Positions 1 through 64,000 of a DNA stretch of 64,000 nucleotides are shown in pieces. The notes beneath the pieces are model-generated. The model saw only the letters and a list, made by a program, of their open reading frames with translations. It was not told where the DNA came from and ran no database searches. The DNA comes from a virus, in IMG/VR virus record IMGVR_UViG_3300034524_000181, positions 23,060 to 87,059 of that record; one strand, given 5' to 3'. Made by a program: the position numbers and the translations under genes. Position 1 is the stretch's first letter, and every line of letters starts with the position of its first letter.

Positions 1-969
1 AAAATTTGTTATAGGATACACACTTTCGCCTCTGGTGCGGTAATACCTGCCCTCATGTTCAAAGATAACTGACTCGCTTTCGCGGCTGTATACGTTCTCT
101 GTAACTTCAATGGCCTTATCCAGTGTCTCCTGCCCATATGTTGCTCCACTTGCATGATGTACCGTATCCCACTTTTCCCGGAATAACCCGGAATTTCTAA
201 ACAGCCTGTCCATCTGCTCTTTGTTTTTGCCTGACCAAAAAGCCAGCATACAGCAAAGAGCAAGGTCGGCTTCGGACTGGCTCGGATACCCTGCTTCCTG
301 CCATTTTCCTTCCCATAGCAGATCAAATTCCTTATGGTTTTCGGCTGTACGGGCTTTCTCCAGAATTTCTTCATCTGTAAGCGGCTCTAGCTTAACCACC
401 TTACTGTCTTTCTTGCTTTTTCCTCTCCGTTTTTTACTTTTGATATAATTCTCATGTATCCAGGCCAGTGCTCCGTTATCTTCGGCAATGCTATCAGGAG
501 TCCCGGGCAACGGGTCGCCGGTCATTGTGAAGTACCTGCTGTGAGCATACATTTCAACGCCGGTTTTTGTGTTTTTATTGCCTTTGGCAGGCATCTCCCC
601 TTTATAGAAGATATGAAGCCCGGTTCCTGAAGGACTGATTTCCGTATAGGACGGAAACCGCTCAAGGATATCCTTGGCGGTATCGCTTAATTCCCCAGTA
701 TTTTTGTCGCGGCAGTGATCGATGTCAACTCCTACTAAGCCTCCGCCTTTTGCGAATACAAAACCCAATCCGGTATAGAGATATTGTTCTTTAGCCGCAA
801 TCGCATCGTCAAGGGTCGACCAATCGTTTGGATTAGTGCTTGAGGCTTTTCTGCCGGTTAAGGGATTGTAAGGGATTTTACTGTCTTTTCCGTCCTTCGT
901 GTTGGGTTCCAGACGCCAGCAGATCCATTGCTTCCGGTTTGCCAATTCTTTAGGGAATGAGATGCTCAT
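1..969 (-). CDS. Phage primase / primase-polymerase-like protein, N-terminal part (runs off window)
   Basis: Reading frame open from ATG at 969 to the window edge, 323 codons, 3' end missing. The N-terminal part has primase-polymerase (AEP) features: a GLVGVDIDHC segment near residue 80 containing paired acidic residues, then ISPSGTGLHIFYKG around 118-131, and a VEMYAHSRYFTMTGD block, the spacing typical of phage bifunctional primase/polymerase domains. A helicase domain would be expected in the missing part. The start overlaps the stop of the upstream DUF4406-like gene as ATGA (966-969), indicating translational coupling. It occupies the position of the VapE-type primase-helicase of prophage 2 and probably primes phage DNA replication. 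Confidence 0.75.
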   Translation of the reverse strand, partial: MSISFPKELANRKQWICWRLEPNTKDGKDSKIPYNPLTGRKASSTNPNDWSTLDDAIAAKEQYLYTGLGFVFAKGGGLVGVDIDHCRDKNTGELSDTAKDILERFPSYTEISPSGTGLHIFYKGEMPAKGNKNTKTGVEMYAHSRYFTMTGDPLPGTPDSIAEDNGALAWIHENYIKSKKRRGKSKKDSKVVKLEPLTDEEILEKARTAENHKEFDLLWEGKWQEAGYPSQSEADLALCCMLAFWSGKNKEQMDRLFRNSGLFREKWDTVHHASGATYGQETLDKAIEVTENVYSRESESVIFEHEGRYYRTRGESVYPITNF

Positions 970-1391
970 TTACACCGCACCTCCTCGCATCGTTCATTAA
1001 AATACCGGATCGGAATGCTGCGCTGCTTTGCCTTTTCAATCTCAATGGACATCCCTTTAGTAATTTTTCTGCCAAATACCCACACTTCTGAGCACTTTGA
1101 CATCAGTACCATGCCAAAGTACAAGCCCAGATTTCGCATTTGTTCATCATCGTCGTCCATAAACTGCGGAAACAAGAGGTGCGGAGCAATAGGTATGCAA
1201 TTCCTGCTCACTGCAAAGCGGCAATACCCCTGAGCCTTACGGATATTGCGTTCAGTGTCCCCGGCATATGGGCTGCAGATAAATACCATCGGTCTGTAAG
1301 GCGCTTTCCTGGCCTCTCGCTCAATCCTAAGCAGTGCTTCATAAGGTGTGGGGTCGTAATATCCTTCCGCGTTAAACTTGCTGATACTCAT
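966..1391 (-). CDS. DUF4406-like phage protein
   Basis: 141 residues. Opens with KFNAEGYYDPTPYEALL and has a central FICSPYAGD motif followed by IAPHLLFPQFMDDD and EVWVFGRKITKGM. This is the DUF4406-like family (nucleoside deoxyribosyltransferase-like fold) common in Firmicute phage replication modules; the biochemical role is not established. Prophage 2 carries a clear homologue at 50903-51337 with the same motifs, also directly upstream of a primase gene. A G-rich ribosome binding site (AGGGGGT) precedes the ATG. Overlaps the next gene by ATGA. Family assignment is by motif recognition. Confidence 0.7.
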   Translation of the reverse strand: MSISKFNAEGYYDPTPYEALLRIEREARKAPYRPMVFICSPYAGDTERNIRKAQGYCRFAVSRNCIPIAPHLLFPQFMDDDDEQMRNLGLYFGMVLMSKCSEVWVFGRKITKGMSIEIEKAKQRSIPIRYFNERCEEVRCK

Positions 1392-1406
1392 GGTATTACC
1401 CCCTGC

Positions 1407-2228
1407 CTATGCGCTTTTTTGTTCACGTTCGATTACAGGCAATATACCTTTCTTGTTTTTAAGAAGGTCATAGATAAACAGCCTTCCTTTTTGTGTCCAA
1501 TATGTGTGCATTACGCTTCTTTCTGCATCAATAGCATGGGTCTTGGATTGCGTGTATCCTTGATCGGCGTACTCCTGATATAAAAGCCAGCAGTTTCCCA
1601 TTTTGTACTGTACCCCAAGTTCATGAAGCAGCTTATTGAAAGCGCGGCCAGACATTCCGTAATCCTTGGCAATCTTGCTGATCGGAACAAGGCTTTTATT
1701 TTGCAATATGAGATCATAATAGCTCGCCTTGGGCTTTAGCTCGCTGATAATCTGTTTATTCTTTGCATTTTCTATTTCTAAAGATTTCCGTCTGTCGCGT
1801 TCTGCCTTTAGTTCAGAGAAAATCCTGATACCATACTCCGGATTAGAAATCATCTCTTCGATAACTTTATCTGTAGCATAAACTCCATATTTTCTGATCG
1901 TGGGCAGCACTTCATCAAAGACCCATCTTTCAAAGCGTTCAGCAGCAGAAAGTTTACTACGTATAATGAGACGATATAGATTTCCCTCGGTAATATAAGT
2001 CCGTTCAACATGCTGTTCAGTCGAGATACCATATTGATTTGTAGTTAAGGTGACCCCGTCGTGTTTCACGACCCCGTCTGGTTTGCAATGGCGTTGTATC
2101 GCATCACGAGGGTTACTATATCCTAGCATCCTTGCACAATCCGTTGCAGGAAAGTATTCCTTTCCATCAATAACGAGTACTTTAAGTTCTCCAAATTCTG
2201 TATTCTTAAAAACCTGTAAATTAGTCAT
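1407..2228 (-). CDS. Phage antirepressor, Bro-N plus KilA-C domains
   Basis: 273 residues with two domains. Residues about 1-115 are a Bro-N domain (TEFGELKVLVIDGKEYF, then DCARMLGYSNPRDAI and LYRLIIRSKLSAAERFERWV, VLPTIRKYG). After a charged linker, residues about 165-265 are a KilA-C/ANT-type domain (KASYYDLIL, VPISKIAKDYGMSGRAFNKLL, GRLFIYDLL). Such proteins counteract phage repressors or regulate lysogeny genes. It sits four bases downstream of the DNA polymerase stop, so it is co-transcribed with replication genes. Prophage 2 has a different antirepressor (Rha family) in the same slot, suggesting module exchange. Confidence 0.85.
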   Translation of the reverse strand: MTNLQVFKNTEFGELKVLVIDGKEYFPATDCARMLGYSNPRDAIQRHCKPDGVVKHDGVTLTTNQYGISTEQHVERTYITEGNLYRLIIRSKLSAAERFERWVFDEVLPTIRKYGVYATDKVIEEMISNPEYGIRIFSELKAERDRRKSLEIENAKNKQIISELKPKASYYDLILQNKSLVPISKIAKDYGMSGRAFNKLLHELGVQYKMGNCWLLYQEYADQGYTQSKTHAIDAERSVMHTYWTQKGRLFIYDLLKNKKGILPVIEREQKSA

Positions 2229-2232
2229 AATA

Positions 2233-4155
2233 TCAATCCTCCATTTCTTTCATTTCTCCAAAATTTCTTCCTACCGAAGCCTCTGCCACGATAGGTACAT
2301 CAAATTCAGGGAAGGGTTGTGTTTCCATACACTCTTTTATAAAAACAACTGCTTCGTCCACCTTGTCTTCCGGTAATTCAAAAACCAGCTCGTCATGTAT
2401 CTGCAGCATAGGTTTCAGCCAAAGCCTTTCGGGAAGTCCACTGATGATGCGCCCACAGGCAAGCTTTAGAATATCTGCCGCTGTACCTTGAATAGGTGTA
2501 TTTAATGCGCACCGCTCGGCAAACGACTTCTTGCCCCAATCTGATGACCGAATTCCCAGCAAGTATCTTCGCCTGCCCAGCCATGTTTCTGTATAGCAGC
2601 TTACAGCAGCCCGCTTTTTTACCTCATCCTGCCATTTGGCAAGACCGGGGTATCCGGATTTCAAGTTTTGAATGATGGTCTCACATTCGGACAAAGTTGG
2701 GTTCAGCCCAGCTTTAAATTTAAGTGTTCTCTGTAAGCCAGTAGGAAACAGGCCATAGAACACACCGAAATTGCAGTTCTTTGCAATGGTCCTACGCTCT
2801 TTATAATGTGGAGCATTTTTGTCTGCTGCCTCCTCAAAAGGAATGCGGTAAATAACAGAAGTGGTCTGAGCATGGATATCACCGCCAGTACGATAGGTTT
2901 CCAGCATACGTTTGTCCCTGCAATAAAATGCTCCGACGCGCAGTTCTATCTGTGAAAAGTCAAGGGATAAAAGAACCTTTCCGGCTGGCGAAATGATAAA
3001 TTTCCGTACGCCTATTGGGTCATTATCTTTCTGCGGGCAATTCTGCATATTCGGGTTTCTTGACGCAAATCTGCCTGTCTCTGTCCCCAGTGGCATAAGG
3101 TCCGGATGAATCCTGCCGGTATCCTCATCAATAAATCGAAGATACCCGTCTATATAGGTGGATTTGAGTTTGCCCCATTTGCGGTACTCTTGCACCAGAT
3201 CAAATAAGCGAGCAAGTTCAGGCCTGTTGGATTCACACCATTCTTTTAATAGGATCATGGTTTCATCATCGGCAGCTTCCTGATGTTTTGCGGTCGTTTT
3301 CATTACCGGAAGACCGAGATCCACAAAAAGATATTTTTTAAATGCTGAAGTTGAAGCATTTGCCCCAATCTCTACATTGCCGATAATTCCGGCAATCTCT
3401 TTTCTGATACTGACAATCTTTTCTGCGGCTTCCGCTTGTTTCTTCAGCATGGCTGACTTATCCACCAATATGCCGTTATACTTCATTATCCCGACATATA
3501 CTGATGTAGGCGATTCTACCTCTTCCACAATAGTTCTGTGTTTGGGTAAAAATCTATCAAACCACTGATTGAAAACATGATACAAGCGAAGAGTGTAGTC
3601 GCTGTCAGCACAAGCGTAGCGGACAGTCTTCTCATCCTGAGGGTTCAATTTATCGAAAAACCGACCTTCAGTAACCGTTGAGAATTCTGTCATTTCTGCT
3701 TTGCAGAGTGCAGGCGCAAGCGTTTTAAGTCCGCTGTCAGCAAGATTTCTGAACTCCCACTTGCTTTTTAATGTAAGTTGTGATGCTGCAATCGTGTCAT
3801 AGCAAGGCTTTTGAAGGACGATACCTCTTGCGTAAAGGAACATAGACTCAAAAGCCAGATTATGAGCAACTTTTATTACATCTTTTGATTCGAATAGTAA
3901 TTTCAGATAATCCCATATTGCCGCCTGGTTCTCTGCATTTCGCCCGCTACGATGTTTAAGTGGAACATATATAGCAGTCCCTTCTGATACTGAAAAACTG
4001 ATCCCTGTAATATCTGCTTTATGAGCATCCAGAGCTGCACTTTTATCGTTCCTCCATTTATCGTGGGGTGACGTTTCAAAGTCGAAAGCAAATAGGACAG
4101 TGTTTTTCAGATACTCTTTTATTTCAGACAGCATATAAACACATTTGTATCCCAT
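2233..4155 (-). CDS. Phage family A DNA polymerase
   Basis: 640 residues. The N-terminal 3'-5' exonuclease domain begins FAFDFETSPH (about 23-32). The polymerase domain has motif A (LDFSQIELR, about 396-405), motif B (RRTIAKNCNFGVFYG, about 452-466) and motif C (IHDELVFE, about 584-592). All key acidic residues are present, so it looks functional. It replicates phage DNA together with the neighbouring primase. The start is preceded by GGAAAGGAG and by a 12-bp perfect inverted repeat (4171-4206). The homologue in prophage 2 is interrupted at motif B by an intein; this one is not. Confidence 0.92.
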   Translation of the reverse strand: MGYKCVYMLSEIKEYLKNTVLFAFDFETSPHDKWRNDKSAALDAHKADITGISFSVSEGTAIYVPLKHRSGRNAENQAAIWDYLKLLFESKDVIKVAHNLAFESMFLYARGIVLQKPCYDTIAASQLTLKSKWEFRNLADSGLKTLAPALCKAEMTEFSTVTEGRFFDKLNPQDEKTVRYACADSDYTLRLYHVFNQWFDRFLPKHRTIVEEVESPTSVYVGIMKYNGILVDKSAMLKKQAEAAEKIVSIRKEIAGIIGNVEIGANASTSAFKKYLFVDLGLPVMKTTAKHQEAADDETMILLKEWCESNRPELARLFDLVQEYRKWGKLKSTYIDGYLRFIDEDTGRIHPDLMPLGTETGRFASRNPNMQNCPQKDNDPIGVRKFIISPAGKVLLSLDFSQIELRVGAFYCRDKRMLETYRTGGDIHAQTTSVIYRIPFEEAADKNAPHYKERRTIAKNCNFGVFYGLFPTGLQRTLKFKAGLNPTLSECETIIQNLKSGYPGLAKWQDEVKKRAAVSCYTETWLGRRRYLLGIRSSDWGKKSFAERCALNTPIQGTAADILKLACGRIISGLPERLWLKPMLQIHDELVFELPEDKVDEAVVFIKECMETQPFPEFDVPIVAEASVGRNFGEMKEMED

Positions 4156-4170
4156 GCGGTTCTCCTTTCC

Positions 4171-4206
4171 GCCCTATCGGAGATGGAAGTTACTCTCCGA
4201 TAGGGC
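4171..4206 (-). promoter_or_regulatory. Perfect 12-bp inverted repeat in the polymerase leader
   Basis: GCCCTATCGGAG at 4171-4182 and CTCCGATAGGGC at 4195-4206 form a perfect 12-bp stem with a 12-base loop, ending just 5' of the Shine-Dalgarno of the polymerase gene. There is no T-tract after it on the minus strand, so it is unlikely to be a terminator. It could protect the mRNA or modulate translation, like the hairpins upstream of prophage 2 genes. Confidence 0.6.
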
Positions 4207-4212
4207 CTTTGA

Positions 4213-4700
4213 TCACTTAAGCGGCTCAGTAATTTCACCTGATTCAGGGTCTACGGTTATTACGTCTTCACTGACAGGTTCAGTATCATGGCCTACGCGG
4301 GTACTGAATGCTTTGACCTGTTCGGAAAGCTTGGCTATCAGTGCATATTCGTCAGCGGTCAGATCCCGATCTACTGCAAACTGAGCTTGGGAATAGGTGA
4401 TACCGCTTGAATTGGTCGCCTTTTTCAAAGAAAAGCGAGTAACAACGCTGTTTGATTTTTTGCCTTTAGAAAGCAGCCTTTTGATGTAACGAGAGAACTC
4501 TTTCAACGATCCTGTGGGCAAAGAGAGTATCAACGGGAAAATCTCCCCTTCACGCAGTACATATATCCTGCGGCGGTTCTTGCAAGCTTTGCTGCCGTTT
4601 TCCCCCGAACCAAACTGATTATATGGACATTTGGCACAGCTTCCTCCGGGGTCTCCTTCGCCGGTTATACCATCAAAGCTTCCGCAATCCGGTGGGTTAC
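4213..4700 (-). pseudogene. Truncated phage replication-module protein
   Basis: The frame is open on the minus strand from about 4700 to a stop at 4213 and reads through [20 protein letters not shown], then [20 protein letters not shown] and [20 protein letters not shown]. This is a recurrent Firmicute phage protein found beside replication genes; I do not know its biochemical function. The Cys-rich stretch suggests metal binding. A TTG at 4533 could serve as an internal start, but the frame and the family similarity clearly continue upstream to the junction with ilvB at about 4700, where its N-terminus is missing. Likely non-functional. Confidence 0.65.
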
Positions 4701-4704
4701 TGCC

Positions 4705-5685
4705 TCCGGTATGCCTGTAGCAACTACCTTAATGGGCTTAGGCGGTTTTCCTTCAACCCACCCCTTGTATACAGGATTGGTTGGAATGCATGGTACAAAA
4801 ACTTCAAACCTTGCGGTTTCCAATTGTGACTTATTTATTGCTGTCGGCGCAAGGTTTAGTGATAGGGTAATAAGCGATGTAAAAAGATTTGCACCCAATG
4901 CAAAGATCATGCATATTGACATTGACCCGGCCGAAATAGGAAAAAATATTACTGTCCAGTATCCGATGGTTGGGAATATTAAAAAAATACTGCACAAACT
5001 AAATCAGATGATTGATGAAAACTAAAGAAAAGAATGGATTGAACAAATTCAACTTTGGAAAGAGCAGTATCCGCTCTCCTATGATAAAAATTCATCATTA
5101 AAACCCCAGTTTATCATAGAAAAAATATATGAGCTTACAGAAGGAAAGTCCCTTATTACAACGGAAGTAGGTCAAAACCAATTGTGGGCTGCCCAATATT
5201 ATAAATACACCGGACCCAGGACCTTTATATCCTCAGGCGGGCTAGGAACCATGGGTTATGGCCTCGGAGCATGCATTGGAGCACAAATTGGCAGACCGGA
5301 TAAAAAGGTATTTAATATTGCAGGGGACGGAAGTTTCCGCATGAACTGTAATGAACTTGCTACAGCTGTTGAATACAAATTACCTATTGTAGTGGTAATA
5401 TTAAATAATCACGTACTTGGAATGGTAAGGCAGTGGCAGGATCTCTTTTACGGCAGCCGTTTTTCATGCACTACCATCGATAGGGGAACCGATTTTGTAA
5501 AGCTTGCGGAAGCCTATGGCGCGAAAGGAATACATGTTACCAGCAATTATGAAGTGGAGGATGCAATAAAAGAAGCACTGGCGTCATCTGGTCCGGTAGT
5601 AATAAATTGCGAAATAGACAGGGATGAAAAGGTATTTCCAATTGTACCACCCGGTGCACCCATTGTGGAAAGCATTGTTGAATAA
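4705..5685 (+). pseudogene. ilvB: Acetolactate synthase large subunit, 5'-truncated with internal stop
   Basis: Encodes the middle and C-terminal domains of a thiamine-diphosphate acetolactate synthase (first common step of branched-chain amino acid synthesis). [14 protein letters not shown] opens the fragment and [20 protein letters not shown] follows in the central domain. After an in-frame TAA at 5023-5025 the same frame continues through the C-terminal domain with the cofactor motif GDGSFRMNCNELATA...VVVILNN. The N-terminal pyrimidine-binding domain is absent, replaced by phage DNA. The downstream part (5182-5685) keeps all C-terminal motifs. Truncation plus nonsense codon make it non-functional; an intact copy would be needed elsewhere for prototrophy. 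Confidence 0.9.
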
Positions 5686-5710
5686 AATAATAGTCAAATT
5701 AAATAAACCA

Positions 5711-5746
5711 TAAGGGGCAGACACAGTTGTCCGTCCCTTATTTTTT
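5711..5746 (+). terminator. Rho-independent terminator after ilvB remnant
   Basis: TAAGGGGCAGACA pairs imperfectly with TGTCCGTCCCTTA across a four-base loop, followed by TTTTTT. It lies 26 bases after the ilvB stop, the expected place for the original operon terminator. Confidence 0.75.
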
Positions 5747-5814
5747 ATGCATTTTAACGAGGTAGGTAGGACATAGCCATATATTTTTTTTGGCGCACAA
5801 AAGAATTCAAAAGG

Positions 5815-5843
5815 TTGCAATCTCTTATAAATAAAAGTATAAT
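5815..5843 (+). promoter_or_regulatory. Sigma-A promoter
   Basis: TTGCAA (5815-5820), 17-bp spacer, TATAAT (5838-5843). It faces the small ORF starting at 5907 and could also transcribe corA. Confidence 0.65.
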
Positions 5844-5906
5844 ATCATTAGGTAATTAAATAAATTTTTAAAATAAAAAAACACAAGATTTAAGTAAAGG
5901 ATGGTG

Positions 5907-6065
5907 ATGTTAATGGATACGGATCCTTATCCGAACCAAAGCAGTATGTATAGAAGTTTTTGCAAACAATATACATACGAGATGTATAAAAAAATTCAAA
6001 AGGGTTTGGCAGAGGAAGAGTATTTTTTGACATTGCCAGAAATAATTTACTTTAATACCGTATAG
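5907..6065 (+). CDS. Small ORF of unknown function (52 aa)
   Basis: Short frame preceded by AAAGG at 5896-5900 and a promoter about 65 bp upstream. Several in-frame starts exist (5901, 5907, 5913); 5907 has the best spacing. The peptide begins MLMDTDPYPNQSSMYRSF and ends in TLPEIIYFNTV, with an amphipathic, Glu/Lys-rich middle. No domain is recognised. It has an RBS, a good promoter and non-random composition, so it may be real; I cannot assign a role. Confidence 0.4.
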   Translation: MLMDTDPYPNQSSMYRSFCKQYTYEMYKKIQKGLAEEEYFLTLPEIIYFNTV

Positions 6066-6191
6066 TGGTGGGTTAGGTTGTCAAAAAGCTACTCTTTCTC
6101 GTCATGCACAAGTTAAATGCACTTTAAATGATGTAGTCAATAGATCCACGAACTGCAATTTAAAACAGACTAAGAGAATGGGGGTAGCAGA

Positions 6192-7124
6192 ATGCTATGT
6201 GTATACAAGACGATAGATGGAAAGATTCAAGAAATGGACAGGATTGAAGAGGGTTGCTGGATTAATCTAGTATCTCCGACTGAAAGTGAGATTGATAGCG
6301 TAGTGCAAGCACTTAATGTAGATCCCGGCTTTTTGAGAGCTGCGTTGGATGATGAAGAGGCATCGCGAATTGAATCGGAGGATAACCAAACACTTATTAT
6401 TATCGATATTCCATTAGCGCAACAAGATGAGGATACAATTTACTTTTCCACCATACCCTTAGGTATAGTTATTACTGATAAAAATATAGTTACCATATGT
6501 TTGAAGGAAAATTCCATAATTAATGAATTTTCAAATGGTATTGTAAAGTCCGTTTATACGAATATGAAGACGAGATTTGTCCTGCAGATATTCTTTAGAG
6601 TTGCAACCCGGTTTTTACAGTATCTTAAGCAAATAGATAGAATAAGTAACGAAGTGGAGAATCAGCTTCATAAATCTATGAAGAATAAGGAGCTAATCCA
6701 ACTGCTTGGACTAGAAAAAAGCTTGGTTTACTTCTCCACATCCTTAAAAGCTAATGAAATTACAATGGAAAAGATTCTAAGAGGTAGAACTATTAAGCTT
6801 TACGAAGAAGATCAGGACTTGTTGGAAGATGTAATTATTGAGAACAAGCAGGCTATCGAGATGTCTAATATATATAGCAGTATATTAAGCGGTATAATGG
6901 ATGCCTATGCATCTATAATCTCAAATAATTTAAATATAGTAATGAAGTTTTTAACATCCGTAACGATTGTACTGTCTTTGCCAACGATGGTAGCGAGTTT
7001 TTATGGTATGAATGTTGAGCTGCCGTTTCAGCATTCGCCCCATGCCTTTTTGTTTACCATATCGTTGTCCCTTGTATTGGTATGTACAGCTACATTCATT
7101 TTGGTAAAAAGAAAAATGTTTTGA
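6192..7124 (+). CDS. corA: CorA-family divalent cation (Mg2+/Co2+) transporter
   Basis: 310 residues. The long soluble N-terminal part is rich in charged helices; the C-terminus has two membrane helices. The signature YGMNV follows the first (LTSVTIVLSLPTMVASF) and the second is LFTISLSLVLVCTATFILV, ending in Lys/Arg-rich residues as usual for CorA. Family members assemble as pentameric channels importing Mg2+, sometimes Co2+ or Ni2+. Start chosen at ATG 6192 after GGGGGTAGCAGA. It is not in an obvious operon; the strong terminator at 7253-7285 would end its transcript. Confidence 0.9.
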   Translation: MLCVYKTIDGKIQEMDRIEEGCWINLVSPTESEIDSVVQALNVDPGFLRAALDDEEASRIESEDNQTLIIIDIPLAQQDEDTIYFSTIPLGIVITDKNIVTICLKENSIINEFSNGIVKSVYTNMKTRFVLQIFFRVATRFLQYLKQIDRISNEVENQLHKSMKNKELIQLLGLEKSLVYFSTSLKANEITMEKILRGRTIKLYEEDQDLLEDVIIENKQAIEMSNIYSSILSGIMDAYASIISNNLNIVMKFLTSVTIVLSLPTMVASFYGMNVELPFQHSPHAFLFTISLSLVLVCTATFILVKRKMF

Positions 7125-7130
7125 AAATAA

Positions 7131-7159
7131 TTGACTTTTTAGGAGATTTGACGTATACT
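7131..7159 (+). promoter_or_regulatory. Sigma-A promoter of candidate small RNA
   Basis: TTGACT (7131-7136), exactly 17 bp, TATACT (7154-7159), immediately after the corA stop. No ORF follows before the terminator at 7253-7285. Confidence 0.6.
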
Positions 7160-7165
7160 ATTGAT

Positions 7166-7285
7166 TAAGTTAGTTTAAGATGAGTTGAGTAATTGTATAA
7201 GCTGAGATGAGTTTAGATGAGATGAGCCTATAACCGAGTTTTTTGAAATAACAGCGGTAGGGTTTTTCGTCCTACCGCTTTTTGT
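7166..7285 (+). ncRNA. Candidate small RNA (about 120 nt)
   Basis: Bounded by a near-consensus promoter and a strong intrinsic terminator, with no credible ORF between. The body contains several copies of GATGAG (around 7178-7230: GATGAGTTGAG, GAGATGAGTTTAGATGAGATGAG) that could form single-stranded purine-rich target sites. It does not match a class I recognise. Alternatively this is the remaining 5' leader of a gene removed by the neighbouring IS. Confidence 0.4.
7253..7285 (+). terminator. Strong rho-independent terminator
   Basis: Perfect 9-bp stem AGCGGTAGG/CCTACCGCT with a 9-base loop followed by TTTTT. Ends the candidate small RNA and probably the corA transcript. Confidence 0.85.
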
Positions 7286-7401
7286 ATTTTGGCTCTTTGT
7301 CAATAGTTGGGGTGGGATTTTTTGCAATCCCGCTCCATTACTATTTTTAGCCCTAATTTTGTGTTATGAATGAGATGGATAGAGATATACGTGTTTTAGG
7401 G

Positions 7402-8706
7402 TGCACTTAATAAACCTAGCTAAAATGTAGGCTTTTTACAGGTATTCACTTTTAAGATGTTTACCTAGTACAGTGAAGAATCCTATTGCGAAATCTATAA
7501 AAGTTTTTAAGTCCAAAAGATATTCGCTTTAACACCTTGATCTTATTGTTGAAACCTTCAGTTGGGCCGTTAGTATAACCATATTTAAAAGCATTTTTAA
7601 TTTCTTTATGCCATCTTCTATATGTATCTGCACACTTCTCAAACTCTGGTATTCCAGAGCTTTCTGCATTTTGAATCCACTTAGCTAATTCCATACATTG
7701 GTAGGAATATTTATCGCTTTGGCAGATTTCATAAAACCATTCTTTAAGTTTATGGGCAATACGTAAGTCATCATTATATAAAAGCATTAAATCAACAGCT
7801 TCTTTATTCTCATCCTTAAGTTTGTGATAGCGGGTTAAAATCAGTTTTCTACTCCGTTTATAGTATTTTCTAAGAGTAGTAGTCATAGATTTCTGTATGC
7901 GTTTTCTCACATTTTCAATAGCCCAAGTTACATGCCTAATAAAGTGGTATTTATCAATAATAATTATGGCTTTAGGGAAAAATACTTTAGCTAAATCAAC
8001 GTAAGGTTGCCACATATCACATACAAAGAATTTAACCTTATTTCTTTCCTCACGAGAAAATCGCTTGAAATAACTCACAAGATCACTTTGACATCTATCA
8101 GGAATAATATCTAAAACTTTGTTCTTTTCGCCATCAACAAGAATACATTGATACTTTCCAGTCTCTGCATTACCCTTAAATTCATCAATACAGAGAACCT
8201 TAGGTAGTGTAGGAATACCATAATTAATATGATTAAAAATACGAATAACAGTAGAAACAGAAACATTAGCAGATTTAGCCACAGAAGTTAGACTAGTTAG
8301 CTTAGTAAGCTCTTGGCAAACAAAAAATGCTAATCGATTAGTCATGCGTTGATAACGAGGCAGAAAGTTATATGACTCATAAAACCTCTTTCCACAAGAG
8401 CAAACATACCTTCTTTTGCGAAGTACAAGGTAGGTATGCTTAAACTGTAAAGGTAAATCCTTAATTGTTTGTTCTCTATAATCATGAATTCTAGAGGTTT
8501 TAGAGCCACAAGCAGGACAAGTATGTTTTCGTGGCTCTGTTGTAATATAGATCTTAACAAAAGAATCACCATGTGATATTTTAGTTACTTTAATCCCTTT
8601 TAAATTTAATAATTGTGTGATAAAATTAGATTGCACTTGTGAATAAACCTCCTTTTTATGTTTGTTTGAGCAATTAACATTTTAGCAGGTTTATTTCACG
8701 AGTGCA
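7402..8706 (-). mobile_element. ISL3-family insertion sequence
   Basis: One transposase gene flanked by imperfect terminal inverted repeats: TGCACTT-AATAAACCTAGCTAAAATGT on the left (about 7402-7428) and the complementary TGCACTCGTGAAATAAACCT-GCTAAAATGT reading inward from 8706. I do not see an exact 8-bp target duplication (TTTTAGGG left, TTTTATTT right). It lies between the candidate small RNA and the tail of a type III restriction gene, and may have removed or interrupted the rest of that gene. Confidence 0.8.
7461..8636 (-). CDS. ISL3-family transposase
   Basis: 391 residues, full length for the family. N-terminal zinc-ribbon-like motifs (CPACGSK and CSCGKRF), a helix-turn-helix (SVAKSANVSVSTVIRIF), then the DDE catalytic core: LCIDEFKG (first Asp), FVCDMWQPY (second Asp) and the C-terminal GPTEGFNNKIK (Glu). 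Ends ...FRNRILHCTR. It appears intact with no internal stops, so the element may be active. Confidence 0.92.
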   Translation of the reverse strand: MQSNFITQLLNLKGIKVTKISHGDSFVKIYITTEPRKHTCPACGSKTSRIHDYREQTIKDLPLQFKHTYLVLRKRRYVCSCGKRFYESYNFLPRYQRMTNRLAFFVCQELTKLTSLTSVAKSANVSVSTVIRIFNHINYGIPTLPKVLCIDEFKGNAETGKYQCILVDGEKNKVLDIIPDRCQSDLVSYFKRFSREERNKVKFFVCDMWQPYVDLAKVFFPKAIIIIDKYHFIRHVTWAIENVRKRIQKSMTTTLRKYYKRSRKLILTRYHKLKDENKEAVDLMLLYNDDLRIAHKLKEWFYEICQSDKYSYQCMELAKWIQNAESSGIPEFEKCADTYRRWHKEIKNAFKYGYTNGPTEGFNNKIKVLKRISFGLKNFYRFRNRILHCTR

Positions 8707-8734
8707 TTTTATTTTTAGGGAAAAATAAATGTTG

Positions 8735-9015
8735 GAGTACATTTTTTTATACACCCCAACATTTATTATAGATCCTTTTTACATTCGCCTAAAGTTAATG
8801 GGTATGAGCAACTACAGATATTTATTGAGCCGAAAGGTACCCACCTTGTCAAAAATGATAGTTGGAAAGAAGATTTTTTATTGCAACTTGAGTCAAATGC
8901 GATTCCTATAGTTAAATTTGCAGACGACAATAATTACAGGATTTGGGGATTCCATTTCTTTAACAGGGATTTAAGACGTAAAGAGTTTGATGAAGATATG
9001 AACCGACTTTTATAA
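8735..9015 (+). pseudogene. C-terminal remnant of a type III restriction endonuclease (Res)
   Basis: A frame without start codon reads SPKVNGYEQLQIFIEPKG, then DSWKEDFLLQL and YRIWGFHFFNRDLR, ending EFDEDMNRLL and TAA at 9013-9015. This is the conserved end of the helicase/nuclease subunit of type III restriction-modification enzymes. The upstream part is absent, the sequence adjoining the ISL3 element. It is a fossil of a defence locus at this site. Assignment rests on recognised C-terminal motifs only. Confidence 0.6.
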
Positions 9016-9078
9016 TATATCGCATTGATATAAGTTATTGATAAGTTTTTATTTGATTTACATCCATCCTGTATCCTC

Positions 9079-9101
9079 AACCCCCTATAAAAAAGGGGGT
9101 T
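9079..9101. repeat. Short hairpin AACCCCC/GGGGGTT
   Basis: AACCCCC and GGGGGTT form a 7-bp stem with an A-rich loop just after the restriction-gene remnant. It lacks a clean T-tract on the plus strand. It may be a degraded terminator. Confidence 0.45.
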
Positions 9102-9160
9102 ATCTAATCTGGTAACTCAACTATTAATTTTCAGGGTGGTTGATATGTTCCCGTAAACAA

Positions 9161-9240
9161 TAAAATAAGGGTTTCCTGACATTGCCACATCCGGCAAAGT
9201 GGCATGGAAAAAAGCTAAATGTCTGGAAACCCTTTATTTA
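9161..9240. repeat. Palindromic MITE-like element
   Basis: Imperfect 23-bp arms, 9161-9183 and 9218-9240, share AAGGGTTTCC and GACATT; a nested inner stem GCCAC/GTGGC lies in the loop. The whole 80 bp would fold into one long hairpin. There is no coding sequence inside. It lies next to the rlmD relics and could be a small non-autonomous element. Confidence 0.55.
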
Positions 9241-9256
9241 CAAGCTTTTCAGTTCT

Positions 9257-9310
9257 TTATTTCTCCACCCTTGACATCAATGTCACGCACTCCACATGGC
9301 TCGAGAGGAT
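9257..9310 (-). pseudogene. 3' remnant of rlmD-like methyltransferase gene
   Basis: Encodes only the C-terminal SHVECVTLMSRVEK and stop, the highly conserved end of 23S rRNA (uracil-C5)-methyltransferases. The DMFPRT block that normally precedes it directly is present just upstream on the same strand but is separated by about 30 extra bases and in another frame. No catalytic part is present here. Confidence 0.55.
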
Positions 9311-9435
9311 AGAACGAATGTCATTTGAGTATGTCCGTTCTCGGAAACATATCCACTGCATTTTTGGCACTATCGGTAGACGGGAACATGTCAACCAGCT
9401 ATAGTCTGCTAGTTAGATAGAATTTCAATAATTTT

Positions 9436-10020
9436 TTACAAATCAAACAAATCATAAACAGGTGGTTCGAGTCTATCCCAGTAGTCTCCTTCAGCTTCAA
9501 ACAAAGTTGCTATTCCAAACTCTATTGCACCGAATTCATTACGTTTGTATTCTTCCCAATTATCCCATGCTTCAGGGTTTACAACAATATTTTCACTAAT
9601 CATGGGTAACAAATTATTGATATATATTTTCTTCTTTTCTTCTGGCAAACTCAAGAGTTGCTGTTTATACTTTGCAAATAAAGCATCATTTTCCTTGAGC
9701 CAAGATATAATGCAATATGTTTTCTCGCCTTCTGGAAACACCATAACAAAAATATGCTTTGCTGAAACATTAGGATTTAGCAAGTTTTGTATTTTGTTCC
9801 CTTCCAAATCATGTGTCATAGCTTCAAAACCAGTACCCGCAAATCTAACTGGTTGATCAAACTCCCACACAACACTAGAAAGCACATCATAGTTACCAGT
9901 CAATAAAGCAGTATCAAAGATTTTTTTAACATTCTGAAAATCATCAATTGCCATATGCATTCCACGATATGGATTATCTTCATCTGGTATATCTGCTAAT
10001 GACGGTTTTATTTTAAACAT
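9436..10020 (-). CDS. Hypothetical protein (194 aa)
   Basis: Soluble, acidic, no signal peptide or membrane segment. Begins MFKIKPSLADIPDEDNPYRG and is rich in aromatic and acidic residues toward the end (EAEGDYWDRLEPPVYDLFDL). I do not recognise a family. It follows the P-type ATPase gene on the same strand after about 120 bp. It may be accessory, perhaps of the class of small enzymatic or immunity proteins near mobile elements, but nothing visible fixes a function. Confidence 0.6.
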   Translation of the reverse strand: MFKIKPSLADIPDEDNPYRGMHMAIDDFQNVKKIFDTALLTGNYDVLSSVVWEFDQPVRFAGTGFEAMTHDLEGNKIQNLLNPNVSAKHIFVMVFPEGEKTYCIISWLKENDALFAKYKQQLLSLPEEKKKIYINNLLPMISENIVVNPEAWDNWEEYKRNEFGAIEFGIATLFEAEGDYWDRLEPPVYDLFDL

Positions 10021-10144
10021 GTACCTTTCTATGTTAACAACTTCTTGCTTTGAAATGAGTCATAAAGCAACTTCACTTTCTTTATTGAGAGCGAAGTTGC
10101 TTTTGTTTAATTTAGGTTTTTGAGGAAAACCAAACTAAAATATA

Positions 10145-12682
10145 CTAACTGTTTTTATTTAAGTTCATATTGTTGAAAATTTTTACAATTTCATACCAAA
10201 GAACTGATACAGCTGCAATACCTACGGCTATAAAGAACTGTGATAATGATAATGGTGCAAGATTTAGAATTCTGTTAAGAGGAGTGTAAAGCATTAACAA
10301 AAGACCTGCAACAGTACCAATAATAACAGCCCACATAACTTTATCTTTAATTAGATATTTCATCGTCTTAAATGCATTATCATAATTTGAACTGTTTACT
10401 TGAACTAAAAATAAATTTGCAATCATTATAATACTAAGTCCCATTGTTCTCGCCAATTGTGGATTTTCAGGTTGTTGTTTAATAAGCATATAATATGTTC
10501 CAAAAGAAGCTATGAATATAGCCAGCCCCTGTAGAATACTTTTTGTCAATACTCCAGCTGTAAGAATTTTTTCATTAGGATCCCTTGGTTTTCGATCCAT
10601 TATGTTACTTTCAGCAGGCTGACGTTCTAAAACAATAGAACAAGTTGGGTCAATAATAAGCTCTAAAAGCACAACATGCACAGGAAGCAATAAAAGACTT
10701 GCAGGACTAATATTTAAAAGAGGTGCAAACAGTGATGCAAATGCAATAGGAATATGAATAGTAAATACATAACCTATAGCTTTTTTGATGTTATCATAAA
10801 TTCTTCTTCCATCTTCAATTGTATGAACAATTGTTGAAAAGTTATCATCCATCAAAATTAAATCAGCAGCTTCTCTTGCAACCTCAGAGCCACGCTTGCC
10901 CATTGCAATTCCTATATCTGCATATTTAAGAGCTGGAGCATCATTCACACCATCACCTGTCATGGCAACAACTTCACCATTTTCCTTAAATGCTTTAACT
11001 ATGCGCATTTTATGTTCCGGCAAAACTCTTGAAAATATATTTGCATCATGGACACGTTCCATAAGTTCAGAATCTGTCATATTGTTCAGTTCATCACCAG
11101 TAATAATATTATCGCTGTTTTTCATTCCAATTTGTTTTGCAATGGAACTTGCCGTGATTCCATTATCACCAGTAATCATTACTACACGAACCCCTGCTTT
11201 ATTACACATCTTGATATCTTCTTTCACAGATTCTCTTGGAGGATCAGCAAGACCAATTAAACCTAAAAATGTTAACTTGCAATCAGTAATATTATCAGGA
11301 ATGTCAGATTCACTCTTTGGATTCATTGTACCAACAGCTATTACTCTTAAACCTTCCCTTGACATTTCATTTATTTTATTTTCAATTTGCTTTCTTTGTT
11401 CGTCTGATAATTTGCATATAGTCAATATACTTTCAGGCGAACCTTTTGCTGCAATAACAATTTCTCCATCATGTCGCCAAACATGCCCCATCATTTTAAG
11501 TTCATTTGTAAATGCATATTCGGATATCAGTTCACCACCAAATAAATGGTCTTTTGAAATTCCAATGCTTTCACAATGTAAAAGCATTGCCTTCTCCATT
11601 GGGTCATATGCATCTGTTTCACAGCCAAGCCCCATAATTTCACATAAGTTATAATTATCATCATCAATTGCCCAAGTATCCTGAACAGCCATTTTGTTCA
11701 TTGTAATCGTACCTGTTTTATCTACACAAAGAACTGATACAGCACCTAATGTTTCAACAGAAGAAAGCTTGTGAACAAGAGACTGTTTTTTAGCAAGACG
11801 CCATGCACCCATAGATAAGAACACTGTCAATATAACAGGAAATTCTTCAGGTATCATAGCCATTGCTAAAGTTATTCCTGATAAAATACTTTCAATAATT
11901 CTATCTGTAAATTTATGATCCGGAATATTGAAATAAATTATTACTGTAACAAGAATAAATAAAATACCTGCTATTATTGCACATGTCTTAACAATGCTGT
12001 TTGTTTGCTTTTCTAAAGGCGTTGGACTGTCTGGAGCAGATGCTACATTAATACCTATTTTACCATACTCTGTATTAGAGCCTATTTTATCTACAAGAAT
12101 TGTAGCACTTCCTTGCGTAACGAGAGTACCTGCATAGCAGTAATCCTTGCGCCAATAATCTGTATTATTTTTATCGGCATTATCAACAGTCACTTTCCAA
12201 ACACCTACAGATTCACCTGTAAGAGATGATTCGTCAACACAAAGATCACTTGCCTTGATAACCTCACCATCAGCAGGAATTTTAACGCCTTCGTTGATTA
12301 TCATTAAATCAGTTGGGACTAAGTCTTCACTTAAAATTGTCTGCTCTTTTCCATCTCGAATAACTATTACATGTGGAGCTGATAAATCTTTAAGTGCATT
12401 TAATGTTTTGTCTGTCTTCCATTCCTGAATTATTTCTATACTGATGATACCAATTACAAAGATTAGCATAATCACACCATCTCGTGGTTCACCTAATATA
12501 AAATAGATGATTGATGCAACAATTAACAATAAAAACATCGGCTCTAAAACAATGTGAATAACCTTGCTAATAAAACTTTGTTTTTTTACAGTTGCCAGTT
12601 CGTTTTTACCAAACTGTTCCTGCAACTTTTTGGCTTGCTCACTTGTCAAGCCTTCTAAATTTTGATTTTTTTGTTCTGTCAT
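10145..12682 (-). CDS. P-type metal cation-transporting ATPase (probable Ni2+/Co2+/Fe2+ exporter)
   Basis: 845 residues with the full P2-type ATPase order: N-terminal cytoplasmic segment (EGLTSEQAKKLQEQFGKNEL), TM1-2, actuator domain with TGES near residue 155, TM3-4 with IPEEFP near 275 in place of the IPEGLP of typical Ca2+ pumps, phosphorylation motif DKTGTIT near 320, MITGDN, hinge TGDGVNDAPAL near 575 and six C-terminal helices. It uses ATP to export a divalent cation. The upstream NiCo riboswitch indicates that the physiological substrate is a transition metal such as Co2+, Ni2+ or Fe2+, although the sequence alone resembles calcium pumps. SD GAGGT precedes the ATG. It appears intact. 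Confidence 0.9.
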   Translation of the reverse strand: MTEQKNQNLEGLTSEQAKKLQEQFGKNELATVKKQSFISKVIHIVLEPMFLLLIVASIIYFILGEPRDGVIMLIFVIGIISIEIIQEWKTDKTLNALKDLSAPHVIVIRDGKEQTILSEDLVPTDLMIINEGVKIPADGEVIKASDLCVDESSLTGESVGVWKVTVDNADKNNTDYWRKDYCYAGTLVTQGSATILVDKIGSNTEYGKIGINVASAPDSPTPLEKQTNSIVKTCAIIAGILFILVTVIIYFNIPDHKFTDRIIESILSGITLAMAMIPEEFPVILTVFLSMGAWRLAKKQSLVHKLSSVETLGAVSVLCVDKTGTITMNKMAVQDTWAIDDDNYNLCEIMGLGCETDAYDPMEKAMLLHCESIGISKDHLFGGELISEYAFTNELKMMGHVWRHDGEIVIAAKGSPESILTICKLSDEQRKQIENKINEMSREGLRVIAVGTMNPKSESDIPDNITDCKLTFLGLIGLADPPRESVKEDIKMCNKAGVRVVMITGDNGITASSIAKQIGMKNSDNIITGDELNNMTDSELMERVHDANIFSRVLPEHKMRIVKAFKENGEVVAMTGDGVNDAPALKYADIGIAMGKRGSEVAREAADLILMDDNFSTIVHTIEDGRRIYDNIKKAIGYVFTIHIPIAFASLFAPLLNISPASLLLLPVHVVLLELIIDPTCSIVLERQPAESNIMDRKPRDPNEKILTAGVLTKSILQGLAIFIASFGTYYMLIKQQPENPQLARTMGLSIIMIANLFLVQVNSSNYDNAFKTMKYLIKDKVMWAVIIGTVAGLLLMLYTPLNRILNLAPLSLSQFFIAVGIAAVSVLWYEIVKIFNNMNLNKNS

Positions 12683-12771
12683 AATAAGTTACCTCCAGTT
12701 TTTGCTTTTTAAGCATTATTAAGATAGCTCTATGGCATTGCAAATTCTAATTATATGTTTCAAATAAGTAT

Positions 12772-12814
12772 AAAAAAACACACCTATGAAACATTTTACT
12801 GTCCCACAGATGTG
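12772..12814 (-). terminator. Regulated terminator of the NiCo riboswitch
   Basis: On the minus strand CACATCT (12814-12808) pairs with AGGTGTG (12785-12779), followed by seven T (12778-12772). The 5' arm is also part of the aptamer stem CAGAT/ATCTG, so terminator and ligand-bound aptamer exclude each other. This predicts metal-induced read-through into the ATPase gene. Confidence 0.7.
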
Positions 12815-12882
12815 AAATAATTCAATCTGCTGCTGTTTCCAGCCCGGCCCCACGAACAATATTGTTCATCGCCTGCTCAGTT
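12798..12882 (-). promoter_or_regulatory. NiCo (czcD) riboswitch aptamer
   Basis: The leader of the ATPase gene carries the conserved core of the NiCo/czcD riboswitch in order: ACTGAGCAGGCGATGAAC, GGCCGGGCTGG, GCAGCAGATTG and ACATCTGTGGGACAGT. The outer ACTG and CAGT close the multi-stem junction. This family binds Co2+ and Ni2+ cooperatively (and has been reported to respond to Fe2+) and turns on metal exporters. It lies between a consensus promoter (12922-12950) and the ATPase start, with a terminator as expression platform. Recognised by eye from consensus; not run through a covariance model. Confidence 0.85.
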
Positions 12883-12921
12883 TGTACCGTAGATTTATAT
12901 GCAGTGCAAAGAGATTTTTAT

Positions 12922-12950
12922 ATTATAATATATGAAAATTATTTTGTCAA
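12922..12950 (-). promoter_or_regulatory. Consensus sigma-A promoter of the ATPase transcript
   Basis: On the minus strand TTGACA (12950-12945), 17-bp spacer, TATAAT (12927-12922), a perfect consensus. Transcription would start near 12915 and give a leader of about 230 nt containing the NiCo riboswitch. Confidence 0.85.
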
Positions 12951-13057
12951 GTGCAATTCAATTTCCATTTTATATTATCCAATAATCAGGTGCTGATTAT
13001 ATATGTTGCAATTACAGTATTTGTTTACATTTTTTATATTAAAGTCATATTGTTGCC

Positions 13058-13528
13058 TTATTTAAGAATTATCTTTTTATGATATTCAATGGCAAAACAT
13101 CTATATGTATAAAGGAAAATATGCTGTATGCTTTTGTCAAACATTCCATCCTCGATAGGTTGAAATACCGTCTTATCGTGATATCCACAAAATCCTGTAA
13201 AAACAGTTGCTTCTTTTCTACCGTACACAGTCATTGGCGCAAATGGATTGTCCGATTTTGGACAAGGCATATACACTATACCATTAGAAGATAAACGCTT
13301 GATTATTTTATTGTTTTGGATTGAATGTGCCCCGATTATTTTTTCAGAGCATTCGTCTGATTTAGGATGTAGACATCTTTTAATTCTCGATTCTTTTCGC
13401 ACTTTTTTATAGGTTTCTAGAAGATTAAGTGGATTAGAATAGTAAACATCATCAGCTTTTCCAAGACAACATTTTTTATATTTTTTGCCGCTACCACATG
13501 GACAAGGATCATTTCTTCCTATTCTCAT
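13058..13528 (-). CDS. SEC-C motif protein with second zinc-binding region
   Basis: 156 residues. The N-terminus is a canonical SEC-C metal-binding motif, [16 protein letters not shown] (about 5-20). Further Cys/His pairs follow ([19 protein letters not shown]), an arrangement seen in SEC-C proteins of accessory regions. It ends ...[11 protein letters not shown]; many relatives are longer, so the C-terminus may be shortened. No partner is obvious. The role is unknown; the SEC-C motif itself mediates Zn2+ and protein or nucleic-acid interaction. Confidence 0.7.
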
Positions 13529-13636
13529 TATTTTTCACCTTCATTCGCAAATAGTACTAAACAAACCGTCGTGTCTTTCAACAGATTCTGAACTCCAGTT
13601 ATCCTAGTGTCTATAATAACATCTGTACTCAAAAAT

Positions 13637-14455
13637 CTATATTTCCTCACAACTGGTTATTTGCTCAGGCGGAATATCTATTTCGTCTTTTATATATAAG
13701 AACACTTCAGAAATCAAATTATTATTAGCTCGATCAATCGCACGGCTTACCATCCACCGTTTTATATGTACAATTTCCTCATCTGTCAGTTCTTCTTGAG
13801 TATCATTTAAGTCAAAATTGAACCGATGGATTTGATCTATCGTTGCGTAAAAATTCACTTTATAGCCTTTACTACGTTTAGCCCATTCTTCCTCCATCTT
13901 TTTCAAATCCGGAAAAGCAGCGGAAAGTTTCATCAAAAATTCTGGTCTTTCATGAATATTTGTTCCATAGGAAAAAATATCATCATTCATCATAAATCCA
14001 TTAACGCAATAGTCGTAATAAACTCGATGTGCAATCGGCTTGAGATATTTCTCCGGAGACATTGAATAATCATTATTCCTATACCAATCATAATCCACAT
14101 TGTACTCTTTACCTTTATAGAACAATAAACGTCTTTCCACATCAAAAAATACGCCATTGGATTTTAGCATTCTGCTTAATAGAGTATCCCCAGATAAAAC
14201 CTTTTGGAGATTCTTTAAGCCTTGACTATGAATTTCTCCGCATTCATCTAAAGACCCTATAACATGAAATCCCCATATTCTAATAGTATCCATATTGATG
14301 TTATTTACCTTTGCTGCATTGCGATCCCAAAATTTTTCAAACTCATTATTACTATTGATAATAAGCTCTTCAATATATTCTTCTCCAGACATATTAAAGA
14401 AAGTAAGTAAAAAATCATACGCTCTATCAGGTGTTCTCAAGTCAAAATCATACAT
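13637..14455 (-). CDS. Hypothetical protein (272 aa)
   Basis: Soluble protein beginning MYDFDLRTPDRAYDFLLTFF, with RIWGFHVIGSLDECGEI and NGVFFDVERRLLFYKGKEY in the middle. I do not recognise the family. The start of the downstream part of a two-gene unit: the upstream membrane protein (14477-14977) ends only about 20 bp before this start, so the two are probably co-translated. Its location between an ATPase region and a prophage edge and its AT-rich composition suggest horizontally acquired cargo, possibly phage-borne accessory or defence genes. Confidence 0.6.
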   Translation of the reverse strand: MYDFDLRTPDRAYDFLLTFFNMSGEEYIEELIINSNNEFEKFWDRNAAKVNNINMDTIRIWGFHVIGSLDECGEIHSQGLKNLQKVLSGDTLLSRMLKSNGVFFDVERRLLFYKGKEYNVDYDWYRNNDYSMSPEKYLKPIAHRVYYDYCVNGFMMNDDIFSYGTNIHERPEFLMKLSAAFPDLKKMEEEWAKRSKGYKVNFYATIDQIHRFNFDLNDTQEELTDEEIVHIKRWMVSRAIDRANNNLISEVFLYIKDEIDIPPEQITSCEEI

Positions 14456-14476
14456 TTAACTACCTACCTTCTATAA

Positions 14477-14977
14477 TCATAGCTTTGGTTTTGGCAACTT
14501 AATATTAGTGTTACCACCAAGAATGCTTGCGCCTATACCAACAACTGTAAAGACTGCCAATGTGCCTAACGAAATCATTCTCCAGTTAAATCCTTTGTTT
14601 TCTGTATCCTTACTTTCGGCCATTTTTGCAATTTCCATCATTTTTTCGATGTAATATTTTTTCTCCTCGAAAGGCAAGTCACCCTTCGCCAAACAAGTCT
14701 TTAAGGCATCAATGACTTCATTGTATATGTCATAGCACTGCTTGCTACTCGCTGAATTTCCATCCAGTGTTTTTTCCATGACACTTCTATAATCTTTCAG
14801 CACTTCCAAAGCCATTTTTGCAAACTCTGGGAATTGCTCTAACGCTTTCTTTGCAACTTCTGGCTCCATATTCTGCAGCATGGATGCAAAAGTCATAATT
14901 TTATCTTTTGTAATATACCGAAAATCCGGAATATTCAATTGTTGTAAAACTTCTCGTTCTGTTAATTGATTACTCAT
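14477..14977 (-). CDS. Hypothetical protein with C-terminal membrane helix (166 aa)
   Basis: A helical, charged N-terminal domain of about 125 residues (including AKKALEQFPEFAKMALEVLK) is followed by one transmembrane segment (MISLGTLAVFTVVGIGASIL, about 134-153) and a short NIKLPKPKL tail. The topology is a tail-anchored cytoplasmic protein. It precedes the 272-aa hypothetical gene and probably forms a two-gene unit with it. Membrane-anchored pairs of this type occur among prophage accessory genes, but no function can be assigned. Confidence 0.6.
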   Translation of the reverse strand: MSNQLTEREVLQQLNIPDFRYITKDKIMTFASMLQNMEPEVAKKALEQFPEFAKMALEVLKDYRSVMEKTLDGNSASSKQCYDIYNEVIDALKTCLAKGDLPFEEKKYYIEKMMEIAKMAESKDTENKGFNWRMISLGTLAVFTVVGIGASILGGNTNIKLPKPKL

Positions 14978-15018
14978 TATGTAATCCCCCTATCTTATTA
15001 AAGCATAAATTTGCTCCC

Positions 15019-15531
15019 TTAATCACAAAAACTCGATTTGTATTTCATTAGCGTATCTTCAACCTCATGCCAGATAGTTACCGTTTCACCGTCATCCTCA
15101 AATACTTTACCGTGACTTTTAGGTCCATCCAACTTCATCTGTGAGTAATTATTCTTAAAAGTTGGCACGTACAGTTCCGGGTTGTTTTCTTCACTGCATA
15201 AGCGTTCCATCATATCTATGGTAGCACGACCTGTGGCGGCAACCGCCTTAAAATAAGCACGGATGATCTTGTGGTTATATTGATTCGACTTTATAGCCCA
15301 TACTGGGATTCGTTGATTTGCTTTTCCGTAAAAATCCCTGTTTGTATCTTCATTCTGTCTTGCTATTGTTTTTGGGTTATAGGCTTGTGATGCTTTTTCA
15401 AAGGTTTTTGCAATATACCAACGCATACAGCTTTCCACTGCAACATCTTGTATTTCATTTGTTAAATTCAATGCGATGCAGAATTTCTCATACACATCTG
15501 CATCCACTGTAAAGGTCACGCTCTTATTCAC
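15019..15531 (-). CDS. Hypothetical protein with ribbon-helix-helix-like N-terminus (170 aa)
   Basis: The first 45 residues (MNKSVTFTVDADVYEKFCIA then QDVAVESCMRWYIAKTF) have the pattern of a ribbon-helix-helix DNA-binding domain with a short strand and two helices. The remainder (RIPVWAIKSNQYNHKIIRAY, AATGRATIDMMERLCS) is conserved in character but not recognised. It lies just beyond the recombinase cluster, separated from it by a terminator, so it may be the last prophage gene or the first gene of the neighbouring accessory region. It could act as an autoregulator. Confidence 0.55.
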   Translation of the reverse strand: MNKSVTFTVDADVYEKFCIALNLTNEIQDVAVESCMRWYIAKTFEKASQAYNPKTIARQNEDTNRDFYGKANQRIPVWAIKSNQYNHKIIRAYFKAVAATGRATIDMMERLCSEENNPELYVPTFKNNYSQMKLDGPKSHGKVFEDDGETVTIWHEVEDTLMKYKSSFCD

Positions 15532-15612
15532 CGTCTACACCTCCACTATTTACTCTATTACAAATTATACCACTAATTTGTAAATACTAATAAACTAATT
15601 TGTATTGACTCA

Positions 15613-15645
15613 TTAAAAAACACCCTGCATTTCAGCAAGGTGTTA
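15613..15645 (-). terminator. Terminator after the serine recombinase genes
   Basis: On the minus strand AACACCTTGC and GCAGGGTGTT form a stem with loop TGAAAT, followed by TTTTT. It lies 22 bp beyond the stop of the last recombinase gene. Confidence 0.75.
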
Positions 15646-15666
15646 GATTCTAATAACTATTTCTAT

Positions 15667-17238
15667 TCAATTTTCAATGTCTATACTAATGCCTGACTTA
15701 AATTCCACTTCAACCCTGCCATCGTGAATCGTAACTTTTTCAATAAGCCTCCTTACTAACTGTTCATCATATTCCTCTAACTCGCAGGATTGCTCATTAA
15801 AGAAATCAGTCATTTCAGCTATTCGTTGCCTTTTCCCTTCTCGCTCTGCATTCTCTACAAGTGCATTTTGCTTTAACTCCCGAAGTCGATAAATTTCATC
15901 AGCCACATCTTCATAGTCATTCTTGGATTTTGCTTGTATAAGGAGCTGTTGTTGTAACTCTTCCAATTTTCTATCAATATCATCGGTGGCATTATCATTT
16001 TTTTCATTAAGTACGGTAGCTATGTTTTTCTGCAAGGTTGAGAGGAAAGGCTCTTTGTTAGCCAAAAGTTCGTTAATAGCCCTGACCACTGCTGTCTGTA
16101 ATGTCTCCTCGTTTATGGTAGGGGCCGTACATTCAGATCCTTTTTCCTCTAAACGGCTGACGCATCTCCAAACAATAGACTTGTAACCTCGGTTATTCCA
16201 GTGTACTCGTCGGTAAATATCACCGCATTGCCCGCAGTAAACAATACTCGATAAGGCATATTTACTACTATAGACTCGCTTTTTACCGCCCTTACCGCCT
16301 CGGAGATTCGCTCTTCGAACCATCTCTTCTTGAACCTGCATAAAAAGGTCACGGGGAATGATAGGTTCATGGCTGTTTTCCACATAATACTGGGGAACAA
16401 TACCATTATTCTTGACACGCTTTTTGGAAAGGAAGTCAACCGTATAGGTCTTTTGCAAGAGTGCATCCCCGATGTATTTTTCATTCTGCAGTATCTTTTT
16501 CAGTGTTTCAGGTCTCCATTTTGCTTTGCCTGCCGCTGTTAGAACACCGTCTGCTTCCAGTCCTCTTGCTATTTGTAAAAGGCTCGCACCCTCAAGGTAC
16601 TCCCTGTAAATCCGTTTAACAACCTCAGCACCCTCTGGGTCAATCACCAATTGCTTATTTTCATCTTTGGTGTATCCAAGGAAACGCTTGTGGTTGACCT
16701 GAACTTCACCTTGCTGATAGCGATACTGAATACCCAGCTTAACGTTTTGGCTTAAGGACTGGCTTTCCTGTTGGGCAAGGGATGCCATAATGGTCAGCAG
16801 GACTTCACCCTTAGAATCCATGGTGTTTATATTCTCTTTTTCAAAGAACACAGCGATGTTTTTATCCTTTAACTGACGGATGTATTTAAGGCAGTCCAAC
16901 GTGTTTCTGGCAAATCGGCTTATGGATTTTGTGATGATCATGTCAATATTGCCTGCCATGCACTCTTCAATCATGCGGTTGAATTCATCACGCTTTTTGG
17001 TATTTGTACCTGTGATACCGTCATCCGCAAAAATCCCTGCCAATTCCCATTCCTTGTTCTTCTTAATATAATTTGTATAATGCTCAATCTGAATGTCATA
17101 GCTCGAAGCCTGCTCCTCACTATCCGTTGAAACACGGCAGTAAGCAGCCACTCGAATTTTGGGTTTGCTTTCACTATTTTTATTATTTCCGACTCGTTTA
17201 ATTGCTGGAATCACTGTTACATTCCTACTTACCGCCAC
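15667..17238 (-). CDS. Large serine recombinase (site-specific integrase)
   Basis: 523 residues starting at GTG (17238), with GAGGTG seven bases upstream; an ATG is not available in a sensible position. The N-terminal resolvase domain has [11 protein letters not shown] (catalytic Ser with the preceding Arg) and [12 protein letters not shown]. The recombinase domain follows (about 190-330), then a zinc ribbon with [10 protein letters not shown]...C...C near 350-395 and a coiled-coil C-terminus. It catalyses phage integration or excision by serine chemistry. Third of three recombinase genes transcribed together. Confidence 0.9.
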
Positions 17239-17241
17239 TGG

Positions 17242-17655
17242 TTACACCTCACTTTCTATCAAACTGTAAGCATATTCTGCCTGCTTGTATGGGTCTTCAT
17301 ATTTTTGCACCAGAGACTTTGCTTTGAACTTTACAGGATAATCCGTTTTTGGTTCATCTTTAGGCTCCCATATCCTTCCTAGCTTTTCTGCTCGTTTTCG
17401 TCTTTCTACTCTGGCTTTTTCAAAGGTCTCCTCATCAATAATTGGAGGGTAGAATTCATCGCCAAGGTAGTGCTTATTCTGCAACATCTTACTTACTGTG
17501 GCATGGTAGCAGTCTATCCCAGCTTTTTTAGCAGCACCCTTCAAAGAAAGTCCTGCCAAGTATCCTGAAAATAATTCTTTTACCCGCTCCGATGCTATTT
17601 CATCCACAACAGCCTTACCGTTTTCAATTCTATATCCATAGGGTATGTGACCCAT
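17242..17655 (-). CDS. Short recombinase-domain protein lacking the catalytic domain
   Basis: 137 residues made almost entirely of a 'recombinase' DNA-binding domain (GHIPYGYRIENGKAVVDE, then SLKGAAKKAGIDCYHATV, MLQNKHYLGDEFYPPIIDEE). There is no resolvase domain and no catalytic serine. The ATG directly follows the TAG of the upstream recombinase, and its own stop is three bases before the next GTG, so all three are translationally coupled. Small proteins of this type recur between two large serine recombinases in clostridial elements and may act as an accessory or directionality factor; this is inference. Confidence 0.75.
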   Translation of the reverse strand: MGHIPYGYRIENGKAVVDEIASERVKELFSGYLAGLSLKGAAKKAGIDCYHATVSKMLQNKHYLGDEFYPPIIDEETFEKARVERRKRAEKLGRIWEPKDEPKTDYPVKFKAKSLVQKYEDPYKQAEYAYSLIESEV

Positions 17656-19221
17656 CTAATTCACCAACCTTTCCTTCAATGTGATTCCGCATTTTAATTC
17701 AAATCCAACTATCTCTCGTGAATAAACAATAATCTTCTCTGCGTAATTTTCAAACAGCTCATCCTCATAGGTTTTGAGCATTTTGGACTTAGTGGTAAAC
17801 TTAAGCAGACGGTCAACCTCGTCTACTTTTGCAAAATTGCCATTGATGGAACGAGTAAGTTGATCCTTTTCAGCAAGAAGTCTTTCTCTTTCTGCTTCCA
17901 GTGAAATCTTTTCTTTATTAAACAGAGCAGGTTCCAGATATCCTTTGGCCAGTAAACCTGTCAGCATCTGGCTCTGCTCCATGTTGTTTTCAATCTTAGT
18001 TTCCAACTCTTCAATTCTGAGAAAACTCGCTGCACTATTCTGGTTACGTAACCCATCCAAAAGTGGTTTTAATATGAACTTCTGACCGAAAATGAGTTTA
18101 TTCATCATCGTAACAAATGCCGTCTTTATATCATCATCTCGAATGAACTGCATAGAACATTCCGTTATCTGGCTTATATGCTTGCTACAGCACCAAGCAA
18201 TGTATTTTCTTGTTCCAGACGAATGAATCCGTCTTTTAAAGGTACTGCCACATTCCGAGCAGATAATTTTGCTGGAGAAAGAATATCGGTTTTGATATTT
18301 GTTATTGCGCTTTTCGATGCCTTTTTCCTTTGCTCTCTGAGTGAGAATGGCATCCACAGCTTCAAAATCTTCATGGCTGATAATTGCCTCATGGTGGTTT
18401 TCTACTAGATACATATTTTTCTCACCATAATTGGTGTGCCTGTTAAAATGGCGGTCAGTATAGGTCTTTTGCAAAATAACATCGCCAGTATATTTTTCAT
18501 TGGTCAGAATCCCTCGAATGGTAGTAGCCGTCCAACGACCACCTCTTTTTGATGGAATACCCTTTTGATTAAGATCATCTGCAATTTTCTGTGTACCTTT
18601 TCCCGATAATACCTCTGCAAAAATATACTTCACAACTTCAGCCTGCTTAGGGTTTATCACCATTTGACCATCAATGTTGTCATAACCATATGGTGGATAT
18701 GAAATCTTAAAAGTTCCGTTCTGAAATCGTCTTTGAATTGCCCACTTAGTATTTTCCGAAATGGAAATGGACTCACTTTCTGCAAGCCCACTTAATATAG
18801 AAAGCATCAACTCACTTTCCATTGATTGGGTATTGATATTCTCTTTCTCAAAATAGATGTAAATACCCAGGTCCAACAGTTTACGAACCATCTCCAAACA
18901 ATCCGTAGTGTTTCTCGCAAACCTACTAATGGACTTTGTAATAATTAAGTCAATCTTCTTATTTTCACAATCTGACAGCATTCTGAGAAGTTCCGTTCGG
19001 TTTTCTTTTTTGGTGCCACTAATTCCCTCATCATAATACAAGCCAACATACTCCCATTCTGGGTTTGCCTTTATGTAAGTCTCATAATGGGATTTTTGTG
19101 CTTCTAGGCTCACTAACTGTTCATCACTGTCCGTAGAAACACGACAGTATGCGGCCACTCGTAGTTTAGGTTTGATAATCGATGCAACCTTATTTCCTTC
19201 TATTTTCGTTATCTTTTTCAT
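17656..19221 (-). CDS. Large serine recombinase (site-specific integrase)
   Basis: 521 residues from the ATG at 19221, chosen because AAGGAGG (19235-19229) lies seven bases upstream; a longer frame to 19248 lacks an RBS. Contains the catalytic [11 protein letters not shown] (about 25-35), [15 protein letters not shown], a recombinase domain with SYPPYGYDN and ILTNEKYTGDVILQKTYT, a zinc ribbon (CSECGSTFKRR...C...C) and a long C-terminal coiled coil. Paralogous to the recombinase at 15667-17238. The pair probably acts together in integration or excision of prophage 2. Confidence 0.9.
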   Translation of the reverse strand: MKKITKIEGNKVASIIKPKLRVAAYCRVSTDSDEQLVSLEAQKSHYETYIKANPEWEYVGLYYDEGISGTKKENRTELLRMLSDCENKKIDLIITKSISRFARNTTDCLEMVRKLLDLGIYIYFEKENINTQSMESELMLSILSGLAESESISISENTKWAIQRRFQNGTFKISYPPYGYDNIDGQMVINPKQAEVVKYIFAEVLSGKGTQKIADDLNQKGIPSKRGGRWTATTIRGILTNEKYTGDVILQKTYTDRHFNRHTNYGEKNMYLVENHHEAIISHEDFEAVDAILTQRAKEKGIEKRNNKYQNRYSFSSKIICSECGSTFKRRIHSSGTRKYIAWCCSKHISQITECSMQFIRDDDIKTAFVTMMNKLIFGQKFILKPLLDGLRNQNSAASFLRIEELETKIENNMEQSQMLTGLLAKGYLEPALFNKEKISLEAERERLLAEKDQLTRSINGNFAKVDEVDRLLKFTTKSKMLKTYEDELFENYAEKIIVYSREIVGFELKCGITLKERLVN

Positions 19222-19273
19222 CGCCTCACCTCCTTCTTGGTAGGTCACATATTACCTCTGAACGCCCAGTATA

Positions 19274-19504
19274 TCAAGGAATATCGGGCATTATCTGTGC
19301 TAACATAGGTGAGAAAGTTTCGCGGTTTAATAGCATAATTTTGTTGAACTCTTCCTTTGAAATAAGACCCTTATCAAGCATTTGATGTAATAGCTTTTCC
19401 GCCCTATAATAATCAAATTCTCTTTGAAGAGCCTCGGCACTTAGATATTTCCTTTTTGGATTTAATAGTAGATCCTGTTTATCTGTAATTTTAGTAATCT
19501 GCAT
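19274..19504 (-). CDS. SHOCT-like small protein
   Basis: 76 residues starting at ATG 19504, with GGAGG (19517-19513) eight bases upstream. Short helical protein: KYLSAEALQREFDYYRAEKL then LLHQMLDKGLISKEEFNKIM, the second half matching the SHOCT pattern (helix, Lys-Gly-Leu-Ile, helix). Such proteins commonly precede serine recombinase genes in clostridial prophages; they may regulate integration, but the function is not established. Its start codon lies inside a 10-bp perfect inverted repeat (see leader feature), suggesting translational control. Confidence 0.7.
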   Translation of the reverse strand: MQITKITDKQDLLLNPKRKYLSAEALQREFDYYRAEKLLHQMLDKGLISKEEFNKIMLLNRETFSPMLAQIMPDIP

Positions 19505-19576
19505 ATAGGTAACCTCCATTTCTACAGGTAGACCCCTGCACCTATATGCAAAAAAATTCGGTGATTCGAACCCCTA
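19501..19576 (-). promoter_or_regulatory. Two-hairpin leader element, copy a (upstream of the SHOCT-like gene)
   Basis: On the minus strand GGGGTTCG pairs with CGAATTTT through G-T wobbles ahead of a T-tract, followed by a second hairpin whose arms GCATATAGGT (19549-19540) and ACCTATATGC (19510-19501) are perfectly complementary. The second arm includes the start codon of the following gene, and the SD lies in the loop. Related elements precede the genes at 52226 and 57381. Confidence 0.6.
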
Positions 19577-19618
19577 AAAAAGCAAAAGACCCGAAGAGCT
19601 GTTACACTCCTCGGGTCA
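19575..19618 (-). terminator. Terminator downstream of SHOCT leader / upstream genes
   Basis: On the minus strand GACCCGAGGAG and CTCTTCGGGTC form a stem followed by TTTTGCTTTTTT, just after the amidase gene. It ends the late lysis transcript before the integration genes. Confidence 0.75.
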
Positions 19619-19635
19619 TTAAAATTAGCTGTTCG

Positions 19636-20337
19636 TTAACCATACTTAATAAAGGCATCGGTAAAGCCAGCTTTCTTAGCTTTGGCAAGTTGCGCTTCCG
19701 CATTGGCTTTTACAGAATAGGCACCGATTTGAACACGATAATATTTCTTTCTCTCCTGTTCTGCAGGCTTCTCTCCTTCACTTAATAGCTTTTTCACATC
19801 CGCTCTGAAGGTATCCATGCTTTTTCCATGCTTTGGAAACCAGTTTCTCGGATCTCCATGATTACTTGCGATTCCTTTTTGATATCCTTCATAGTGGCCA
19901 ATAACATCTTTTTCGGTCAAGTTATAGAGCTTGCAAAGATACACACACAGTTCTACCGCTTCCTTATAAACTGCATTAAAATACGAGGCATCGGTCAAAC
20001 CGTCCTCGCAGATTTCAAAACCAATATGAGTATCATTTGCCTTTCCACCTGTATGCCATCCACGATGGTCCCATGGCAGAGTTTGATAAGTGGCAATTGA
20101 ACCATTCTTAAGCTTTCCAATGAAAGCATGGACGCAAACCTGTCTTCCGTCAGGTCTATCCTGATTCCAGTGATTATTGTACTGATTTACACCTAATAGA
20201 CCATCATCCGGTCCAACGTATCTACGAAGATAAGGATTGTTGGCACCGGTGCTATGAACCATGATACCTTTCGGTGTAATCTTTTTTCCTGCCTTATAAC
20301 ATGCATTTTCAGTCAGAATAAGTTTTCTTAGATTCAT
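19636..20337 (-). CDS. Phage endolysin: N-acetylmuramoyl-L-alanine amidase with SPOR-like domain
   Basis: 233 residues. An amidase_2/PGRP-type catalytic domain covers about 20-175: zinc ligand context MVHSTG near residue 27, HRGWHTGG near 90, IGFEICED and DVIGHYEG, and NHGDPRNWFP near 160-170. The C-terminus (YYRVQIGAYSVKANAEAQLA) is a SPOR-type peptidoglycan-binding repeat. It cleaves the amide between muramic acid and the stem peptide to release virions. There is no signal peptide, so export depends on the holin gene immediately upstream, which overlaps it by four bases. Confidence 0.9.
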   Translation of the reverse strand: MNLRKLILTENACYKAGKKITPKGIMVHSTGANNPYLRRYVGPDDGLLGVNQYNNHWNQDRPDGRQVCVHAFIGKLKNGSIATYQTLPWDHRGWHTGGKANDTHIGFEICEDGLTDASYFNAVYKEAVELCVYLCKLYNLTEKDVIGHYEGYQKGIASNHGDPRNWFPKHGKSMDTFRADVKKLLSEGEKPAEQERKKYYRVQIGAYSVKANAEAQLAKAKKAGFTDAFIKYG

Positions 20338-20744
20338 TGTTCCTTACCTCCTTTATTATGCAACTGAACAAGAATATCTTTTAATTTTTCTGGTATTGGT
20401 AGTCCTAATCGACCAGCATTTTCTAGCATAGATACACCTTCATTGGAGCAATAGAAAAAGATGATAGCAGTCCGAAGCACGCTCCCATCTCCAATCAGAT
20501 TTGTATCAATCAAATGTCCAACTCCAACTAGAATAAAAATAAGTACTTTTTTGAATATGCCCTTAAACCCTATTTCACTTGATAGTTTCTTTTCAACAAT
20601 GGCACACATGACACCGGTGATATAATCAGCCACCATTAATGCCACTAATGCATATAAAAATCCATCAAAACCTCCTAAAAACCATCCTAAAAGTCCACCA
20701 AGTACAGTAAACGCAGTTTGTATCCAACTCCAAATTTCCTTCAT
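20334..20744 (-). CDS. Phage holin (toxin secretion/lysis family)
   Basis: 136 residues from ATG 20744, which has AAGGAGG eight bases upstream; a longer frame begins inside the SD. Three or four hydrophobic segments: GGLLGWFLGGFDGFLYAL, ALMVADYITGVMCAI, FKKVLIFILVGVGHLID, and AIIFFYCSNEGVSML. ADYITGV and SNEGVSMLEN are hallmarks of the phage_holin_4 family. It forms the membrane lesion that lets the amidase reach the wall. Overlaps the amidase start (ATGA-type), as is typical of lysis cassettes. Confidence 0.9.
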   Translation of the reverse strand: MKEIWSWIQTAFTVLGGLLGWFLGGFDGFLYALVALMVADYITGVMCAIVEKKLSSEIGFKGIFKKVLIFILVGVGHLIDTNLIGDGSVLRTAIIFFYCSNEGVSMLENAGRLGLPIPEKLKDILVQLHNKGGKEQ

Positions 20745-20825
20745 TATTTTTACCTCCTTCATGATTGGTGCATATATAAAAAGAGTGTCTGCATTATCGC
20801 AAACACTCTTGGTTCAGTGTGTTAA

Positions 20826-23297
20826 TTATATTTGTTTAGGTAAGGCTTCCCATAACCTCATATCCTCCTGTCCCAGAGACCATATCGCAATCCCCCTAAG
20901 CTTCCATCGATACGCTGCCTCATTTGCCCAATAGACTAGGCTATCCACGTCTTGGTAGTAAAGAATTGAGAAGCCATCAGCATCCCCGAGAAATAGGCGT
21001 GAAATCCATACATTAATGTCCTTAGGCACAATCTTTACTGAATAGTCATTTCCACAGACCAATGATAAAAGCTCTGAGTGAAAAAAATCATAATCCATGG
21101 AAATATCCTGACTTCTTGTTGAAGCTTCCTCCACATCACTGTTAACTGTAAAAACCTGAAACTCACTATCCCATGTAACACCAGTTCTTTCTAGTCTCCC
21201 ATACTCCGTTCTAGTTCCATCTGGGAAGATTACATCAAATCTTTCATAAGGTTCATAAGTCCAGGCATCTCCTAATCTTATTAATTCACATAGAATACGT
21301 CCATCCGATTGAATTCCGGCATAACCACCTGAATAACCATCAAGCGACGCTGTGAATCGCAAAATACTACTTGCTCCAGAATAAACCCTTACAGAATTAC
21401 TACGTATCCTCATTTCAATGGTGTACATTCTTGGATTTGAGCGAAGATCTGATGATGGAGTTTTAGAAATTTCGGTTGCATAGCTTCCGATTAGAGTAGA
21501 ACCATTATATAGTTCAATACGCTGTGAATTAATATTTAAACAGCAAAAGAGTTCTCCACAAAAAATGCCAGCTCGACCACTTCCATCTGAAGGAAAAGCT
21601 AATCTCGCTCTTAAATGAACATCTGAGAAACCATTATATTTCCACGCCAACCTCCCATGTCCATCAAGCTGTGAATAAGGGCGAGTAGCTGGATCATTCT
21701 TGTTCTGCCACACCTCCCACTCTCCGCTTAATGTTGTCCAATAGCTGGATGGAAGCGGATTTTCATCTCGAAAGTCCTCATACCAAATTAGTGCTGAATC
21801 AGGCTTTCTACGAAGTACTTCCGTTGTCAATTTAAATCCCCGATCGGGCTGAACCATTAAACCGTTCACATCTTTAAACTGGCGAGGGGATAACATGAAG
21901 TCAGCCTCTCCAGCAGAAGGCTCTTCACTAAAGCTTGAACATACCCGAAATCCATAGAACTGTACTCCTGTTACTGAGGGACTAACTGTGACAGTATGAG
22001 TTCCAGCTGAAAGATATACACTCGAAGCCAAAGAGCTCCAGCAAGTTGTTCTCCAATATGGCCACCATAACCTACTCTCACTAAATACCTTATTTATTCC
22101 GTCAAGCGAAACATGGATAGTATTCTTGTCCCAAAAAGGAAAAGAAAAGCGAATAGCTACATCATAAAAACCAGCAGATTCTATTTCAAATTCGTAGGTG
22201 GCTTCACCTTCATCTCCAAGTGTAATAAATTGAGATGAAACTGATACATTACCAAAATAATTATCAGGTGTTCCACCACTACGGTCTATAAAGATTGTGC
22301 CAAATTCAGTTTTTTGTTGCTTACTATAGGCGGTCAAATATCTGCGACGACTATAGGATTCCTCAAGTAATGGGTATGTTCTTGAAACAGCATCCCAGCC
22401 TTCCATGTAGTCATACACATGTGGTAACGCCCAAGGAACCTTATCATAATCATCCCAATACGCAATGATTGGAATCATTGGTTGAGGTGGCCCGTCATCA
22501 GTAAAGTTATATCCTCCTGTCATCCAAAGCTTTGCTGCATAATAAGTGTTTGAAATCCCACGATATGTTATTCCAAGGTTCTCTGGTGTATCATGTATCC
22601 TCCAGTTCCAGCCATAGGCGGGCAATCCCAAAAATATTTTTTCAGGATTCATAACCCGAACAGCATAATCATAAATACCTTCCAACCAATCCCTCGGAGA
22701 AACCGGTCCCGGAGCAGAACCAGCCCATGCCATGCCATAACTCATAATCGCTGCCGTATCACAGTACGGATTTAAGTCTTCATAGACACACCAATTTTCG
22801 CCACCAACCGAGCCTTGTACTCCCGTCATTCCTGGTAAACAAATATTAACGAGTTTAGAAGAATCATAGGCTTTGACAGTATTATATATGTCACGAAATA
22901 GGGCATTGGCAGCATCCTTGTTCTCGTAGCCACCTCCACGTTCCAAGTCTATATCAACCCCTGCACACCATGGATACTTTTCCATAATGCGAATGATCTC
23001 AGTAAGAAATTTATCCTTCGCACCACTGGTATTATTTCTAAGGGCAGTAAAAATAGAAGCTGTACCATGATTCATAATAGTCAGTAGCCATTTGATATGA
23101 GGCCAACGGTTAATATAGGTAAGCATACTGGATATGCTTGTTCCTGTTTCTGTTATTGTCCCGGTGATATCCACTTCAAAAGTAAAAATACCCACCGTAT
23201 CAATTCGATCACCATAGTCTCGTAATGCTTGATACATGCGGGTATTCCCCATGAAACTCCAGACCATACAACGCTTACCTTTTAAATAGTCAATCAA
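20826..23297 (-). CDS. Tail-associated GH18-type glycoside hydrolase with inserted binding domains
   Basis: 823 residues. The N-terminal third is a GH18 (chitinase-like) barrel with the catalytic AGVDIDLERGG (Glu119). The final strand region of such barrels (LRGIAIWSLGQED) sits at the extreme C-terminus, so about 450 residues are inserted in or appended to the barrel: a CBM6-like beta domain (about 370-480) and a concanavalin/LamG-like domain (about 515-690). It probably degrades cell-wall glycan during adsorption or binds surface polysaccharide. Overlaps the preceding tail gene by four bases. A host surface enzyme is less likely given its place between tail and holin genes. Confidence 0.75.
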   Translation of the reverse strand: MIDYLKGKRCMVWSFMGNTRMYQALRDYGDRIDTVGIFTFEVDITGTITETGTSISSMLTYINRWPHIKWLLTIMNHGTASIFTALRNNTSGAKDKFLTEIIRIMEKYPWCAGVDIDLERGGGYENKDAANALFRDIYNTVKAYDSSKLVNICLPGMTGVQGSVGGENWCVYEDLNPYCDTAAIMSYGMAWAGSAPGPVSPRDWLEGIYDYAVRVMNPEKIFLGLPAYGWNWRIHDTPENLGITYRGISNTYYAAKLWMTGGYNFTDDGPPQPMIPIIAYWDDYDKVPWALPHVYDYMEGWDAVSRTYPLLEESYSRRRYLTAYSKQQKTEFGTIFIDRSGGTPDNYFGNVSVSSQFITLGDEGEATYEFEIESAGFYDVAIRFSFPFWDKNTIHVSLDGINKVFSESRLWWPYWRTTCWSSLASSVYLSAGTHTVTVSPSVTGVQFYGFRVCSSFSEEPSAGEADFMLSPRQFKDVNGLMVQPDRGFKLTTEVLRRKPDSALIWYEDFRDENPLPSSYWTTLSGEWEVWQNKNDPATRPYSQLDGHGRLAWKYNGFSDVHLRARLAFPSDGSGRAGIFCGELFCCLNINSQRIELYNGSTLIGSYATEISKTPSSDLRSNPRMYTIEMRIRSNSVRVYSGASSILRFTASLDGYSGGYAGIQSDGRILCELIRLGDAWTYEPYERFDVIFPDGTRTEYGRLERTGVTWDSEFQVFTVNSDVEEASTRSQDISMDYDFFHSELLSLVCGNDYSVKIVPKDINVWISRLFLGDADGFSILYYQDVDSLVYWANEAAYRWKLRGIAIWSLGQEDMRLWEALPKQI

Positions 23298-23875
23298 AGG
23301 CGCTCACTTCCTTCCTGCATTTCTTGAAACTCAAATAATACCCGGGCTGATTTTCTGTCTTCTAGCTTTATCACATGTTTGCTATCACCGGATGCTGTAT
23401 ATTGAAAAAAACCTTCCTTATCAGTTGGGTTTCCGTTCTTTAAACACTGCCTAGTTGATGCTAGTAGCGAAAAGGTATCACCTGGACTAACTGCCTCATT
23501 AAATATCACCTTGTGCACCCCTGCTCCTTGAGACAATTGGATACTGCCTGCAGCCATATTTTGGTTTGGATAAATATGACAGTCAAGGCCAGCGGAAGTT
23601 GAACCCAGATTGAAGAGAATAATCGTCTCTCCGCTTCGAACTACTCCATTATAAAAGCGAACAGGAACAATTGTCTCATTCTCTCGATATTTTTGCAGCA
23701 TGCTCTCTGTGTTAGTTGTATAACCAGTAAGGTGATTTCCTTCCTGTGCTTGAATATCAGTAAAATATACCGTACCTGTACAATCTTCAAGAAGTAAATT
23801 CACTGTTACGCTTACTACTCGTTTATCCTCTTTACAATGAATCGTCTCGGTAAATCTGGTAAATGCAACTGACAT
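23294..23875 (-). CDS. Phage tail/baseplate-associated protein (193 aa)
   Basis: Beta-rich protein beginning MSVAFTRFTETIHCKEDKRV. Its segment CTGTVYFTDIQAQEGNHLTG closely parallels CTGEVFFTDMLLQGGSVATG of the 64-residue protein just upstream, indicating a duplicated module. It lies between the minor tail protein and the GH18 tail hydrolase, so it is probably part of the tail tip or a receptor-binding accessory. No catalytic motif is visible. Confidence 0.65.
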   Translation of the reverse strand: MSVAFTRFTETIHCKEDKRVVSVTVNLLLEDCTGTVYFTDIQAQEGNHLTGYTTNTESMLQKYRENETIVPVRFYNGVVRSGETIILFNLGSTSAGLDCHIYPNQNMAAGSIQLSQGAGVHKVIFNEAVSPGDTFSLLASTRQCLKNGNPTDKEGFFQYTASGDSKHVIKLEDRKSARVLFEFQEMQEGSERL

Positions 23876-23884
23876 TTACACCAC

Positions 23885-24079
23885 CTACCCATCCAGCGTC
23901 CATTGTATTTCTGACACATGACCAACCCAGCCCGTAGCAACAGAGCCACCTTGCAAAAGCATATCCGTAAAGAATACCTCACCAGTACAATCAGTAATGA
24001 AAAGACGGATGGTAAGCGACTTTATCTTGCCAAAACCTCTCGGTGTAATAGCATGAGCTGTCTGTGAAAAATAAGCCAT
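23885..24079 (-). CDS. Small tail-associated protein (64 aa)
   Basis: MAYFSQTAHAITPRGFGKIK opens it, followed by the module CTGEVFFTDMLLQGGSVATG shared with the next gene. Likely a short beta-structured tail-tip protein. An RBS (GGAGGTAGCGAT) precedes the ATG. The function is inferred only from location and the shared module. Confidence 0.6.
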   Translation of the reverse strand: MAYFSQTAHAITPRGFGKIKSLTIRLFITDCTGEVFFTDMLLQGGSVATGWVGHVSEIQWTLDG

Positions 24080-24094
24080 ATCGCTACCTCCTTC

Positions 24095-26617
24095 CTAATA
24101 GAGATCAATAAACCTAGTTTCTGTCGAACCGTCCTCATATTCAATGACAACTTCAATTCCAACTTTTCCGTTTGGCCCTTTCTGTAGATTTTCCGATGCA
24201 ATCTGCGCTGAAAATGTGTAACTCTTTCTACTAGCAGGATACACAGTCTGTGATAGACTTTTTGTCATTCCTAAAACTCCCTCAGCTTTAAAAGAAGCTG
24301 ATCCTGATACCCCATTATTAGGGTCCACTGTAAAACCTGAACTTAACCAATAGGTTAACCCGTCATCAGCTCGTGAATTTCTTAGATGATTAAAAGGAAC
24401 TAAGTCTTTTACTTCCTGACGGTCAAGAACATCAGCTGAAGATAAAATATCAGCAGCTTTATCCCAAACAGCAGATGAATCCCCCAGTTCTCTTAACGTT
24501 GTTGATAGCTCCAGCACTGTTTTCCATGGTTCTTGGAGATTATATTGTCTGCGTACCACACGAGTTTTGACAGATAAATTCAAATCTCTATCATCCACAG
24601 TTACTATATCACCTAGTTTCCATGCCTCATGCTCATATCCTGTCAACACTGATAAGTCCATTGCAGAGAGAACATATGAGATTCGTGGCTTCGCATACTG
24701 AGCTAAGCGCATATTAGCGAACTCAAGCAGCTGATAAGGGTTGCTGATTGATGAAGCATCCAGCGTTCCTACTCTAACTTCTGATGAATAGCTATAATCC
24801 TCAACATACTCTTTATTACCATTGATAGAAGCAAATGTTATACCATCTTTTCCATAAGCATAAAGGCGAGTGATTAGACTTCTAGTATCCACTACGCGCT
24901 GTATACTTTTCATGTTCTTTCTATAGCAAAATAATGCCCCACTATCAGTACCTCCAAATGTCAAGAGATGTACCAAACGATTGGCACTATCGAAAATCAA
25001 GTCGCCTCCATGAATATTCTGTATTGTTCGTAGGATAGCTAATGCATTCTTTTCTGTTGATTGCCATGTACGTTTAGTATTTACAGTTACGTTTCCTAAT
25101 GACCAGCCAGTATTAAGTAAGGCATAGCGCATAGGGACTTCTGGTGTCTCTGCAACAAATTCCATGGGTTCTTTTTCAGCACTAAAAGAAAGATCATAAA
25201 ATGCTGCTTCCGCATATACTTGAGTTACAACTCTTCCATCGGAGCTTTTCTCATCTGTTATAGTTCGAATACGATAAACATCATTAACAATCTGCACCTG
25301 TTTTTCATTGTCTAATGTCTCTCGCTTGGAATCATGAAATGGCAGTTTAAACTCCAGAATATCAGCGCCATTTACTTCACTTGTTACTACAATATCAAAG
25401 GCATTTTCTAACACTGCTTCCCAAGCCCCGTTAGTATCCAACACAACTGGTCTTGCAAATCCAAGTCTCTCATAAGGAGGTTTTGGTATATCATGTAGTT
25501 GTATTTCAAGAAGTTTAGGAGTTCTACTGGTGTCTTGAGTAGATAATGTAATTCGATAACGAATATATTCTCTGTTTGGAGATTGTAATTCCCCACTTGT
25601 TCCAATAGCCTGCCATTCAGTCCAACTAGACAAATCATCTGATGTAGAAGTTTCAACTAAGCTTATCGATGTTATACCTGCAATGTATTCACTTGTAACT
25701 GATACTCTACCCGTTCCAGAAAGCCCACAGGCAGCTGCTATCGAATAAAACTGGCCACTTTGTGCATAGACTCCGCTTGTTGCTTTTAGTATGACAGAAC
25801 CAGGGTCCACAAGAGCATCAACATCAGCAGTGCTGTCTCCACCGTTTGCCAAAATTGAAGATTTAAAATAGAAAATAAGATCCTCCATGGTAAGCGAAGA
25901 ATCTTTTTCATAGAACCAGTCATCAAATCCTCCTGCGTAATAATAGGTATTTGCATGCATCCCCATCACAATGTCCGCAACACAGGATTGATTTAAGTCT
26001 CCCGTGAATGTTCGAACTGGAGATTGCCAGACAGCCCCATCACTTCGATCGCAAAGTAAGTTCTGTACCCTTTTGCTGTTTACCTCAATGATTGATGCAA
26101 TAAAGTACCACCCGTTATTCTTTAGGGGAATAGTAGGTGTTTCTGTCTGGTCATATATCAGGGAGCCGGAAGAATTATACAGCATTAATCGCAACCTTCC
26201 CTGAAATAAAGAAACATAAAAAATTGGTTGGCCAGGGCCTTGTCTAGTATTGAAAATCGGGATATACGTCTGCCCCACAGAATAAGTAGTTGGGTTTATC
26301 CATCCACCAACAACAATCTTTTCACCTAAATCACTAAAAAAGCTACCATCATTGGTAGCCACTAAATGCGTCTTTTCACTTGTTGGATTAATGATATTCT
26401 GCCTAAAATATCTTCCTAATCTACCAGATGATAAGTTGGCTGATGTGCCTGACCATCCGGATACAAAGAAGTTTCTGTTATGACCAGAATCATCTGCAAG
26501 CATGTTATTGCTATCTGGTGTAGCTTCATTAAATCGCCAAAGAGCAACTGTCTTCTCGCTTACAGGAAACTCACCTGTAAAATCTGTCTGTGATGTTAAG
26601 ATTGATTTAATTGCCAC
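24095..26617 (-). CDS. Minor tail / tail-spike protein with N-terminal LamG-like domain
   Basis: 840 residues. Residues about 20-230 form a concanavalin/LamG-like beta-sandwich (VGGWINPTTYSVGQTYIPIF, FTGDLNQSCVADIVMG). The middle, from about 385, resembles the siphovirus Gp37/prophage tail domain (VNGADILEFKLPFHDSKRET, RIRTITDEKSSDGRVVTQVYAEAAF) that forms the tail tip. The C-terminus (SYTFSAQIASENLQ) is another carbohydrate-binding-like sandwich. It follows Dit directly, the normal position for the tail-associated adsorption protein. Confidence 0.8.
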   Translation of the reverse strand: MAIKSILTSQTDFTGEFPVSEKTVALWRFNEATPDSNNMLADDSGHNRNFFVSGWSGTSANLSSGRLGRYFRQNIINPTSEKTHLVATNDGSFFSDLGEKIVVGGWINPTTYSVGQTYIPIFNTRQGPGQPIFYVSLFQGRLRLMLYNSSGSLIYDQTETPTIPLKNNGWYFIASIIEVNSKRVQNLLCDRSDGAVWQSPVRTFTGDLNQSCVADIVMGMHANTYYYAGGFDDWFYEKDSSLTMEDLIFYFKSSILANGGDSTADVDALVDPGSVILKATSGVYAQSGQFYSIAAACGLSGTGRVSVTSEYIAGITSISLVETSTSDDLSSWTEWQAIGTSGELQSPNREYIRYRITLSTQDTSRTPKLLEIQLHDIPKPPYERLGFARPVVLDTNGAWEAVLENAFDIVVTSEVNGADILEFKLPFHDSKRETLDNEKQVQIVNDVYRIRTITDEKSSDGRVVTQVYAEAAFYDLSFSAEKEPMEFVAETPEVPMRYALLNTGWSLGNVTVNTKRTWQSTEKNALAILRTIQNIHGGDLIFDSANRLVHLLTFGGTDSGALFCYRKNMKSIQRVVDTRSLITRLYAYGKDGITFASINGNKEYVEDYSYSSEVRVGTLDASSISNPYQLLEFANMRLAQYAKPRISYVLSAMDLSVLTGYEHEAWKLGDIVTVDDRDLNLSVKTRVVRRQYNLQEPWKTVLELSTTLRELGDSSAVWDKAADILSSADVLDRQEVKDLVPFNHLRNSRADDGLTYWLSSGFTVDPNNGVSGSASFKAEGVLGMTKSLSQTVYPASRKSYTFSAQIASENLQKGPNGKVGIEVVIEYEDGSTETRFIDLY

Positions 26618-26621
26618 AAGC

Positions 26622-27395
26622 TCACCTCCATCTGCTTTTAGCCATAATCTTCAGCTCCGAAAAAGTTGCTCCCGCCACTGAAACTGTTATTTCATTTTCA
26701 CCTTTGTGCAGTATAGGAAAGTTAAGCTCATCCAAGCCTGCAAGCCCATTTCTAAGTGTATTTCCGTTTGCATCGGTAATTTTTGCAGTTACTAATCCAC
26801 TATCAATGACAAGCACTTCATCTGCTGCCAAAGCCCCAAATACTCGTAGTTCTTCGCCATTTGTCGTAATAGAAATGTAGGTGGATGATGAGCTGCTGAT
26901 TATCCCCTTAAGTTGATAAACCGGTTCTGAATCCGCATTCCCAGTTAACCTTTTAATTTCATGAGCACCAACACTGGAAATCGTAAATTGTTCATCTATC
27001 AGTGCATAGGCGTGTGGATCTGGACAAATAAATTTTAATTCAAAGGCTCCAGCAGTTCTAAGTAATCTCTCACAATCTACTTGTTCAGTAAGCCGAGCAT
27101 AAAAGTATCGATCGGGAATATCCTCTAATACAAGCTGCTTGAGACCATTCATTGGATTAAGCCATTCTGCAATAGAGTCTAAAACGCTCACTAAATCTGC
27201 AAAACTCTTTTGAGGATATACATTACAGCTGATTGTTATGATCCGCTCTGAACTATCACAACCAAAATCTGCAACTCCCGCCTTTCCTGGAACAACCTCA
27301 TACGAATTTCGTAGAGCGGGCGATGCCTGCCACCTTGTAAGTTTTGCTTTTATCTTCATATTTTTTGAATTGATACCATTATAAACGAAGCCCAT
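26622..27395 (-). CDS. Distal tail protein (Dit, siphovirus tail component)
   Basis: 257 residues. MGFVYNGINSKNMKIKAKL is the typical Dit start, followed by GLKQLVLEDIPDRYFYARLT and AFELKFICPDPHAYA, hallmarks of the siphovirus distal tail family. The C-terminal galectin-like half ends ...ITVSVAGATFSELKIMAKSRW. Forms the hexameric hub joining tail tube and tip proteins. Located between the tape measure and the tail-tip gene. Confidence 0.88.
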   Translation of the reverse strand: MGFVYNGINSKNMKIKAKLTRWQASPALRNSYEVVPGKAGVADFGCDSSERIITISCNVYPQKSFADLVSVLDSIAEWLNPMNGLKQLVLEDIPDRYFYARLTEQVDCERLLRTAGAFELKFICPDPHAYALIDEQFTISSVGAHEIKRLTGNADSEPVYQLKGIISSSSSTYISITTNGEELRVFGALAADEVLVIDSGLVTAKITDANGNTLRNGLAGLDELNFPILHKGENEITVSVAGATFSELKIMAKSRWR

Positions 27396-27408
27396 ACATC
27401 GCCCTCCT

Positions 27409-29967
27409 TTATGCAGTTATAAATCTTCCTTGAGCTCGTGATCCTGTTTGCATTAAATTATATAGCTCCTGTGAAATCTTCCGAATGTCGTCCTCACTTC
27501 GAACAATCATCTGCTGTATCGTAATTAATGAACCTTCAAAAGTTCCATAGCTGCTACTAATGCCAGCTCCATTCATATTCAGATTGGAGTTGATGTCAAA
27601 ATCAGTAGGGATAGCATTTTGCATATCCTTACTAACACTATTCATTGCTTTTTCAAAACCAACACCAATACCCTCTCCAAGGTTTTCGCCTATACCAGCA
27701 AATAATGTAGATGGTGAATGAATGCCAAAGAAATTTTTTATTTTATCGACAACACCACCAAAAAAGCCTGAAATTTTATCCCAAAGCCAGGCTCCAGCAT
27801 CTGAGATACCCTGCCATAATCCTTTGATCAAATTGGTTCCAACCTGAGCCATTTGCCAAATTGAGCCTGTAAACCCTTTAACCAGTGCTGTAATAATTTG
27901 AGGTACAGCTTTTACAACCTCTACAATAATCGTTGGAAGGTTCTTAATCAGTGAAACTAACAGCATGATTCCCGCCTGAATAATCTGAGGTATGCTGCCA
28001 ATAATAGCATTCACAAGAGAGGACACAATCTTTGGTATAGCAGTAATAACAGTCGAAATGATCTGTGGAAGATTTTGAACCAGTGCTACTAACAATTGCA
28101 CTCCGGCATCAATAAACTGCGGAATTGAGCCCAAAATCGCTGTTATTAGCCCGTCGACAATTTGCGGAATTGCTTCTACAATTACTGTGATGATTTCTGG
28201 TAAAGCTGAAATTAAAGATGTTAGAAGTTGAATACCCGCTTCGATTATTTGAGGTATTGCACCAATAATAAAATCTACTATCCCAGTAATAATGACCGGC
28301 AATGCTGCAATCAACACTGGAAGAGCATCCAAAATACCCTGAGTTAGTCCAAGTACAAGCTGAAGTGCCGCCTCTAGGATCATTGGTAGGTTATCCAAAA
28401 GTGCCTGCACAATTTGTATCACTGCTGATACCGCAGCCGGAATTAACTGTGGCAGTGCTTCTGCAATTCCACTGACAATAGTTCCGATCATTTGTACTCC
28501 TGCCGTAACAAGTGCTGGTAAAGTTTCAATGATTCCATTGACTAATGTCATCAGTAGTATGACAGCCGCCTCTGTTATCTTCGGTAATGCAGAGGTAAGT
28601 CCTTGAACTAGAGAAATAATTATTTGAGAAGCAATATCCACTACAATTGGCAACTGCTCAGAAATAAATTGAACTGCTTCTTCTAAGATTCCACCAAAAG
28701 CATCAATTAAGCCTTGAACACCATCTTTCTCAAAGGCTTGAGATAATTCATCAATCCAACCATTAACCATCGGAAGAACAGTTCCAGAAAGCATGGTTGT
28801 TAACCCTTCAGCAAGCTGCCCCTTTAACGAAGCAACTCCATCCTCAAGAGTTGCCATTTGCCCAGAAAAAGTTTTGGATTGTGCTTCCATTGAACCATAG
28901 AAACGCCCACCTTCTGATGTTGCTGATGCAAATGCCTCCGCAACCATGTCTGCTGAAATTGCCCCTTTTGACATTTCCTCCTTGAGTTCACCGATGGATT
29001 TTCCGGTCTTACGTGAAATTTCCTCTAATGGGTTAAAGCCTGCATTAATCATTTGCATTAGGTCTTGCCCTGTTAACTTACCGGTTGAGGACATCTGTGC
29101 AAATGCTAAAGTTAAACTTTTGAATTTTTCGGCATCCCCCTGAGATATATCACCCAACTGTTTCATTCTTATTTGAGCTTCTTCTGCAGACATTCCAAAG
29201 CTCATAAGAGTTTGGGCTGATTGAGCAAGATCTTGCATTCCAAATGGAGTAGCCGCTGCTTCCTTTTTCAGATCATTCACTAACTTTTGTGCTTTTGCCT
29301 CATCGCCCAGCATGGTAGTAAACGATGCAGTATAACTTTCCATTTGAGCGTTGTATTCAACGCCATCCTTCATCGCACCCACAAATGCTTTTCCTATTCC
29401 CGCAATAGCCGAGCCTAATGCTTTTACTCCACCGATTATGGCATCTGATAGCAGATTTGCTTTAAGTACATCTCCCAAAACAGAGGTTTTCTTAGTGGCA
29501 TCATCCATTTCATTGCCAACATCATCAACATTATCAGCAAGTTCATCGGCTGCATCAGCAGCATCTTCCATGTTGTCAGCACTTTCATCTGTAGCATCGG
29601 AATGATCACGCAAACTCTTATTGTTATTTTCAAGTTCTCGTTCCATGCCATTGAGCTCAGCCAAAGCTTTATTTAATTGAATCTGCCAATTTTGAGTTCT
29701 ACGATCATTTTCTCCGAAAGAAGTGGAGGCATTATCTAGTGCAGATCGTAGTGTCTCTATCTTTTCTTTTTGTGCATCGATCGTTTTTTCTAATATTTCA
29801 TTACGCGCTGTTAAGGCTTGGATGGACTTATCATTTTTATCAAACTGGGAGCTGATTAGAGCCATCTCACTACCTAAGACTTTAAATGCCTGGTTAATAT
29901 CACGAAGTGCATTTTTAAATTCCTTTTCGCCTTCCACTCCGATTTTTAAACCGAAATTATCTGCCAA
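27409..29967 (-). CDS. Tail tape measure protein
   Basis: 852 residues, starting with TTG at 29967, chosen because GGAGG lies six to seven bases upstream and the product MADNFGLKIGVEGEKEFKNA fits the family; a longer frame to 29997 has no RBS. Coiled coil at 35-170, then a tape-measure N-terminal domain (FGMQDLAQSAQTLMSFGMSA, LTGQDLMQMINAGFNPLEEI). Residues about 430-720 are a run of hydrophobic imperfect repeats of the form LPQIIEAGIQLL...LP. It sets tail length and is threaded through the tail tube. Confidence 0.92.
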   Translation of the reverse strand: MADNFGLKIGVEGEKEFKNALRDINQAFKVLGSEMALISSQFDKNDKSIQALTARNEILEKTIDAQKEKIETLRSALDNASTSFGENDRRTQNWQIQLNKALAELNGMERELENNNKSLRDHSDATDESADNMEDAADAADELADNVDDVGNEMDDATKKTSVLGDVLKANLLSDAIIGGVKALGSAIAGIGKAFVGAMKDGVEYNAQMESYTASFTTMLGDEAKAQKLVNDLKKEAAATPFGMQDLAQSAQTLMSFGMSAEEAQIRMKQLGDISQGDAEKFKSLTLAFAQMSSTGKLTGQDLMQMINAGFNPLEEISRKTGKSIGELKEEMSKGAISADMVAEAFASATSEGGRFYGSMEAQSKTFSGQMATLEDGVASLKGQLAEGLTTMLSGTVLPMVNGWIDELSQAFEKDGVQGLIDAFGGILEEAVQFISEQLPIVVDIASQIIISLVQGLTSALPKITEAAVILLMTLVNGIIETLPALVTAGVQMIGTIVSGIAEALPQLIPAAVSAVIQIVQALLDNLPMILEAALQLVLGLTQGILDALPVLIAALPVIITGIVDFIIGAIPQIIEAGIQLLTSLISALPEIITVIVEAIPQIVDGLITAILGSIPQFIDAGVQLLVALVQNLPQIISTVITAIPKIVSSLVNAIIGSIPQIIQAGIMLLVSLIKNLPTIIVEVVKAVPQIITALVKGFTGSIWQMAQVGTNLIKGLWQGISDAGAWLWDKISGFFGGVVDKIKNFFGIHSPSTLFAGIGENLGEGIGVGFEKAMNSVSKDMQNAIPTDFDINSNLNMNGAGISSSYGTFEGSLITIQQMIVRSEDDIRKISQELYNLMQTGSRAQGRFITA

Positions 29968-29993
29968 GATTACCTCCTCCTTTCGTTGAAAAA

Positions 29994-30565
29994 TCAAATC
30001 CCATAAGGAATAATGTCATCGATATAAAGTTCCCGCTTCGGTTTTGACATCCCAAGGAACTGCTTATGACACTCCCATAAATCCATAAGCAAGCCAATAG
30101 GTGTAAGCCATGTTTCCTCTTCAGTGCGATTTAAATGAACAGTTCCGTAATATAAAAGCCGGGTAAAGAGTTCATTCTCATTTACCCGGTTTGCACGTTT
30201 TTTGAGTCATCTTCAGACTCAATATTCCTTTTTGTTCCCTTGAACATAGCTTCTGTTAGAGCACTCTTATATGTCGCTAGTTCCAAAGGAGAAGTAAGAA
30301 GCTCAACTTCTTCTTGAGTAAGAAGCGGCTTTTTGTTATCTGGATTTCGCAGGTTATGAATGAGCAGGCTCTGATTGGCCATTAAAGTTATCAGCCAGAC
30401 TATTTCATCCAGTGCCATTTCGAAGTTCTCAGACTTCATCAATTTTTCACCCAAATTTTCAAGGCCACCATATCTACCCGCAATTTCTTTCGTGGCTTTA
30501 GTAGTAAGAATAAGTTCATACTCCTGCCCGCCAATATTAATCATTGCACTTCGTTCTTTATCCAT
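29994..30565 (-). CDS. Tail assembly chaperone GT, product of a -1 frameshift
   Basis: The 127-residue G protein (30182-30565) ends just past the heptamer A AAA AAC (30203-30197). Slipping by -1 avoids its TAA and continues in an open frame to TGA at 29994-29996, adding NENELFTRLLYYGTVHLN ... WECHKQFLGMSKPKRELYID, the recognised family of tail chaperone extensions (Gp14-type). Without frameshifting this second frame has no good start. The two products would chaperone tube polymerisation on the tape measure. Confidence 0.8.
30159..30203 (-). promoter_or_regulatory. Programmed -1 ribosomal frameshift signal
   Basis: Slippery sequence A AAA AAC (30203-30197) in the correct phase (TCA AAA AAC), seven bases, then a perfect 9-bp stem CCGGGTAAA/TTTACCCGG (30189-30159) with a 13-base loop. 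The zero-frame stop TAA is inside the stem. This is the textbook arrangement of heptamer, spacer and stimulatory structure. Confidence 0.88.
30182..30565 (-). CDS. Tail assembly chaperone G (zero-frame product)
   Basis: 127 residues, beginning MDKERSAMINIGGQEYELIL, with TTKATKEIAGRYGGLENLGE typical of Firmicute tail chaperones (phage gp12/gp13-type). AGGGGG precedes the ATG. It is made in excess over the GT fusion and coats the tape measure protein during tail assembly. Sits between the major tail protein and the tape measure, the conserved location. Confidence 0.85.
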   Translation of the reverse strand: MDKERSAMINIGGQEYELILTTKATKEIAGRYGGLENLGEKLMKSENFEMALDEIVWLITLMANQSLLIHNLRNPDNKKPLLTQEEVELLTSPLELATYKSALTEAMFKGTKRNIESEDDSKNVQTG

Positions 30566-30577
30566 TTCAATTCCCCC

Positions 30578-31180
30578 TTACTCTCCAATTCCACTAGAAG
30601 CTGCGAATGTGGGCTCATACACTTCGTTGAACCAGCTATTAATAACCGTTGAAGTTACCCCTTCATCACCCTCGTTAACTTCCGCCTTCCATGGATGCTT
30701 ACCTTGACCATCTAGCTTATTTCTTCGAAGCACTGTTCCTTCGATAGTTGGGGTTGAAAAAGTGATACTATCGCCTTTTGTCGCTAAGTTTGTTGCAGGA
30801 ATTCCAAACTTCACACGATACAGCCAAAAGTATCGGTATTTACCGTTTGCTTTTTGTGCTCTGAAGCCAATCGCAACTGGAGCTCCACCATCCTCACTGG
30901 TTGAGATGAGCACATGATTGTCATCAATGGTAGCTCCTGTTAAATCTCCGGCAGCTGCTACACCTATATCATCAATACCGAGTGTAAGGGTACCGCTTTT
31001 AAATTCTTTTACAATCTCAGCAGCACCATCATCTGCATAAAGAGTTGCCTCAGCAAGCTCAACGGAAAGTTCTGCACTGATTGCTTTTGCCAGAGGTTTC
31101 GGTGTTTCATAGGTTTCATCACCGTTTATGTCTTCAGTGATTTTTGCATAATAAAGCCTATCAAGACCTATCGTAGCCAT
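30578..31180 (-). CDS. Major tail protein (phi13 family)
   Basis: 200 residues. MATIGLDRLYYAKITEDING, then ATLYADDGAAEIVKEFKSGT and YRYFWLYRVKFGIP are characteristic of phi13-type tail tube proteins. It polymerises into the tail tube. The high Gly/Ala/Thr content fits an abundant structural protein. It is followed by the chaperone pair and preceded by head-tail joining genes. Confidence 0.9.
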   Translation of the reverse strand: MATIGLDRLYYAKITEDINGDETYETPKPLAKAISAELSVELAEATLYADDGAAEIVKEFKSGTLTLGIDDIGVAAAGDLTGATIDDNHVLISTSEDGGAPVAIGFRAQKANGKYRYFWLYRVKFGIPATNLATKGDSITFSTPTIEGTVLRRNKLDGQGKHPWKAEVNEGDEGVTSTVINSWFNEVYEPTFAASSGIGE

Positions 31181-31183
31181 TTC

Positions 31184-31537
31184 TTATTCCTCCATTTCCA
31201 ATTGAAATTCATATGATTTAGCCACATCTATGGCATAATGGTGATAATCGGTATCATCCTCATGTCCAATGTACCGACGGTCCGTTATAGTAAAATCCGC
31301 ACCCAAAAGAGTGCGGACAATAGTGTTTTTTATAGTTGTATAATTTCCTTTTACAAATAAGGAAAGTCTAGCTTCCTGTACTTCATATCCTGGTGCATTA
31401 TCAGCATGAACTTCGAATAAATCAATAAGTGGTGTAATTACAATATAAATATCAGGAGGAACACCAGAAAACCGTCCTGTCTCTACTGGAATATTGCACA
31501 TATCTGCAATGAATTTGAGTTCATTTAATATACTCAT
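31184..31537 (-). CDS. Tail terminator / minor tail component (117 aa)
   Basis: MSILNELKFIADMCNIPVET, then PDIYIVITPLIDLFEVHADN and EVQEARLSLFVKGNYTTIKN. The size, location directly upstream of the tail tube gene and pattern match siphovirus tail-terminator proteins that cap the tail before joining the head. Overlaps the preceding gene by four bases. Confidence 0.7.
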   Translation of the reverse strand: MSILNELKFIADMCNIPVETGRFSGVPPDIYIVITPLIDLFEVHADNAPGYEVQEARLSLFVKGNYTTIKNTIVRTLLGADFTITDRRYIGHEDDTDYHHYAIDVAKSYEFQLEMEE

Positions 31538-31965
31538 AAGTTTTCTACCTCCTGCTCAAACCTTTTCTTCATAGCGTCAATACATGCTTTTCTTGACGCA
31601 CTTCTTGCAGGCTTTAAAAATGGTTTTGGTGGCTGACCTGATTTTCCATATTCAATAATATTGGCTATCTTGGCATTACTTTCGCCATTTCTTCGTGGCT
31701 CCTTGAAACCCACCTTCACGTTAAAATTTCCATTCCTATCTACTTTTGCCGGAGACAGTCCCAGGGAATTGACAAGCTCACCAGTAGACCGACTTTTCTC
31801 TTTTGTTCCACTACCAACTACAGCTTTCAAATTTGACATTACCTTTTCTAAAACAATTTCTCCGCCTGACTCAAGTACTTTTGGAATAATTTCATCCGTC
31901 TTTTCTCCCAGTCTTGATAGTTTTAGAAGGAACTCCTCAGGCATTTTAACTTGTACTTTAGCCAC
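31534..31965 (-). CDS. HK97 gp10-like head-tail component
   Basis: 143 residues if started at GTG 31965 (product MAKVQVKMPEEFLLKLSRLG), which has AGGTGGTGGGG upstream and overlaps the preceding stop slightly; an ATG at 31998 would give 11 more residues but lies well inside the preceding gene. Contains the gp10-like pattern ...ANIIEYGKSGQPPKPFLKPA with a Pro-rich end common to head-tail connector/tail completion proteins. Confidence 0.78.
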   Translation of the reverse strand: MAKVQVKMPEEFLLKLSRLGEKTDEIIPKVLESGGEIVLEKVMSNLKAVVGSGTKEKSRSTGELVNSLGLSPAKVDRNGNFNVKVGFKEPRRNGESNAKIANIIEYGKSGQPPKPFLKPARSASRKACIDAMKKRFEQEVENL

Positions 31966-32293
31966 TTGACCCCACCACCTTTTTTGCCAAAACTTCAATA
32001 TATATGCCTCTGCCTTTTACATCTTCAACATTTGTAATCTCATAACGACCATCACTACACACAATCACCGTATTGGTAGACACCTCAACATCAGGTATCT
32101 TACGAAAGCAAAACAGAGCAGTCGCTTCAGAAAATACTGCTCGATTGGCCCATTTTTTATTACCATGACGTTCTTCTTTATAAGCACGAACAGAAGCAAG
32201 GATGATATCCTTAGATTTACCGAAACCTTCACTGTCTCTCGTTGTTTCAACGGATATGATATCAATAAAGGTGTTCATCTTACCAAAACTCAT
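31958..32293 (-). CDS. Phage head-tail adaptor (head closure) protein
   Basis: 111 residues: MSFGKMNTFIDIISVETTRD, RAYKEERHGNKKWANRAVFS, then CSDGRYEITNVEDVKGRGIY. This matches the SPP1 gp16-like head-tail joining family. It stands between the connector and gp10-like gene in the expected order. Confidence 0.8.
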   Translation of the reverse strand: MSFGKMNTFIDIISVETTRDSEGFGKSKDIILASVRAYKEERHGNKKWANRAVFSEATALFCFRKIPDVEVSTNTVIVCSDGRYEITNVEDVKGRGIYIEVLAKKVVGSSG

Positions 32294-32296
32294 ACT

Positions 32297-32605
32297 CTAC
32301 ACCTTCCAATCTCGGTCAAGTCTAAGCAGTAAATTTACAGTGTTCCAAACTTGTTGGCTTGCCTGGACGTTATCAGCAAAAAAGCCGCCAGTACTGCCAT
32401 CTCGACTTTCATAGAAGTGAGATGATAACATGATGACGGCTTGCTCTGTAGTTGGTGGCATTTCATTTTCAGAATAATGTCCTTCTGGTAGGTGCTGATA
32501 ACTCTCGGCATAAGCGATAGCGGTGTTGATATACATTTGAAGAAGCTCATCATCGCGTTCATGCTCGAGAATTAAGTTAGCTTTTACTTTTTCAAATAGA
32601 GTCAT
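32297..32605 (-). CDS. Phage gp6-like head-tail connector
   Basis: 102 residues from ATG 32605 (MTLFEKVKANLILEHERDDE); AAAGGATGG lies upstream, favouring this over the ATG/GTG four codons earlier. The helical pattern ELLQMYINTAIAYAESYQHL and AVIMLSSHFYESRDG are typical of gp6/DNA packaging adaptor proteins. It forms a ring beneath the portal. Confidence 0.82.
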   Translation of the reverse strand: MTLFEKVKANLILEHERDDELLQMYINTAIAYAESYQHLPEGHYSENEMPPTTEQAVIMLSSHFYESRDGSTGGFFADNVQASQQVWNTVNLLLRLDRDWKV

Positions 32606-32624
32606 AACCGTCACCATCCTTTTT

Positions 32625-32846
32625 TTAAGGCGTATCCGCAGTCATGATTCCTGCGGCTTTAAGCTTACTTAGTAAGGCATTAAAGTCTGTCACCAAAGCT
32701 TCTACAGTTTCCGCAGTACTTGCTGGTTGATTATCAAGAACAGGGAGCCCAGTTACTTTGGCTCCCTCTTCAATTACAAGCTCTCCACCTATAACTGTCT
32801 TTTCCCCGCCTTGTTCGGTGTAGTTCTTTGCGTTATAGCTCATCAT
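32625..32846 (-). CDS. Head fibre-like protein
   Basis: 73 residues: NYTEQGGEKTVIGGELVIEE then GAKVTGLPVLDNQPASTAET. The glycine-rich beta start and the Ala-rich tail resemble the phage head fibre (phage_fiber_2) family found directly after the capsid gene in Firmicute phages. Small surface decoration protein by inference. Confidence 0.7.
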   Translation of the reverse strand: MMSYNAKNYTEQGGEKTVIGGELVIEEGAKVTGLPVLDNQPASTAETVEALVTDFNALLSKLKAAGIMTADTP

Positions 32847-32858
32847 TTACACCTCCCA

Positions 32859-34058
32859 TTAAGCCTTCTGCTGAAGAACTTTGATGGCTTCAGGTAAGAT
32901 AAGCTTTCCATCTACACGCTGGCTCGCAAGGAAACCAACCTGCCCTGTGGTTGCAAAAAGCTCGTTTAAACGTTTGAAAGAACGTCCCTGTCTATCGGCA
33001 ATCCAATAATATCCGAAATCACCGAAGGCAATAGTTTTAGCTCCAGCTTCAATAGTAGGAGCATAAGCTGAAGTATAAACCGGACGATTTAATAAAGTAT
33101 CTGGAGTACCTGCTGTTAAAGAAGGCTGCCACAGATATTGACCTTGACCGTCTTTCAGCTTACGGATTGCCTTTACTGTTGCATCATTCATCAGGAATAC
33201 CGCGTTCTTTCTATATGGCGCTTTTAATGAGTAAACAAGATCGATAATCTCATCTGCAGTAATAGCAGTTGCAGACCCTGCTGTCACTCCAAGCTGTGCT
33301 CCGCCTGTTGCGTTGAAAATACCAGTAGGTTTTCCATCTCCATCTCCAACTAAAAAAGCTTCTTCTTCCTTAGCACCGATTCTACGGGCAAATTCAGTGG
33401 AGATATAATTCTCCAGATCAAATACACTGTCATTGAGAAGTTCATCAGAAACTTTAATCATTGTACCCAGCTTGTAAGCACCAATAGATGTCTGACCGAA
33501 TACAGAATCACTCTCATCAAACTCCTCACCTTCGTCAAGCTAAGCAGCTGTGCCTTTGGTCACCACAACCGGGATTTTACGATCACCACTTGAAGTTTGA
33601 ATAATCTTTGCAAGTTTACGGAATACATTCTCTTCCTCAAGAGTTTGAACCAAGGTGCTCTCAAATTCATCAGGAACAAGGTATCCTCCCTCAGAATCAG
33701 TGCCTACAGATAAGGCGTTTAACACATCATGACGAGGGTTTTTGCTACGCATTACGTTCCAGAATGCTTTCCTATATTCATCACTGGCTCTTCCGGTCTT
33801 TGTATCCATCCCTGGAACAGCTGGCTTTCCAGTAAGAGGCATATTTACTGGCTTATTAAGCTCTGCTTCAAGAGCCTCTTGACGTTCCAATCTTGCTATT
33901 TCCTTACCGAGATTAATAATGTCTTCTTCCATTTTGTCATAGGTTGCTGCATCTTCTGCGGATACAAGCCCATCACTACCACGCTTTGAATCAAGAAATG
34001 CCTTTGCTGCTTCCCATGCTTTTGCGCGTTTTTCACGCAGTTCAAGAATTTTACTCAT
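32859..34058 (-). pseudogene. HK97-family major capsid protein, interrupted by in-frame TAG
   Basis: One frame of 399 codons encoding an N-terminal scaffold-like delta domain (coiled coil, to about 105), then the HK97 capsid fold (SVGTDSEGGYLVPDEFESTL, RKLAKIIQTSSGDRKIPVVV, then after the TAG FDESDSVFGQTSIGAYKLGT, VSDELLNDSVFDLENYISTE, ARRIGAKEEEAFLVGDG). The TAG at 33540-33542 follows KGTAA, where relatives usually have Trp, so a single TGG to TAG change explains it. Without suppression no full-length capsid is made. The genes on both sides are intact. Confidence 0.85.
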
Positions 34059-34069
34059 TTTTATTCCTC

Positions 34070-34750
34070 CTAATATTTCAATAAATTAAGCCGCTCATAA
34101 AGCGGCTCTACTGACTGTTTTACAACTGGTTTTTGAAGTTTATTCATTAGTGAATTGGTCACTGCTCTTCTGCTGAATACAAAGCTGTCTTGTAGTGAAC
34201 TCTCTCCTGGTTTGAACATAATGTCATCTGCAAAACCAAGCTCAACTGCCTTATTGGCGTTTAGCCAAGTTTCAGCATCCATCAGGTGCGACAACCTTGT
34301 TCTAGATAAGCCGGTTTTAAGCTCATATGCATTGATGATGCTCTCTTTCACTTCATCAAGCATTTGGATTGCTTTTTGCATCTCCTCACTATCGCCAATA
34401 GCTATGGTAAAGGGATTATGGATCATCATCAGTGAGGTAGGAGACATTAAGACTTCCGTCCCTGCCATAGCGATGACAGAAGCAGCTGATGCAGCAATAC
34501 CGTCAATCTTTACAGTGACGTTTCCTTTATAATCCATTAGCATGTTGTATATCTGAGATGCTGCAATACAATCACCACCAGGAGAGTTAATCCAAACTAC
34601 TATGTCTCCTTCACCACTCATTAGCTCTTCTCTAAAAGCAGCTGGGGTAACATCATCCTCAAACCAACTCTCCTCGGCAATTGCACCGTTTAGATAGAGG
34701 GTTCGTGTCTGTGTATCTGTGTCGCGAACCCAATTCCAAAATTTCTTCAT
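34070..34750 (-). CDS. ClpP-like prohead maturation protease
   Basis: 226 residues. ClpP fold with WINSPGGDCIAASQIYNML, the nucleophile context GIAASAASVIAMAG (Ser88) and MMIHNPF (His111). A downstream Asp would complete the triad. It removes the capsid delta domain during prohead maturation. Lies between portal and capsid genes as in most HK97-like phages and overlaps the portal gene by four bases. Confidence 0.9.
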   Translation of the reverse strand: MKKFWNWVRDTDTQTRTLYLNGAIAEESWFEDDVTPAAFREELMSGEGDIVVWINSPGGDCIAASQIYNMLMDYKGNVTVKIDGIAASAASVIAMAGTEVLMSPTSLMMIHNPFTIAIGDSEEMQKAIQMLDEVKESIINAYELKTGLSRTRLSHLMDAETWLNANKAVELGFADDIMFKPGESSLQDSFVFSRRAVTNSLMNKLQKPVVKQSVEPLYERLNLLKY

Positions 34751-36009
34751 TCAGGTTTTCCCTCCAATCCTTCTTTATTTGCGAAAATACCCGCATCTTC
34801 AAGTTTGGTCATATTGCCATTGATTAGATATAAATCTCCTCCAAGCTCTGGTGGGATTCGATCAAGGTTCTCAAGCTCCCTAATATCATTGGCACTCATC
34901 CAGCCGTTCTGTCTCGCGGTTGCATACCCATTCATTCGAGAAACATAATCACCTCGAAGCAGTCCATCTACATTGAACTTGGCAAAATAAAGTTTCTTTT
35001 CATCTGGCCTTAAAAGTGCTCGGCTGATGGTCTGCTCCCAACGAATCACCCAAGGATCTAATGTGTATTTCACAAACTCCAGTGACTGTTGCTCAATATT
35101 AGAAAAGCTCGATTTTTCCAAGTCTCCTACCATATGTGGAGGTACGCGGAAAATTCGAGCGATTTCATTAATCTGAAATTTTCTTGTTTCTAAGAACTGA
35201 GCTTGTTCTGGTGAGATACCAATAGGCTGATACTTCATTCCTTCTTCAAGCACCGCTACACGATGAGAGTTACTGCTTCCCTGATAGGCTGCATTCCAAC
35301 TATCCCGTACTTTTTGAGGGTCTTTAATGGTACCTGGATGCTCAAGTACCCCTCCTGGAGCAGCTCCGTTAGCAAAGAATTTAGCTCCATATTCCTCACA
35401 AGCAATTGCCATACCTATAGCATTCTTAGCCATTGCAATCGGCGAATAGCCCACTAGTCCATCAAAGCCTAAGCCAGGTATATGAAATACATCACTTGGT
35501 CTAAGTGTGACTGTCATACCTTTCATCGTAGGTGCTTCATCAGAATACTTAGTATAAGTATAATAAAGAGCGCCACTGGAATCCCGATCCACCGACATTC
35601 GATTAGGCATTAACGGATATAGTGCTATGACTTCGCCTTTGCCATTTCGAATAATTTGTGCATAGGCATTACCCCATAATAAAAGATGAGTCATTAACGT
35701 TTCTCGGAAAACGAAAGAACTCATCTCTGGATTTGGCTCATCATGTAATAAAAAATACAGTGGATGAGAAAGTGCTTTCTCCTTACCACCGCTATCAGTG
35801 TGTTTATATAAGTGAAGGGGAAGTCCTGCCACAGCTTCTGCTAGTATTCTTACGCAAGAATAGACCGCAGTCATTTGCATTGCTGTATGCTCGTTTACTG
35901 GTTTACCGCTTGTTGTACCACCAAAAAAGAAGCTGTAATTGCTCCCTATGGTTCGGTTCTGAGGTTTATCACGTGCTTTGAAAATATTCGAAAACAATCC
36001 CATCTGCAT
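34747..36009 (-). CDS. HK97-family portal protein
   Basis: About 420 residues. HTAMQMTAVYSCVRILAEAV, LPLHLYKH, LLWGNAYAQIIRNGKGEVIA, and RIFRVPPHMVGDLEKSSFSN are diagnostic of HK97 portals. Several starts are close (GTG, ATG, ATG within four codons); AAAGGAG precedes them. It forms the dodecameric DNA entry ring and binds the terminase. Confidence 0.92.
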   Translation of the reverse strand: MQMGLFSNIFKARDKPQNRTIGSNYSFFFGGTTSGKPVNEHTAMQMTAVYSCVRILAEAVAGLPLHLYKHTDSGGKEKALSHPLYFLLHDEPNPEMSSFVFRETLMTHLLLWGNAYAQIIRNGKGEVIALYPLMPNRMSVDRDSSGALYYTYTKYSDEAPTMKGMTVTLRPSDVFHIPGLGFDGLVGYSPIAMAKNAIGMAIACEEYGAKFFANGAAPGGVLEHPGTIKDPQKVRDSWNAAYQGSSNSHRVAVLEEGMKYQPIGISPEQAQFLETRKFQINEIARIFRVPPHMVGDLEKSSFSNIEQQSLEFVKYTLDPWVIRWEQTISRALLRPDEKKLYFAKFNVDGLLRGDYVSRMNGYATARQNGWMSANDIRELENLDRIPPELGGDLYLINGNMTKLEDAGIFANKEGLEGKPE

Positions 36010-36021
36010 CACTCTCCTTTG

Positions 36022-37629
36022 CTACAAAATAAGAAGCCCTCGACCGTCATAAACAGAATTTCCTGATCCACCTTTGCGGATTGCTCGGTCAAGAGCCATA
36101 ATGGTAGCGACAGCTCCATCGATTCTTTCAGTTGATTTTTCTTTATCAGGCTTGATATTCCCAGCAGGATCAGTACGTATAAAGATATTATCCATCATCC
36201 ATCGCAAAACCGGATGTCCACCATGGGCCAGTTTCTCCTCTAAGGTAAGCTTCATTAATTCCTTTGTAGGTGGACTCATATCTTTAAATCCCTGACCAAA
36301 AGGAACTACCGTAAATCCTAGGTTTTCTAGGTTCTGAGTCATTTGCACAGCTCCCCAACGGTCAAAGGCTATTTCTCGGATGTTATATTTCATACCAAGT
36401 TCTTCAATAAAACTTTCAATGTAACCATAATGCACCACATTTCCTTCAGTGGTGTGTAAAAACCCCTGTTTCTCCCATACGTCATAAGGTACATGATCAC
36501 GCTTTACCCTTTGATCCAGATTATCTTCCGGAATCCAGAAATAGGGAAGGATGATATATTTATCTCCCTCATACTCAGGCGGGAAGATAAGAACAAATGC
36601 TGTAATGTCAGTGGTAGAAGATAAGTCCAAACCACCATAGCATGCACGCCCTACAAGGCTTTCTGGGTTTATAGTAAATGCACATTTATCCCACTTTTCC
36701 ATAGGCATCCAGCGTACCGACTGTTTAACCCATTGATTTAAACGGAGTTGTCTAAACAGGTTCTCTTCTGCTGGATTTTGCTTTGCACTTTCACAAGCAA
36801 TATGAATCTTTTCTATGTCAACGGTAATGCCCATTGAGGGGTTGGCTTTCGCCCACACCTTTGGATCGGTCCAGTCATCATTCTCATCAGCACCATAAAT
36901 AACTGGATAAAATGTAGGGTCAACCTTTCGCCCTTCAAGGATGTCTTTAGCCTTTTGATGCACCTCGTAACAAATGGAGTGTGTATCATTTCCGGCAGTC
37001 GTAATTAAGAAATACAGTGGCTGCTTTCTTGCATCACCAGAGCCATGAGTCATGACATCGTAAAGCTGTCTATTTGGCTGAGCATGAAGTTCGTCAAATA
37101 CCACACCATGCACATTTAGTCCATGCTTGGTATATGCCTCTGCAGATAAAACTTGATAGAAACTACCTAGAGGTTTATAAACAAGTCGTTTTTGCGATAG
37201 TACCGGTTTAATTCTTGCTTTCAGAGCTGGACATTGTTCTACCATATCCACTGCTACATCAAAAACAATGGAAGCTTGCTGTCTGTCAGATGCACATCCA
37301 TATACTTCACCACCATGCTCAAAATCGCCACAAGTAAGCAGTAAGGCAACCGCTGCTGCAAGTTCAGATTTTCCTTGCTTTTTAGCGATTTCGATATATG
37401 CAGTATTAAATTGACGGTAGCCATTGGGCTTTAAAATTCCAAAAACATCGCGGATAATCTGTTCCTGCCAGTCTATCAATTCAAATGGCTGCCCATACCA
37501 TTCTCCCTTGGTATGCTTTAAGCAATTAATAAAAGACACCGCATTATCTGCAGCGTCCTTATCATATACCGAACCATCCGCCTTAAAGATGGTCGGCTTA
37601 TATTTTTTTAGTTTACGTATAGCCGCCAC
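36022..37629 (-). CDS. terL: Terminase large subunit (TerL)
   Basis: 535 residues. ATPase domain with a Walker A-type motif IAKKQGKSELA (about 80-90) and Walker B VVFDELHAQP (about 175-185), then an RNase H-like nuclease domain with YGGLDLSSTTDITA (about 327-340), IAFDRWG and the final acidic STERIDGAVATIMALDRAI. HK97/P27-type. It translocates and cleaves concatemeric DNA at cos. Its small subunit is encoded about 8 kb away at 45086-45637, an unusual distance, with methylases, metK and amidoligase genes in between. Confidence 0.93.
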   Translation of the reverse strand: MAAIRKLKKYKPTIFKADGSVYDKDAADNAVSFINCLKHTKGEWYGQPFELIDWQEQIIRDVFGILKPNGYRQFNTAYIEIAKKQGKSELAAAVALLLTCGDFEHGGEVYGCASDRQQASIVFDVAVDMVEQCPALKARIKPVLSQKRLVYKPLGSFYQVLSAEAYTKHGLNVHGVVFDELHAQPNRQLYDVMTHGSGDARKQPLYFLITTAGNDTHSICYEVHQKAKDILEGRKVDPTFYPVIYGADENDDWTDPKVWAKANPSMGITVDIEKIHIACESAKQNPAEENLFRQLRLNQWVKQSVRWMPMEKWDKCAFTINPESLVGRACYGGLDLSSTTDITAFVLIFPPEYEGDKYIILPYFWIPEDNLDQRVKRDHVPYDVWEKQGFLHTTEGNVVHYGYIESFIEELGMKYNIREIAFDRWGAVQMTQNLENLGFTVVPFGQGFKDMSPPTKELMKLTLEEKLAHGGHPVLRWMMDNIFIRTDPAGNIKPDKEKSTERIDGAVATIMALDRAIRKGGSGNSVYDGRGLLIL

Positions 37630-37699
37630 CTCCTTATGGATACGAAAAAAGGAACCCCCTAAGAGTTCCTTAATATTTTATATAGTTGATTAGGCTATT

Positions 37700-37885
37700 T
37701 TATTTTGTTTTGTCTTCCCCTGTCAGAATAAAATGGACATATGCTTCTTTATCCTTTTCAAGGTAATCTACTAGCTTACTATAGCCTTCTCTTAAAGCAA
37801 TGCTAGTCACAATCGGGATATCAAACATATTTGTTTCACCTGAATCTCGAATGGCAAGTATTTGTTTTTTTATGGTTTGGTACAT
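37700..37885 (-). CDS. DUF5049 family small protein
   Basis: 61 residues: MYQTIKKQILAIRDSGETNM then REGYSKLVDYLEKDKEAYVH. This small helical family occurs beside GGCT and amidoligase-like genes near terminase in Firmicute phages. Overlaps the GGCT gene by 16 bases. The function is unknown. Confidence 0.75.
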   Translation of the reverse strand: MYQTIKKQILAIRDSGETNMFDIPIVTSIALREGYSKLVDYLEKDKEAYVHFILTGEDKTK

Positions 37886-38331
37886 TCATTATCCTCCTCA
37901 AAAGAATCCGCTACCGCTTTACGCAGAATCTCCACATCAAAACCTGCACTTTTATAGCCGTCTAGAATGGTGCTGTAATAATAACAGCTTGGCTGGCCTA
38001 ATGGCCTTCCTTCATTCATGATGTAGACCATAGCCTGAACAGTTTTACCATTCAATCTCACTTTAATGGTTTCTTTACGATATAAAAATGGCCATCCTTC
38101 ATAGCGGTCAAGAGCCGCTTCATCTGCCGGTGTGATATCCCAGACTAACACTGGAACACTTTCGCCTTTGAAAGGCTCTATGGTTGCCACTGCTCCCGCG
38201 TGTGATCCTCTAAAAAGCAGCCGATAACCTTTTATTATACTTGCCCCAACTACCTTGGCTGTGGGGCATCTGTTTGCCATTTGCTCCAGATTAAGATTAG
38301 AACCATAGGCAAGATATAGTTTGTTACTCAT
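37870..38331 (-). CDS. Gamma-glutamylcyclotransferase-like (GGCT/AIG2) protein
   Basis: 153 residues with the substrate-loop motif YGSNL (9-13) and the general acid in LDRYEGWP (Glu78). GGCT-fold enzymes cleave gamma-glutamyl amines by cyclisation to 5-oxoproline. The gene lies beside an amidoligase-like gene; comparative studies have noted such phage pairs and proposed that one adds and the other removes amide-linked groups on proteins or peptides. The substrate is unknown. Confidence 0.85.
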   Translation of the reverse strand: MSNKLYLAYGSNLNLEQMANRCPTAKVVGASIIKGYRLLFRGSHAGAVATIEPFKGESVPVLVWDITPADEAALDRYEGWPFLYRKETIKVRLNGKTVQAMVYIMNEGRPLGQPSCYYYSTILDGYKSAGFDVEILRKAVADSFEEDNECTKP

Positions 38332-38368
38332 TGCTTTCCTCCTTCCTAGTTTAGGGCCTTAGGGCAGC

Positions 38369-39268
38369 TCAAGCCGCCCGAAACCGCCAAGCTGCATAAC
38401 CTGAAAGCGCTGCTGTTAAATGCTCTCTGCAGTTTTTGAACTCTTCTCCTATAAAACCAATACGGTTTAGGTAGGTTCTCATGGCAAACTTTTCATTTTC
38501 TACTTGAGGCTTCTTCGCAGAGGCAAATTTTTGTGTTAAAGCTTGGTTGTTTAAAGCTAAGGCAAGAACAATATAGCTTCTTACCTTGCCTGCGTGCAGC
38601 TCGCTGTTAAAGCCTCTTAGCTCAACCGTATGATTCCCAGTAAAAAAGCTATGTAGATTAAGGAAATGGTATCTACTATTGTGATAATGTGTACCCCTGC
38701 TTTCGCTGTAGCCTTCATACCAAATGTCCTCAATCTGTCTCATGGTTGTTGGCTTTTTGTGGTTCATCTTCTCAACTAAAATGCTATCCATCTTCTTGCA
38801 GTAGCGCATTCGCTCTGGCGCAATCTGTAGTGCTTTATAAAAAAGATCGTTTTTACTTGCAATAATATTTACAAAGTTTCGGATGCTTCTTGGTGTATGA
38901 TTGGAGCCATCTAAATGAATGTGAATTCCACAAGAAGTGTTTGTAAAGGCTCCAGCCTTTCGAAGCTTTCTTACTAGCTCCTGCAAAGTTTCAATGTCCT
39001 CCCGGTAGGTTAGGATTGGGCTAACCAGCTCAACGCTATAATCTCTACCTGCAGCTACTTTTCTTCTACCTTCTTTTCTTTGGCAGTTGATGCTCCCATC
39101 GTACATAAACTTCCACACGCGCCCATCTGGAGCTTTTACCTTCTTGGTGTCGTAGTAAGTCCCGCCTTCACTGTAATTGCCTTGCAAAAATTCTGCAGCG
39201 ACCCTGGCTGCTTTTTCTCTTGTAATTCCTGTAAATTCAATTTTGATTCCGAATTTTGCGCTTAACAT
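38369..39268 (-). CDS. Amidoligase-family enzyme (ATP-grasp/GCS-like fold)
   Basis: 299 residues. FGIKIEFTGITREKA provides the conserved glutamate motif, then YSVELVSPILTYREDIETLQ, TSCGIHIHLDGSN (metal-binding His pair) and HTVELRGFNSELHAGKVRSY. This is the amidoligase_2 family related to glutamate-cysteine ligases. The C-terminal 45 residues (NEKFAMRTYLNRIGFIGEEF) form a module shared with the protein at 39630-40418. It probably forms an amide bond on a peptide or structural protein and acts together with the adjacent GGCT gene. Confidence 0.85.
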   Translation of the reverse strand: MLSAKFGIKIEFTGITREKAARVAAEFLQGNYSEGGTYYDTKKVKAPDGRVWKFMYDGSINCQRKEGRRKVAAGRDYSVELVSPILTYREDIETLQELVRKLRKAGAFTNTSCGIHIHLDGSNHTPRSIRNFVNIIASKNDLFYKALQIAPERMRYCKKMDSILVEKMNHKKPTTMRQIEDIWYEGYSESRGTHYHNSRYHFLNLHSFFTGNHTVELRGFNSELHAGKVRSYIVLALALNNQALTQKFASAKKPQVENEKFAMRTYLNRIGFIGEEFKNCREHLTAALSGYAAWRFRAA

Positions 39269-39402
39269 CGTACCTCACTCCTTTTAAAGTGTGTTTATCC
39301 TTTCGGCATGTACATATATCACTCTAAAAGGCTTAAATAGCAAGACAATTCTTCAATATAAATCTACATATTTACTGCCATATTGGGCTTAAAAGTGTAT
39401 GT

Positions 39403-39630
39403 TTACTCTTCGATTTTCTTGTATAAATCCTCTCCAAATACCACTCCTAGGGAACTGCCTGAATCCCAACTGACGTGGATGGTACCCATGTCATCAACAC
39501 TAGTAACCGTACCTTTAGCCCCAGGCTGAAGCTTGGTATAAGGGTCATTCATTTTAAGTAGCATGACACGAGTTCCTGGAGTGTAATAACTTCTAAGTTG
39601 CTTTAGCATTTCTGGGTGAATGATATTCAT
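39403..39630 (-). CDS. DUF4314 family small protein
   Basis: 75 residues: YYTPGTRVMLLKMNDPYTKL then GAKGTVTSVDDMGTIHVSWD and GSSLGVVFGEDLYKKI. A small KOW/SH3-like beta-barrel by pattern. It is a regular companion of the amidoligase cluster in phages. Overlaps the preceding gene by one base. Function not known. Confidence 0.78.
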   Translation of the reverse strand: MNIIHPEMLKQLRSYYTPGTRVMLLKMNDPYTKLQPGAKGTVTSVDDMGTIHVSWDSGSSLGVVFGEDLYKKIEE

Positions 39631-40418
39631 TATTCACTCACCTCCTCATGCTTAGCAGTTCCGCTTTTGAAAGCAGAGCTACCCAACAGTTTGGAGAGAA
39701 GAATCTTTCGTTCTGTTTTGTATTCTGGCCCGATAAAGCCAAGTCTTAGAAGGAAACAACGGAAAGCGTACTTTTCATTCTCCACTGATTTCTCGGTCGA
39801 GTTGACGCGGGTCTGCTTCTTTGCCATTTCACAAAGTGCTGTTACAAAGTGGGTATAAGCCTTAACCTCCTCTGCGGAGCACTCACTCTGGAACCAAGGG
39901 AAGGTTATAAATTCCTCATTTATGATAATGGGAATAGAATCAGTATCAAGTGCTTTCTTTATAAGGGTTTCTTTGCTTTCTACCAATCCTTTTAGGTTAC
40001 CAAGTGCAGTTTCGCTAAAACCCTCCCTCGGCATTTGAATAATCAAACTAATAGCTTCTTCGGTTTCATTTGATTCGCTGTATACGGGAGATTCTTCGTA
40101 ATCATTATATGGGCTTACCCTTCCACCAAGAGCCGCTTCATAGGGAATTTGAATATTTTCAGGAACAAGCTCTGCTTTTGGAAGTGGTGTGTCATATTCT
40201 TCCGTAGCTGCCTTGAAGTCATGAAAGCTTAATAGAGCATCAACCAGTTCAGAATTATCTGGTCCTCTGACTACTCCATTTTTGTCAATATTGTAGTCTG
40301 CCACCTCATATGCAAATGTAGGTGCTCCAAGATATCTTACAGGAGCATTCAGTTTTTGGCTGATTGCGTTGACTAACTCTTTTCTTTTTGCTCCTGTGAC
40401 ATTATAGTTTATCTGCAT
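39630..40418 (-). CDS. Phage 'virulence-related'-type protein with amidoligase-cluster C-terminal module
   Basis: 262 residues. N-terminal MQINYNVTGAKRKELVNAIS and APVRYLGAPTFAYEVADYNI belong to a family often labelled virulence-related in databases. The C-terminus (NEKYAFRCFLLRLGFIGPEY) matches the C-terminal module of the amidoligase gene two genes downstream, so the proteins may bind a common partner. First gene of the amidoligase/DUF4314/GGCT/DUF5049 group. Confidence 0.7.
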   Translation of the reverse strand: MQINYNVTGAKRKELVNAISQKLNAPVRYLGAPTFAYEVADYNIDKNGVVRGPDNSELVDALLSFHDFKAATEEYDTPLPKAELVPENIQIPYEAALGGRVSPYNDYEESPVYSESNETEEAISLIIQMPREGFSETALGNLKGLVESKETLIKKALDTDSIPIIINEEFITFPWFQSECSAEEVKAYTHFVTALCEMAKKQTRVNSTEKSVENEKYAFRCFLLRLGFIGPEYKTERKILLSKLLGSSAFKSGTAKHEEVSE

Positions 40419-40518
40419 TTTTATACCGCCTTTCTATTTTCGGTACATACATATATCACTCTAAAGGCTGTTAATATCAAGTCATTTAGGGCATCTTTCT
40501 GTAGAAAATACTGTTCCA

Positions 40519-42684
40519 TTAATCGGCGGTATTCCGTGCAGATAACACAATGCCAGTCAGCACAAAACAGACGCATGGAAGTGCTACACCATTACCCCAC
40601 ATTTTGTACTCAGCTGAATCGGAATGGGGGTTGTTAAGCCATTTTATAATTTGCTTTCTTGTTTTTGGCTTGCTGCTTTTACCTATGATTTTGCGATGGG
40701 TTTCCCAAACCTCCGTCCAGAATGAAATTTCATCTTCTGTAGGATTTTCCGTCCCAAGGTCATCACACCAATCATCAGGAAAGCCTTGTAATCTTGCACA
40801 TTCCGTTGGTGTAAGCCTTCGAACAATATAGTCTGGTTCAACCAATCCATTTTGGTATCCTGAATTAGTTCCATTGATTATCGTATTTGAAGTACCGTCC
40901 TGCCTGTAGTATTGACTTTCAGTTTTCATCTGAGGATAAAACGAAGCTGGGTGTGCCACTGCTCCAGGTCCTTTTGCCGTGAGTGTAGGTTGCTGCTCTT
41001 CATCTATAGCAGGTTTATATAGCGCGTTCTTTCCTTGGTTAAAAGCTGCCCTATCAATACCGTAAGATGGCTGAGTCACAACAGGGGCATCCTTATAATC
41101 TCTCGACAATAACGTTGGCGCTTTATCTTCTTCAACCTGGGCATAGGCTCCAGTAGTCATGGCATAGGCAACAGCATGACGATCAGCGGTATTAAGTGTA
41201 AAAGAAACATCCTCATCTATACCGCTTCCTTGGGGACCATTTTTATCCTCTCTTCCAATCATCGAGCCTTGTAGAGCAACTACTACCATGCCACCTTGAT
41301 TACACCCTGGATTTCCTCCATTGGCATCAATGGTTCGAGAAGTATCCGCTTCATATATACCGCTATGTGGATTGCTTGACAGCATGGAGTTGCTCTTATC
41401 AGAACAGATGCCATATGCGGTAGGTACAAAAACGGTCTGGTCATTATTGCATCCAAGAGTGGCAGACTTATCATCCTGTATCAAAGCCCCCTTACCACCA
41501 CCTTCACAGCCAGAGCGGATTTTTAATGTTTTAGGTGTATTCATAATAAGAGGTACATTCCCACCGCCAGTTCCCATACGAGAGGTTAGCGTCTGTACTT
41601 TATTATCCTCTGAGAGTTTTACACGACTATCAGTTGGATGATTTTCAATAACAACAGCCGTTTGGTTATCTCCCATGTTTGCACGAAGGGATCCACTTAA
41701 ATTTTCATCAGTATGGCCACCAACTCGAGAAGCAGCGCCCGGTTCAAAGGACATGACTGCACCTGGAACAACACCTGCTCGAAGGGTAGGGGAACGTTCT
41801 TCCTCATATCCTACACTTCGACTCTTGGCGCTGTGTTCGGTACAAAATCCGCTTGACTGCATGACGCAAGGCTGATGTCCGTGTTCCTCCGCTCGAAGTG
41901 TTGCGGTAATATCCTCCGAAACAGACATCACTTTCTCGCCTTGGTCATTTAAACAAGTTATGCTATCGCCTGTTTTTCCAGTGCTGTTTTTAGCATTTCC
42001 GGCAGTTCTTTGCCACGGGCTGCCGCTCGGCGTAAAATTCCTTGGCATGCCTTCGGACTCAAATAGTATTTCTCCGGCACATCTGTCTGCAAAATCTGCG
42101 ACAAGGTAGATTCTACGACGACGCTGGGGGACTCCGAAATATTGCGCATCGATAGTTCGGTAAGCCACACTCCATCCGTCTCCCATATAGATGTCAGCGT
42201 ATGGCCATCGTCCTTTTTCAGGTAAAGGCACTGAGGTGTTCGGCTCTTTGACACCGATGACCGCTTCGAGGACTGCCCTAAAGTCCTCCCCTTTATTTGA
42301 CGAGAATGCGCCGGGGACATTTTCCCAGACTGCATACCTTGGATATTGTCCATTGGTCTTACACCTCATTTCCTTGATAATTCTTATTGCTTCATAAAAA
42401 AGGACGGATTGTTCTCCGTCCAGACCAGCTCTTTTACCCGCCACACTCATATCTGTGCAGGGAGAGCCAAATGTTATGATGTCTACAGGTGGAAGCTCCG
42501 CACCATTTAATTTGTTTATATCCCCATAGTGTTTCATCTGTGGGATGCGTTTGGTCGTAACTCTTATAGGAAACGGCTCAATTTCAGATGCCCATAAAGG
42601 CTCAATGCCACAGATCAGACCGCCTAGAGGAAAACCTCCGCTCCCATCAAAAAGAGAACCGAGTGTCAATTTACTCATCTGCAT
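40519..42684 (-). CDS. C5-cytosine DNA methyltransferase with long repeat-rich target region
   Basis: 721 residues. Motif I LGSLFDGSGGFPLGG, motif IV FGSPCTDMSVAGKR (catalytic Cys), ENV motif VWENVPGAF, motif VIII-like GVPQRRRRIYLVADF, and terminal YIVRRLTPTECARLQGFPDD with motif X ...YKMWGNGVALPC. Between about 230 and 560 lies an expanded low-complexity region with repeated (S/P)xTL(R/N/L) units. It modifies phage DNA at C5 of cytosine, presumably against host restriction. Residues about 110-245 are overlapped by another open frame (41958-42353). SAM could be supplied by the metK gene two genes upstream. Confidence 0.9.
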   Translation of the reverse strand: MQMSKLTLGSLFDGSGGFPLGGLICGIEPLWASEIEPFPIRVTTKRIPQMKHYGDINKLNGAELPPVDIITFGSPCTDMSVAGKRAGLDGEQSVLFYEAIRIIKEMRCKTNGQYPRYAVWENVPGAFSSNKGEDFRAVLEAVIGVKEPNTSVPLPEKGRWPYADIYMGDGWSVAYRTIDAQYFGVPQRRRRIYLVADFADRCAGEILFESEGMPRNFTPSGSPWQRTAGNAKNSTGKTGDSITCLNDQGEKVMSVSEDITATLRAEEHGHQPCVMQSSGFCTEHSAKSRSVGYEEERSPTLRAGVVPGAVMSFEPGAASRVGGHTDENLSGSLRANMGDNQTAVVIENHPTDSRVKLSEDNKVQTLTSRMGTGGGNVPLIMNTPKTLKIRSGCEGGGKGALIQDDKSATLGCNNDQTVFVPTAYGICSDKSNSMLSSNPHSGIYEADTSRTIDANGGNPGCNQGGMVVVALQGSMIGREDKNGPQGSGIDEDVSFTLNTADRHAVAYAMTTGAYAQVEEDKAPTLLSRDYKDAPVVTQPSYGIDRAAFNQGKNALYKPAIDEEQQPTLTAKGPGAVAHPASFYPQMKTESQYYRQDGTSNTIINGTNSGYQNGLVEPDYIVRRLTPTECARLQGFPDDWCDDLGTENPTEDEISFWTEVWETHRKIIGKSSKPKTRKQIIKWLNNPHSDSAEYKMWGNGVALPCVCFVLTGIVLSARNTAD
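41958..42353 (-). CDS. Candidate overlapping gene inside the cytosine methyltransferase (131 aa)
   Basis: A +1-frame ORF relative to the methyltransferase. ATG 42353 has GAGGTG eight bases upstream. The C-terminal half, STLSQILQTDVPEKYYLSPK then ACQGILRRAAARGKELPEML, resembles a small protein family I recognise from other Firmicute phage contexts, while the methyltransferase frame over the same DNA carries its essential QRRRRIYLVADF motif. If both are conserved this is real dual coding. The function of the small protein is not known. The alternative is chance conservation imposed by the methyltransferase frame. Confidence 0.4.
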   Translation of the reverse strand: MDNIQGMQSGKMSPAHSRQIKGRTLGQSSKRSSVSKSRTPQCLYLKKDDGHTLTSIWETDGVWLTELSMRNISESPSVVVESTLSQILQTDVPEKYYLSPKACQGILRRAAARGKELPEMLKTALEKQAIA

Positions 42685-43912
42685 TCACCTCCGGCAGGTC
42701 ACAATATCTGATTTTCGAACCATCTCTTAAAACAAACACACCGTCTGAGTTTCCAACTTGTTCAATATACCTTTTTACAATAACATCACAGTACTTTTCA
42801 TCCAGTTCAATGGTGTAGCAGATTCTATCTGTCTGCTCACAGGCAATCAGTGTGCTTCCTGAACCACCAAAAGGATCAAGCACGATACAATTAGAAAGGC
42901 TTGAATTCAAAATAGGGTAGGCCACAAGTGCAACTGGCTTCATCGTAGGATGATCACTGTTTTTCTTCGGTTTCTCAAATTCCCAGATGGTGGTCTGCTT
43001 TCTATCGGAATACCAGTTATGCTTGCCTTTCTTTTTCCACCCAAAGAGAATAGGTTCATGCTGCCACTGATAAGGAGAGCGACCGAGAACAAGGGACTGC
43101 TTTTTCCAAATACAAGTACCGGAAAGATAAAATCCTGCATCGGAGAATGCTCTTCTAAAATTGAGTCCTTCGGTATCCGCATGGAATACATAAATAGGGG
43201 CGTCCTTCGCCATTACTGCTTCGGTGTTCTGAAATGCTGCAAGCAGGAAATCGTAGAACGCTTCGTTAGCCATATTGTCATTTTTGATTTTTCCAGCAGT
43301 GCCTTCATAGTTAACATTATATGGAGGGTCCGTAACTACCAAATTAGCAGTTTTCCCATCCATCAAGACATTAAAGGTGTCTTTCTTTGTACTGTCTCCG
43401 CAGACTAATCGATGCTGCCCAAGTAGCCAAATATCCCCTAAATGCGAAACAGCGGGCTTTTTCAGCTCGCTGTCTACATCGAAATCATCTTCTTTTATAT
43501 TATCCTTAAGGGAATCCTTGAAAAGATCCTCCAACTCTCCCGGGTCAAAACCTGTCAAAGACACATCAAAGTCTGAAGCATTTAAGTCCGTGATGAGAAG
43601 TGCTAATTTGTCTTTATCCCAATCACCACTTATTTTATTTAGTGCAATGTTCAGCGCCTTCTCCTTTTGCTCATCCATTTCAACAACTACGCATTCTATC
43701 TCATCCATGCCCATACTCAGCAGGATTTTCAAACGTTGATGGCCTCCAATGACTCTGCCTGTAGTCTTATTCCATATTACGGGTTCTACATATCCAAACT
43801 CCTCAAGGGAGCGTTTAAGTTTCTCATATTCCGGATCACCCGGTTTTAAATCCTTCCTTGGGTTATATTCAGCGGGGATGAGTTGTTTAGTTTTTATCTT
43901 CTCTATCAACAT
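42671..43912 (-). CDS. ParB-N domain DNA adenine/cytosine-N4 methyltransferase
   Basis: 413 residues from ATG 43912 (MLIEKIKTKQLIPAEYNPRK), preferred over 43939 because an AAGGCGGTGG sequence lies upstream. Residues about 1-140 are a ParB/sulfiredoxin-like nuclease domain (GRVIGGHQRLKIL). The methyltransferase domain has catalytic VVTDPPYNVNY near 200 and SAM-binding LDPFGGSGSTLIACEQ near 345. Such fusions are common phage orphan amino-methyltransferases. Overlaps the 3' end of metK by 26 bases and overlaps the C5 methylase start, so all three are co-expressed. Confidence 0.9.
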   Translation of the reverse strand: MLIEKIKTKQLIPAEYNPRKDLKPGDPEYEKLKRSLEEFGYVEPVIWNKTTGRVIGGHQRLKILLSMGMDEIECVVVEMDEQKEKALNIALNKISGDWDKDKLALLITDLNASDFDVSLTGFDPGELEDLFKDSLKDNIKEDDFDVDSELKKPAVSHLGDIWLLGQHRLVCGDSTKKDTFNVLMDGKTANLVVTDPPYNVNYEGTAGKIKNDNMANEAFYDFLLAAFQNTEAVMAKDAPIYVFHADTEGLNFRRAFSDAGFYLSGTCIWKKQSLVLGRSPYQWQHEPILFGWKKKGKHNWYSDRKQTTIWEFEKPKKNSDHPTMKPVALVAYPILNSSLSNCIVLDPFGGSGSTLIACEQTDRICYTIELDEKYCDVIVKRYIEQVGNSDGVFVLRDGSKIRYCDLPEVNADE

Positions 43913-45068
43913 ACTTTTCCACCGCCTTTCTAAATTCACTGTACTTATTTACATCCTCCCACGGGAATAGACAACTATTAAAGTGACCATAAACAGCTGT
44001 ATCAGAGTAAATCACATTTCTAAGACGTAGATTTTCAATAATGGCTGCAGGTCTTAAATTGAAAACTTCCTGTGCAGCAAGAGTTAATATTTCGTCAGAA
44101 ACAATACCTGTGCCAAGGGTATTTACATAAAAGGCTACAGGATTTGCCTTACCAATGGCATAGGATATACTAACTTCACATCTCTTTGCATAACCACACC
44201 AGACGATATGCTTTGCAATGTACCGAGCCATATAGACACCGCTTCGGTCAACCTTGGTGGGGTCTTTACCACTAAGTGCGCCACCTCCATGGGATGCAAG
44301 TCCTCCATAGGTATCAACCATAATTTTTCTACCAGTTAAGCCTGTATCGGCAGCGGGACCACCTTCGACAAATCTACCAGAGGGGTTAATGAGAAGTTCT
44401 GTTTCATCATCAAATGGGAAGTCCTCAAAGCACTGCCATAGGACATTGTTAAGGATATCTGTCTTTAGTTCTTCCTGTGTTTTATTCTTATCATGCTGTA
44501 CCGATATCACAATAGTCTTTATTCGCACTGGAGTGTCTCCTTCATATTCCACCGTCACCTGCGCTTTACCATCTGGGTGGATACCTTTTATCAGTTTCCC
44601 TTTTCGGCAATCATCCAGTCTCTTTACAATCCTGTGAGATAGTACAAGGGGTAGGGGAAGCATTTCTCCTGTTTCCTTTGTAGCATAGCCATACACAGTT
44701 CCTTGGTCTCCAGCACCTATCGAACCATACTGTTCGTTTATCCCATTTCTTACTTCCAGTGCAGTATCCACGCCAGTTGCAATATCTACACTTTGTTTGT
44801 GTACAAATACATAAATCAAGAATTTAAGAGGGTTGTATCCAATCTCTTTAAGGACATTCCTAACAATGTATCGGATGTCTATTTTCTCGCTGCAGGAGAT
44901 TTCGCCCGCCACGATAATTTTCCCTTTGGTTGCCATTACCTCACAAGCGACACGTGATGCTTTGTCTTTACGTAAACATGCTTCTAAAATGCTATCTGCT
45001 ATGATGTCGCATAGTTTATCAGGATGTCCAGCACATACACTTTCAGCTGTTAAATATCTTTTACTCAT
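43887..45068 (-). CDS. metK: S-adenosylmethionine synthetase, phage-encoded
   Basis: 393 residues from ATG 45068 with AGGAGA upstream. Motifs of MetK: ESVCAGHPDKLCDIIADS, GAGDQGTVYGYA, LINPSGRFVEGGPAADTGLT, GRKIMVDTYGG and SHGGGALSGKDPTKVDRSGV. These form the Met/ATP and phosphate sites and all are present. It makes SAM from methionine and ATP. Placement immediately before two DNA methyltransferases, with overlaps, suggests that it supplies methyl donor during phage DNA modification. A MetK inside a phage structural/packaging cluster is uncommon. Confidence 0.93.
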   Translation of the reverse strand: MSKRYLTAESVCAGHPDKLCDIIADSILEACLRKDKASRVACEVMATKGKIIVAGEISCSEKIDIRYIVRNVLKEIGYNPLKFLIYVFVHKQSVDIATGVDTALEVRNGINEQYGSIGAGDQGTVYGYATKETGEMLPLPLVLSHRIVKRLDDCRKGKLIKGIHPDGKAQVTVEYEGDTPVRIKTIVISVQHDKNKTQEELKTDILNNVLWQCFEDFPFDDETELLINPSGRFVEGGPAADTGLTGRKIMVDTYGGLASHGGGALSGKDPTKVDRSGVYMARYIAKHIVWCGYAKRCEVSISYAIGKANPVAFYVNTLGTGIVSDEILTLAAQEVFNLRPAAIIENLRLRNVIYSDTAVYGHFNSCLFPWEDVNKYSEFRKAVEKYVDREDKN

Positions 45069-45085
45069 TATATATCTCCTCATCT

Positions 45086-45637
45086 TTATTTTCCTCTGCG
45101 GGCAGTCAACAGTCGTTCCATCACATCATCCTGTGGATTTGCACCGGAATACTCTGTCGCACAGTTTTCACGAACGATCTGATATATTTCCATCCAGAGC
45201 CTGTTTGTCTGGCTCATAAAGTTCTGACTCATAGCTACATAAGGACTTTGAATAGCATTGCCGGTAGTTGGGTGCTTGGCAAGAAAACCAAACTCGGTTA
45301 CCGCTTCCTCACACTGTATCCATCTGGCTGCACTCATGGCATATCGTTCTAGAAGCTGTGGAAGCACCAAATGGGCACAGCCTCGCTCCTCAAGCCATTT
45401 CCAAGTAATTTCATAAATCTCACTGGCTACTAGGGTTTTCCCGTCCTTTTGCACTGCTGAGAGCATGGCCCTTGGCTTTGGCATTTCCTGCCCCTTTAAG
45501 TCAGCGGTATTTTTGAAGTCGATGATTTCTAGCTTTCTCTTGCCGGGATTTCCCTCAGCAATTTTATCTATAAGTGCTTTCTTTTTCTGACCAGATCCAA
45601 TACGAGCACCACCTCGATTTGTACCATCTTTGGCCAT
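45086..45637 (-). CDS. terS: Terminase small subunit (P27 family)
   Basis: 183 residues from ATG 45637 (MAKDGTNRGGARIGSGQKKK), selected because GAGGTGAG precedes it. The GARIGSGQKK start, AEGNPGKRKLEI and MPKPRAMLSAVQKDGKTLVA... NCATEYSGANPQDDVMERLL pattern matches P27-type small terminases. It recognises the cos site just upstream. Followed by metK and methylases before TerL. Confidence 0.88.
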   Translation of the reverse strand: MAKDGTNRGGARIGSGQKKKALIDKIAEGNPGKRKLEIIDFKNTADLKGQEMPKPRAMLSAVQKDGKTLVASEIYEITWKWLEERGCAHLVLPQLLERYAMSAARWIQCEEAVTEFGFLAKHPTTGNAIQSPYVAMSQNFMSQTNRLWMEIYQIVRENCATEYSGANPQDDVMERLLTARRGK

Positions 45638-45749
45638 TAACTCACCTCTTTTCTTATTAGGGGTTATTACCCCGTTTGAAACTGCGACTTTTTGCACGAA
45701 GCCCCACGCCCGTTGTCCGCTTAAAAAGCTGTAGAGATTTGACTCCCCC
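45638..45749. other. Probable cos site
   Basis: The 112-bp gap between the HNH gene and terS contains, on the minus strand, GGGGGGAGTCAAATCTCTAC, then GCGGACAACGGGC, GTGGGGCTTCGTGC and GTCGC. HNH endonuclease and terS flanking such a G-rich, conserved-looking gap is the arrangement of cos sites in HK97-like Firmicute phages. A small palindrome GGGGTAATAACCCC sits at its terS side. Not proven from sequence. Confidence 0.5.
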
Positions 45750-46109
45750 CTACCGGGATGGCCAACGGTCTCCATCTCTTGCTGTGATGGCAGAGTGGCA
45801 AGGAGTACAAAGAGCCATTAAGTTGCTTTCATCGTGTGTCCCACCTCGTGCCAAGGGAAGGATATGATGCACTTCAGCTGCTGGTGTCAGCTTTCCTTGT
45901 CTTTTGCACTCTTCACATAGGGGATGAGCTGTAATGTAACGGTCACGTATTCTTTTCCACGCACGACCGTAACGTTTCCTCGTCTCAGGATCTCGTTGAT
46001 ATTTTTCATAACGAGAAGCTTCCTTTTTGGCATGCTCCGGACAAAAACGTCCATCTGTCAGTTCCGGACAACCAGGAGAAGAACATGGTCGTTTTGGTTT
46101 CTTTGGCAT
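45750..46109 (-). CDS. Phage HNH endonuclease (packaging-associated)
   Basis: 119 residues from ATG 46109 (MPKKPKRPCSSPGCPELTDG), with AAAGGAGG upstream; the longer frame to 46178 is not needed. A zinc-knuckle-like Cys pattern (CSSPGC...CPEHAKK), then the HNH core AAEVHHILPLARGGTHDESN, LMALCTPCHS. HNH enzymes next to terS assist terminase in cos cleavage. Ends directly before the probable cos region. Confidence 0.9.
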   Translation of the reverse strand: MPKKPKRPCSSPGCPELTDGRFCPEHAKKEASRYEKYQRDPETRKRYGRAWKRIRDRYITAHPLCEECKRQGKLTPAAEVHHILPLARGGTHDESNLMALCTPCHSAITARDGDRWPSR

Positions 46110-46228
46110 TTCGTACCTCCTTTGGACATGCAAAAAGCCCCCGCGGTATTTCCACGAAGGCTCTCTACAATTTTTCACAATACCATTGTATTATGGATTT
46201 CTAATAAAATCGTCCATGATATTACTCA

Positions 46229-46687
46229 TTACTTTCCATAGAGTAGTAGTGCTAGATGCTGAAGCGCTCGATTCTTTTTGTTGTATGCAGAAGAACGTTC
46301 AATATTGAAGTGATCACAAATGTTATACACTGCATCAATCTGCTTTTGTTCATCATCCAAATAAAACTCCTTTAACACATACTGCTCATCTTCTGTTAAA
46401 GCATCCCACGCCGGTTGAAACCAGTCCATGTATTCCAGTGCTTGACGATAACGTTCTTTCAATACATCAATTTCATTGATGCAGGCAATGAGCCTTTTCT
46501 CTCCAGCTTTTGGATCATGGGTCGATGGCATGCCATTTAGAACTGGAGAAGCTGGGGAACTCATTTCTTCGTTGAGGGTTGCAATGTCCTCATCAGTATG
46601 TTCTATGATGTACTTCATACTGCTGTAATCTTTTAGGGCGTTAATTGCCGCTGCTCTTTTATCTAAATATTGCCAGACAATGTTCAT
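46229..46687 (-). CDS. ArpU/sigma-like late transcription regulator
   Basis: 152 residues, helical: WQYLDKRAAAINALKDYSSM, coiled coil, then LTEDEQYVLKEFYLDDEQKQ and DAVYNICDHFNIERSSAYNK. The C-terminal part looks like a sigma-70 region 4-type helix-turn-helix. Proteins of this type activate late (packaging and structural) genes. It stands just before HNH/terS, as usual. Starts four bases after the helicase stop. Confidence 0.75.
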   Translation of the reverse strand: MNIVWQYLDKRAAAINALKDYSSMKYIIEHTDEDIATLNEEMSSPASPVLNGMPSTHDPKAGEKRLIACINEIDVLKERYRQALEYMDWFQPAWDALTEDEQYVLKEFYLDDEQKQIDAVYNICDHFNIERSSAYNKKNRALQHLALLLYGK

Positions 46688-46691
46688 TTTA

Positions 46692-48041
46692 TCAGACCTC
46701 CTTTAGTGTGGCTTTAACCGCATCTATCAGTGCGGATTGAGTATTGTTTTTATCATTTAGGGCTTTCATTACACGTTCATCAATGGTGCCTTTGGAAATC
46801 AGGTGATGGATCACTACCGTTTCTTTTTGTCCTTGCCGCCAAAGACGGGCGTTGGTTTGCTGATAAAGCTCTAGGCTCCAAGTTAGACCAAACCATACAA
46901 GAGTTGAACCTCCAGCTTGCAAGTTCAGTCCATGTCCTGCTGATGCTGGATGGATAGCTGCAATAGAGATTTCTCCATCATTCCACCTCTTAATAGAATC
47001 GCTAGTGGATAACACCTCAACCTCAAAGCGCTTTTGTATTCGTGACAAATCATGCTTAAACCAATAAGCAATTAGAACTGGCTTGCCATTAGCAGCTTCG
47101 ATTAAGTCTTCCAGTGCATCCAGCTTACGGTCATGTATATGAAGTACTGTACCTTGATCATCATAGACTGCTCCGTTGGCCATTTGCAGTAGTTTTCCCG
47201 AAAGAGCTGCTGCATTGGCTGCAGTAATTTCCTCACCTTTAACCGTTGTAATTAAATCACGCTTCATAATGTCAAGGTTTTTCATTTCTTTTTCAGAAAG
47301 CTTTACATCTACTTCGTTTATAACCAGCTCCGGCAGCTTCAGGTAGTCTGTCCCTTTCATGCTAATAGTGATGTCAGATATTAGCCTATAAATTGCTTCT
47401 TCTGCTCCCGGTTTTGGCTTGTAGGAGAAGATCACTTGTTGATTACGTTTATCTGGTACAAAGTAATCCTCTCGATATCTGCCAATAAACCTGCCTAATC
47501 GCTGCCCCATATCTAATAAGCGATACTGTGCCCACAAATCCATCAATCCATTGGAGGATGGGGTTCCAGTAAGTCCTACTATCCTATTTACCTTTGGCCT
47601 AACTTTCATTAAACTTTTAAATCTCTTGGCTTGATGAGATTTAAAAGAGGACAGCTCATCAATTACCACCATATCAAAATCAAAGGGAATTCCACTTCTT
47701 GAAATTAGCCATTCCACATTTTCTCGATTGATAATGTAGACTTGAGCTCTTTTCATAAGGGCTGTTTTTCTCTGAACCTCCGAACCAACTGCTACGGTGT
47801 ATTTAAGCCCCTTTAGGTGATCCCACTTTTCAATCTCTGCAGGCCATGTATCTCTGGCAACTCTTAGCGGTGCAATAACCAGAACCTTACGAACAAGAAA
47901 ACTGTCCAGTGTTAAATCAAAGATGGCAGTTAAAGTTATGACACTCTTACCTAATCCCATATCTAAGAGCACTGCTGCTATAGGATGATTGAGGATATAC
48001 TCAGTGGCATAAACCTGATACTCATGAGGCTTGTATTTCAT
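46692..48041 (-). CDS. Phage SNF2/DEAD-like helicase
   Basis: 449 residues from ATG 48041 (MKYKPHEYQVYATEYILNHP), with GGAGGG upstream. SF2 motifs: Q-like YKPHEYQ, Walker A LLDMGLGKSVITL, DEAD-like VVIDELSSFKS, motif III GLTGTPSSNG, motif V LNLQAGGSTLVWF and VI RLWRQGQ. SNF2-type helicases like this are common next to VRR-NUC in phage replication modules, suggesting work on recombination or branched intermediates. Starts inside the end of the VRR-NUC gene. Confidence 0.92.
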   Translation of the reverse strand: MKYKPHEYQVYATEYILNHPIAAVLLDMGLGKSVITLTAIFDLTLDSFLVRKVLVIAPLRVARDTWPAEIEKWDHLKGLKYTVAVGSEVQRKTALMKRAQVYIINRENVEWLISRSGIPFDFDMVVIDELSSFKSHQAKRFKSLMKVRPKVNRIVGLTGTPSSNGLMDLWAQYRLLDMGQRLGRFIGRYREDYFVPDKRNQQVIFSYKPKPGAEEAIYRLISDITISMKGTDYLKLPELVINEVDVKLSEKEMKNLDIMKRDLITTVKGEEITAANAAALSGKLLQMANGAVYDDQGTVLHIHDRKLDALEDLIEAANGKPVLIAYWFKHDLSRIQKRFEVEVLSTSDSIKRWNDGEISIAAIHPASAGHGLNLQAGGSTLVWFGLTWSLELYQQTNARLWRQGQKETVVIHHLISKGTIDERVMKALNDKNNTQSALIDAVKATLKEV

Positions 48042-48303
48042 GAAGTATCCCTCCAATCTGATCTATATGATCCAGGCAGAACACCAAAAAACCAAGTGCT
48101 TCTAACTGTCTTTTTCGCTTTTCCTGTAGAGGCCTTAAGGTTTTACCTGGTGCTTTTACCTCTACAAAAGCAACTTTTCTATTAGGTAATAGAATCAATC
48201 TGTCTGGCATTCCATCAAAACCTGGTGATACAATCTTAAGTGCAATGCCGCCTATATCTTTTACTGATTTTATTAGTTGCTGTTCAATCAATTTCTCTCT
48301 CAT
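48022..48303 (-). CDS. VRR-NUC domain nuclease
   Basis: 93 residues, the minimal VRR-NUC fold: EQQLIKSVKDIGGIALKIVS, GFDGMPDRLILLPNRKVAFV (catalytic Asp), EVKAPGKTLRPLQ (Glu-x-Lys) and QLEALGFLVFCLDHID. PD-(D/E)xK stand-alone nucleases of this type are thought to act as Holliday-junction resolvases. It overlaps the SNF2 helicase start by 20 bases. Confidence 0.92.
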   Translation of the reverse strand: MREKLIEQQLIKSVKDIGGIALKIVSPGFDGMPDRLILLPNRKVAFVEVKAPGKTLRPLQEKRKRQLEALGFLVFCLDHIDQIGGILHEIQAS

Positions 48304-48560
48304 AAATCCTCCATGTTCCCTAAATCCAAAAAGTCTCTATACGCGCGTATATACGCGTTTGTAGGTAATTTCTTCTTTTTGTCTTTAGGATTATTTTTAA
48401 TAATAATTATTGGAACAATGGAACAGAGGTTATAAAGTAGCCTACTTTACAAGGGGCTGCCGCCTGTTCCGATGAGGTGTACCAAATGACCATTTTTGTT
48501 TCACCGGAACAGGTAAAATTTGTTCCAGAGAAAAAATTGTTCCATGTGTTCCAAACTAAA
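48304..48560. repeat. Repeat-rich gap with palindrome and GTTCC/GGAAC repeats (candidate replication origin)
   Basis: No credible gene. Contains the 14-bp perfect palindrome TATACGCGCGTATA (48338-48351) and at least seven TGTTCC/GGAACA units: TTGGAACAATGGAACAGA (48410), CTGTTCCG (48464), CCGGAACAGG (48504), TTGTTCCAGA (48520) and TTGTTCCATGTGTTCCAA (48538). It lies between the primase-helicase and the VRR-NUC genes. Iteron-like arrays next to replication initiation genes suggest an origin or operator set. Confidence 0.45.
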
Positions 48561-50906
48561 TTATTCTTTGGGAACATAAACCCATTGTGGTCCATAAAGC
48601 GGGATTCGTTCTTTTTTCACGAGACCTGTCCAGCCTCCGATACTTGCCATAATCGCCGATATTTCATTACCATCCACCCTTCGCAGGTTGGCTCGATCCT
48701 TTCCAAAGCACTCACACCAAATTTCCATATTAGAAACCGATTTTCGTTTCCAAACACCAACCCTCTTGCTTTCACCAAACTCAGTTCCATTGATATAGGC
48801 TCGGCGTTCATATAAATCCATGGTGTCCCAATCTTCAGGTAAAAGCATGTCAAGGTACTCTCGTACTAAACCTTCACGCTCATCGGATTCCATGGCTTCC
48901 CGCTGTTCTTCTTTTGCAAGCTTCTCAAGACTGGCATCAAGGTACAATTTTTCTCCAGCTTTCACAAAGGTAAGAGTTTCAGCCCATATCTGCAGAATTT
49001 CATCCTGCTCTAACTGCCATGACTTTTTTGTACCATTTCCCGGAGTCTTTACCGGCCAGAAACGACGGTTTCCTGTGGTATCCCGCAAATAGCCTTTTTC
49101 AGCATTAGTGGTACCAAAAAAGACACATTGTCTTAAGTGAGGAGTAGCTCTCTTGCCAAAGCTGGCTCGATAAATATCATTCTGGCGAGATAGGAAGCTT
49201 CTAAGTGTTTCCACTTCAGCTTTTTTCAGTCCAGCCAGTTCTCCAATTTCTAAAATCCAGTAACCCTGTAACTTTTCTGCGGCGGTCTTATCCTTGGTAT
49301 CTGATAAGCTCAAACTATCAGAAAACCAGTCTCCACCTAACTTGGCTATAAGAGTGCTTTTTCCAACTCCCTGCGGCCCATTTAAAACCAACATGGAATC
49401 AAACTTGATACCTGGAGTCAGTACACGAGAAATAGCTGCACATAAAGTTTTTCTTGTCACAGCTCGAACATATGGGTTATCTGATGCACCTAGATAATCG
49501 ATTAGCAATGTATCTACTCTAGGTACCTTATCCCATTCAGGAAGAGCCTCAATAAATTCCCGAATCGGATGATAAGATCTATCGTCAGCGACCTTCGCTA
49601 CCGCTACATCATAGTTTCTTGCAGAAAAGGTTCCGTAGTGGGTGTCAATGTAGCTGATTAGCTGTGCATCATCTGCATCTCTCCAGAACTTCGATGGATG
49701 CGGCCAAGGAACATCACCTTTAATTTCGAGACTATCAGATAGCTGATTAAACACTATGCTTTTTAGGTTGGGATCATTTTCAAGTATCAAAATCAAATTT
49801 CTAAGCGTATTTTTAACCGTTCCTGTCTTATCAAGCTCCAGCTGCTTTTCCCAATCTTCATCAATAAACTCTTTTTCAGCCTGAGCCTTTCGTTCTTCAG
49901 CAAACTGCTCTTTTACCCGTTCATCCTCTAATGCCAAATCTGTCATGGCTCTAAATGAAGGTAGTTTACTTGGCGGTGCATTTTCTGTCACCTTTTCATC
50001 TAGTTCCCGAAATTTATGCACTCGGACCAAATCAAATGCGTTTAGCAGCATTCCACATGCTGGATCAGTAGCATGATGGCTATAAGCAAATTTACCATCA
50101 TAGATTACCAAACCCGCTGAAGAATCTGCTGGAATATAATCAAATCGTCCATTCATGGTACTAGGTTCATATACATCAGGTAGAAATTCTTCGATGGCTT
50201 CTTCAATGTTATAGGCTCTGCAAAATGCTCCTATAACCCCTTCTTTAATTAATGGATCTGCTTGTTTAGTTATTTTCCTTTGTACAACCTCAGATTGTCG
50301 ACTTGAGACTGGCCACATTGAAGTGTCCCGCCAGTCTACATATTTTGATAGATAGATATCTGGGTCCAATAGTTCACCGTCTTTCTCTTTAAATACAAAC
50401 TCTCCATCTGACGGTGTAGAAGGCCAATACATTAGTCTTGAAGGTTCATAAGTGGTGTCATCGAATAAATCAATCCCAATCTCCTTTGCAACCATCCGAC
50501 CAAGGGCTGGGTATTCATCCTCTGTTACTTCTCTTTTAAGTGGAATAATAAGTCTTAATCTTGGTGCATCTGGTGTATGTTTATGGGTAGAATAGATGCA
50601 GCATTTGAAATCATGTAACGCTTCAATTTGCTCCCAAACCTCTGGTTTGGCATAATCCATATCTAAAGTCAGAAGGGAACGGGAGAGGACATAACCATTT
50701 CTGCGTTTTCCTTCACGAAGGGCTCCTCCCACAAATCCTCCTACATCTTTTATTGAGTCCTGTTGAGCGCGACTCATTTTTCGGAACTCAGATACAGTTT
50801 CTGTTGTTCGTATGGTAGATTTAACTCGTGAGATAAAGTCCTCCCATGTGATATCTTTGTTCTTCCACTTTTTATCCATTCGGCTGTTACCGATTGCAAT
50901 TTTCAT
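48561..50906 (-). CDS. VapE-family primase-helicase
   Basis: 781 residues. The N-terminal AEP-like primase region has LLTLDMDYAKPE (near 80) and APRLRLIIPLKR. The C-terminal VapE/D5-like helicase has Walker A LNGPQGVGKSTLIAK (near 510), YWILEIGELAGLKKAEVE, FGTTNAEKGYLRDTTGN, and RRFWPV. It initiates and unwinds at the phage origin. Its start overlaps the DUF4406-like gene by four bases (ATGA). It looks intact. Candidate origin repeats follow its 3' end. Confidence 0.9.
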   Translation of the reverse strand: MKIAIGNSRMDKKWKNKDITWEDFISRVKSTIRTTETVSEFRKMSRAQQDSIKDVGGFVGGALREGKRRNGYVLSRSLLTLDMDYAKPEVWEQIEALHDFKCCIYSTHKHTPDAPRLRLIIPLKREVTEDEYPALGRMVAKEIGIDLFDDTTYEPSRLMYWPSTPSDGEFVFKEKDGELLDPDIYLSKYVDWRDTSMWPVSSRQSEVVQRKITKQADPLIKEGVIGAFCRAYNIEEAIEEFLPDVYEPSTMNGRFDYIPADSSAGLVIYDGKFAYSHHATDPACGMLLNAFDLVRVHKFRELDEKVTENAPPSKLPSFRAMTDLALEDERVKEQFAEERKAQAEKEFIDEDWEKQLELDKTGTVKNTLRNLILILENDPNLKSIVFNQLSDSLEIKGDVPWPHPSKFWRDADDAQLISYIDTHYGTFSARNYDVAVAKVADDRSYHPIREFIEALPEWDKVPRVDTLLIDYLGASDNPYVRAVTRKTLCAAISRVLTPGIKFDSMLVLNGPQGVGKSTLIAKLGGDWFSDSLSLSDTKDKTAAEKLQGYWILEIGELAGLKKAEVETLRSFLSRQNDIYRASFGKRATPHLRQCVFFGTTNAEKGYLRDTTGNRRFWPVKTPGNGTKKSWQLEQDEILQIWAETLTFVKAGEKLYLDASLEKLAKEEQREAMESDEREGLVREYLDMLLPEDWDTMDLYERRAYINGTEFGESKRVGVWKRKSVSNMEIWCECFGKDRANLRRVDGNEISAIMASIGGWTGLVKKERIPLYGPQWVYVPKE

Positions 50907-51337
50907 AAACTGTCAACCTCCTGTAACTTCTCATTAAAATATCTGATCAACTGTTTACGTTTCTTTGCTTTTTCAATTTCCTGTGCCATCCCCTTTGAAA
51001 TGGTGTCACCAAATACCCATAGTTCATTACATTTAGCGAGTAAAACCATATTCATAAACATAGCTAGTTCCCGCTCCTGTGGAATGTCATCATCCATAAA
51101 CTGAGGAAATAGCAAGTGAGGAGCAAGAGGAATACAATTTCTCTCCAGTGCAAACCTACAGAAAGTTCGTGCCTTTTTTACATTTATATCAATATCCCCT
51201 GAATAAGGAGAACAAATATATACAAGAGGTTTAAAGGCAGAATTTCTTTCTGCCTTCTCCGCTTTAATAACATTAGTAATTGCAGCATAAGGAGTAGGAT
51301 CATAATAGCCCTCGGAATTAAATTTACTTGTGGTCAT
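50903..51337 (-). CDS. DUF4406-like phage protein
   Basis: 144 residues, homologue of the gene at 966-1391: shared KFNSEGYYDPTPYAAI, YICSPYSGD, IPLAPHLLFPQFMDD and ELWVFGDTISKGMA. The role is unknown; the fold is probably related to nucleoside deoxyribosyltransferases. Upstream neighbour of VapE with an ATGA overlap, same as in prophage 1. Confidence 0.72.
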   Translation of the reverse strand: MTTSKFNSEGYYDPTPYAAITNVIKAEKAERNSAFKPLVYICSPYSGDIDINVKKARTFCRFALERNCIPLAPHLLFPQFMDDDIPQERELAMFMNMVLLAKCNELWVFGDTISKGMAQEIEKAKKRKQLIRYFNEKLQEVDSL

Positions 51338-51542
51338 AGCATTCTTCCTCTCTTACCTTTTTGCTACATTCACTGCAATAAATAGATGTGCTATATAAAT
51401 CTCCCTCACCATCTGCAAATACTTCTGAAAGGTCAACATTTACTTCACATTCACAACTTGGGCAAATGCAAAATACATTTTCATCATTTATTTCAACCAC
51501 TATTTCCATAGCATCGCTAATTTTTTCTTTAACATAAAACAT
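51324..51542 (-). CDS. Small zinc-ribbon protein
   Basis: 72 residues with two Cys pairs, CICPSCEC and YCSECSKK, separated by an acidic stretch (VDLSEVFADGEGDLYSTSIY). A likely four-Cys zinc ribbon. It overlaps the DUF4406-like gene by 14 bases. No known function. Confidence 0.65.
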   Translation of the reverse strand: MFYVKEKISDAMEIVVEINDENVFCICPSCECEVNVDLSEVFADGEGDLYSTSIYCSECSKKVREEECYDHK

Positions 51543-51557
51543 TGATTTTTCCCCCTT

Positions 51558-52226
51558 TTATATTTCCTTGTCCTTTAATTTTGTAACGTACCATTCAAGG
51601 TAACGCTTACGCTGCTCATAATCAGGTACAGCTACAAGCAAACCTACATCAACTTTTTGTAGGGTTTCAAGCATACTTATTTGCTCATCGCTCAGATATG
51701 GTCTAATGCTTTTCCCTTTTTCTATTCCGTTTACCAGTCTGAACTGCTTTGCTGACATTCCAATTACAATGCGGTTTAGCATATCACACTCATTACTGAA
51801 GTGATAAGGTTTAGGATTGTCATGCAGTAGCTTGATGTTTTCTGTCAGTAAAGGGAACTCCTTACGAGCCGAAACAAGAGTTTTAATGAACTGCTCCATT
51901 TTATTAAAGCGTTTGATGTATAATTCTTTGAACTTCATTGCTTTCTGCCCTGTATATCCCATGACCAACATAGTGAACCCATCACGGGTCATGGCATAGG
52001 CCTTTTGCTTTCTGTTCCAACCATCTGTATATGAGATTGGCTCAAAATTGAGCCGAGCAAATTCTTTACTCAATCCAGATTTGGGGTCAGTGATTTTGGC
52101 AATGTCACGAAGGACATTTTTATGTTCTTTTTCAAAACGCTCTGCCACATATAGGCTATCTACTCTTGCAGTATCCTTTCTGTCAGCGAAAATTCCATAT
52201 TTGTCCTTGGGTATCAATTCTTTCAT
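51558..52226 (-). CDS. Rha-family phage regulatory protein
   Basis: 222 residues. N-terminal pRha domain: DSLYVAERFEKEHKNVLRDI then NFEPISYTDGWNRKQKAYAM, TRDGFTMLVMGYTGQKAMKF and ELYIKRFNKMEQFI. Rha proteins interfere with infection or lysogeny when a host factor is lacking and act as regulators. The C-terminal region (AKQFRLVNGIEKGKSI) is less typical. It is preceded by leader element b and AGGAGG. It takes the antirepressor slot filled by a Bro/KilAC protein in prophage 1. Confidence 0.88.
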   Translation of the reverse strand: MKELIPKDKYGIFADRKDTARVDSLYVAERFEKEHKNVLRDIAKITDPKSGLSKEFARLNFEPISYTDGWNRKQKAYAMTRDGFTMLVMGYTGQKAMKFKELYIKRFNKMEQFIKTLVSARKEFPLLTENIKLLHDNPKPYHFSNECDMLNRIVIGMSAKQFRLVNGIEKGKSIRPYLSDEQISMLETLQKVDVGLLVAVPDYEQRKRYLEWYVTKLKDKEI

Positions 52227-52233
52227 AAGAGAA

Positions 52234-52310
52234 CCTCCTGCTTATAGTTGTAGAGCAATAAAACATGCCCTCAGCTATAAGCAAAAAAAGAGAAGGCATC
52301 GAACCCCCTC
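52234..52310 (-). promoter_or_regulatory. Two-hairpin leader element, copy b (upstream of the Rha gene)
   Basis: On the minus strand GAGGGGG pairs (with wobbles) with CCTTCTC ahead of TTTTTTT, a terminator-like hairpin after the polymerase stop. A second hairpin follows with perfect arms GCTTATAG (52282-52275) and CTATAAGC (52247-52240), abutting AGGAGG. Same architecture as copies a and c. Confidence 0.6.
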
Positions 52311-52313
52311 AAC

Positions 52314-55175
52314 TTAATCTTTTTTATAAAAATTACATTCAAACCCATCTGCACGAAGCAAAAGTCCCTGAGCCCAAGGCGGTGTTTGTCCCATAAGAGC
52401 ACAAATATCTGGAACGGATGTTTCTATTGGAACCTCCAAAACTACCTCATCATGGACATGCATTACAATATCAAAACCATTTTCATTCAATCTTCTCATG
52501 GCATAGCAAAGAATATCTCTCGAAATAGCCTGGACGATATTCTCTACAAACTTAGGGCCATAACTTTCAATACGCTCCCATTTCTTTGTGCCGCCAACAC
52601 CCTCATAAGTCACTGCTTCACTGCCAAAGCTGTTAATACCTATTCTTGGCTTGACATAAGTAAGTTGTCTGCCAGAAGGAAGCCATATTAAAAGCATCCC
52701 GCTACGATACTCAAAACGGATACGGTGGGTTTCGGTTCTACACCTTTCTGTTACAGCTTCTTTGACAGCACGATCAACATCCCACCAAAGTCTAACAATA
52801 TTAGGATTTGCATTCCTCCAAGCATAGACTAGCGGTTTTAATTCTTCTTCGGTAAGACCCATGTCAAGTGCACCCATTGCTTTTAATGCACCTACTGACC
52901 CTCCATAGCCACAGTTATGAACTAACACATTTGAAACAGTAAATCTATGATTCTTACCTGCATTTAATATGTCATAAACTCTAACCTTGCTTGGATTAAT
53001 CTCCAGTTCTTTCTCTGTTCTATAACTGCCATTTCTGCTGATGCTATAATTTCTTCTCTTGTCATGCCATTGGATATCATCCTTGTAACAACACTTCTTG
53101 CATAGGGCCAATTTTCTTGTTTGAAATCTGGGATTACTGATATTCTTCTGTTGGCTTGATTTATACTTCTTGGAACAAAACGAATATTGCCCTTTTCGTA
53201 ATTTCCGTCGTTGTCTATCCTGTCCATCTCTAAATCTTGGCGTACATTTTCTACATTTTTCAATATCCATATCCCCGCACTGAGAACTGAGGGAAAATTG
53301 AATTTTATACCCCTTCCCCCATATAAATGGTAATTCCTTGCCTTTGGATTCTCGCAACGCTGCTTTGCGGCAGCAAGTCTTTTCTGTAGCCACAAAGGTA
53401 TCTTCCTTTGTTGAGAGCATCTCTGGCAGCCTTTTGATTTTCCAGATTTTAAGCTGTTTAAATTTTGCCACTGTATACTGTGACAACCTGTGCATTGTGT
53501 TAGGACATAGCAATGATTCATCTTTGCATTCCATCTTTTCTGTGCACTTATTATTTTCACCCAGCCGTATTGCTCTCCTACCATTTCCGGTTTGTATGAG
53601 ATGTGCTTTGCAGGTGGCAGCTTCTCCAAATTGTATTGGCCTCGATTTCCCTTTGACCCATACAAGATGGTCTTTTGTAGCTGTAAGTCCTCCATAAGTT
53701 ATAACCTCCTTTTCACCTTTTGAAATGACACCATCATGTTTTACCCAATCTTCACCATCCCACAATTTATGTTTTGTTGTAATATCTTGAATTGGAACAA
53801 GTCCTTTATCCGTTAACACAAGACTATTATGTGCTATACAAGCCAGTTCTGCCTGCTTACCTTTCTGCCTTAAATGTCCGTTAACGCCATTCTTCTCAAC
53901 AGGAACATTAAACATTTGCGATGCTGAAGCACAATAAATGTCTCCGCCATTTGCAAACACTTCATTTCTCCATGTCTCCCCAGCAAGCCAAGCAATTACT
54001 CTAGCTTCTATTGCACTAAAGTCAGCAACGATAAACTTATATCCTTTCTTTGGCACAAAAGCGGTTCGGATTAATTCAGACAAAACTCCCGGAATAGAGT
54101 CATACAATATTTCCAAGGCATCAAAATGGCCACCTCTAACCAATCGACGTGCCTGTTCCAGATCCGACAAATGGTTCTGAGGGAGATTTTGAACTTGTAT
54201 AAGCCTTCCTGCAAATCTACCGGTTCGATTAGCACCGTAGAATTGTAGTAGTCCCCGAGCTCTTCCGTCAGTGCATACAGCATTTTCCATAGCGGTGTAT
54301 TTCTTTACACTGGATTTAGCTAGTAACTGTCTCAGTTCCAGTACTTCACTCAGATGTTCTGGAGCTTCCTTTAATAGTGCCTTAACTGATGCCTTATCAA
54401 GACTGTCTGTTTCCAGACCATTTTCTGATAGCCAGGACTTCATTTGAACAACTGAATTAGGATTTTCAAGTTCAGTTAGTTCTTTTAGTCTGCTTGTAAG
54501 CTCTTCTCGGGTTTGCTCATCACATTGGATAGCTTGCCTTACCAATTCCAAATCCAACTGAATACCTCGATCATTGATTTGCTGGTCTAGAATATAGTTC
54601 TTCCACTCCTCTTCCGGCATAGGAAATTTTTGAAGCTTTGCCTGTATGGAAAGTTCAACTTCAACGTCTCGAAGGTTATATTCTTTGAAGCTATTCCACT
54701 TCTCTGGAGCATGTTCAGGTAAATTTCGTGTACGACCACCATTCGCCCCTGTTGGTTTGCATGGAACTGAAAAATATCGGATGAGCTCTTTACCTTCTGT
54801 CAGCTTTTTCTTATCTGCTCCTGTTACAATTGCTGCCCCTTCCAAAGATAGAGGAAGTCCAAGATACGCAGACCATACCATCGTACAACGCCAAGAATCA
54901 GGTTCTAGGTGAATACCAAAGTGTTTAGATAAGCAAATCCGTTCAAACTGCGCATTGAATGCCCATTTGGTAACATTATTATCTAAAATCGCTTGCTGTA
55001 TTTCTTTAGGTATTTTTTCGCCACAAGCGAAATCCACTACTTGTACCGGCCCAGCATCTACACTGTAACCGAAAAGTAAAATCTCAAAATCCGGTGCTTC
55101 AGCGTAACGATAGACCCCGCTTTTGGCGAGGTCTACGCTACTATATGTTTCTATATCTATGCTGAGGGTTCTCAT
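52314..55175 (-). CDS. Phage family A DNA polymerase with inserted intein
   Basis: 953 residues, 644 after removal of a 309-residue intein (446-754), matching the 640 of the prophage 1 polymerase. N-terminal DnaQ-like exonuclease (LSIDIETYSSVDLAKSGVYR). Motif A ADFSAIEARVIAWLAG near 382-397. Motif B would read GKQAELA|CGYGGSVGALKAM, split exactly by the intein before CGYGG. Motif C HVHDEVVLEV near 904-913. Splicing is required for activity because the insertion lies in the nucleotide-binding motif. The intein region also encodes an out-of-frame endonuclease. Family A fused exonuclease; no 5'-3' exonuclease domain. Confidence 0.92.
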   Translation of the reverse strand: MRTLSIDIETYSSVDLAKSGVYRYAEAPDFEILLFGYSVDAGPVQVVDFACGEKIPKEIQQAILDNNVTKWAFNAQFERICLSKHFGIHLEPDSWRCTMVWSAYLGLPLSLEGAAIVTGADKKKLTEGKELIRYFSVPCKPTGANGGRTRNLPEHAPEKWNSFKEYNLRDVEVELSIQAKLQKFPMPEEEWKNYILDQQINDRGIQLDLELVRQAIQCDEQTREELTSRLKELTELENPNSVVQMKSWLSENGLETDSLDKASVKALLKEAPEHLSEVLELRQLLAKSSVKKYTAMENAVCTDGRARGLLQFYGANRTGRFAGRLIQVQNLPQNHLSDLEQARRLVRGGHFDALEILYDSIPGVLSELIRTAFVPKKGYKFIVADFSAIEARVIAWLAGETWRNEVFANGGDIYCASASQMFNVPVEKNGVNGHLRQKGKQAELACIAHNSLVLTDKGLVPIQDITTKHKLWDGEDWVKHDGVISKGEKEVITYGGLTATKDHLVWVKGKSRPIQFGEAATCKAHLIQTGNGRRAIRLGENNKCTEKMECKDESLLCPNTMHRLSQYTVAKFKQLKIWKIKRLPEMLSTKEDTFVATEKTCCRKAALRESKGKELPFIWGKGYKIQFSLSSQCGDMDIEKCRKCTPRFRDGQDRQRRKLRKGQYSFCSKKYKSSQQKNISNPRFQTRKLALCKKCCYKDDIQWHDKRRNYSISRNGSYRTEKELEINPSKVRVYDILNAGKNHRFTVSNVLVHNCGYGGSVGALKAMGALDMGLTEEELKPLVYAWRNANPNIVRLWWDVDRAVKEAVTERCRTETHRIRFEYRSGMLLIWLPSGRQLTYVKPRIGINSFGSEAVTYEGVGGTKKWERIESYGPKFVENIVQAISRDILCYAMRRLNENGFDIVMHVHDEVVLEVPIETSVPDICALMGQTPPWAQGLLLRADGFECNFYKKD
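52914..53840 (-). other. Intein in the phage DNA polymerase
   Basis: 309 codons (residues 446-754). Block A CIAHNSLVLTDKGLVPIQDI begins with the nucleophile Cys446; block B GGLTATKDHLVWV has the Thr-x-x-His (T500-H503); block F VRVYDILNAGKNHRFTVSN; block G VLVHN|C with penultimate His753, Asn754 and +1 Cys. All splicing residues are present, so it should be active. The stretch between blocks B and F in this frame is basic and Cys-rich with no recognised endonuclease domain; a separate HNH endonuclease is encoded there in another frame. Confidence 0.9.
52964..53695 (-). CDS. HNH-type homing endonuclease nested out of frame inside the intein
   Basis: 243 residues in a frame different from the polymerase. 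ATG 53695 has its own AAGGAGG (53711-53705) nine bases upstream. After a 40-residue start overlapping block B, it matches the homing-endonuclease family common in phages: MVGEQYGWVKIISAQKRW, CTGCHS and GCQRCSQQ Cys pairs, ARNYHLYGGRGIKF, then LEMDRIDNDGNYEKGNIRFV and PRSINQANRR. Its TAA (52964-52966) overlaps codons of block F. It would cut intein-less polymerase genes and drive intein spread. The true start could also be the internal Met before VGEQYGW. Confidence 0.85.
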   Translation of the reverse strand: MEDLQLQKTILYGSKGNRGQYNLEKLPPAKHISYKPEMVGEQYGWVKIISAQKRWNAKMNHCYVLTQCTGCHSIQWQNLNSLKSGKSKGCQRCSQQRKIPLWLQKRLAAAKQRCENPKARNYHLYGGRGIKFNFPSVLSAGIWILKNVENVRQDLEMDRIDNDGNYEKGNIRFVPRSINQANRRISVIPDFKQENWPYARSVVTRMISNGMTREEIIASAEMAVIEQRKNWRLIQARLEFMTY

Positions 55176-55732
55176 GATAAAAAGTCATCATCCACGTCAG
55201 TGGCAAAGTCATCAGCTGCATTAGTTCTTCCACCCAAAGGCTCACCATCGCGGATTTTTTGAATATTTCCAAGACCACATGCTATACCCTTATTCCCATT
55301 GGAGTTAAAGGCATAAAAGTTGATACTTACTCTTGCATAAACACCGGAGTATACTTCTGAACGCTCAAGGATTGGATTGATATTTTTATCTACAATTTGT
55401 GGAGGGGTATTGCTATTGGCATTGATAAAATAGCTATTTGCATAAGCTTCATCATCTGGACGATCAATATCTCCGTCACGTAGAGGAAGCTTTAACGCCG
55501 CTTTATTTGGAATCTTACTACCGAATTTACCTTTACCTTCTTCTATTGCAGCATTCACCGCTTCATTGATAGCGCTTAAGGTTTTAGTATCACTCTTAGG
55601 AATAATCAGGCTCACACTGTATTTTTCAGCACCGCCATTGATTGATTTAGGTTCCCACACATTAGCATAAGAAAGTCTGACAACTCCTGTAACTACTTTT
55701 GTTGGATTTGTTCTTTTTGCTGTTTTTGACAT
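55172..55732 (-). CDS. DUF2815 family ssDNA-binding protein
   Basis: 186 residues: GVVRLSYANVWEPKSINGGA, KYSVSLIIPKSDTKTLSAIN, VYARVSINFYAFNSNGNKGI and ACGLGNIQKIRDGEPLGGR, with an acidic tail (DDFATDVDDDFLS) typical of single-strand binding proteins. DUF2815 is related to the phage Enc34 ssDNA-binding protein. It overlaps the polymerase start by four bases and works with the DUF2800 gene and polymerase in replication. Confidence 0.9.
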   Translation of the reverse strand: MSKTAKRTNPTKVVTGVVRLSYANVWEPKSINGGAEKYSVSLIIPKSDTKTLSAINEAVNAAIEEGKGKFGSKIPNKAALKLPLRDGDIDRPDDEAYANSYFINANSNTPPQIVDKNINPILERSEVYSGVYARVSINFYAFNSNGNKGIACGLGNIQKIRDGEPLGGRTNAADDFATDVDDDFLS

Positions 55733-55737
55733 AATTT

Positions 55738-56865
55738 TTATACCTCCATAAAATCATTTTTTGCTGATGATGTGTTCATTTCAGGACGCTTATCTGAAAC
55801 TGGAACTAGCGTCGGTTTGCCTGGTGGCTTCATAACTAGCTCACCAAGGATTTCATTAAATTTTGACTTGCCCATCAATTTTTCCATTTCGGTAATGGTA
55901 ATGAGACTTTGCTTGTATATATCTCGGTATCCTTCATTCTTTGCTGCTTCTGCGACTGCTTCTTCATCTTTATATTTACGGTTGGAGCGACCTTCGACTA
56001 CTTTAAACCCTGGCCACTTCTTTCCATGATTAACTGCTGCATCCGTCGCATAGGTTATAATCTCATTTGCCCAGTTAGTGAGATCACCGATAGAAGATAA
56101 AATGTCAGCAATCTCTTCATCAGATAAAAGTGGTGGTAGAGCAAACTCAAACGTAGCCAGTTTCATTTTTGCTTCTGCTCTTGCTCTACATTTCACAGCT
56201 GCTCTGCAAAATTGACACTATTCACCGGGACAGTAGTTGCCGTCACCATTGAAGGCTAATTCAGCTTTAGGTTTTAAAACTTCATCAACCCACTGATACA
56301 AGTTTTCTTTTGAGACTGTGGATGTACTGTCATTTTCTCGACGGGGTTGATAAATTGTCATTGAAACCATCTCGATATCATAAATGCCATCAAATAGATC
56401 CAGTGCACCAAGGGCATAAAGTTTCATTTGAGAATTGTCTTCTGCACTGACTAAGACACCCTGACCATACTTAAAATCAAAAATGTTAAGAGTTCCATCA
56501 GCTATAATTAAACAATCCCCGGTTCCAAATCCCTCAGGTACATACTTTGAAAAGTCAAGCCGCTGTTCTATCAAGATTAGGGGATCACTACAAATTTGCT
56601 TAGCTTGCTCAATCACTTCAAGTACAAACTCCACGTAACCATCGGTATAATTGTCCATCTCATCTGAGTCGTATGGAGAGACCGGCTTTTTTGATCTCAT
56701 CTTAAGTGCCTTTCGGAGTTTGTGTTCACTTAATGCATGAGCTGCTGTACCTTCAGCTGCAGCCTCACCACTGTTGTCATCAAACTCCTGTTCTAGCCTT
56801 GCCGATGGTGTACAGTTCATCCAGCGATGAGCCCCTGACGCGGAGAGAATTGCATGTTTACTCAT
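55738..56865 (-). pseudogene. DUF2800 (Cas4/RecB-like nuclease) gene interrupted by in-frame TAG
   Basis: 375-codon frame. The N-terminal part (SASGAHRWMNCTPSARLEQE, AAAEGTAAHALSEHKL, LIIADGTLNIFDFKYGQGV) carries the PD-(D/E)xK nuclease motifs (Asp and the FDFKYG motif). At 56218-56220 a TAG follows NYCPGE, and the same frame continues CQFCRAAVKCRARAEA, so the stop lies inside the four-Cys Fe-S-type cluster. TGG to TAG or CAG to TAG would explain it. Preceding (upstream) and following genes are tightly linked. An internal start at 56196 exists but would make a fragment only. Confidence 0.85.
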
Positions 56866-57179
56866 TTCAACTCCTCCGCATCAGCAAGAATGGCAGCATA
56901 CTTACTTGGATCAATCTGACTAAGTTTTGATGCACCATACTTTTCTAGAAGACCTCTAACCTGAGCAGTAAATCCATCATGACTTTTCTCCGCGAGCACC
57001 GCTCTTACTTCTTCTAAGGTAATTTGCTTTTCTTCAGGCTGTTTTTCATGTTTTGGCTGCTCTGACTTTTTATCCTCCTTAGGCTCATTACTTCCAAGGG
57101 CATCAGCTACAGCCTGAACACTATCTGCCAGTGCTCGAAGATCTGACACTACATCAAGAAGGAGCTTAATCTTACTCAT
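56862..57179 (-). CDS. Phage protein of unknown function (105 aa)
   Basis: MSKIKLLLDVVSDLRALADS opens a helix, followed by a Lys/Glu/Pro-rich linker (EPKEDKKSEQPKHEKQPEEK) and a C-terminal helical domain (ITLEEVRAVLAEKSHDGFTA, YGASKLSQIDPSKYAAILAD). The C-terminal part recurs in phage proteins beside DUF2800; database labels vary and no function is established. It overlaps DUF2800 (four bases) and the preceding small gene (eight bases). Confidence 0.7.
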   Translation of the reverse strand: MSKIKLLLDVVSDLRALADSVQAVADALGSNEPKEDKKSEQPKHEKQPEEKQITLEEVRAVLAEKSHDGFTAQVRGLLEKYGASKLSQIDPSKYAAILADAEELK

Positions 57180-57381
57180 GTCCTACACCTCCTTCCTTTA
57201 TTTCCTTAATTTCTACCGTCTCAACTGAGTCACCTGGAGTAATTACTAACAAACTGACTTTCTTTCCAAATAGGAAATCAAGCATTCTAGTTCGGATAGT
57301 CTTACGACTACTTTGAATGACGGAGCTTTTTTCGCCATTTGGCGTTGCCACATTAATAGTGACTTTATGTTTTAGGCTCAT
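57172..57381 (-). CDS. Small phage protein (69 aa)
   Basis: Basic, mostly beta: MSLKHKVTINVATPNGEKSS, SRKTIRTRMLDFLFGKKVSL and an acidic C-terminus. No recognised domain. AAAGGAGAGG precedes the ATG and leader element c lies just upstream. First gene of the replication operon after the sigma-like regulator. Confidence 0.65.
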   Translation of the reverse strand: MSLKHKVTINVATPNGEKSSVIQSSRKTIRTRMLDFLFGKKVSLLVITPGDSVETVEIKEIKEGGVGHE

Positions 57382-57395
57382 ATTTCCTCTCCTTT

Positions 57396-57454
57396 CGGGG
57401 GCAATTTATCTCCCCTCACCGATAAGCGAAAAAGAGAGTTCTTTCGAACCCCCT
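57396..57454 (-). promoter_or_regulatory. Two-hairpin leader element, copy c (upstream of the replication operon)
   Basis: On the minus strand AGGGGGTTC-GAAA-GAACTCTCT (57454-57433) forms a nine-pair stem with a GAAA tetraloop, followed by TTTT; then CGCTTATCGGTGAGGGG...CCCCCG forms a second hairpin directly before AAAGGAGAGG. Related to copies a and b by the shared GGGGTTCGA, CTTTTT and GCTTAT(A/C)G(G/C)TGAGGG elements. Confidence 0.6.
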
Positions 57455-57492
57455 TTCAGAAAAGATTTTTTAATAGATTCTTTAGAACCCAA

Positions 57493-57987
57493 TTAGGATA
57501 GAATTTTTCTAAGTCTTTCATGAAGCTTCTTAAGGCGGCCGCGAATGGCAGCTTCTGTCACACCTTCTTCTGCTGCAATGTCAGTGTTGGATCGTTTCTC
57601 AAGATATACTTTTTGGAAAAGTTCTTTCTGTTGTGGTAAAAGAGACTCCATTGCCTTTGTTAACTTATCCAACATATCTTGATAATCGGCTTCATATTCA
57701 GCTTGTATGATTAGCTGTTCTGGATTCACAGTATCATCTGCAAGATATTTATTGCGGTCATTGGCTGCTTCCTCTTCTCCGTCATAATAAGCATCCAGAT
57801 GTGTTTTCACTCGATAATCATAGCGACGCTGCTCGTCCACTTCGTCATCATCCATAATGTGCAAAAGCTCGATGTCCGCTTCGGTGACCCCATTCTCACC
57901 CGGGGTAATCACAATCTTTGTTCCTTCAGCTGTGTAATAAATGTAATTAGTTCTCTTCTTTTTGCTTGTTTTGTACGCTCTTTTCAT
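57493..57987 (-). CDS. Sigma-70 family (region 4) phage regulator
   Basis: 164 residues. Basic start (MKRAYKTSKKKRTNYIYYTA), then a linker and an acidic segment with HIMDDDEVDEQRRYDYRVKT, and a C-terminal region 4 HTH: LTKAMESLLPQQKELFQKVY, RSNTDIAAEEGVTEAAIRGR, LKKLHERLRKIL. It probably redirects RNA polymerase to phage promoters. It is separated from the replication operon by leader element c and from the upstream small gene by a strong terminator. Confidence 0.85.
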   Translation of the reverse strand: MKRAYKTSKKKRTNYIYYTAEGTKIVITPGENGVTEADIELLHIMDDDEVDEQRRYDYRVKTHLDAYYDGEEEAANDRNKYLADDTVNPEQLIIQAEYEADYQDMLDKLTKAMESLLPQQKELFQKVYLEKRSNTDIAAEEGVTEAAIRGRLKKLHERLRKILS

Positions 57988-58021
57988 AATTTGACTCCTT
58001 TGGTTTTCAAAATTTAGCTTT

Positions 58022-58122
58022 GAAATCCGCGGGAGCCGCTCATTATCCGTGAGACAAAAAAAGACGGCAGTGGAATACCTTTTCAGGTATTCCGCACTGC
58101 CGTCTAGCGGTCTCGCGGATTT
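58022..58122 (-). terminator. Nested palindromes with strong minus-strand terminator
   Basis: Inner stem GACGGCAGTG-GAATACC/GGTATTC-CG-CACTGCCGTC (58063-58104), with one 2-base bulge; on the minus strand it is followed by TTTTTTT. An outer pair of arms, AAATCCGCGGGAGCCGCT (58023-58040) and AGCGG-TCTCGCGGATTT (58105-58121), would extend the fold. It ends the transcript of the 48-residue small gene upstream of the sigma-like gene. Confidence 0.8.
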
Positions 58123-58151
58123 AATATTTACTTCATTAAAAAGCAGATAAG

Positions 58152-58298
58152 CTAATTTTTAAGATTTACTACTTCTGTAGTGCCATCTGCATTTCTTTTG
58201 ATTAATGTAATACAGTCTTTGATTTTGATTTCTACAGTACCAGTAGCTTCATCTACTCTACAAACAAGTTTTCCATCAAGGTTTCTCACTTCACTCAT
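58152..58298 (-). CDS. Small conserved-looking phage protein (48 aa)
   Basis: ATG 58298 with AAAGGATG upstream; stop TAG 58152-58154. MSEVRNLDGKLVCRVDEATG then TVEIKIKDCITLIKRNADGT: a short, regular beta-hairpin pattern. It is the first minus-strand gene of prophage 2. Function unknown; similar tiny proteins precede sigma-like genes in other clostridial prophages. Confidence 0.6.
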   Translation of the reverse strand: MSEVRNLDGKLVCRVDEATGTVEIKIKDCITLIKRNADGTTEVVNLKN

Positions 58299-58332
58299 CT
58301 TCTTTTCATCCTTTCTCCTCTTTTGATAACAG

Positions 58333-58362
58333 GTATTTATGTGTATTTATGAGTATTTAATT
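58333..58362. repeat. Three 10-bp tandem repeats, probable operator
   Basis: GTATTTATGT, GTATTTATGA and GTATTTAATT follow each other without spacing. One helical turn per unit suggests a regulator binding along one face of the DNA between the divergent prophage and ABC-3C promoters. Confidence 0.5.
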
Positions 58363-58401
58363 TGATATAAGCAGTTTAAATTTCTATTACAGGTAAAGGA
58401 A

Positions 58402-58430
58402 TTGAATTATACTTATTTAAGTGATATAAT
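58402..58430 (+). promoter_or_regulatory. Sigma-A promoter of the ABC-3C / hsd operon
   Basis: TTGAAT (58402-58407), 17 bp, TATAAT (58425-58430). The first plus-strand gene starts about 215 bp downstream. Confidence 0.7.
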
Positions 58431-58645
58431 TTATAAAATGTAGTTAGCAGAATCAATGGTTTATCAGGGTTGTCTTTTCGGGGAATAGCATCGCTCAAAG
58501 ACCATAGTCACAAAATAAAAAATCCTTTTCCTGTAATGCTTACAAGAAAAGGATACAAGCTTTAGACCTATAAGTATTTCCCCTCGGTTTGACCTATTTT
58601 TGACCCTTTTTTGACCTTATGGTTCTGCAGAAAGGGATGGTCGTC
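58431..58645. other. Leader region of the defence operon
   Basis: No gene. Holds a strong hairpin ATCCTTTTC-CTGTAA-TGC-TTACA-A-GAAAAGGAT (58522-58554) with a T-tract only on the minus strand, and three TTTGACC units at 58588-58617 (TTTGACCTATTTTTGACCC and TTTTTTGACC). Confidence 0.55.
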
Positions 58646-59662
58646 GTGGGTAAATTATGCTTTGGTTCATATGCTAAAATTGTTCAAAAATCAATTAAAG
58701 AGCCTAATAGTCAAAAACGTGTTGCTGAATTGTTACTAGGTCTAATTACTGACAATGAAGATGTTACAAACCAAGAAGGTGACCCTTTTGTAGTTACTGA
58801 CAAGCTTGCCAGTGACTTATTTAACTGCAAAATTAATATGCGTAAAAAAATTAAAGAAGCATCTAGCTCCCAATTAATTGTTAATTCTGCTCATGACTAT
58901 TTTGAAGATGTGGTCATGCCTGAAATTATGCCTGAAATGATACAAGACATGATTGCTGAATTAGTAGACCTCATATCAAGTGACGATAGTGTTCCTCAGG
59001 ATAAAAAAGATGAATTCTTAAAATTTGCTAATCCGACCTCCATTCATGTCTTTTTGTCTGACTTATTTTTGTACGTAATAAAAAAGGATAATAAAATTTC
59101 TAAGAAGTCACCAGCTCCCTTAAATAGTAAAATGCCTTCTGTTCTTAGTGATGTAAAAAAGCTAAAGGAGCCTATTGAAAAAATCCCTCCTAGACAACCA
59201 GAACCTATTACACCACCAGAAGAAATAGAAAATCATGAGATGGTTTACGTCAGAGAATTATTAGCCGCTTATGCTGATGCTGAAGGTATTGATGAGTTGC
59301 CAAAAGAATCCTTAGAAAGTTTTCCAAAGTATGAGAAGGACTTTAAGCGTAGGAGAAAAGACTACTATGCAGCTGAAAGTATTAGACGTGGTGCAAGAGA
59401 TGTATTCGGAGAAACGAATCCGGATCATTTTGAAATATTAAAAGAAGAAACATATGACGGTGTCATAGATGTTTATGAAAATGAGTATCCTCATGGTCTC
59501 GCTAGGCTAAAAGGGGTTATGTCTCAAGCAACTCTTATTCGAGTTGATAAATGCGTATATAGCCAAATTCCTAATTGGATCGGCGCTAGTGAAAAGAAAG
59601 GTGTCTGCCACATTCTTGTAAATGACGGCAAACTTAGGGGGTGGGTTGAAACCGATGAGTAA
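58646..59662 (+). CDS. ABC-three-component system effector/CTD protein
   Basis: 338 residues from GTG 58646 (MGKLCFGSYAKIVQKSIKEP), preferred because AAAGGGATGG precedes it; upstream ATG at 58619 lacks an RBS. The N-terminal 150 residues are an unrecognised helical domain (acidic EDVVMPEIMPEMIQDMIAEL). The C-terminal 140 residues (YAAESIRRGARDVFGETNPD, HGLARLKGVMSQATLIRVDK, EKKGVCHILVNDGKLRGWVE) are the conserved C-terminal domain of ABC-3C effectors. First gene of the three-component operon; the middle component starts before its end (ATGAGTAA). Confidence 0.75.
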   Translation: MGKLCFGSYAKIVQKSIKEPNSQKRVAELLLGLITDNEDVTNQEGDPFVVTDKLASDLFNCKINMRKKIKEASSSQLIVNSAHDYFEDVVMPEIMPEMIQDMIAELVDLISSDDSVPQDKKDEFLKFANPTSIHVFLSDLFLYVIKKDNKISKKSPAPLNSKMPSVLSDVKKLKEPIEKIPPRQPEPITPPEEIENHEMVYVRELLAAYADAEGIDELPKESLESFPKYEKDFKRRRKDYYAAESIRRGARDVFGETNPDHFEILKEETYDGVIDVYENEYPHGLARLKGVMSQATLIRVDKCVYSQIPNWIGASEKKGVCHILVNDGKLRGWVETDE

Positions 59663-60104
59663 GTTGTATAATACGCCATTCGAAGCATCACTACGTATAT
59701 TGCTTATACTAGAGTCTTCAAAAAATCAGAACTTTAGTTTGGACTTGCTTACTGCCATAGATTTTATTTCACTTTACGGAAGAGATTTTGGTCTTTCTAA
59801 TGAAAATCTGCATGGAGATAATAGTTATAAGTTCAGTGAATTCGCCTTGCGCCGCGAACTCATAAAAACAGCAATTAAGCATCTTGTTCTTGATGACCTC
59901 ATAAAAGTTAGCTCGACCAAACAAGGTTTTACATATTCCGCTAATCAAAAAGGCTTAAATTTTAGCGAACATTTATCAAGTGATTATGCTAACACATATC
60001 GTCAAGCTGTTTATTTAGTAAGGGGATTTATATCTAATAAAACAGAGCGTGAAGTTTTAGAATATATAAATAAACGCTCCATATATTCGTTGCGGGAGGA
60101 TTAA
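59655..60104 (+). CDS. ABC-three-component system middle component
   Basis: 149 residues: MSKLYNTPFEASLRILLILE, IDFISLYGRDFGLSNENLHG, RELIKTAIKHLVLDDLIKVS, and YANTYRQAVYLVRGFISNKT. A winged-helix-type middle protein that bridges effector and ATPase in ABC-3C systems. Start overlaps the effector stop by eight bases (ATGAGTAA), indicating coupling. The ATPase follows four bases later. Confidence 0.78.
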   Translation: MSKLYNTPFEASLRILLILESSKNQNFSLDLLTAIDFISLYGRDFGLSNENLHGDNSYKFSEFALRRELIKTAIKHLVLDDLIKVSSTKQGFTYSANQKGLNFSEHLSSDYANTYRQAVYLVRGFISNKTEREVLEYINKRSIYSLRED

Positions 60105-60108
60105 TGAA

Positions 60109-61887
60109 ATGACTAACTTATATATAAAAAAGCTAATTGTTTCCGGTGGTGGTAAAGAGCCTTCTGTTTTGGAATTTGATGAAGGATTAAATATTATATG
60201 TGGACCATCGAATACTTGAAAAAGTTATATCTTAGAATGTATCGACTACTTATTTGGCAGTGATAAAATTCGTTTTGATAGAAGCACCGGCTACAATAAT
60301 ATCAAATTAATTGTTGCTACAGAAAGCGGTAGTATTACATTGGATCGTGAATTAGATTCAAATAAAATTAGAGTTCATAGCGACAATCACAAGATTGAAT
60401 CTGGAGAATATAGAACTAGTGGAAAAAAGAATATCAGTGATGTATGGTTAAGTCTTATAGGTATTGATGAGGAGCGTTTTATTATAAAAAACTCAAGGTA
60501 TGATAAACAACGTCTTACCTGGAGGACTATTTCACATATGTTTCTCATTAAGGAATCTATTGTTTTTCAAGAAGCTTCTATTATATTGCCAAGGCAAAAT
60601 ACAGCACATACCGCAGCTCTTTCTACCCTCTTTTTCTTAATTACTGGTCAAGATTTTGCTGAATCCGACCCAAAGGAAGAAAAAAAGATAAAAGAAGCTA
60701 GAAAAAAGGCTGTTGCTGATTATATTAATAAAAGGTTAAATGATTTTGCTGAACGTAAAAATGAGCTTAACAAGCTTCCAGTTGGAGATGAAGAGTACCT
60801 TCAAGAAAAAGTAGAAAATATACTTGTTGAAATCGCTAAAACAGAAGAAAAAATTGCTGATTCAGTTAACCGCAGCAAACAACTTCTAAAGGAAATTTAT
60901 GTTGTCAGCGATCAATTGGCTGAATGTAATACGTTGTATAACCGGTATAAGGCTTTGAAGACTCAGTATGCATCTGATATTAAAAGATTAACTTTTATTG
61001 TTGAAGGAGAGCTGCATAAAGGGAAAATGCATGCAAATTCTAAATGTCCTTTCTGTGACAGCAGTATATCCTCTTCTCAAAAAGAAGCTTCTTATGCTGA
61101 AACATCACATGCTGAGCTACATAGGATACAACTTCAATTAGATGATTTATTAGAAGCTGAGCAAGATCTAATAAAAGAACGGTCTACACTAGAATCTAAA
61201 CTTGCTAGATTAAATAATGAAAAATCAGATGTTGAATTACTCATTAATGATGAATTAAAACCCAAAATTGCTGGGCTTAGATCAACTTTATATGATTATC
61301 GAAGAGCCATTGAAATTCGAAATGAATCAGTTGTTATTACCAAATATGAAACAACAATGAAATCCGAATTGTTTGAAGCAATGATGGAAGATGAATCAGC
61401 GGTAGAGTTTAAAATCAAGAACTACTTTAATAGCGATATCATAGCAACATTGGACATCTATCTAAATAGAATCCTAGAAGCTTGTAAGTTTGATGGTTAT
61501 AGCTCTGCTTATTTTGATTCAAGTTCCTTTGACATATTTATCAACGGAACTCCCAAAGACACATATGGCAAAGGATATCGCGCTTTTTTAAATACTGTAC
61601 TTGCCATTTCGCTTATGGAGTATTTAACCGATAAAGGTAAATATGCACCTGAGCTATTGATTATTGACACCCCTATTCTTTCTCTGAAGGAAAAAGAAGA
61701 TGGTGTGGCATCTGACACAATGAAAGCTGCATTATTCCAGTACCTATTAGACAACCAAGGTCATGGTCAAGTTATTATTGTAGAAAATGATATTCCTGAT
61801 TTAGATTATAGCAACGCAAATGTGATTCAGTTTACTAAAGATGAATCGTATGGTCGTTACGGATTTTTGAATGATGTACGCCAATAA
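60109..61887 (+). pseudogene. ABC-3C SMC-like ATPase (DUF2326-like), interrupted by TGA in Walker A
   Basis: One 592-codon frame. Codons 1-36 give MTNLYIKKLIVSGGG...LNIICGPSNT; codon 37 (60217-60219) is TGA; then KSYILECIDYLFGSDKIRF. The Walker A should read GPSNTGKS, so GGA to TGA removes the central Gly. Downstream are a long coiled coil (about 185-370) with a CPFCDSSI zinc-hook-like motif near 315 and the Walker B/D-loop ELLIIDTPILSLKEKE near 520. The same frame is otherwise intact. It should be null unless suppressed. Confidence 0.85.
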
Positions 61888-61910
61888 GAAATGAAATGGA
61901 GGCTTATTTA

Positions 61911-62123
61911 ATGAGCAAAGATCAAAATATAGAAAAATGGTCTTCAATGGATATTATTACAGATTATCTGGGTGTAAGTCGTGAAACTGTACTGCAGTGG
62001 ATCAACAATCGCAACATGCCAGCCCATAAGGTAGGTAGACTATGGAAATTTAAAATTTCCGAAGTTGATGAATGGATTCGGTCCGGTGGTGCAGCTGAGA
62101 AAAGTGAAACAGATGATGTTTAA
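61911..62123 (+). CDS. Excisionase-family HTH protein
   Basis: 70 residues from ATG 61911 (GGAGG lies eight bases upstream; an ATG at 61896 is within the RBS region). Winged-helix/MerR-like: SMDIITDYLGVSRETVLQWI then NRNMPAHKVGRLWKFKISEV, DEWIRSGG. Such proteins are often next to type I restriction genes and may regulate or modulate them. It lies 23 bases after the ATPase and 51 before hsdM. Confidence 0.8.
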   Translation: MSKDQNIEKWSSMDIITDYLGVSRETVLQWINNRNMPAHKVGRLWKFKISEVDEWIRSGGAAEKSETDDV

Positions 62124-62174
62124 GAAGCCCTTTAGCATTATAAGTATTTCATTATTTGAAAGGAAGTGTTTTAT

Positions 62175-64000
62175 ATGGATAACCAAACCTATAATTCAAT
62201 ATTAAACTTTATTTGGCAATAGCAGACGACTGTCTACGAGATGTATATGTACGAGGTAAATATAGAGATGTAATCTTGCCTATGACAGTAATCCGTAGAT
62301 TAGATGCTGTATTAGAGGAAACAAAACCTGCTGTTCTTGAAATGAAAAAGAAACTAGACGAGGCAGGCATCACCAATCAGACTGCTGCACTATGCAATGC
62401 TGCTGGACAGTCATTTTGCAACAGTTCACCTTTTTGCTTGCGCGATTTAACCTCTAGAGCAAAAAATCAAACTTTAAAAGCAGATTTTATAGCCTATTTG
62501 GATGGCTTCTCTCCTAATGTTCAGGAAATTTTAGATAGATTCAAATTTCGCAATCAGATAGACACTATGATTGATGCAGATATACTTGGCGCTGTTATAG
62601 AAAAATTTGTTTCACCTACAATTAACTTAAGCCCTAACCCTGTTTATAAAGATGATGAAAAGAAGGAAATCCGTTTACCTGGTCTTGATAATCATACCAT
62701 GGGGGTAATTTTTGAAGAACTTATTCGCCGCTTTAATGAAGAAAATAATGAAGAGGCAGGAGAACACTTTACCCCTCGTGATGTTGTCGAATTAATGGCC
62801 GATCTTATTTTTGTACCAGTAGCGGATAAAATTATGGATGCAACTTACTCTTGCTACGATGGGGCTTGCGGTACAGGTGGTATGCTTACCGTAGCCCAAG
62901 ACCGTCTGATGGAACTTGCTGAAAAAGCTGGTAAGAAAGTATCTATTCATCTTTTTGGCCAGGAAATAAATCCTGAAACGTATGCTATAGCTAAGTCTGA
63001 TTTATTATTACAAGGACAAGGAGATCAAGCGGACCATATTGGGTTTGGTTCCACCCTTTCTAACGACCAATTTCCTACCTACCAGTTTGACTTCATGCTA
63101 AGTAATCCGCCATATGGCAAATCGTGGAAAGTTGACGCAGATAAACTCGGTGGCAAGAAAGATATTATGGACAGTCGTTTTGTGACCAACTTTGCTGATG
63201 ATCCTAATTTCAGTATGATTCCAAGAACAAGTGACGGACAGTTACTTTTCCTACTAAACAATGTTGCAAAAATGAAGAAAACTACCGAGTTAGGTAGCCG
63301 TATCGCAGAAGTGCATAACGGGTCTTCCTTATTTACCGGTGATGCCGGACAAGGTGAAAGTAATGCCCGACGCTTTATGATAGAGAACGACCTTGTAGTG
63401 GCGATTATTGCCCTACCAGACAATATGTTCTATAACACAGGAATTGGCACTTTTATTTGGATTCTTTCTAACAATAAAGCTGAACACAGAAAGGGTAAGA
63501 TTCAACTTATAGATGCTACTTCATTAAAGTCGCCTCTTCGTAAAAACTTAGGTAAAAAGAATTGTGAATTGACTCCTGAAATCAGACAACAAATTTTGGA
63601 GTTATATATGGCTTTTGAGGAAAATGAGTATAGCAAAATTTTTGATAACAACGAGTTTGGTTATTGGAAAGTAACTGTTCTTCGCCCTGCATACAACGAA
63701 GATGGCACTATTCAAAAAGATAAAAAAGGAAAACCTGTTGTCAATAAAGAGCTAACAGATACAGAACAAATACCTTTTATCTATGAAGGTGGCATCGAAG
63801 CATTCTTTGAAAAAGAAGTAAAGCCCTTTGCTCCCGATGCATGGATTGACGAAAAGCAGACAAAAATCGGTTATGAAATTAGTTTTACAAAATATTTCTA
63901 TAAACCGATTCAGCTAAGAACACTAGAAGAAATAACAGTAGACATTCGTTCACTCGAAGAAGAGACAGACGGATTACTTGCTGAGATTATAGGGGGTTGA
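62175..64000 (+). pseudogene. hsdM: Type I restriction-modification methyltransferase subunit, frameshifted at start
   Basis: An RBS (AAAGGAAG) and ATG 62175 begin MDNQTYNSILNFIW, after which a one-base deletion around 62212-62214 (GGG to GG) moves the frame; the remainder runs IADDCLRDVYVRGKYRDVIL to a TGA at 63998. The main frame has motif I YDGACGTGGMLTVAQDRLM near 225, motif IV FMLSNPPYGKSW near 305 and the HsdM N-terminal helical domain. TTG 62213 could restart translation, leaving a loss of only about 13 residues. It partners HsdS/HsdR, which would lie beyond the window. Confidence 0.8.

What the first reader, a model, noticed from the sequence alone, without database searches (positions are those of the whole stretch)
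60109..61887. ABC-3C conflict system with a stop codon inside the ATPase Walker A motif
The effector, middle component and SMC-like ATPase form a tight operon behind a clear promoter, next to a type I restriction system. The ATPase frame is intact except for TGA at the central Gly of GPSNT-G-KS. Loss of the ATPase with retention of the other two components is intriguing: either the system has just been inactivated, or this is a sequencing error.
Basis: partly seen in the sequence, partly recalled or inferred. Interest (0 to 1): 0.65.

Follow-up and report, generated by a model that had tools for sequence, protein, structure and literature searches.

The report
Broken Lamassu defence operon in prophage
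A known type of anti-phage defence operon (Lamassu), carried by a prophage, has a stop codon in the ATP-binding site of its essential motor protein; all close relatives are intact and the same prophage record has other broken genes, so this looks like an ordinary recent inactivation or a sequence error rather than a new mechanism.

Summary
The stop is real in the record: TGA at 60217-60219 interrupts an otherwise open 592-codon frame at the central Gly of the Walker A motif GPSNT-G-KS. The operon is a Lamassu (ABC-3C) system: LmuA with CTD6 (58646-59662), LmuC/MC2 (59655-60104) and LmuB (60109-61887). Four loci 87-97% identical in DNA, in the same gene arrangement, encode intact LmuB with Gly there; that Gly is invariant in 13 of 13 relatives. 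In 391 genomes of one class, 11 full-length LmuB were intact and one locus was heavily broken. The window is the end of an 87-kb virus record and carries further lesions against relatives: nonsense codons in the major head protein and a phage exonuclease, and a frameshift at the start of hsdM. No suppressor tRNA and no sign of recoding were found. Downstream re-initiation would omit Walker A, so this copy should be dead. Best reading: recent inactivation in a decaying prophage; error in the record is the main rival and needs reads. Ordinary. In passing: the polA intein hides an HNH-like gene in another frame, with the intein frame kept open in 13 relatives; this is more interesting than the finding.

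The parts
58402..58430 (+). promoter-like site (TTGAAT-17-TATAAT with TG before the -10)
   Evidence: consensus scan, 10 of 12 matches; total sites in the region not above shuffles
58646..59662 (+). lmuA, putative effector; N-terminal helical domain of unknown activity plus CTD6; GTG start
   Evidence: PADLOC LmuA E 3e-74, Pfam CTD6 E 3e-46; intact; start from comparison with L002-L005
59655..60104 (+). lmuC, middle component MC2
   Evidence: Pfam MC2 E 3e-49, PADLOC LmuC E 1e-54; intact
60109..61887 (+). lmuB, SMC/Rad50-like ATPase, interrupted by one in-frame stop
   Evidence: PADLOC LmuB E 6e-192 on the part after the stop; intact 592-aa orthologues in L002-L005
60217..60219 (+). TGA in place of the Walker A central Gly codon
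61045..61056 (+). zinc-hook motif CPFC of LmuB, retained
   Evidence: alignment
61654..61674 (+). Walker B LLIIDTP of LmuB, retained; S/T follows D in this clade
   Evidence: alignment
61911..62123 (+). small HTH/excisionase-like gene between lmuB and hsdM, conserved in L002-L005
   Evidence: Pfam HTH_17, NCBIfam excise; alignment
62175..62222 (+). stub of hsdM, frameshifted after 15 codons
   Evidence: comparison with L004
62213..64000 (+). hsdM remainder, type I methyltransferase, open frame of 595 aa
   Evidence: Pfam N6_Mtase and HsdM_N
32859..34058 (-). phage major head protein gene interrupted by TAG at 33540-33542
   Evidence: phrog_10 on both halves; 7 of 7 other contigs have Trp there
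55738..56865 (-). phage exonuclease gene interrupted by TAG at 56218-56220
   Evidence: phrog_69 on both halves; 375-aa intact frame in both relatives

Best explanation
A prophage-borne Lamassu (ABC-3C) defence operon has been inactivated recently by a single nonsense substitution in lmuB. Only a 36-residue peptide ending just before the P-loop lysine would be made. The first common start codon downstream (TTG 60340) lies past Walker A, so no ATP-binding LmuB can be made. Since LmuB is the proposed DNA sensor and its ATP binding is needed for activity in tested Lamassu systems, LmuA and LmuC should be left without a sensor or activator and the system should be silent. The lesion is one of several scattered ones in an ageing prophage. 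Shown here: the stop, intact relatives, invariance of the Gly, the other lesions, no second LmuB in the record. Inferred: loss of function, recency, and that the stop exists in the organism and not only in the record.
For: Single stop in an otherwise open frame. Intact orthologues in the same arrangement at 87-97% DNA identity. Gly invariant in 13/13. Other amino-acid changes private to this LmuB lie mostly at variable positions, so the gene was under constraint until recently. Other lesions in the record against two relatives: head protein, exonuclease, and hsdM against L004; the sister prophage L004 has its hsdM interrupted by an IS110-type insertion. Right-arm genes of this record have a higher private missense:synonymous ratio (33:46) than G002 (72:187, Fisher p 0.026) or G003 (12:33, p 0.12). 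No other LmuB in the record. A broken LmuB locus also occurs in one of 391 surveyed genomes, G235. ATP binding by LmuB and all components are reported essential wherever tested (PMC10586767).
Against: No reads were available, so error in the record is not excluded. The hsdM shift lies where L004 has a run of four G, a place prone to indel errors. Apart from the stop, LmuB shows little decay. The rate comparison is weak, the split into arms was made after seeing the data, and it is significant against only one relative.
Confidence: 0.62

Rival explanations
1. The stop codon, and perhaps the other lesions, are base-call or assembly errors in a public virus record; the real operon is intact and works as an ordinary Lamassu.
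For: Each lesion is a single-base difference or a one-base shift. No other fetched viral contig has the lmuB TGA: the only other exact match to the surrounding 30-mer has a sense codon. 7 of 7 other contigs are intact at the head-protein codon. A head-protein nonsense codon should be lethal for a phage, so such an allele should be rare. The rest of lmuB looks constrained.
Against: In the low-divergence structural block the record has very few private changes (mostly 0-2 per gene), so it is not error-rich overall. Random single-base changes give roughly 17 missense for each nonsense, so three nonsense errors would imply dozens of erroneous missense changes.
Confidence: 0.33
2. The UGA is read through or recoded (suppressor tRNA, or UGA as Gly), giving low-level functional LmuB, possibly as a throttle on a toxic system.
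For: The codon replaces a glycine, and UGA is read as Gly in some candidate phyla (general knowledge).
Against: No tRNA gene in the 87-kb record. TGA ends 26 of 79 longest non-overlapping frames and TAG 16. The other in-frame stops are TAG at Trp positions, so no single reassignment fits. Relatives use a sense codon.
Confidence: 0.03
3. LmuA plus LmuC have a job without LmuB and the loss of the ATPase is adaptive.
For: Both remaining genes are intact and nearly unchanged. The LmuA N-terminal domain also occurs in proteins with CTD11, two of them with weak HNH matches, for which no ABC partner was looked for.
Against: The lesion is young, so the intactness of the neighbours says little. Nearly all LmuB relatives surveyed are intact. 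All components are reported essential (PMC10586767).
Confidence: 0.02

Closest known systems
Lamassu / ABC-3C / DdmABC defence systems (LmuA, LmuC, LmuB)
   Same: Gene order, family matches of all three proteins, Walker A, zinc-hook CPxC, short SMC-like ATPase of about 592 aa
   Different: LmuB carries a stop codon; LmuA has no recognised catalytic domain; Walker B has S/T after the Asp, where PMC10586767 describes Glu to Gln
Prophage Lamassu of the Thermotalea metallivorans contig (L003) and of IMGVR_UViG_648028059 (L004)
   Same: Same position in the prophage, same upstream neighbours, 89% and 97% DNA identity
   Different: lmuB intact; L003 has a different neighbour after the HTH gene, and L004 has hsdM interrupted by an IS110-type element
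Decayed defence genes and prophage pseudogenes in general
   Same: Scattered nonsense and frameshift lesions in an integrated element
   Different: Nothing notable

Membership tests
Lamassu (ABC-3C) | SMC/Rad50-like ATPase LmuB with Walker A, Walker B and usually a zinc hook | tested here: inconclusive
   Family match E 6e-192, Walker B and CPFC present, but Walker A is interrupted by a stop, so homologous yet not expressed whole
Lamassu (ABC-3C) | LmuA effector with an ABC-3C C-terminal domain | tested here: met
   CTD6 E 3e-46, LmuA E 3e-74
Lamassu (ABC-3C) | LmuA N-terminal catalytic domain | tested here: inconclusive
   No Pfam match for the N-terminal part and only weak, unrelated PDB sequence matches; AlphaFold model poor, mean pLDDT 48
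Lamassu (ABC-3C) | Middle component LmuC/MC between effector and ATPase | tested here: met
   MC2 E 3e-49
Lamassu (ABC-3C) | Anti-phage or anti-plasmid activity needing all components | not testable with these tools
   Needs bench assays
Recoded UGA (Gly) gene | Reassigned codon used consistently, with a cognate tRNA | tested here: not met
   TGA is a common terminator, no tRNA in the record, other in-frame stops are TAG

The most novel reading that the evidence does not exclude
The nonsense allele is tolerated because LmuA-LmuC have an LmuB-independent role, or because rare read-through gives a throttled Lamassu; the stop would then be selected and not just decay.
Probability: 0.03. Interest if true: 0.5.

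Novelty: new member of a known kind. Interest (0 to 1): 0.12.

Why it matters
Mainly as a clean negative: the operon is a known defence type and the stop is explained by ordinary inactivation or error. It is a small data point that defence cargo of prophages decays, and, if real, that an intact LmuA without its ATPase is tolerated, which bears on whether LmuA is toxic when not held by LmuB.

Tried and rejected
Recoding or suppression: rejected. A second LmuB copy in the record: none. Downstream re-initiation giving a working ATPase: the first common start after the stop is TTG 60340, past Walker A. The same stop in other viral contigs: none; one contig matched the surrounding sequence, with a sense codon. 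Effector identity of LmuA: no PDB relative (weak matches to mitoribosomal mL50 and others look like chance); AlphaFold model too poor to search with. A fourth nonsense difference (23876) falls upstream of a usable ATG and was discounted. Alignment A1 of LmuA with genome-search hits was made but not sent for structure prediction, because that tool restricts which loci may be used.

Full report
Observation. The frame 60109-61887 is open except for a TGA at codon 37, in the P-loop GPSNT-G-KS. The upstream genes are lmuA (CTD6) and lmuC (MC2), and the interrupted gene is lmuB; all three match PADLOC Lamassu models strongly, and Pfam names the first two as ABC-3C components. The genes overlap or abut, and a promoter-like site with an extended -10 lies at 58402-58430, though promoter-like matches in the region are no more frequent than in shuffles.

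Relatives. Two genome contigs (Bacillus methanolicus PB1, Thermotalea metallivorans) and two IMG/VR contigs carry the same operon in the same place, 87-97% identical in DNA. All have an intact 592-codon lmuB with Gly at the position of the stop. Among 13 LmuB proteins, down to about 22% identity, the Gly is invariant; Walker B and the zinc hook are retained in the window copy, and its private replacements fall mostly at variable positions. In 391 genomes of one class, 11 full-length LmuB matches of this family had no stops and one locus (G235) was heavily broken.

Setting. The window is bases 23060-87059 of an 87,059-base virus record. The record holds one phage region collinear with G002 and G003 (about 38.8-85.4 kb of the record) and, before it, a second one with genes about 68-70% identical to those of G003. 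Reading relatives' genes onto the record shows further lesions: the major head protein (TAG for Trp at 33540-33542), a phage exonuclease (TAG for Trp at 56218-56220) and a 1-base shift after codon 15 of hsdM. At the head-protein codon, 7 of 7 other viral contigs with the same flanks have Trp. In L004, hsdM is interrupted by an IS110-type element. The defence arm is thus damaged in more than one member of this prophage family.

Real decay or error. Private changes were counted in three-way codon comparisons. In the structural block the record has very few private changes, so it is not error-rich. In the right arm (exonuclease to HTH gene) private missense to synonymous is 33:46 here, against 72:187 in G002 (p 0.026) and 12:33 in G003 (p 0.12). 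This leans to relaxed selection, but it is weak, and the split into arms was made after seeing the data. Without reads the error reading cannot be excluded; I give it 0.33.

Function. [quoted passage not shown] A peptide of 36 residues, or re-initiation at TTG 60340, cannot supply a P-loop. The record has no other LmuB and no tRNA gene; its stop-codon use is ordinary. The system in this copy should be inactive; that is inference. The LmuA N-terminal part is a domain (helical in a low-confidence model) also found in proteins with CTD11, two of them with weak HNH matches; its activity is unknown and the structure model was poor.

In passing. The phage polA gene (52314-55175, minus) contains an intein of 309 codons (52914-53840; named and bounded by motif, by eye) absent from L004. 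Inside it lies a 243-codon ORF (52964-53695, minus) in another frame, HNH-like by eye, with a strong ribosome-binding site (AAGGAGG). In 13 relatives fetched by that ORF, the host-gene frame has no stop across it, while synonymous-codon shuffles give about 9-14 stops (2.2 in L019) and the third frame has 6-22. Between divergent copies the HNH frame is 57-63% identical and the intein frame 32-38%, much like the third frame: the intein frame is kept open but its sequence is hardly conserved. One relative (L020) has the element in a helicase gene. The nearest published case found is the ShiLan out-of-frame HNH insertion (PMC11855218), which has no detectable splicing domains. No Pfam or NCBIfam HNH or intein model supports the naming beyond one weak intein-containing match.

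Verdict. Ordinary: a Lamassu operon inactivated in a prophage, or an error in the record.

Noticed in passing
52914-53840 (-), with ORF 52964-53695 (-): Intein in phage polA with a 243-aa HNH-like endonuclease ORF nested in a different frame, with its own Shine-Dalgarno sequence. In 13 relatives the intein frame stays stop-free across it (about 9-14 stops expected in most), while only the HNH frame is conserved in sequence. Possibly a distinct class of intein; nearest precedent found is ShiLan (PMC11855218).
   Followed up: partly
L020:3662-6421: The same kind of intein with a nested HNH-like ORF sits in a DEAD/ResIII helicase gene instead of polA.
   Followed up: partly
33540-33542 in 32859-34058 (-): Nonsense codon in the phage major head protein gene; 7 of 7 other contigs have Trp.
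   Followed up: yes
56218-56220 in 55738-56865 (-): Nonsense codon in a phage exonuclease gene that is a single 375-aa frame in relatives.
   Followed up: yes
62175-62222 (+): hsdM frameshifted after 15 codons; the remainder is open from TTG 62213. In L004 the same gene is interrupted by an IS110-type transposase (L004:10591-11523).
   Followed up: yes
58646-59100 (+); L085, L086, L087, L088, L089: The LmuA N-terminal domain recurs in other proteins, four of five with CTD11 and two of those with weak HNH matches, and L085 matches HamA weakly: a shared domain of unknown function.
   Followed up: partly
61654-61674 (+): LmuB of this clade has Ser or Thr after the Walker B Asp, where the literature describes Glu to Gln.
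   Followed up: no
15667-17238 and 17656-19248 (-): Two adjacent large serine recombinase genes between two phage regions of the record.
   Followed up: no
58522-58554: Inverted repeat of 15 pairs in the leader between the promoter-like site and lmuA, terminator-like on the minus strand; followed by TTTGACC direct repeats at about 58588-58616.
   Followed up: no
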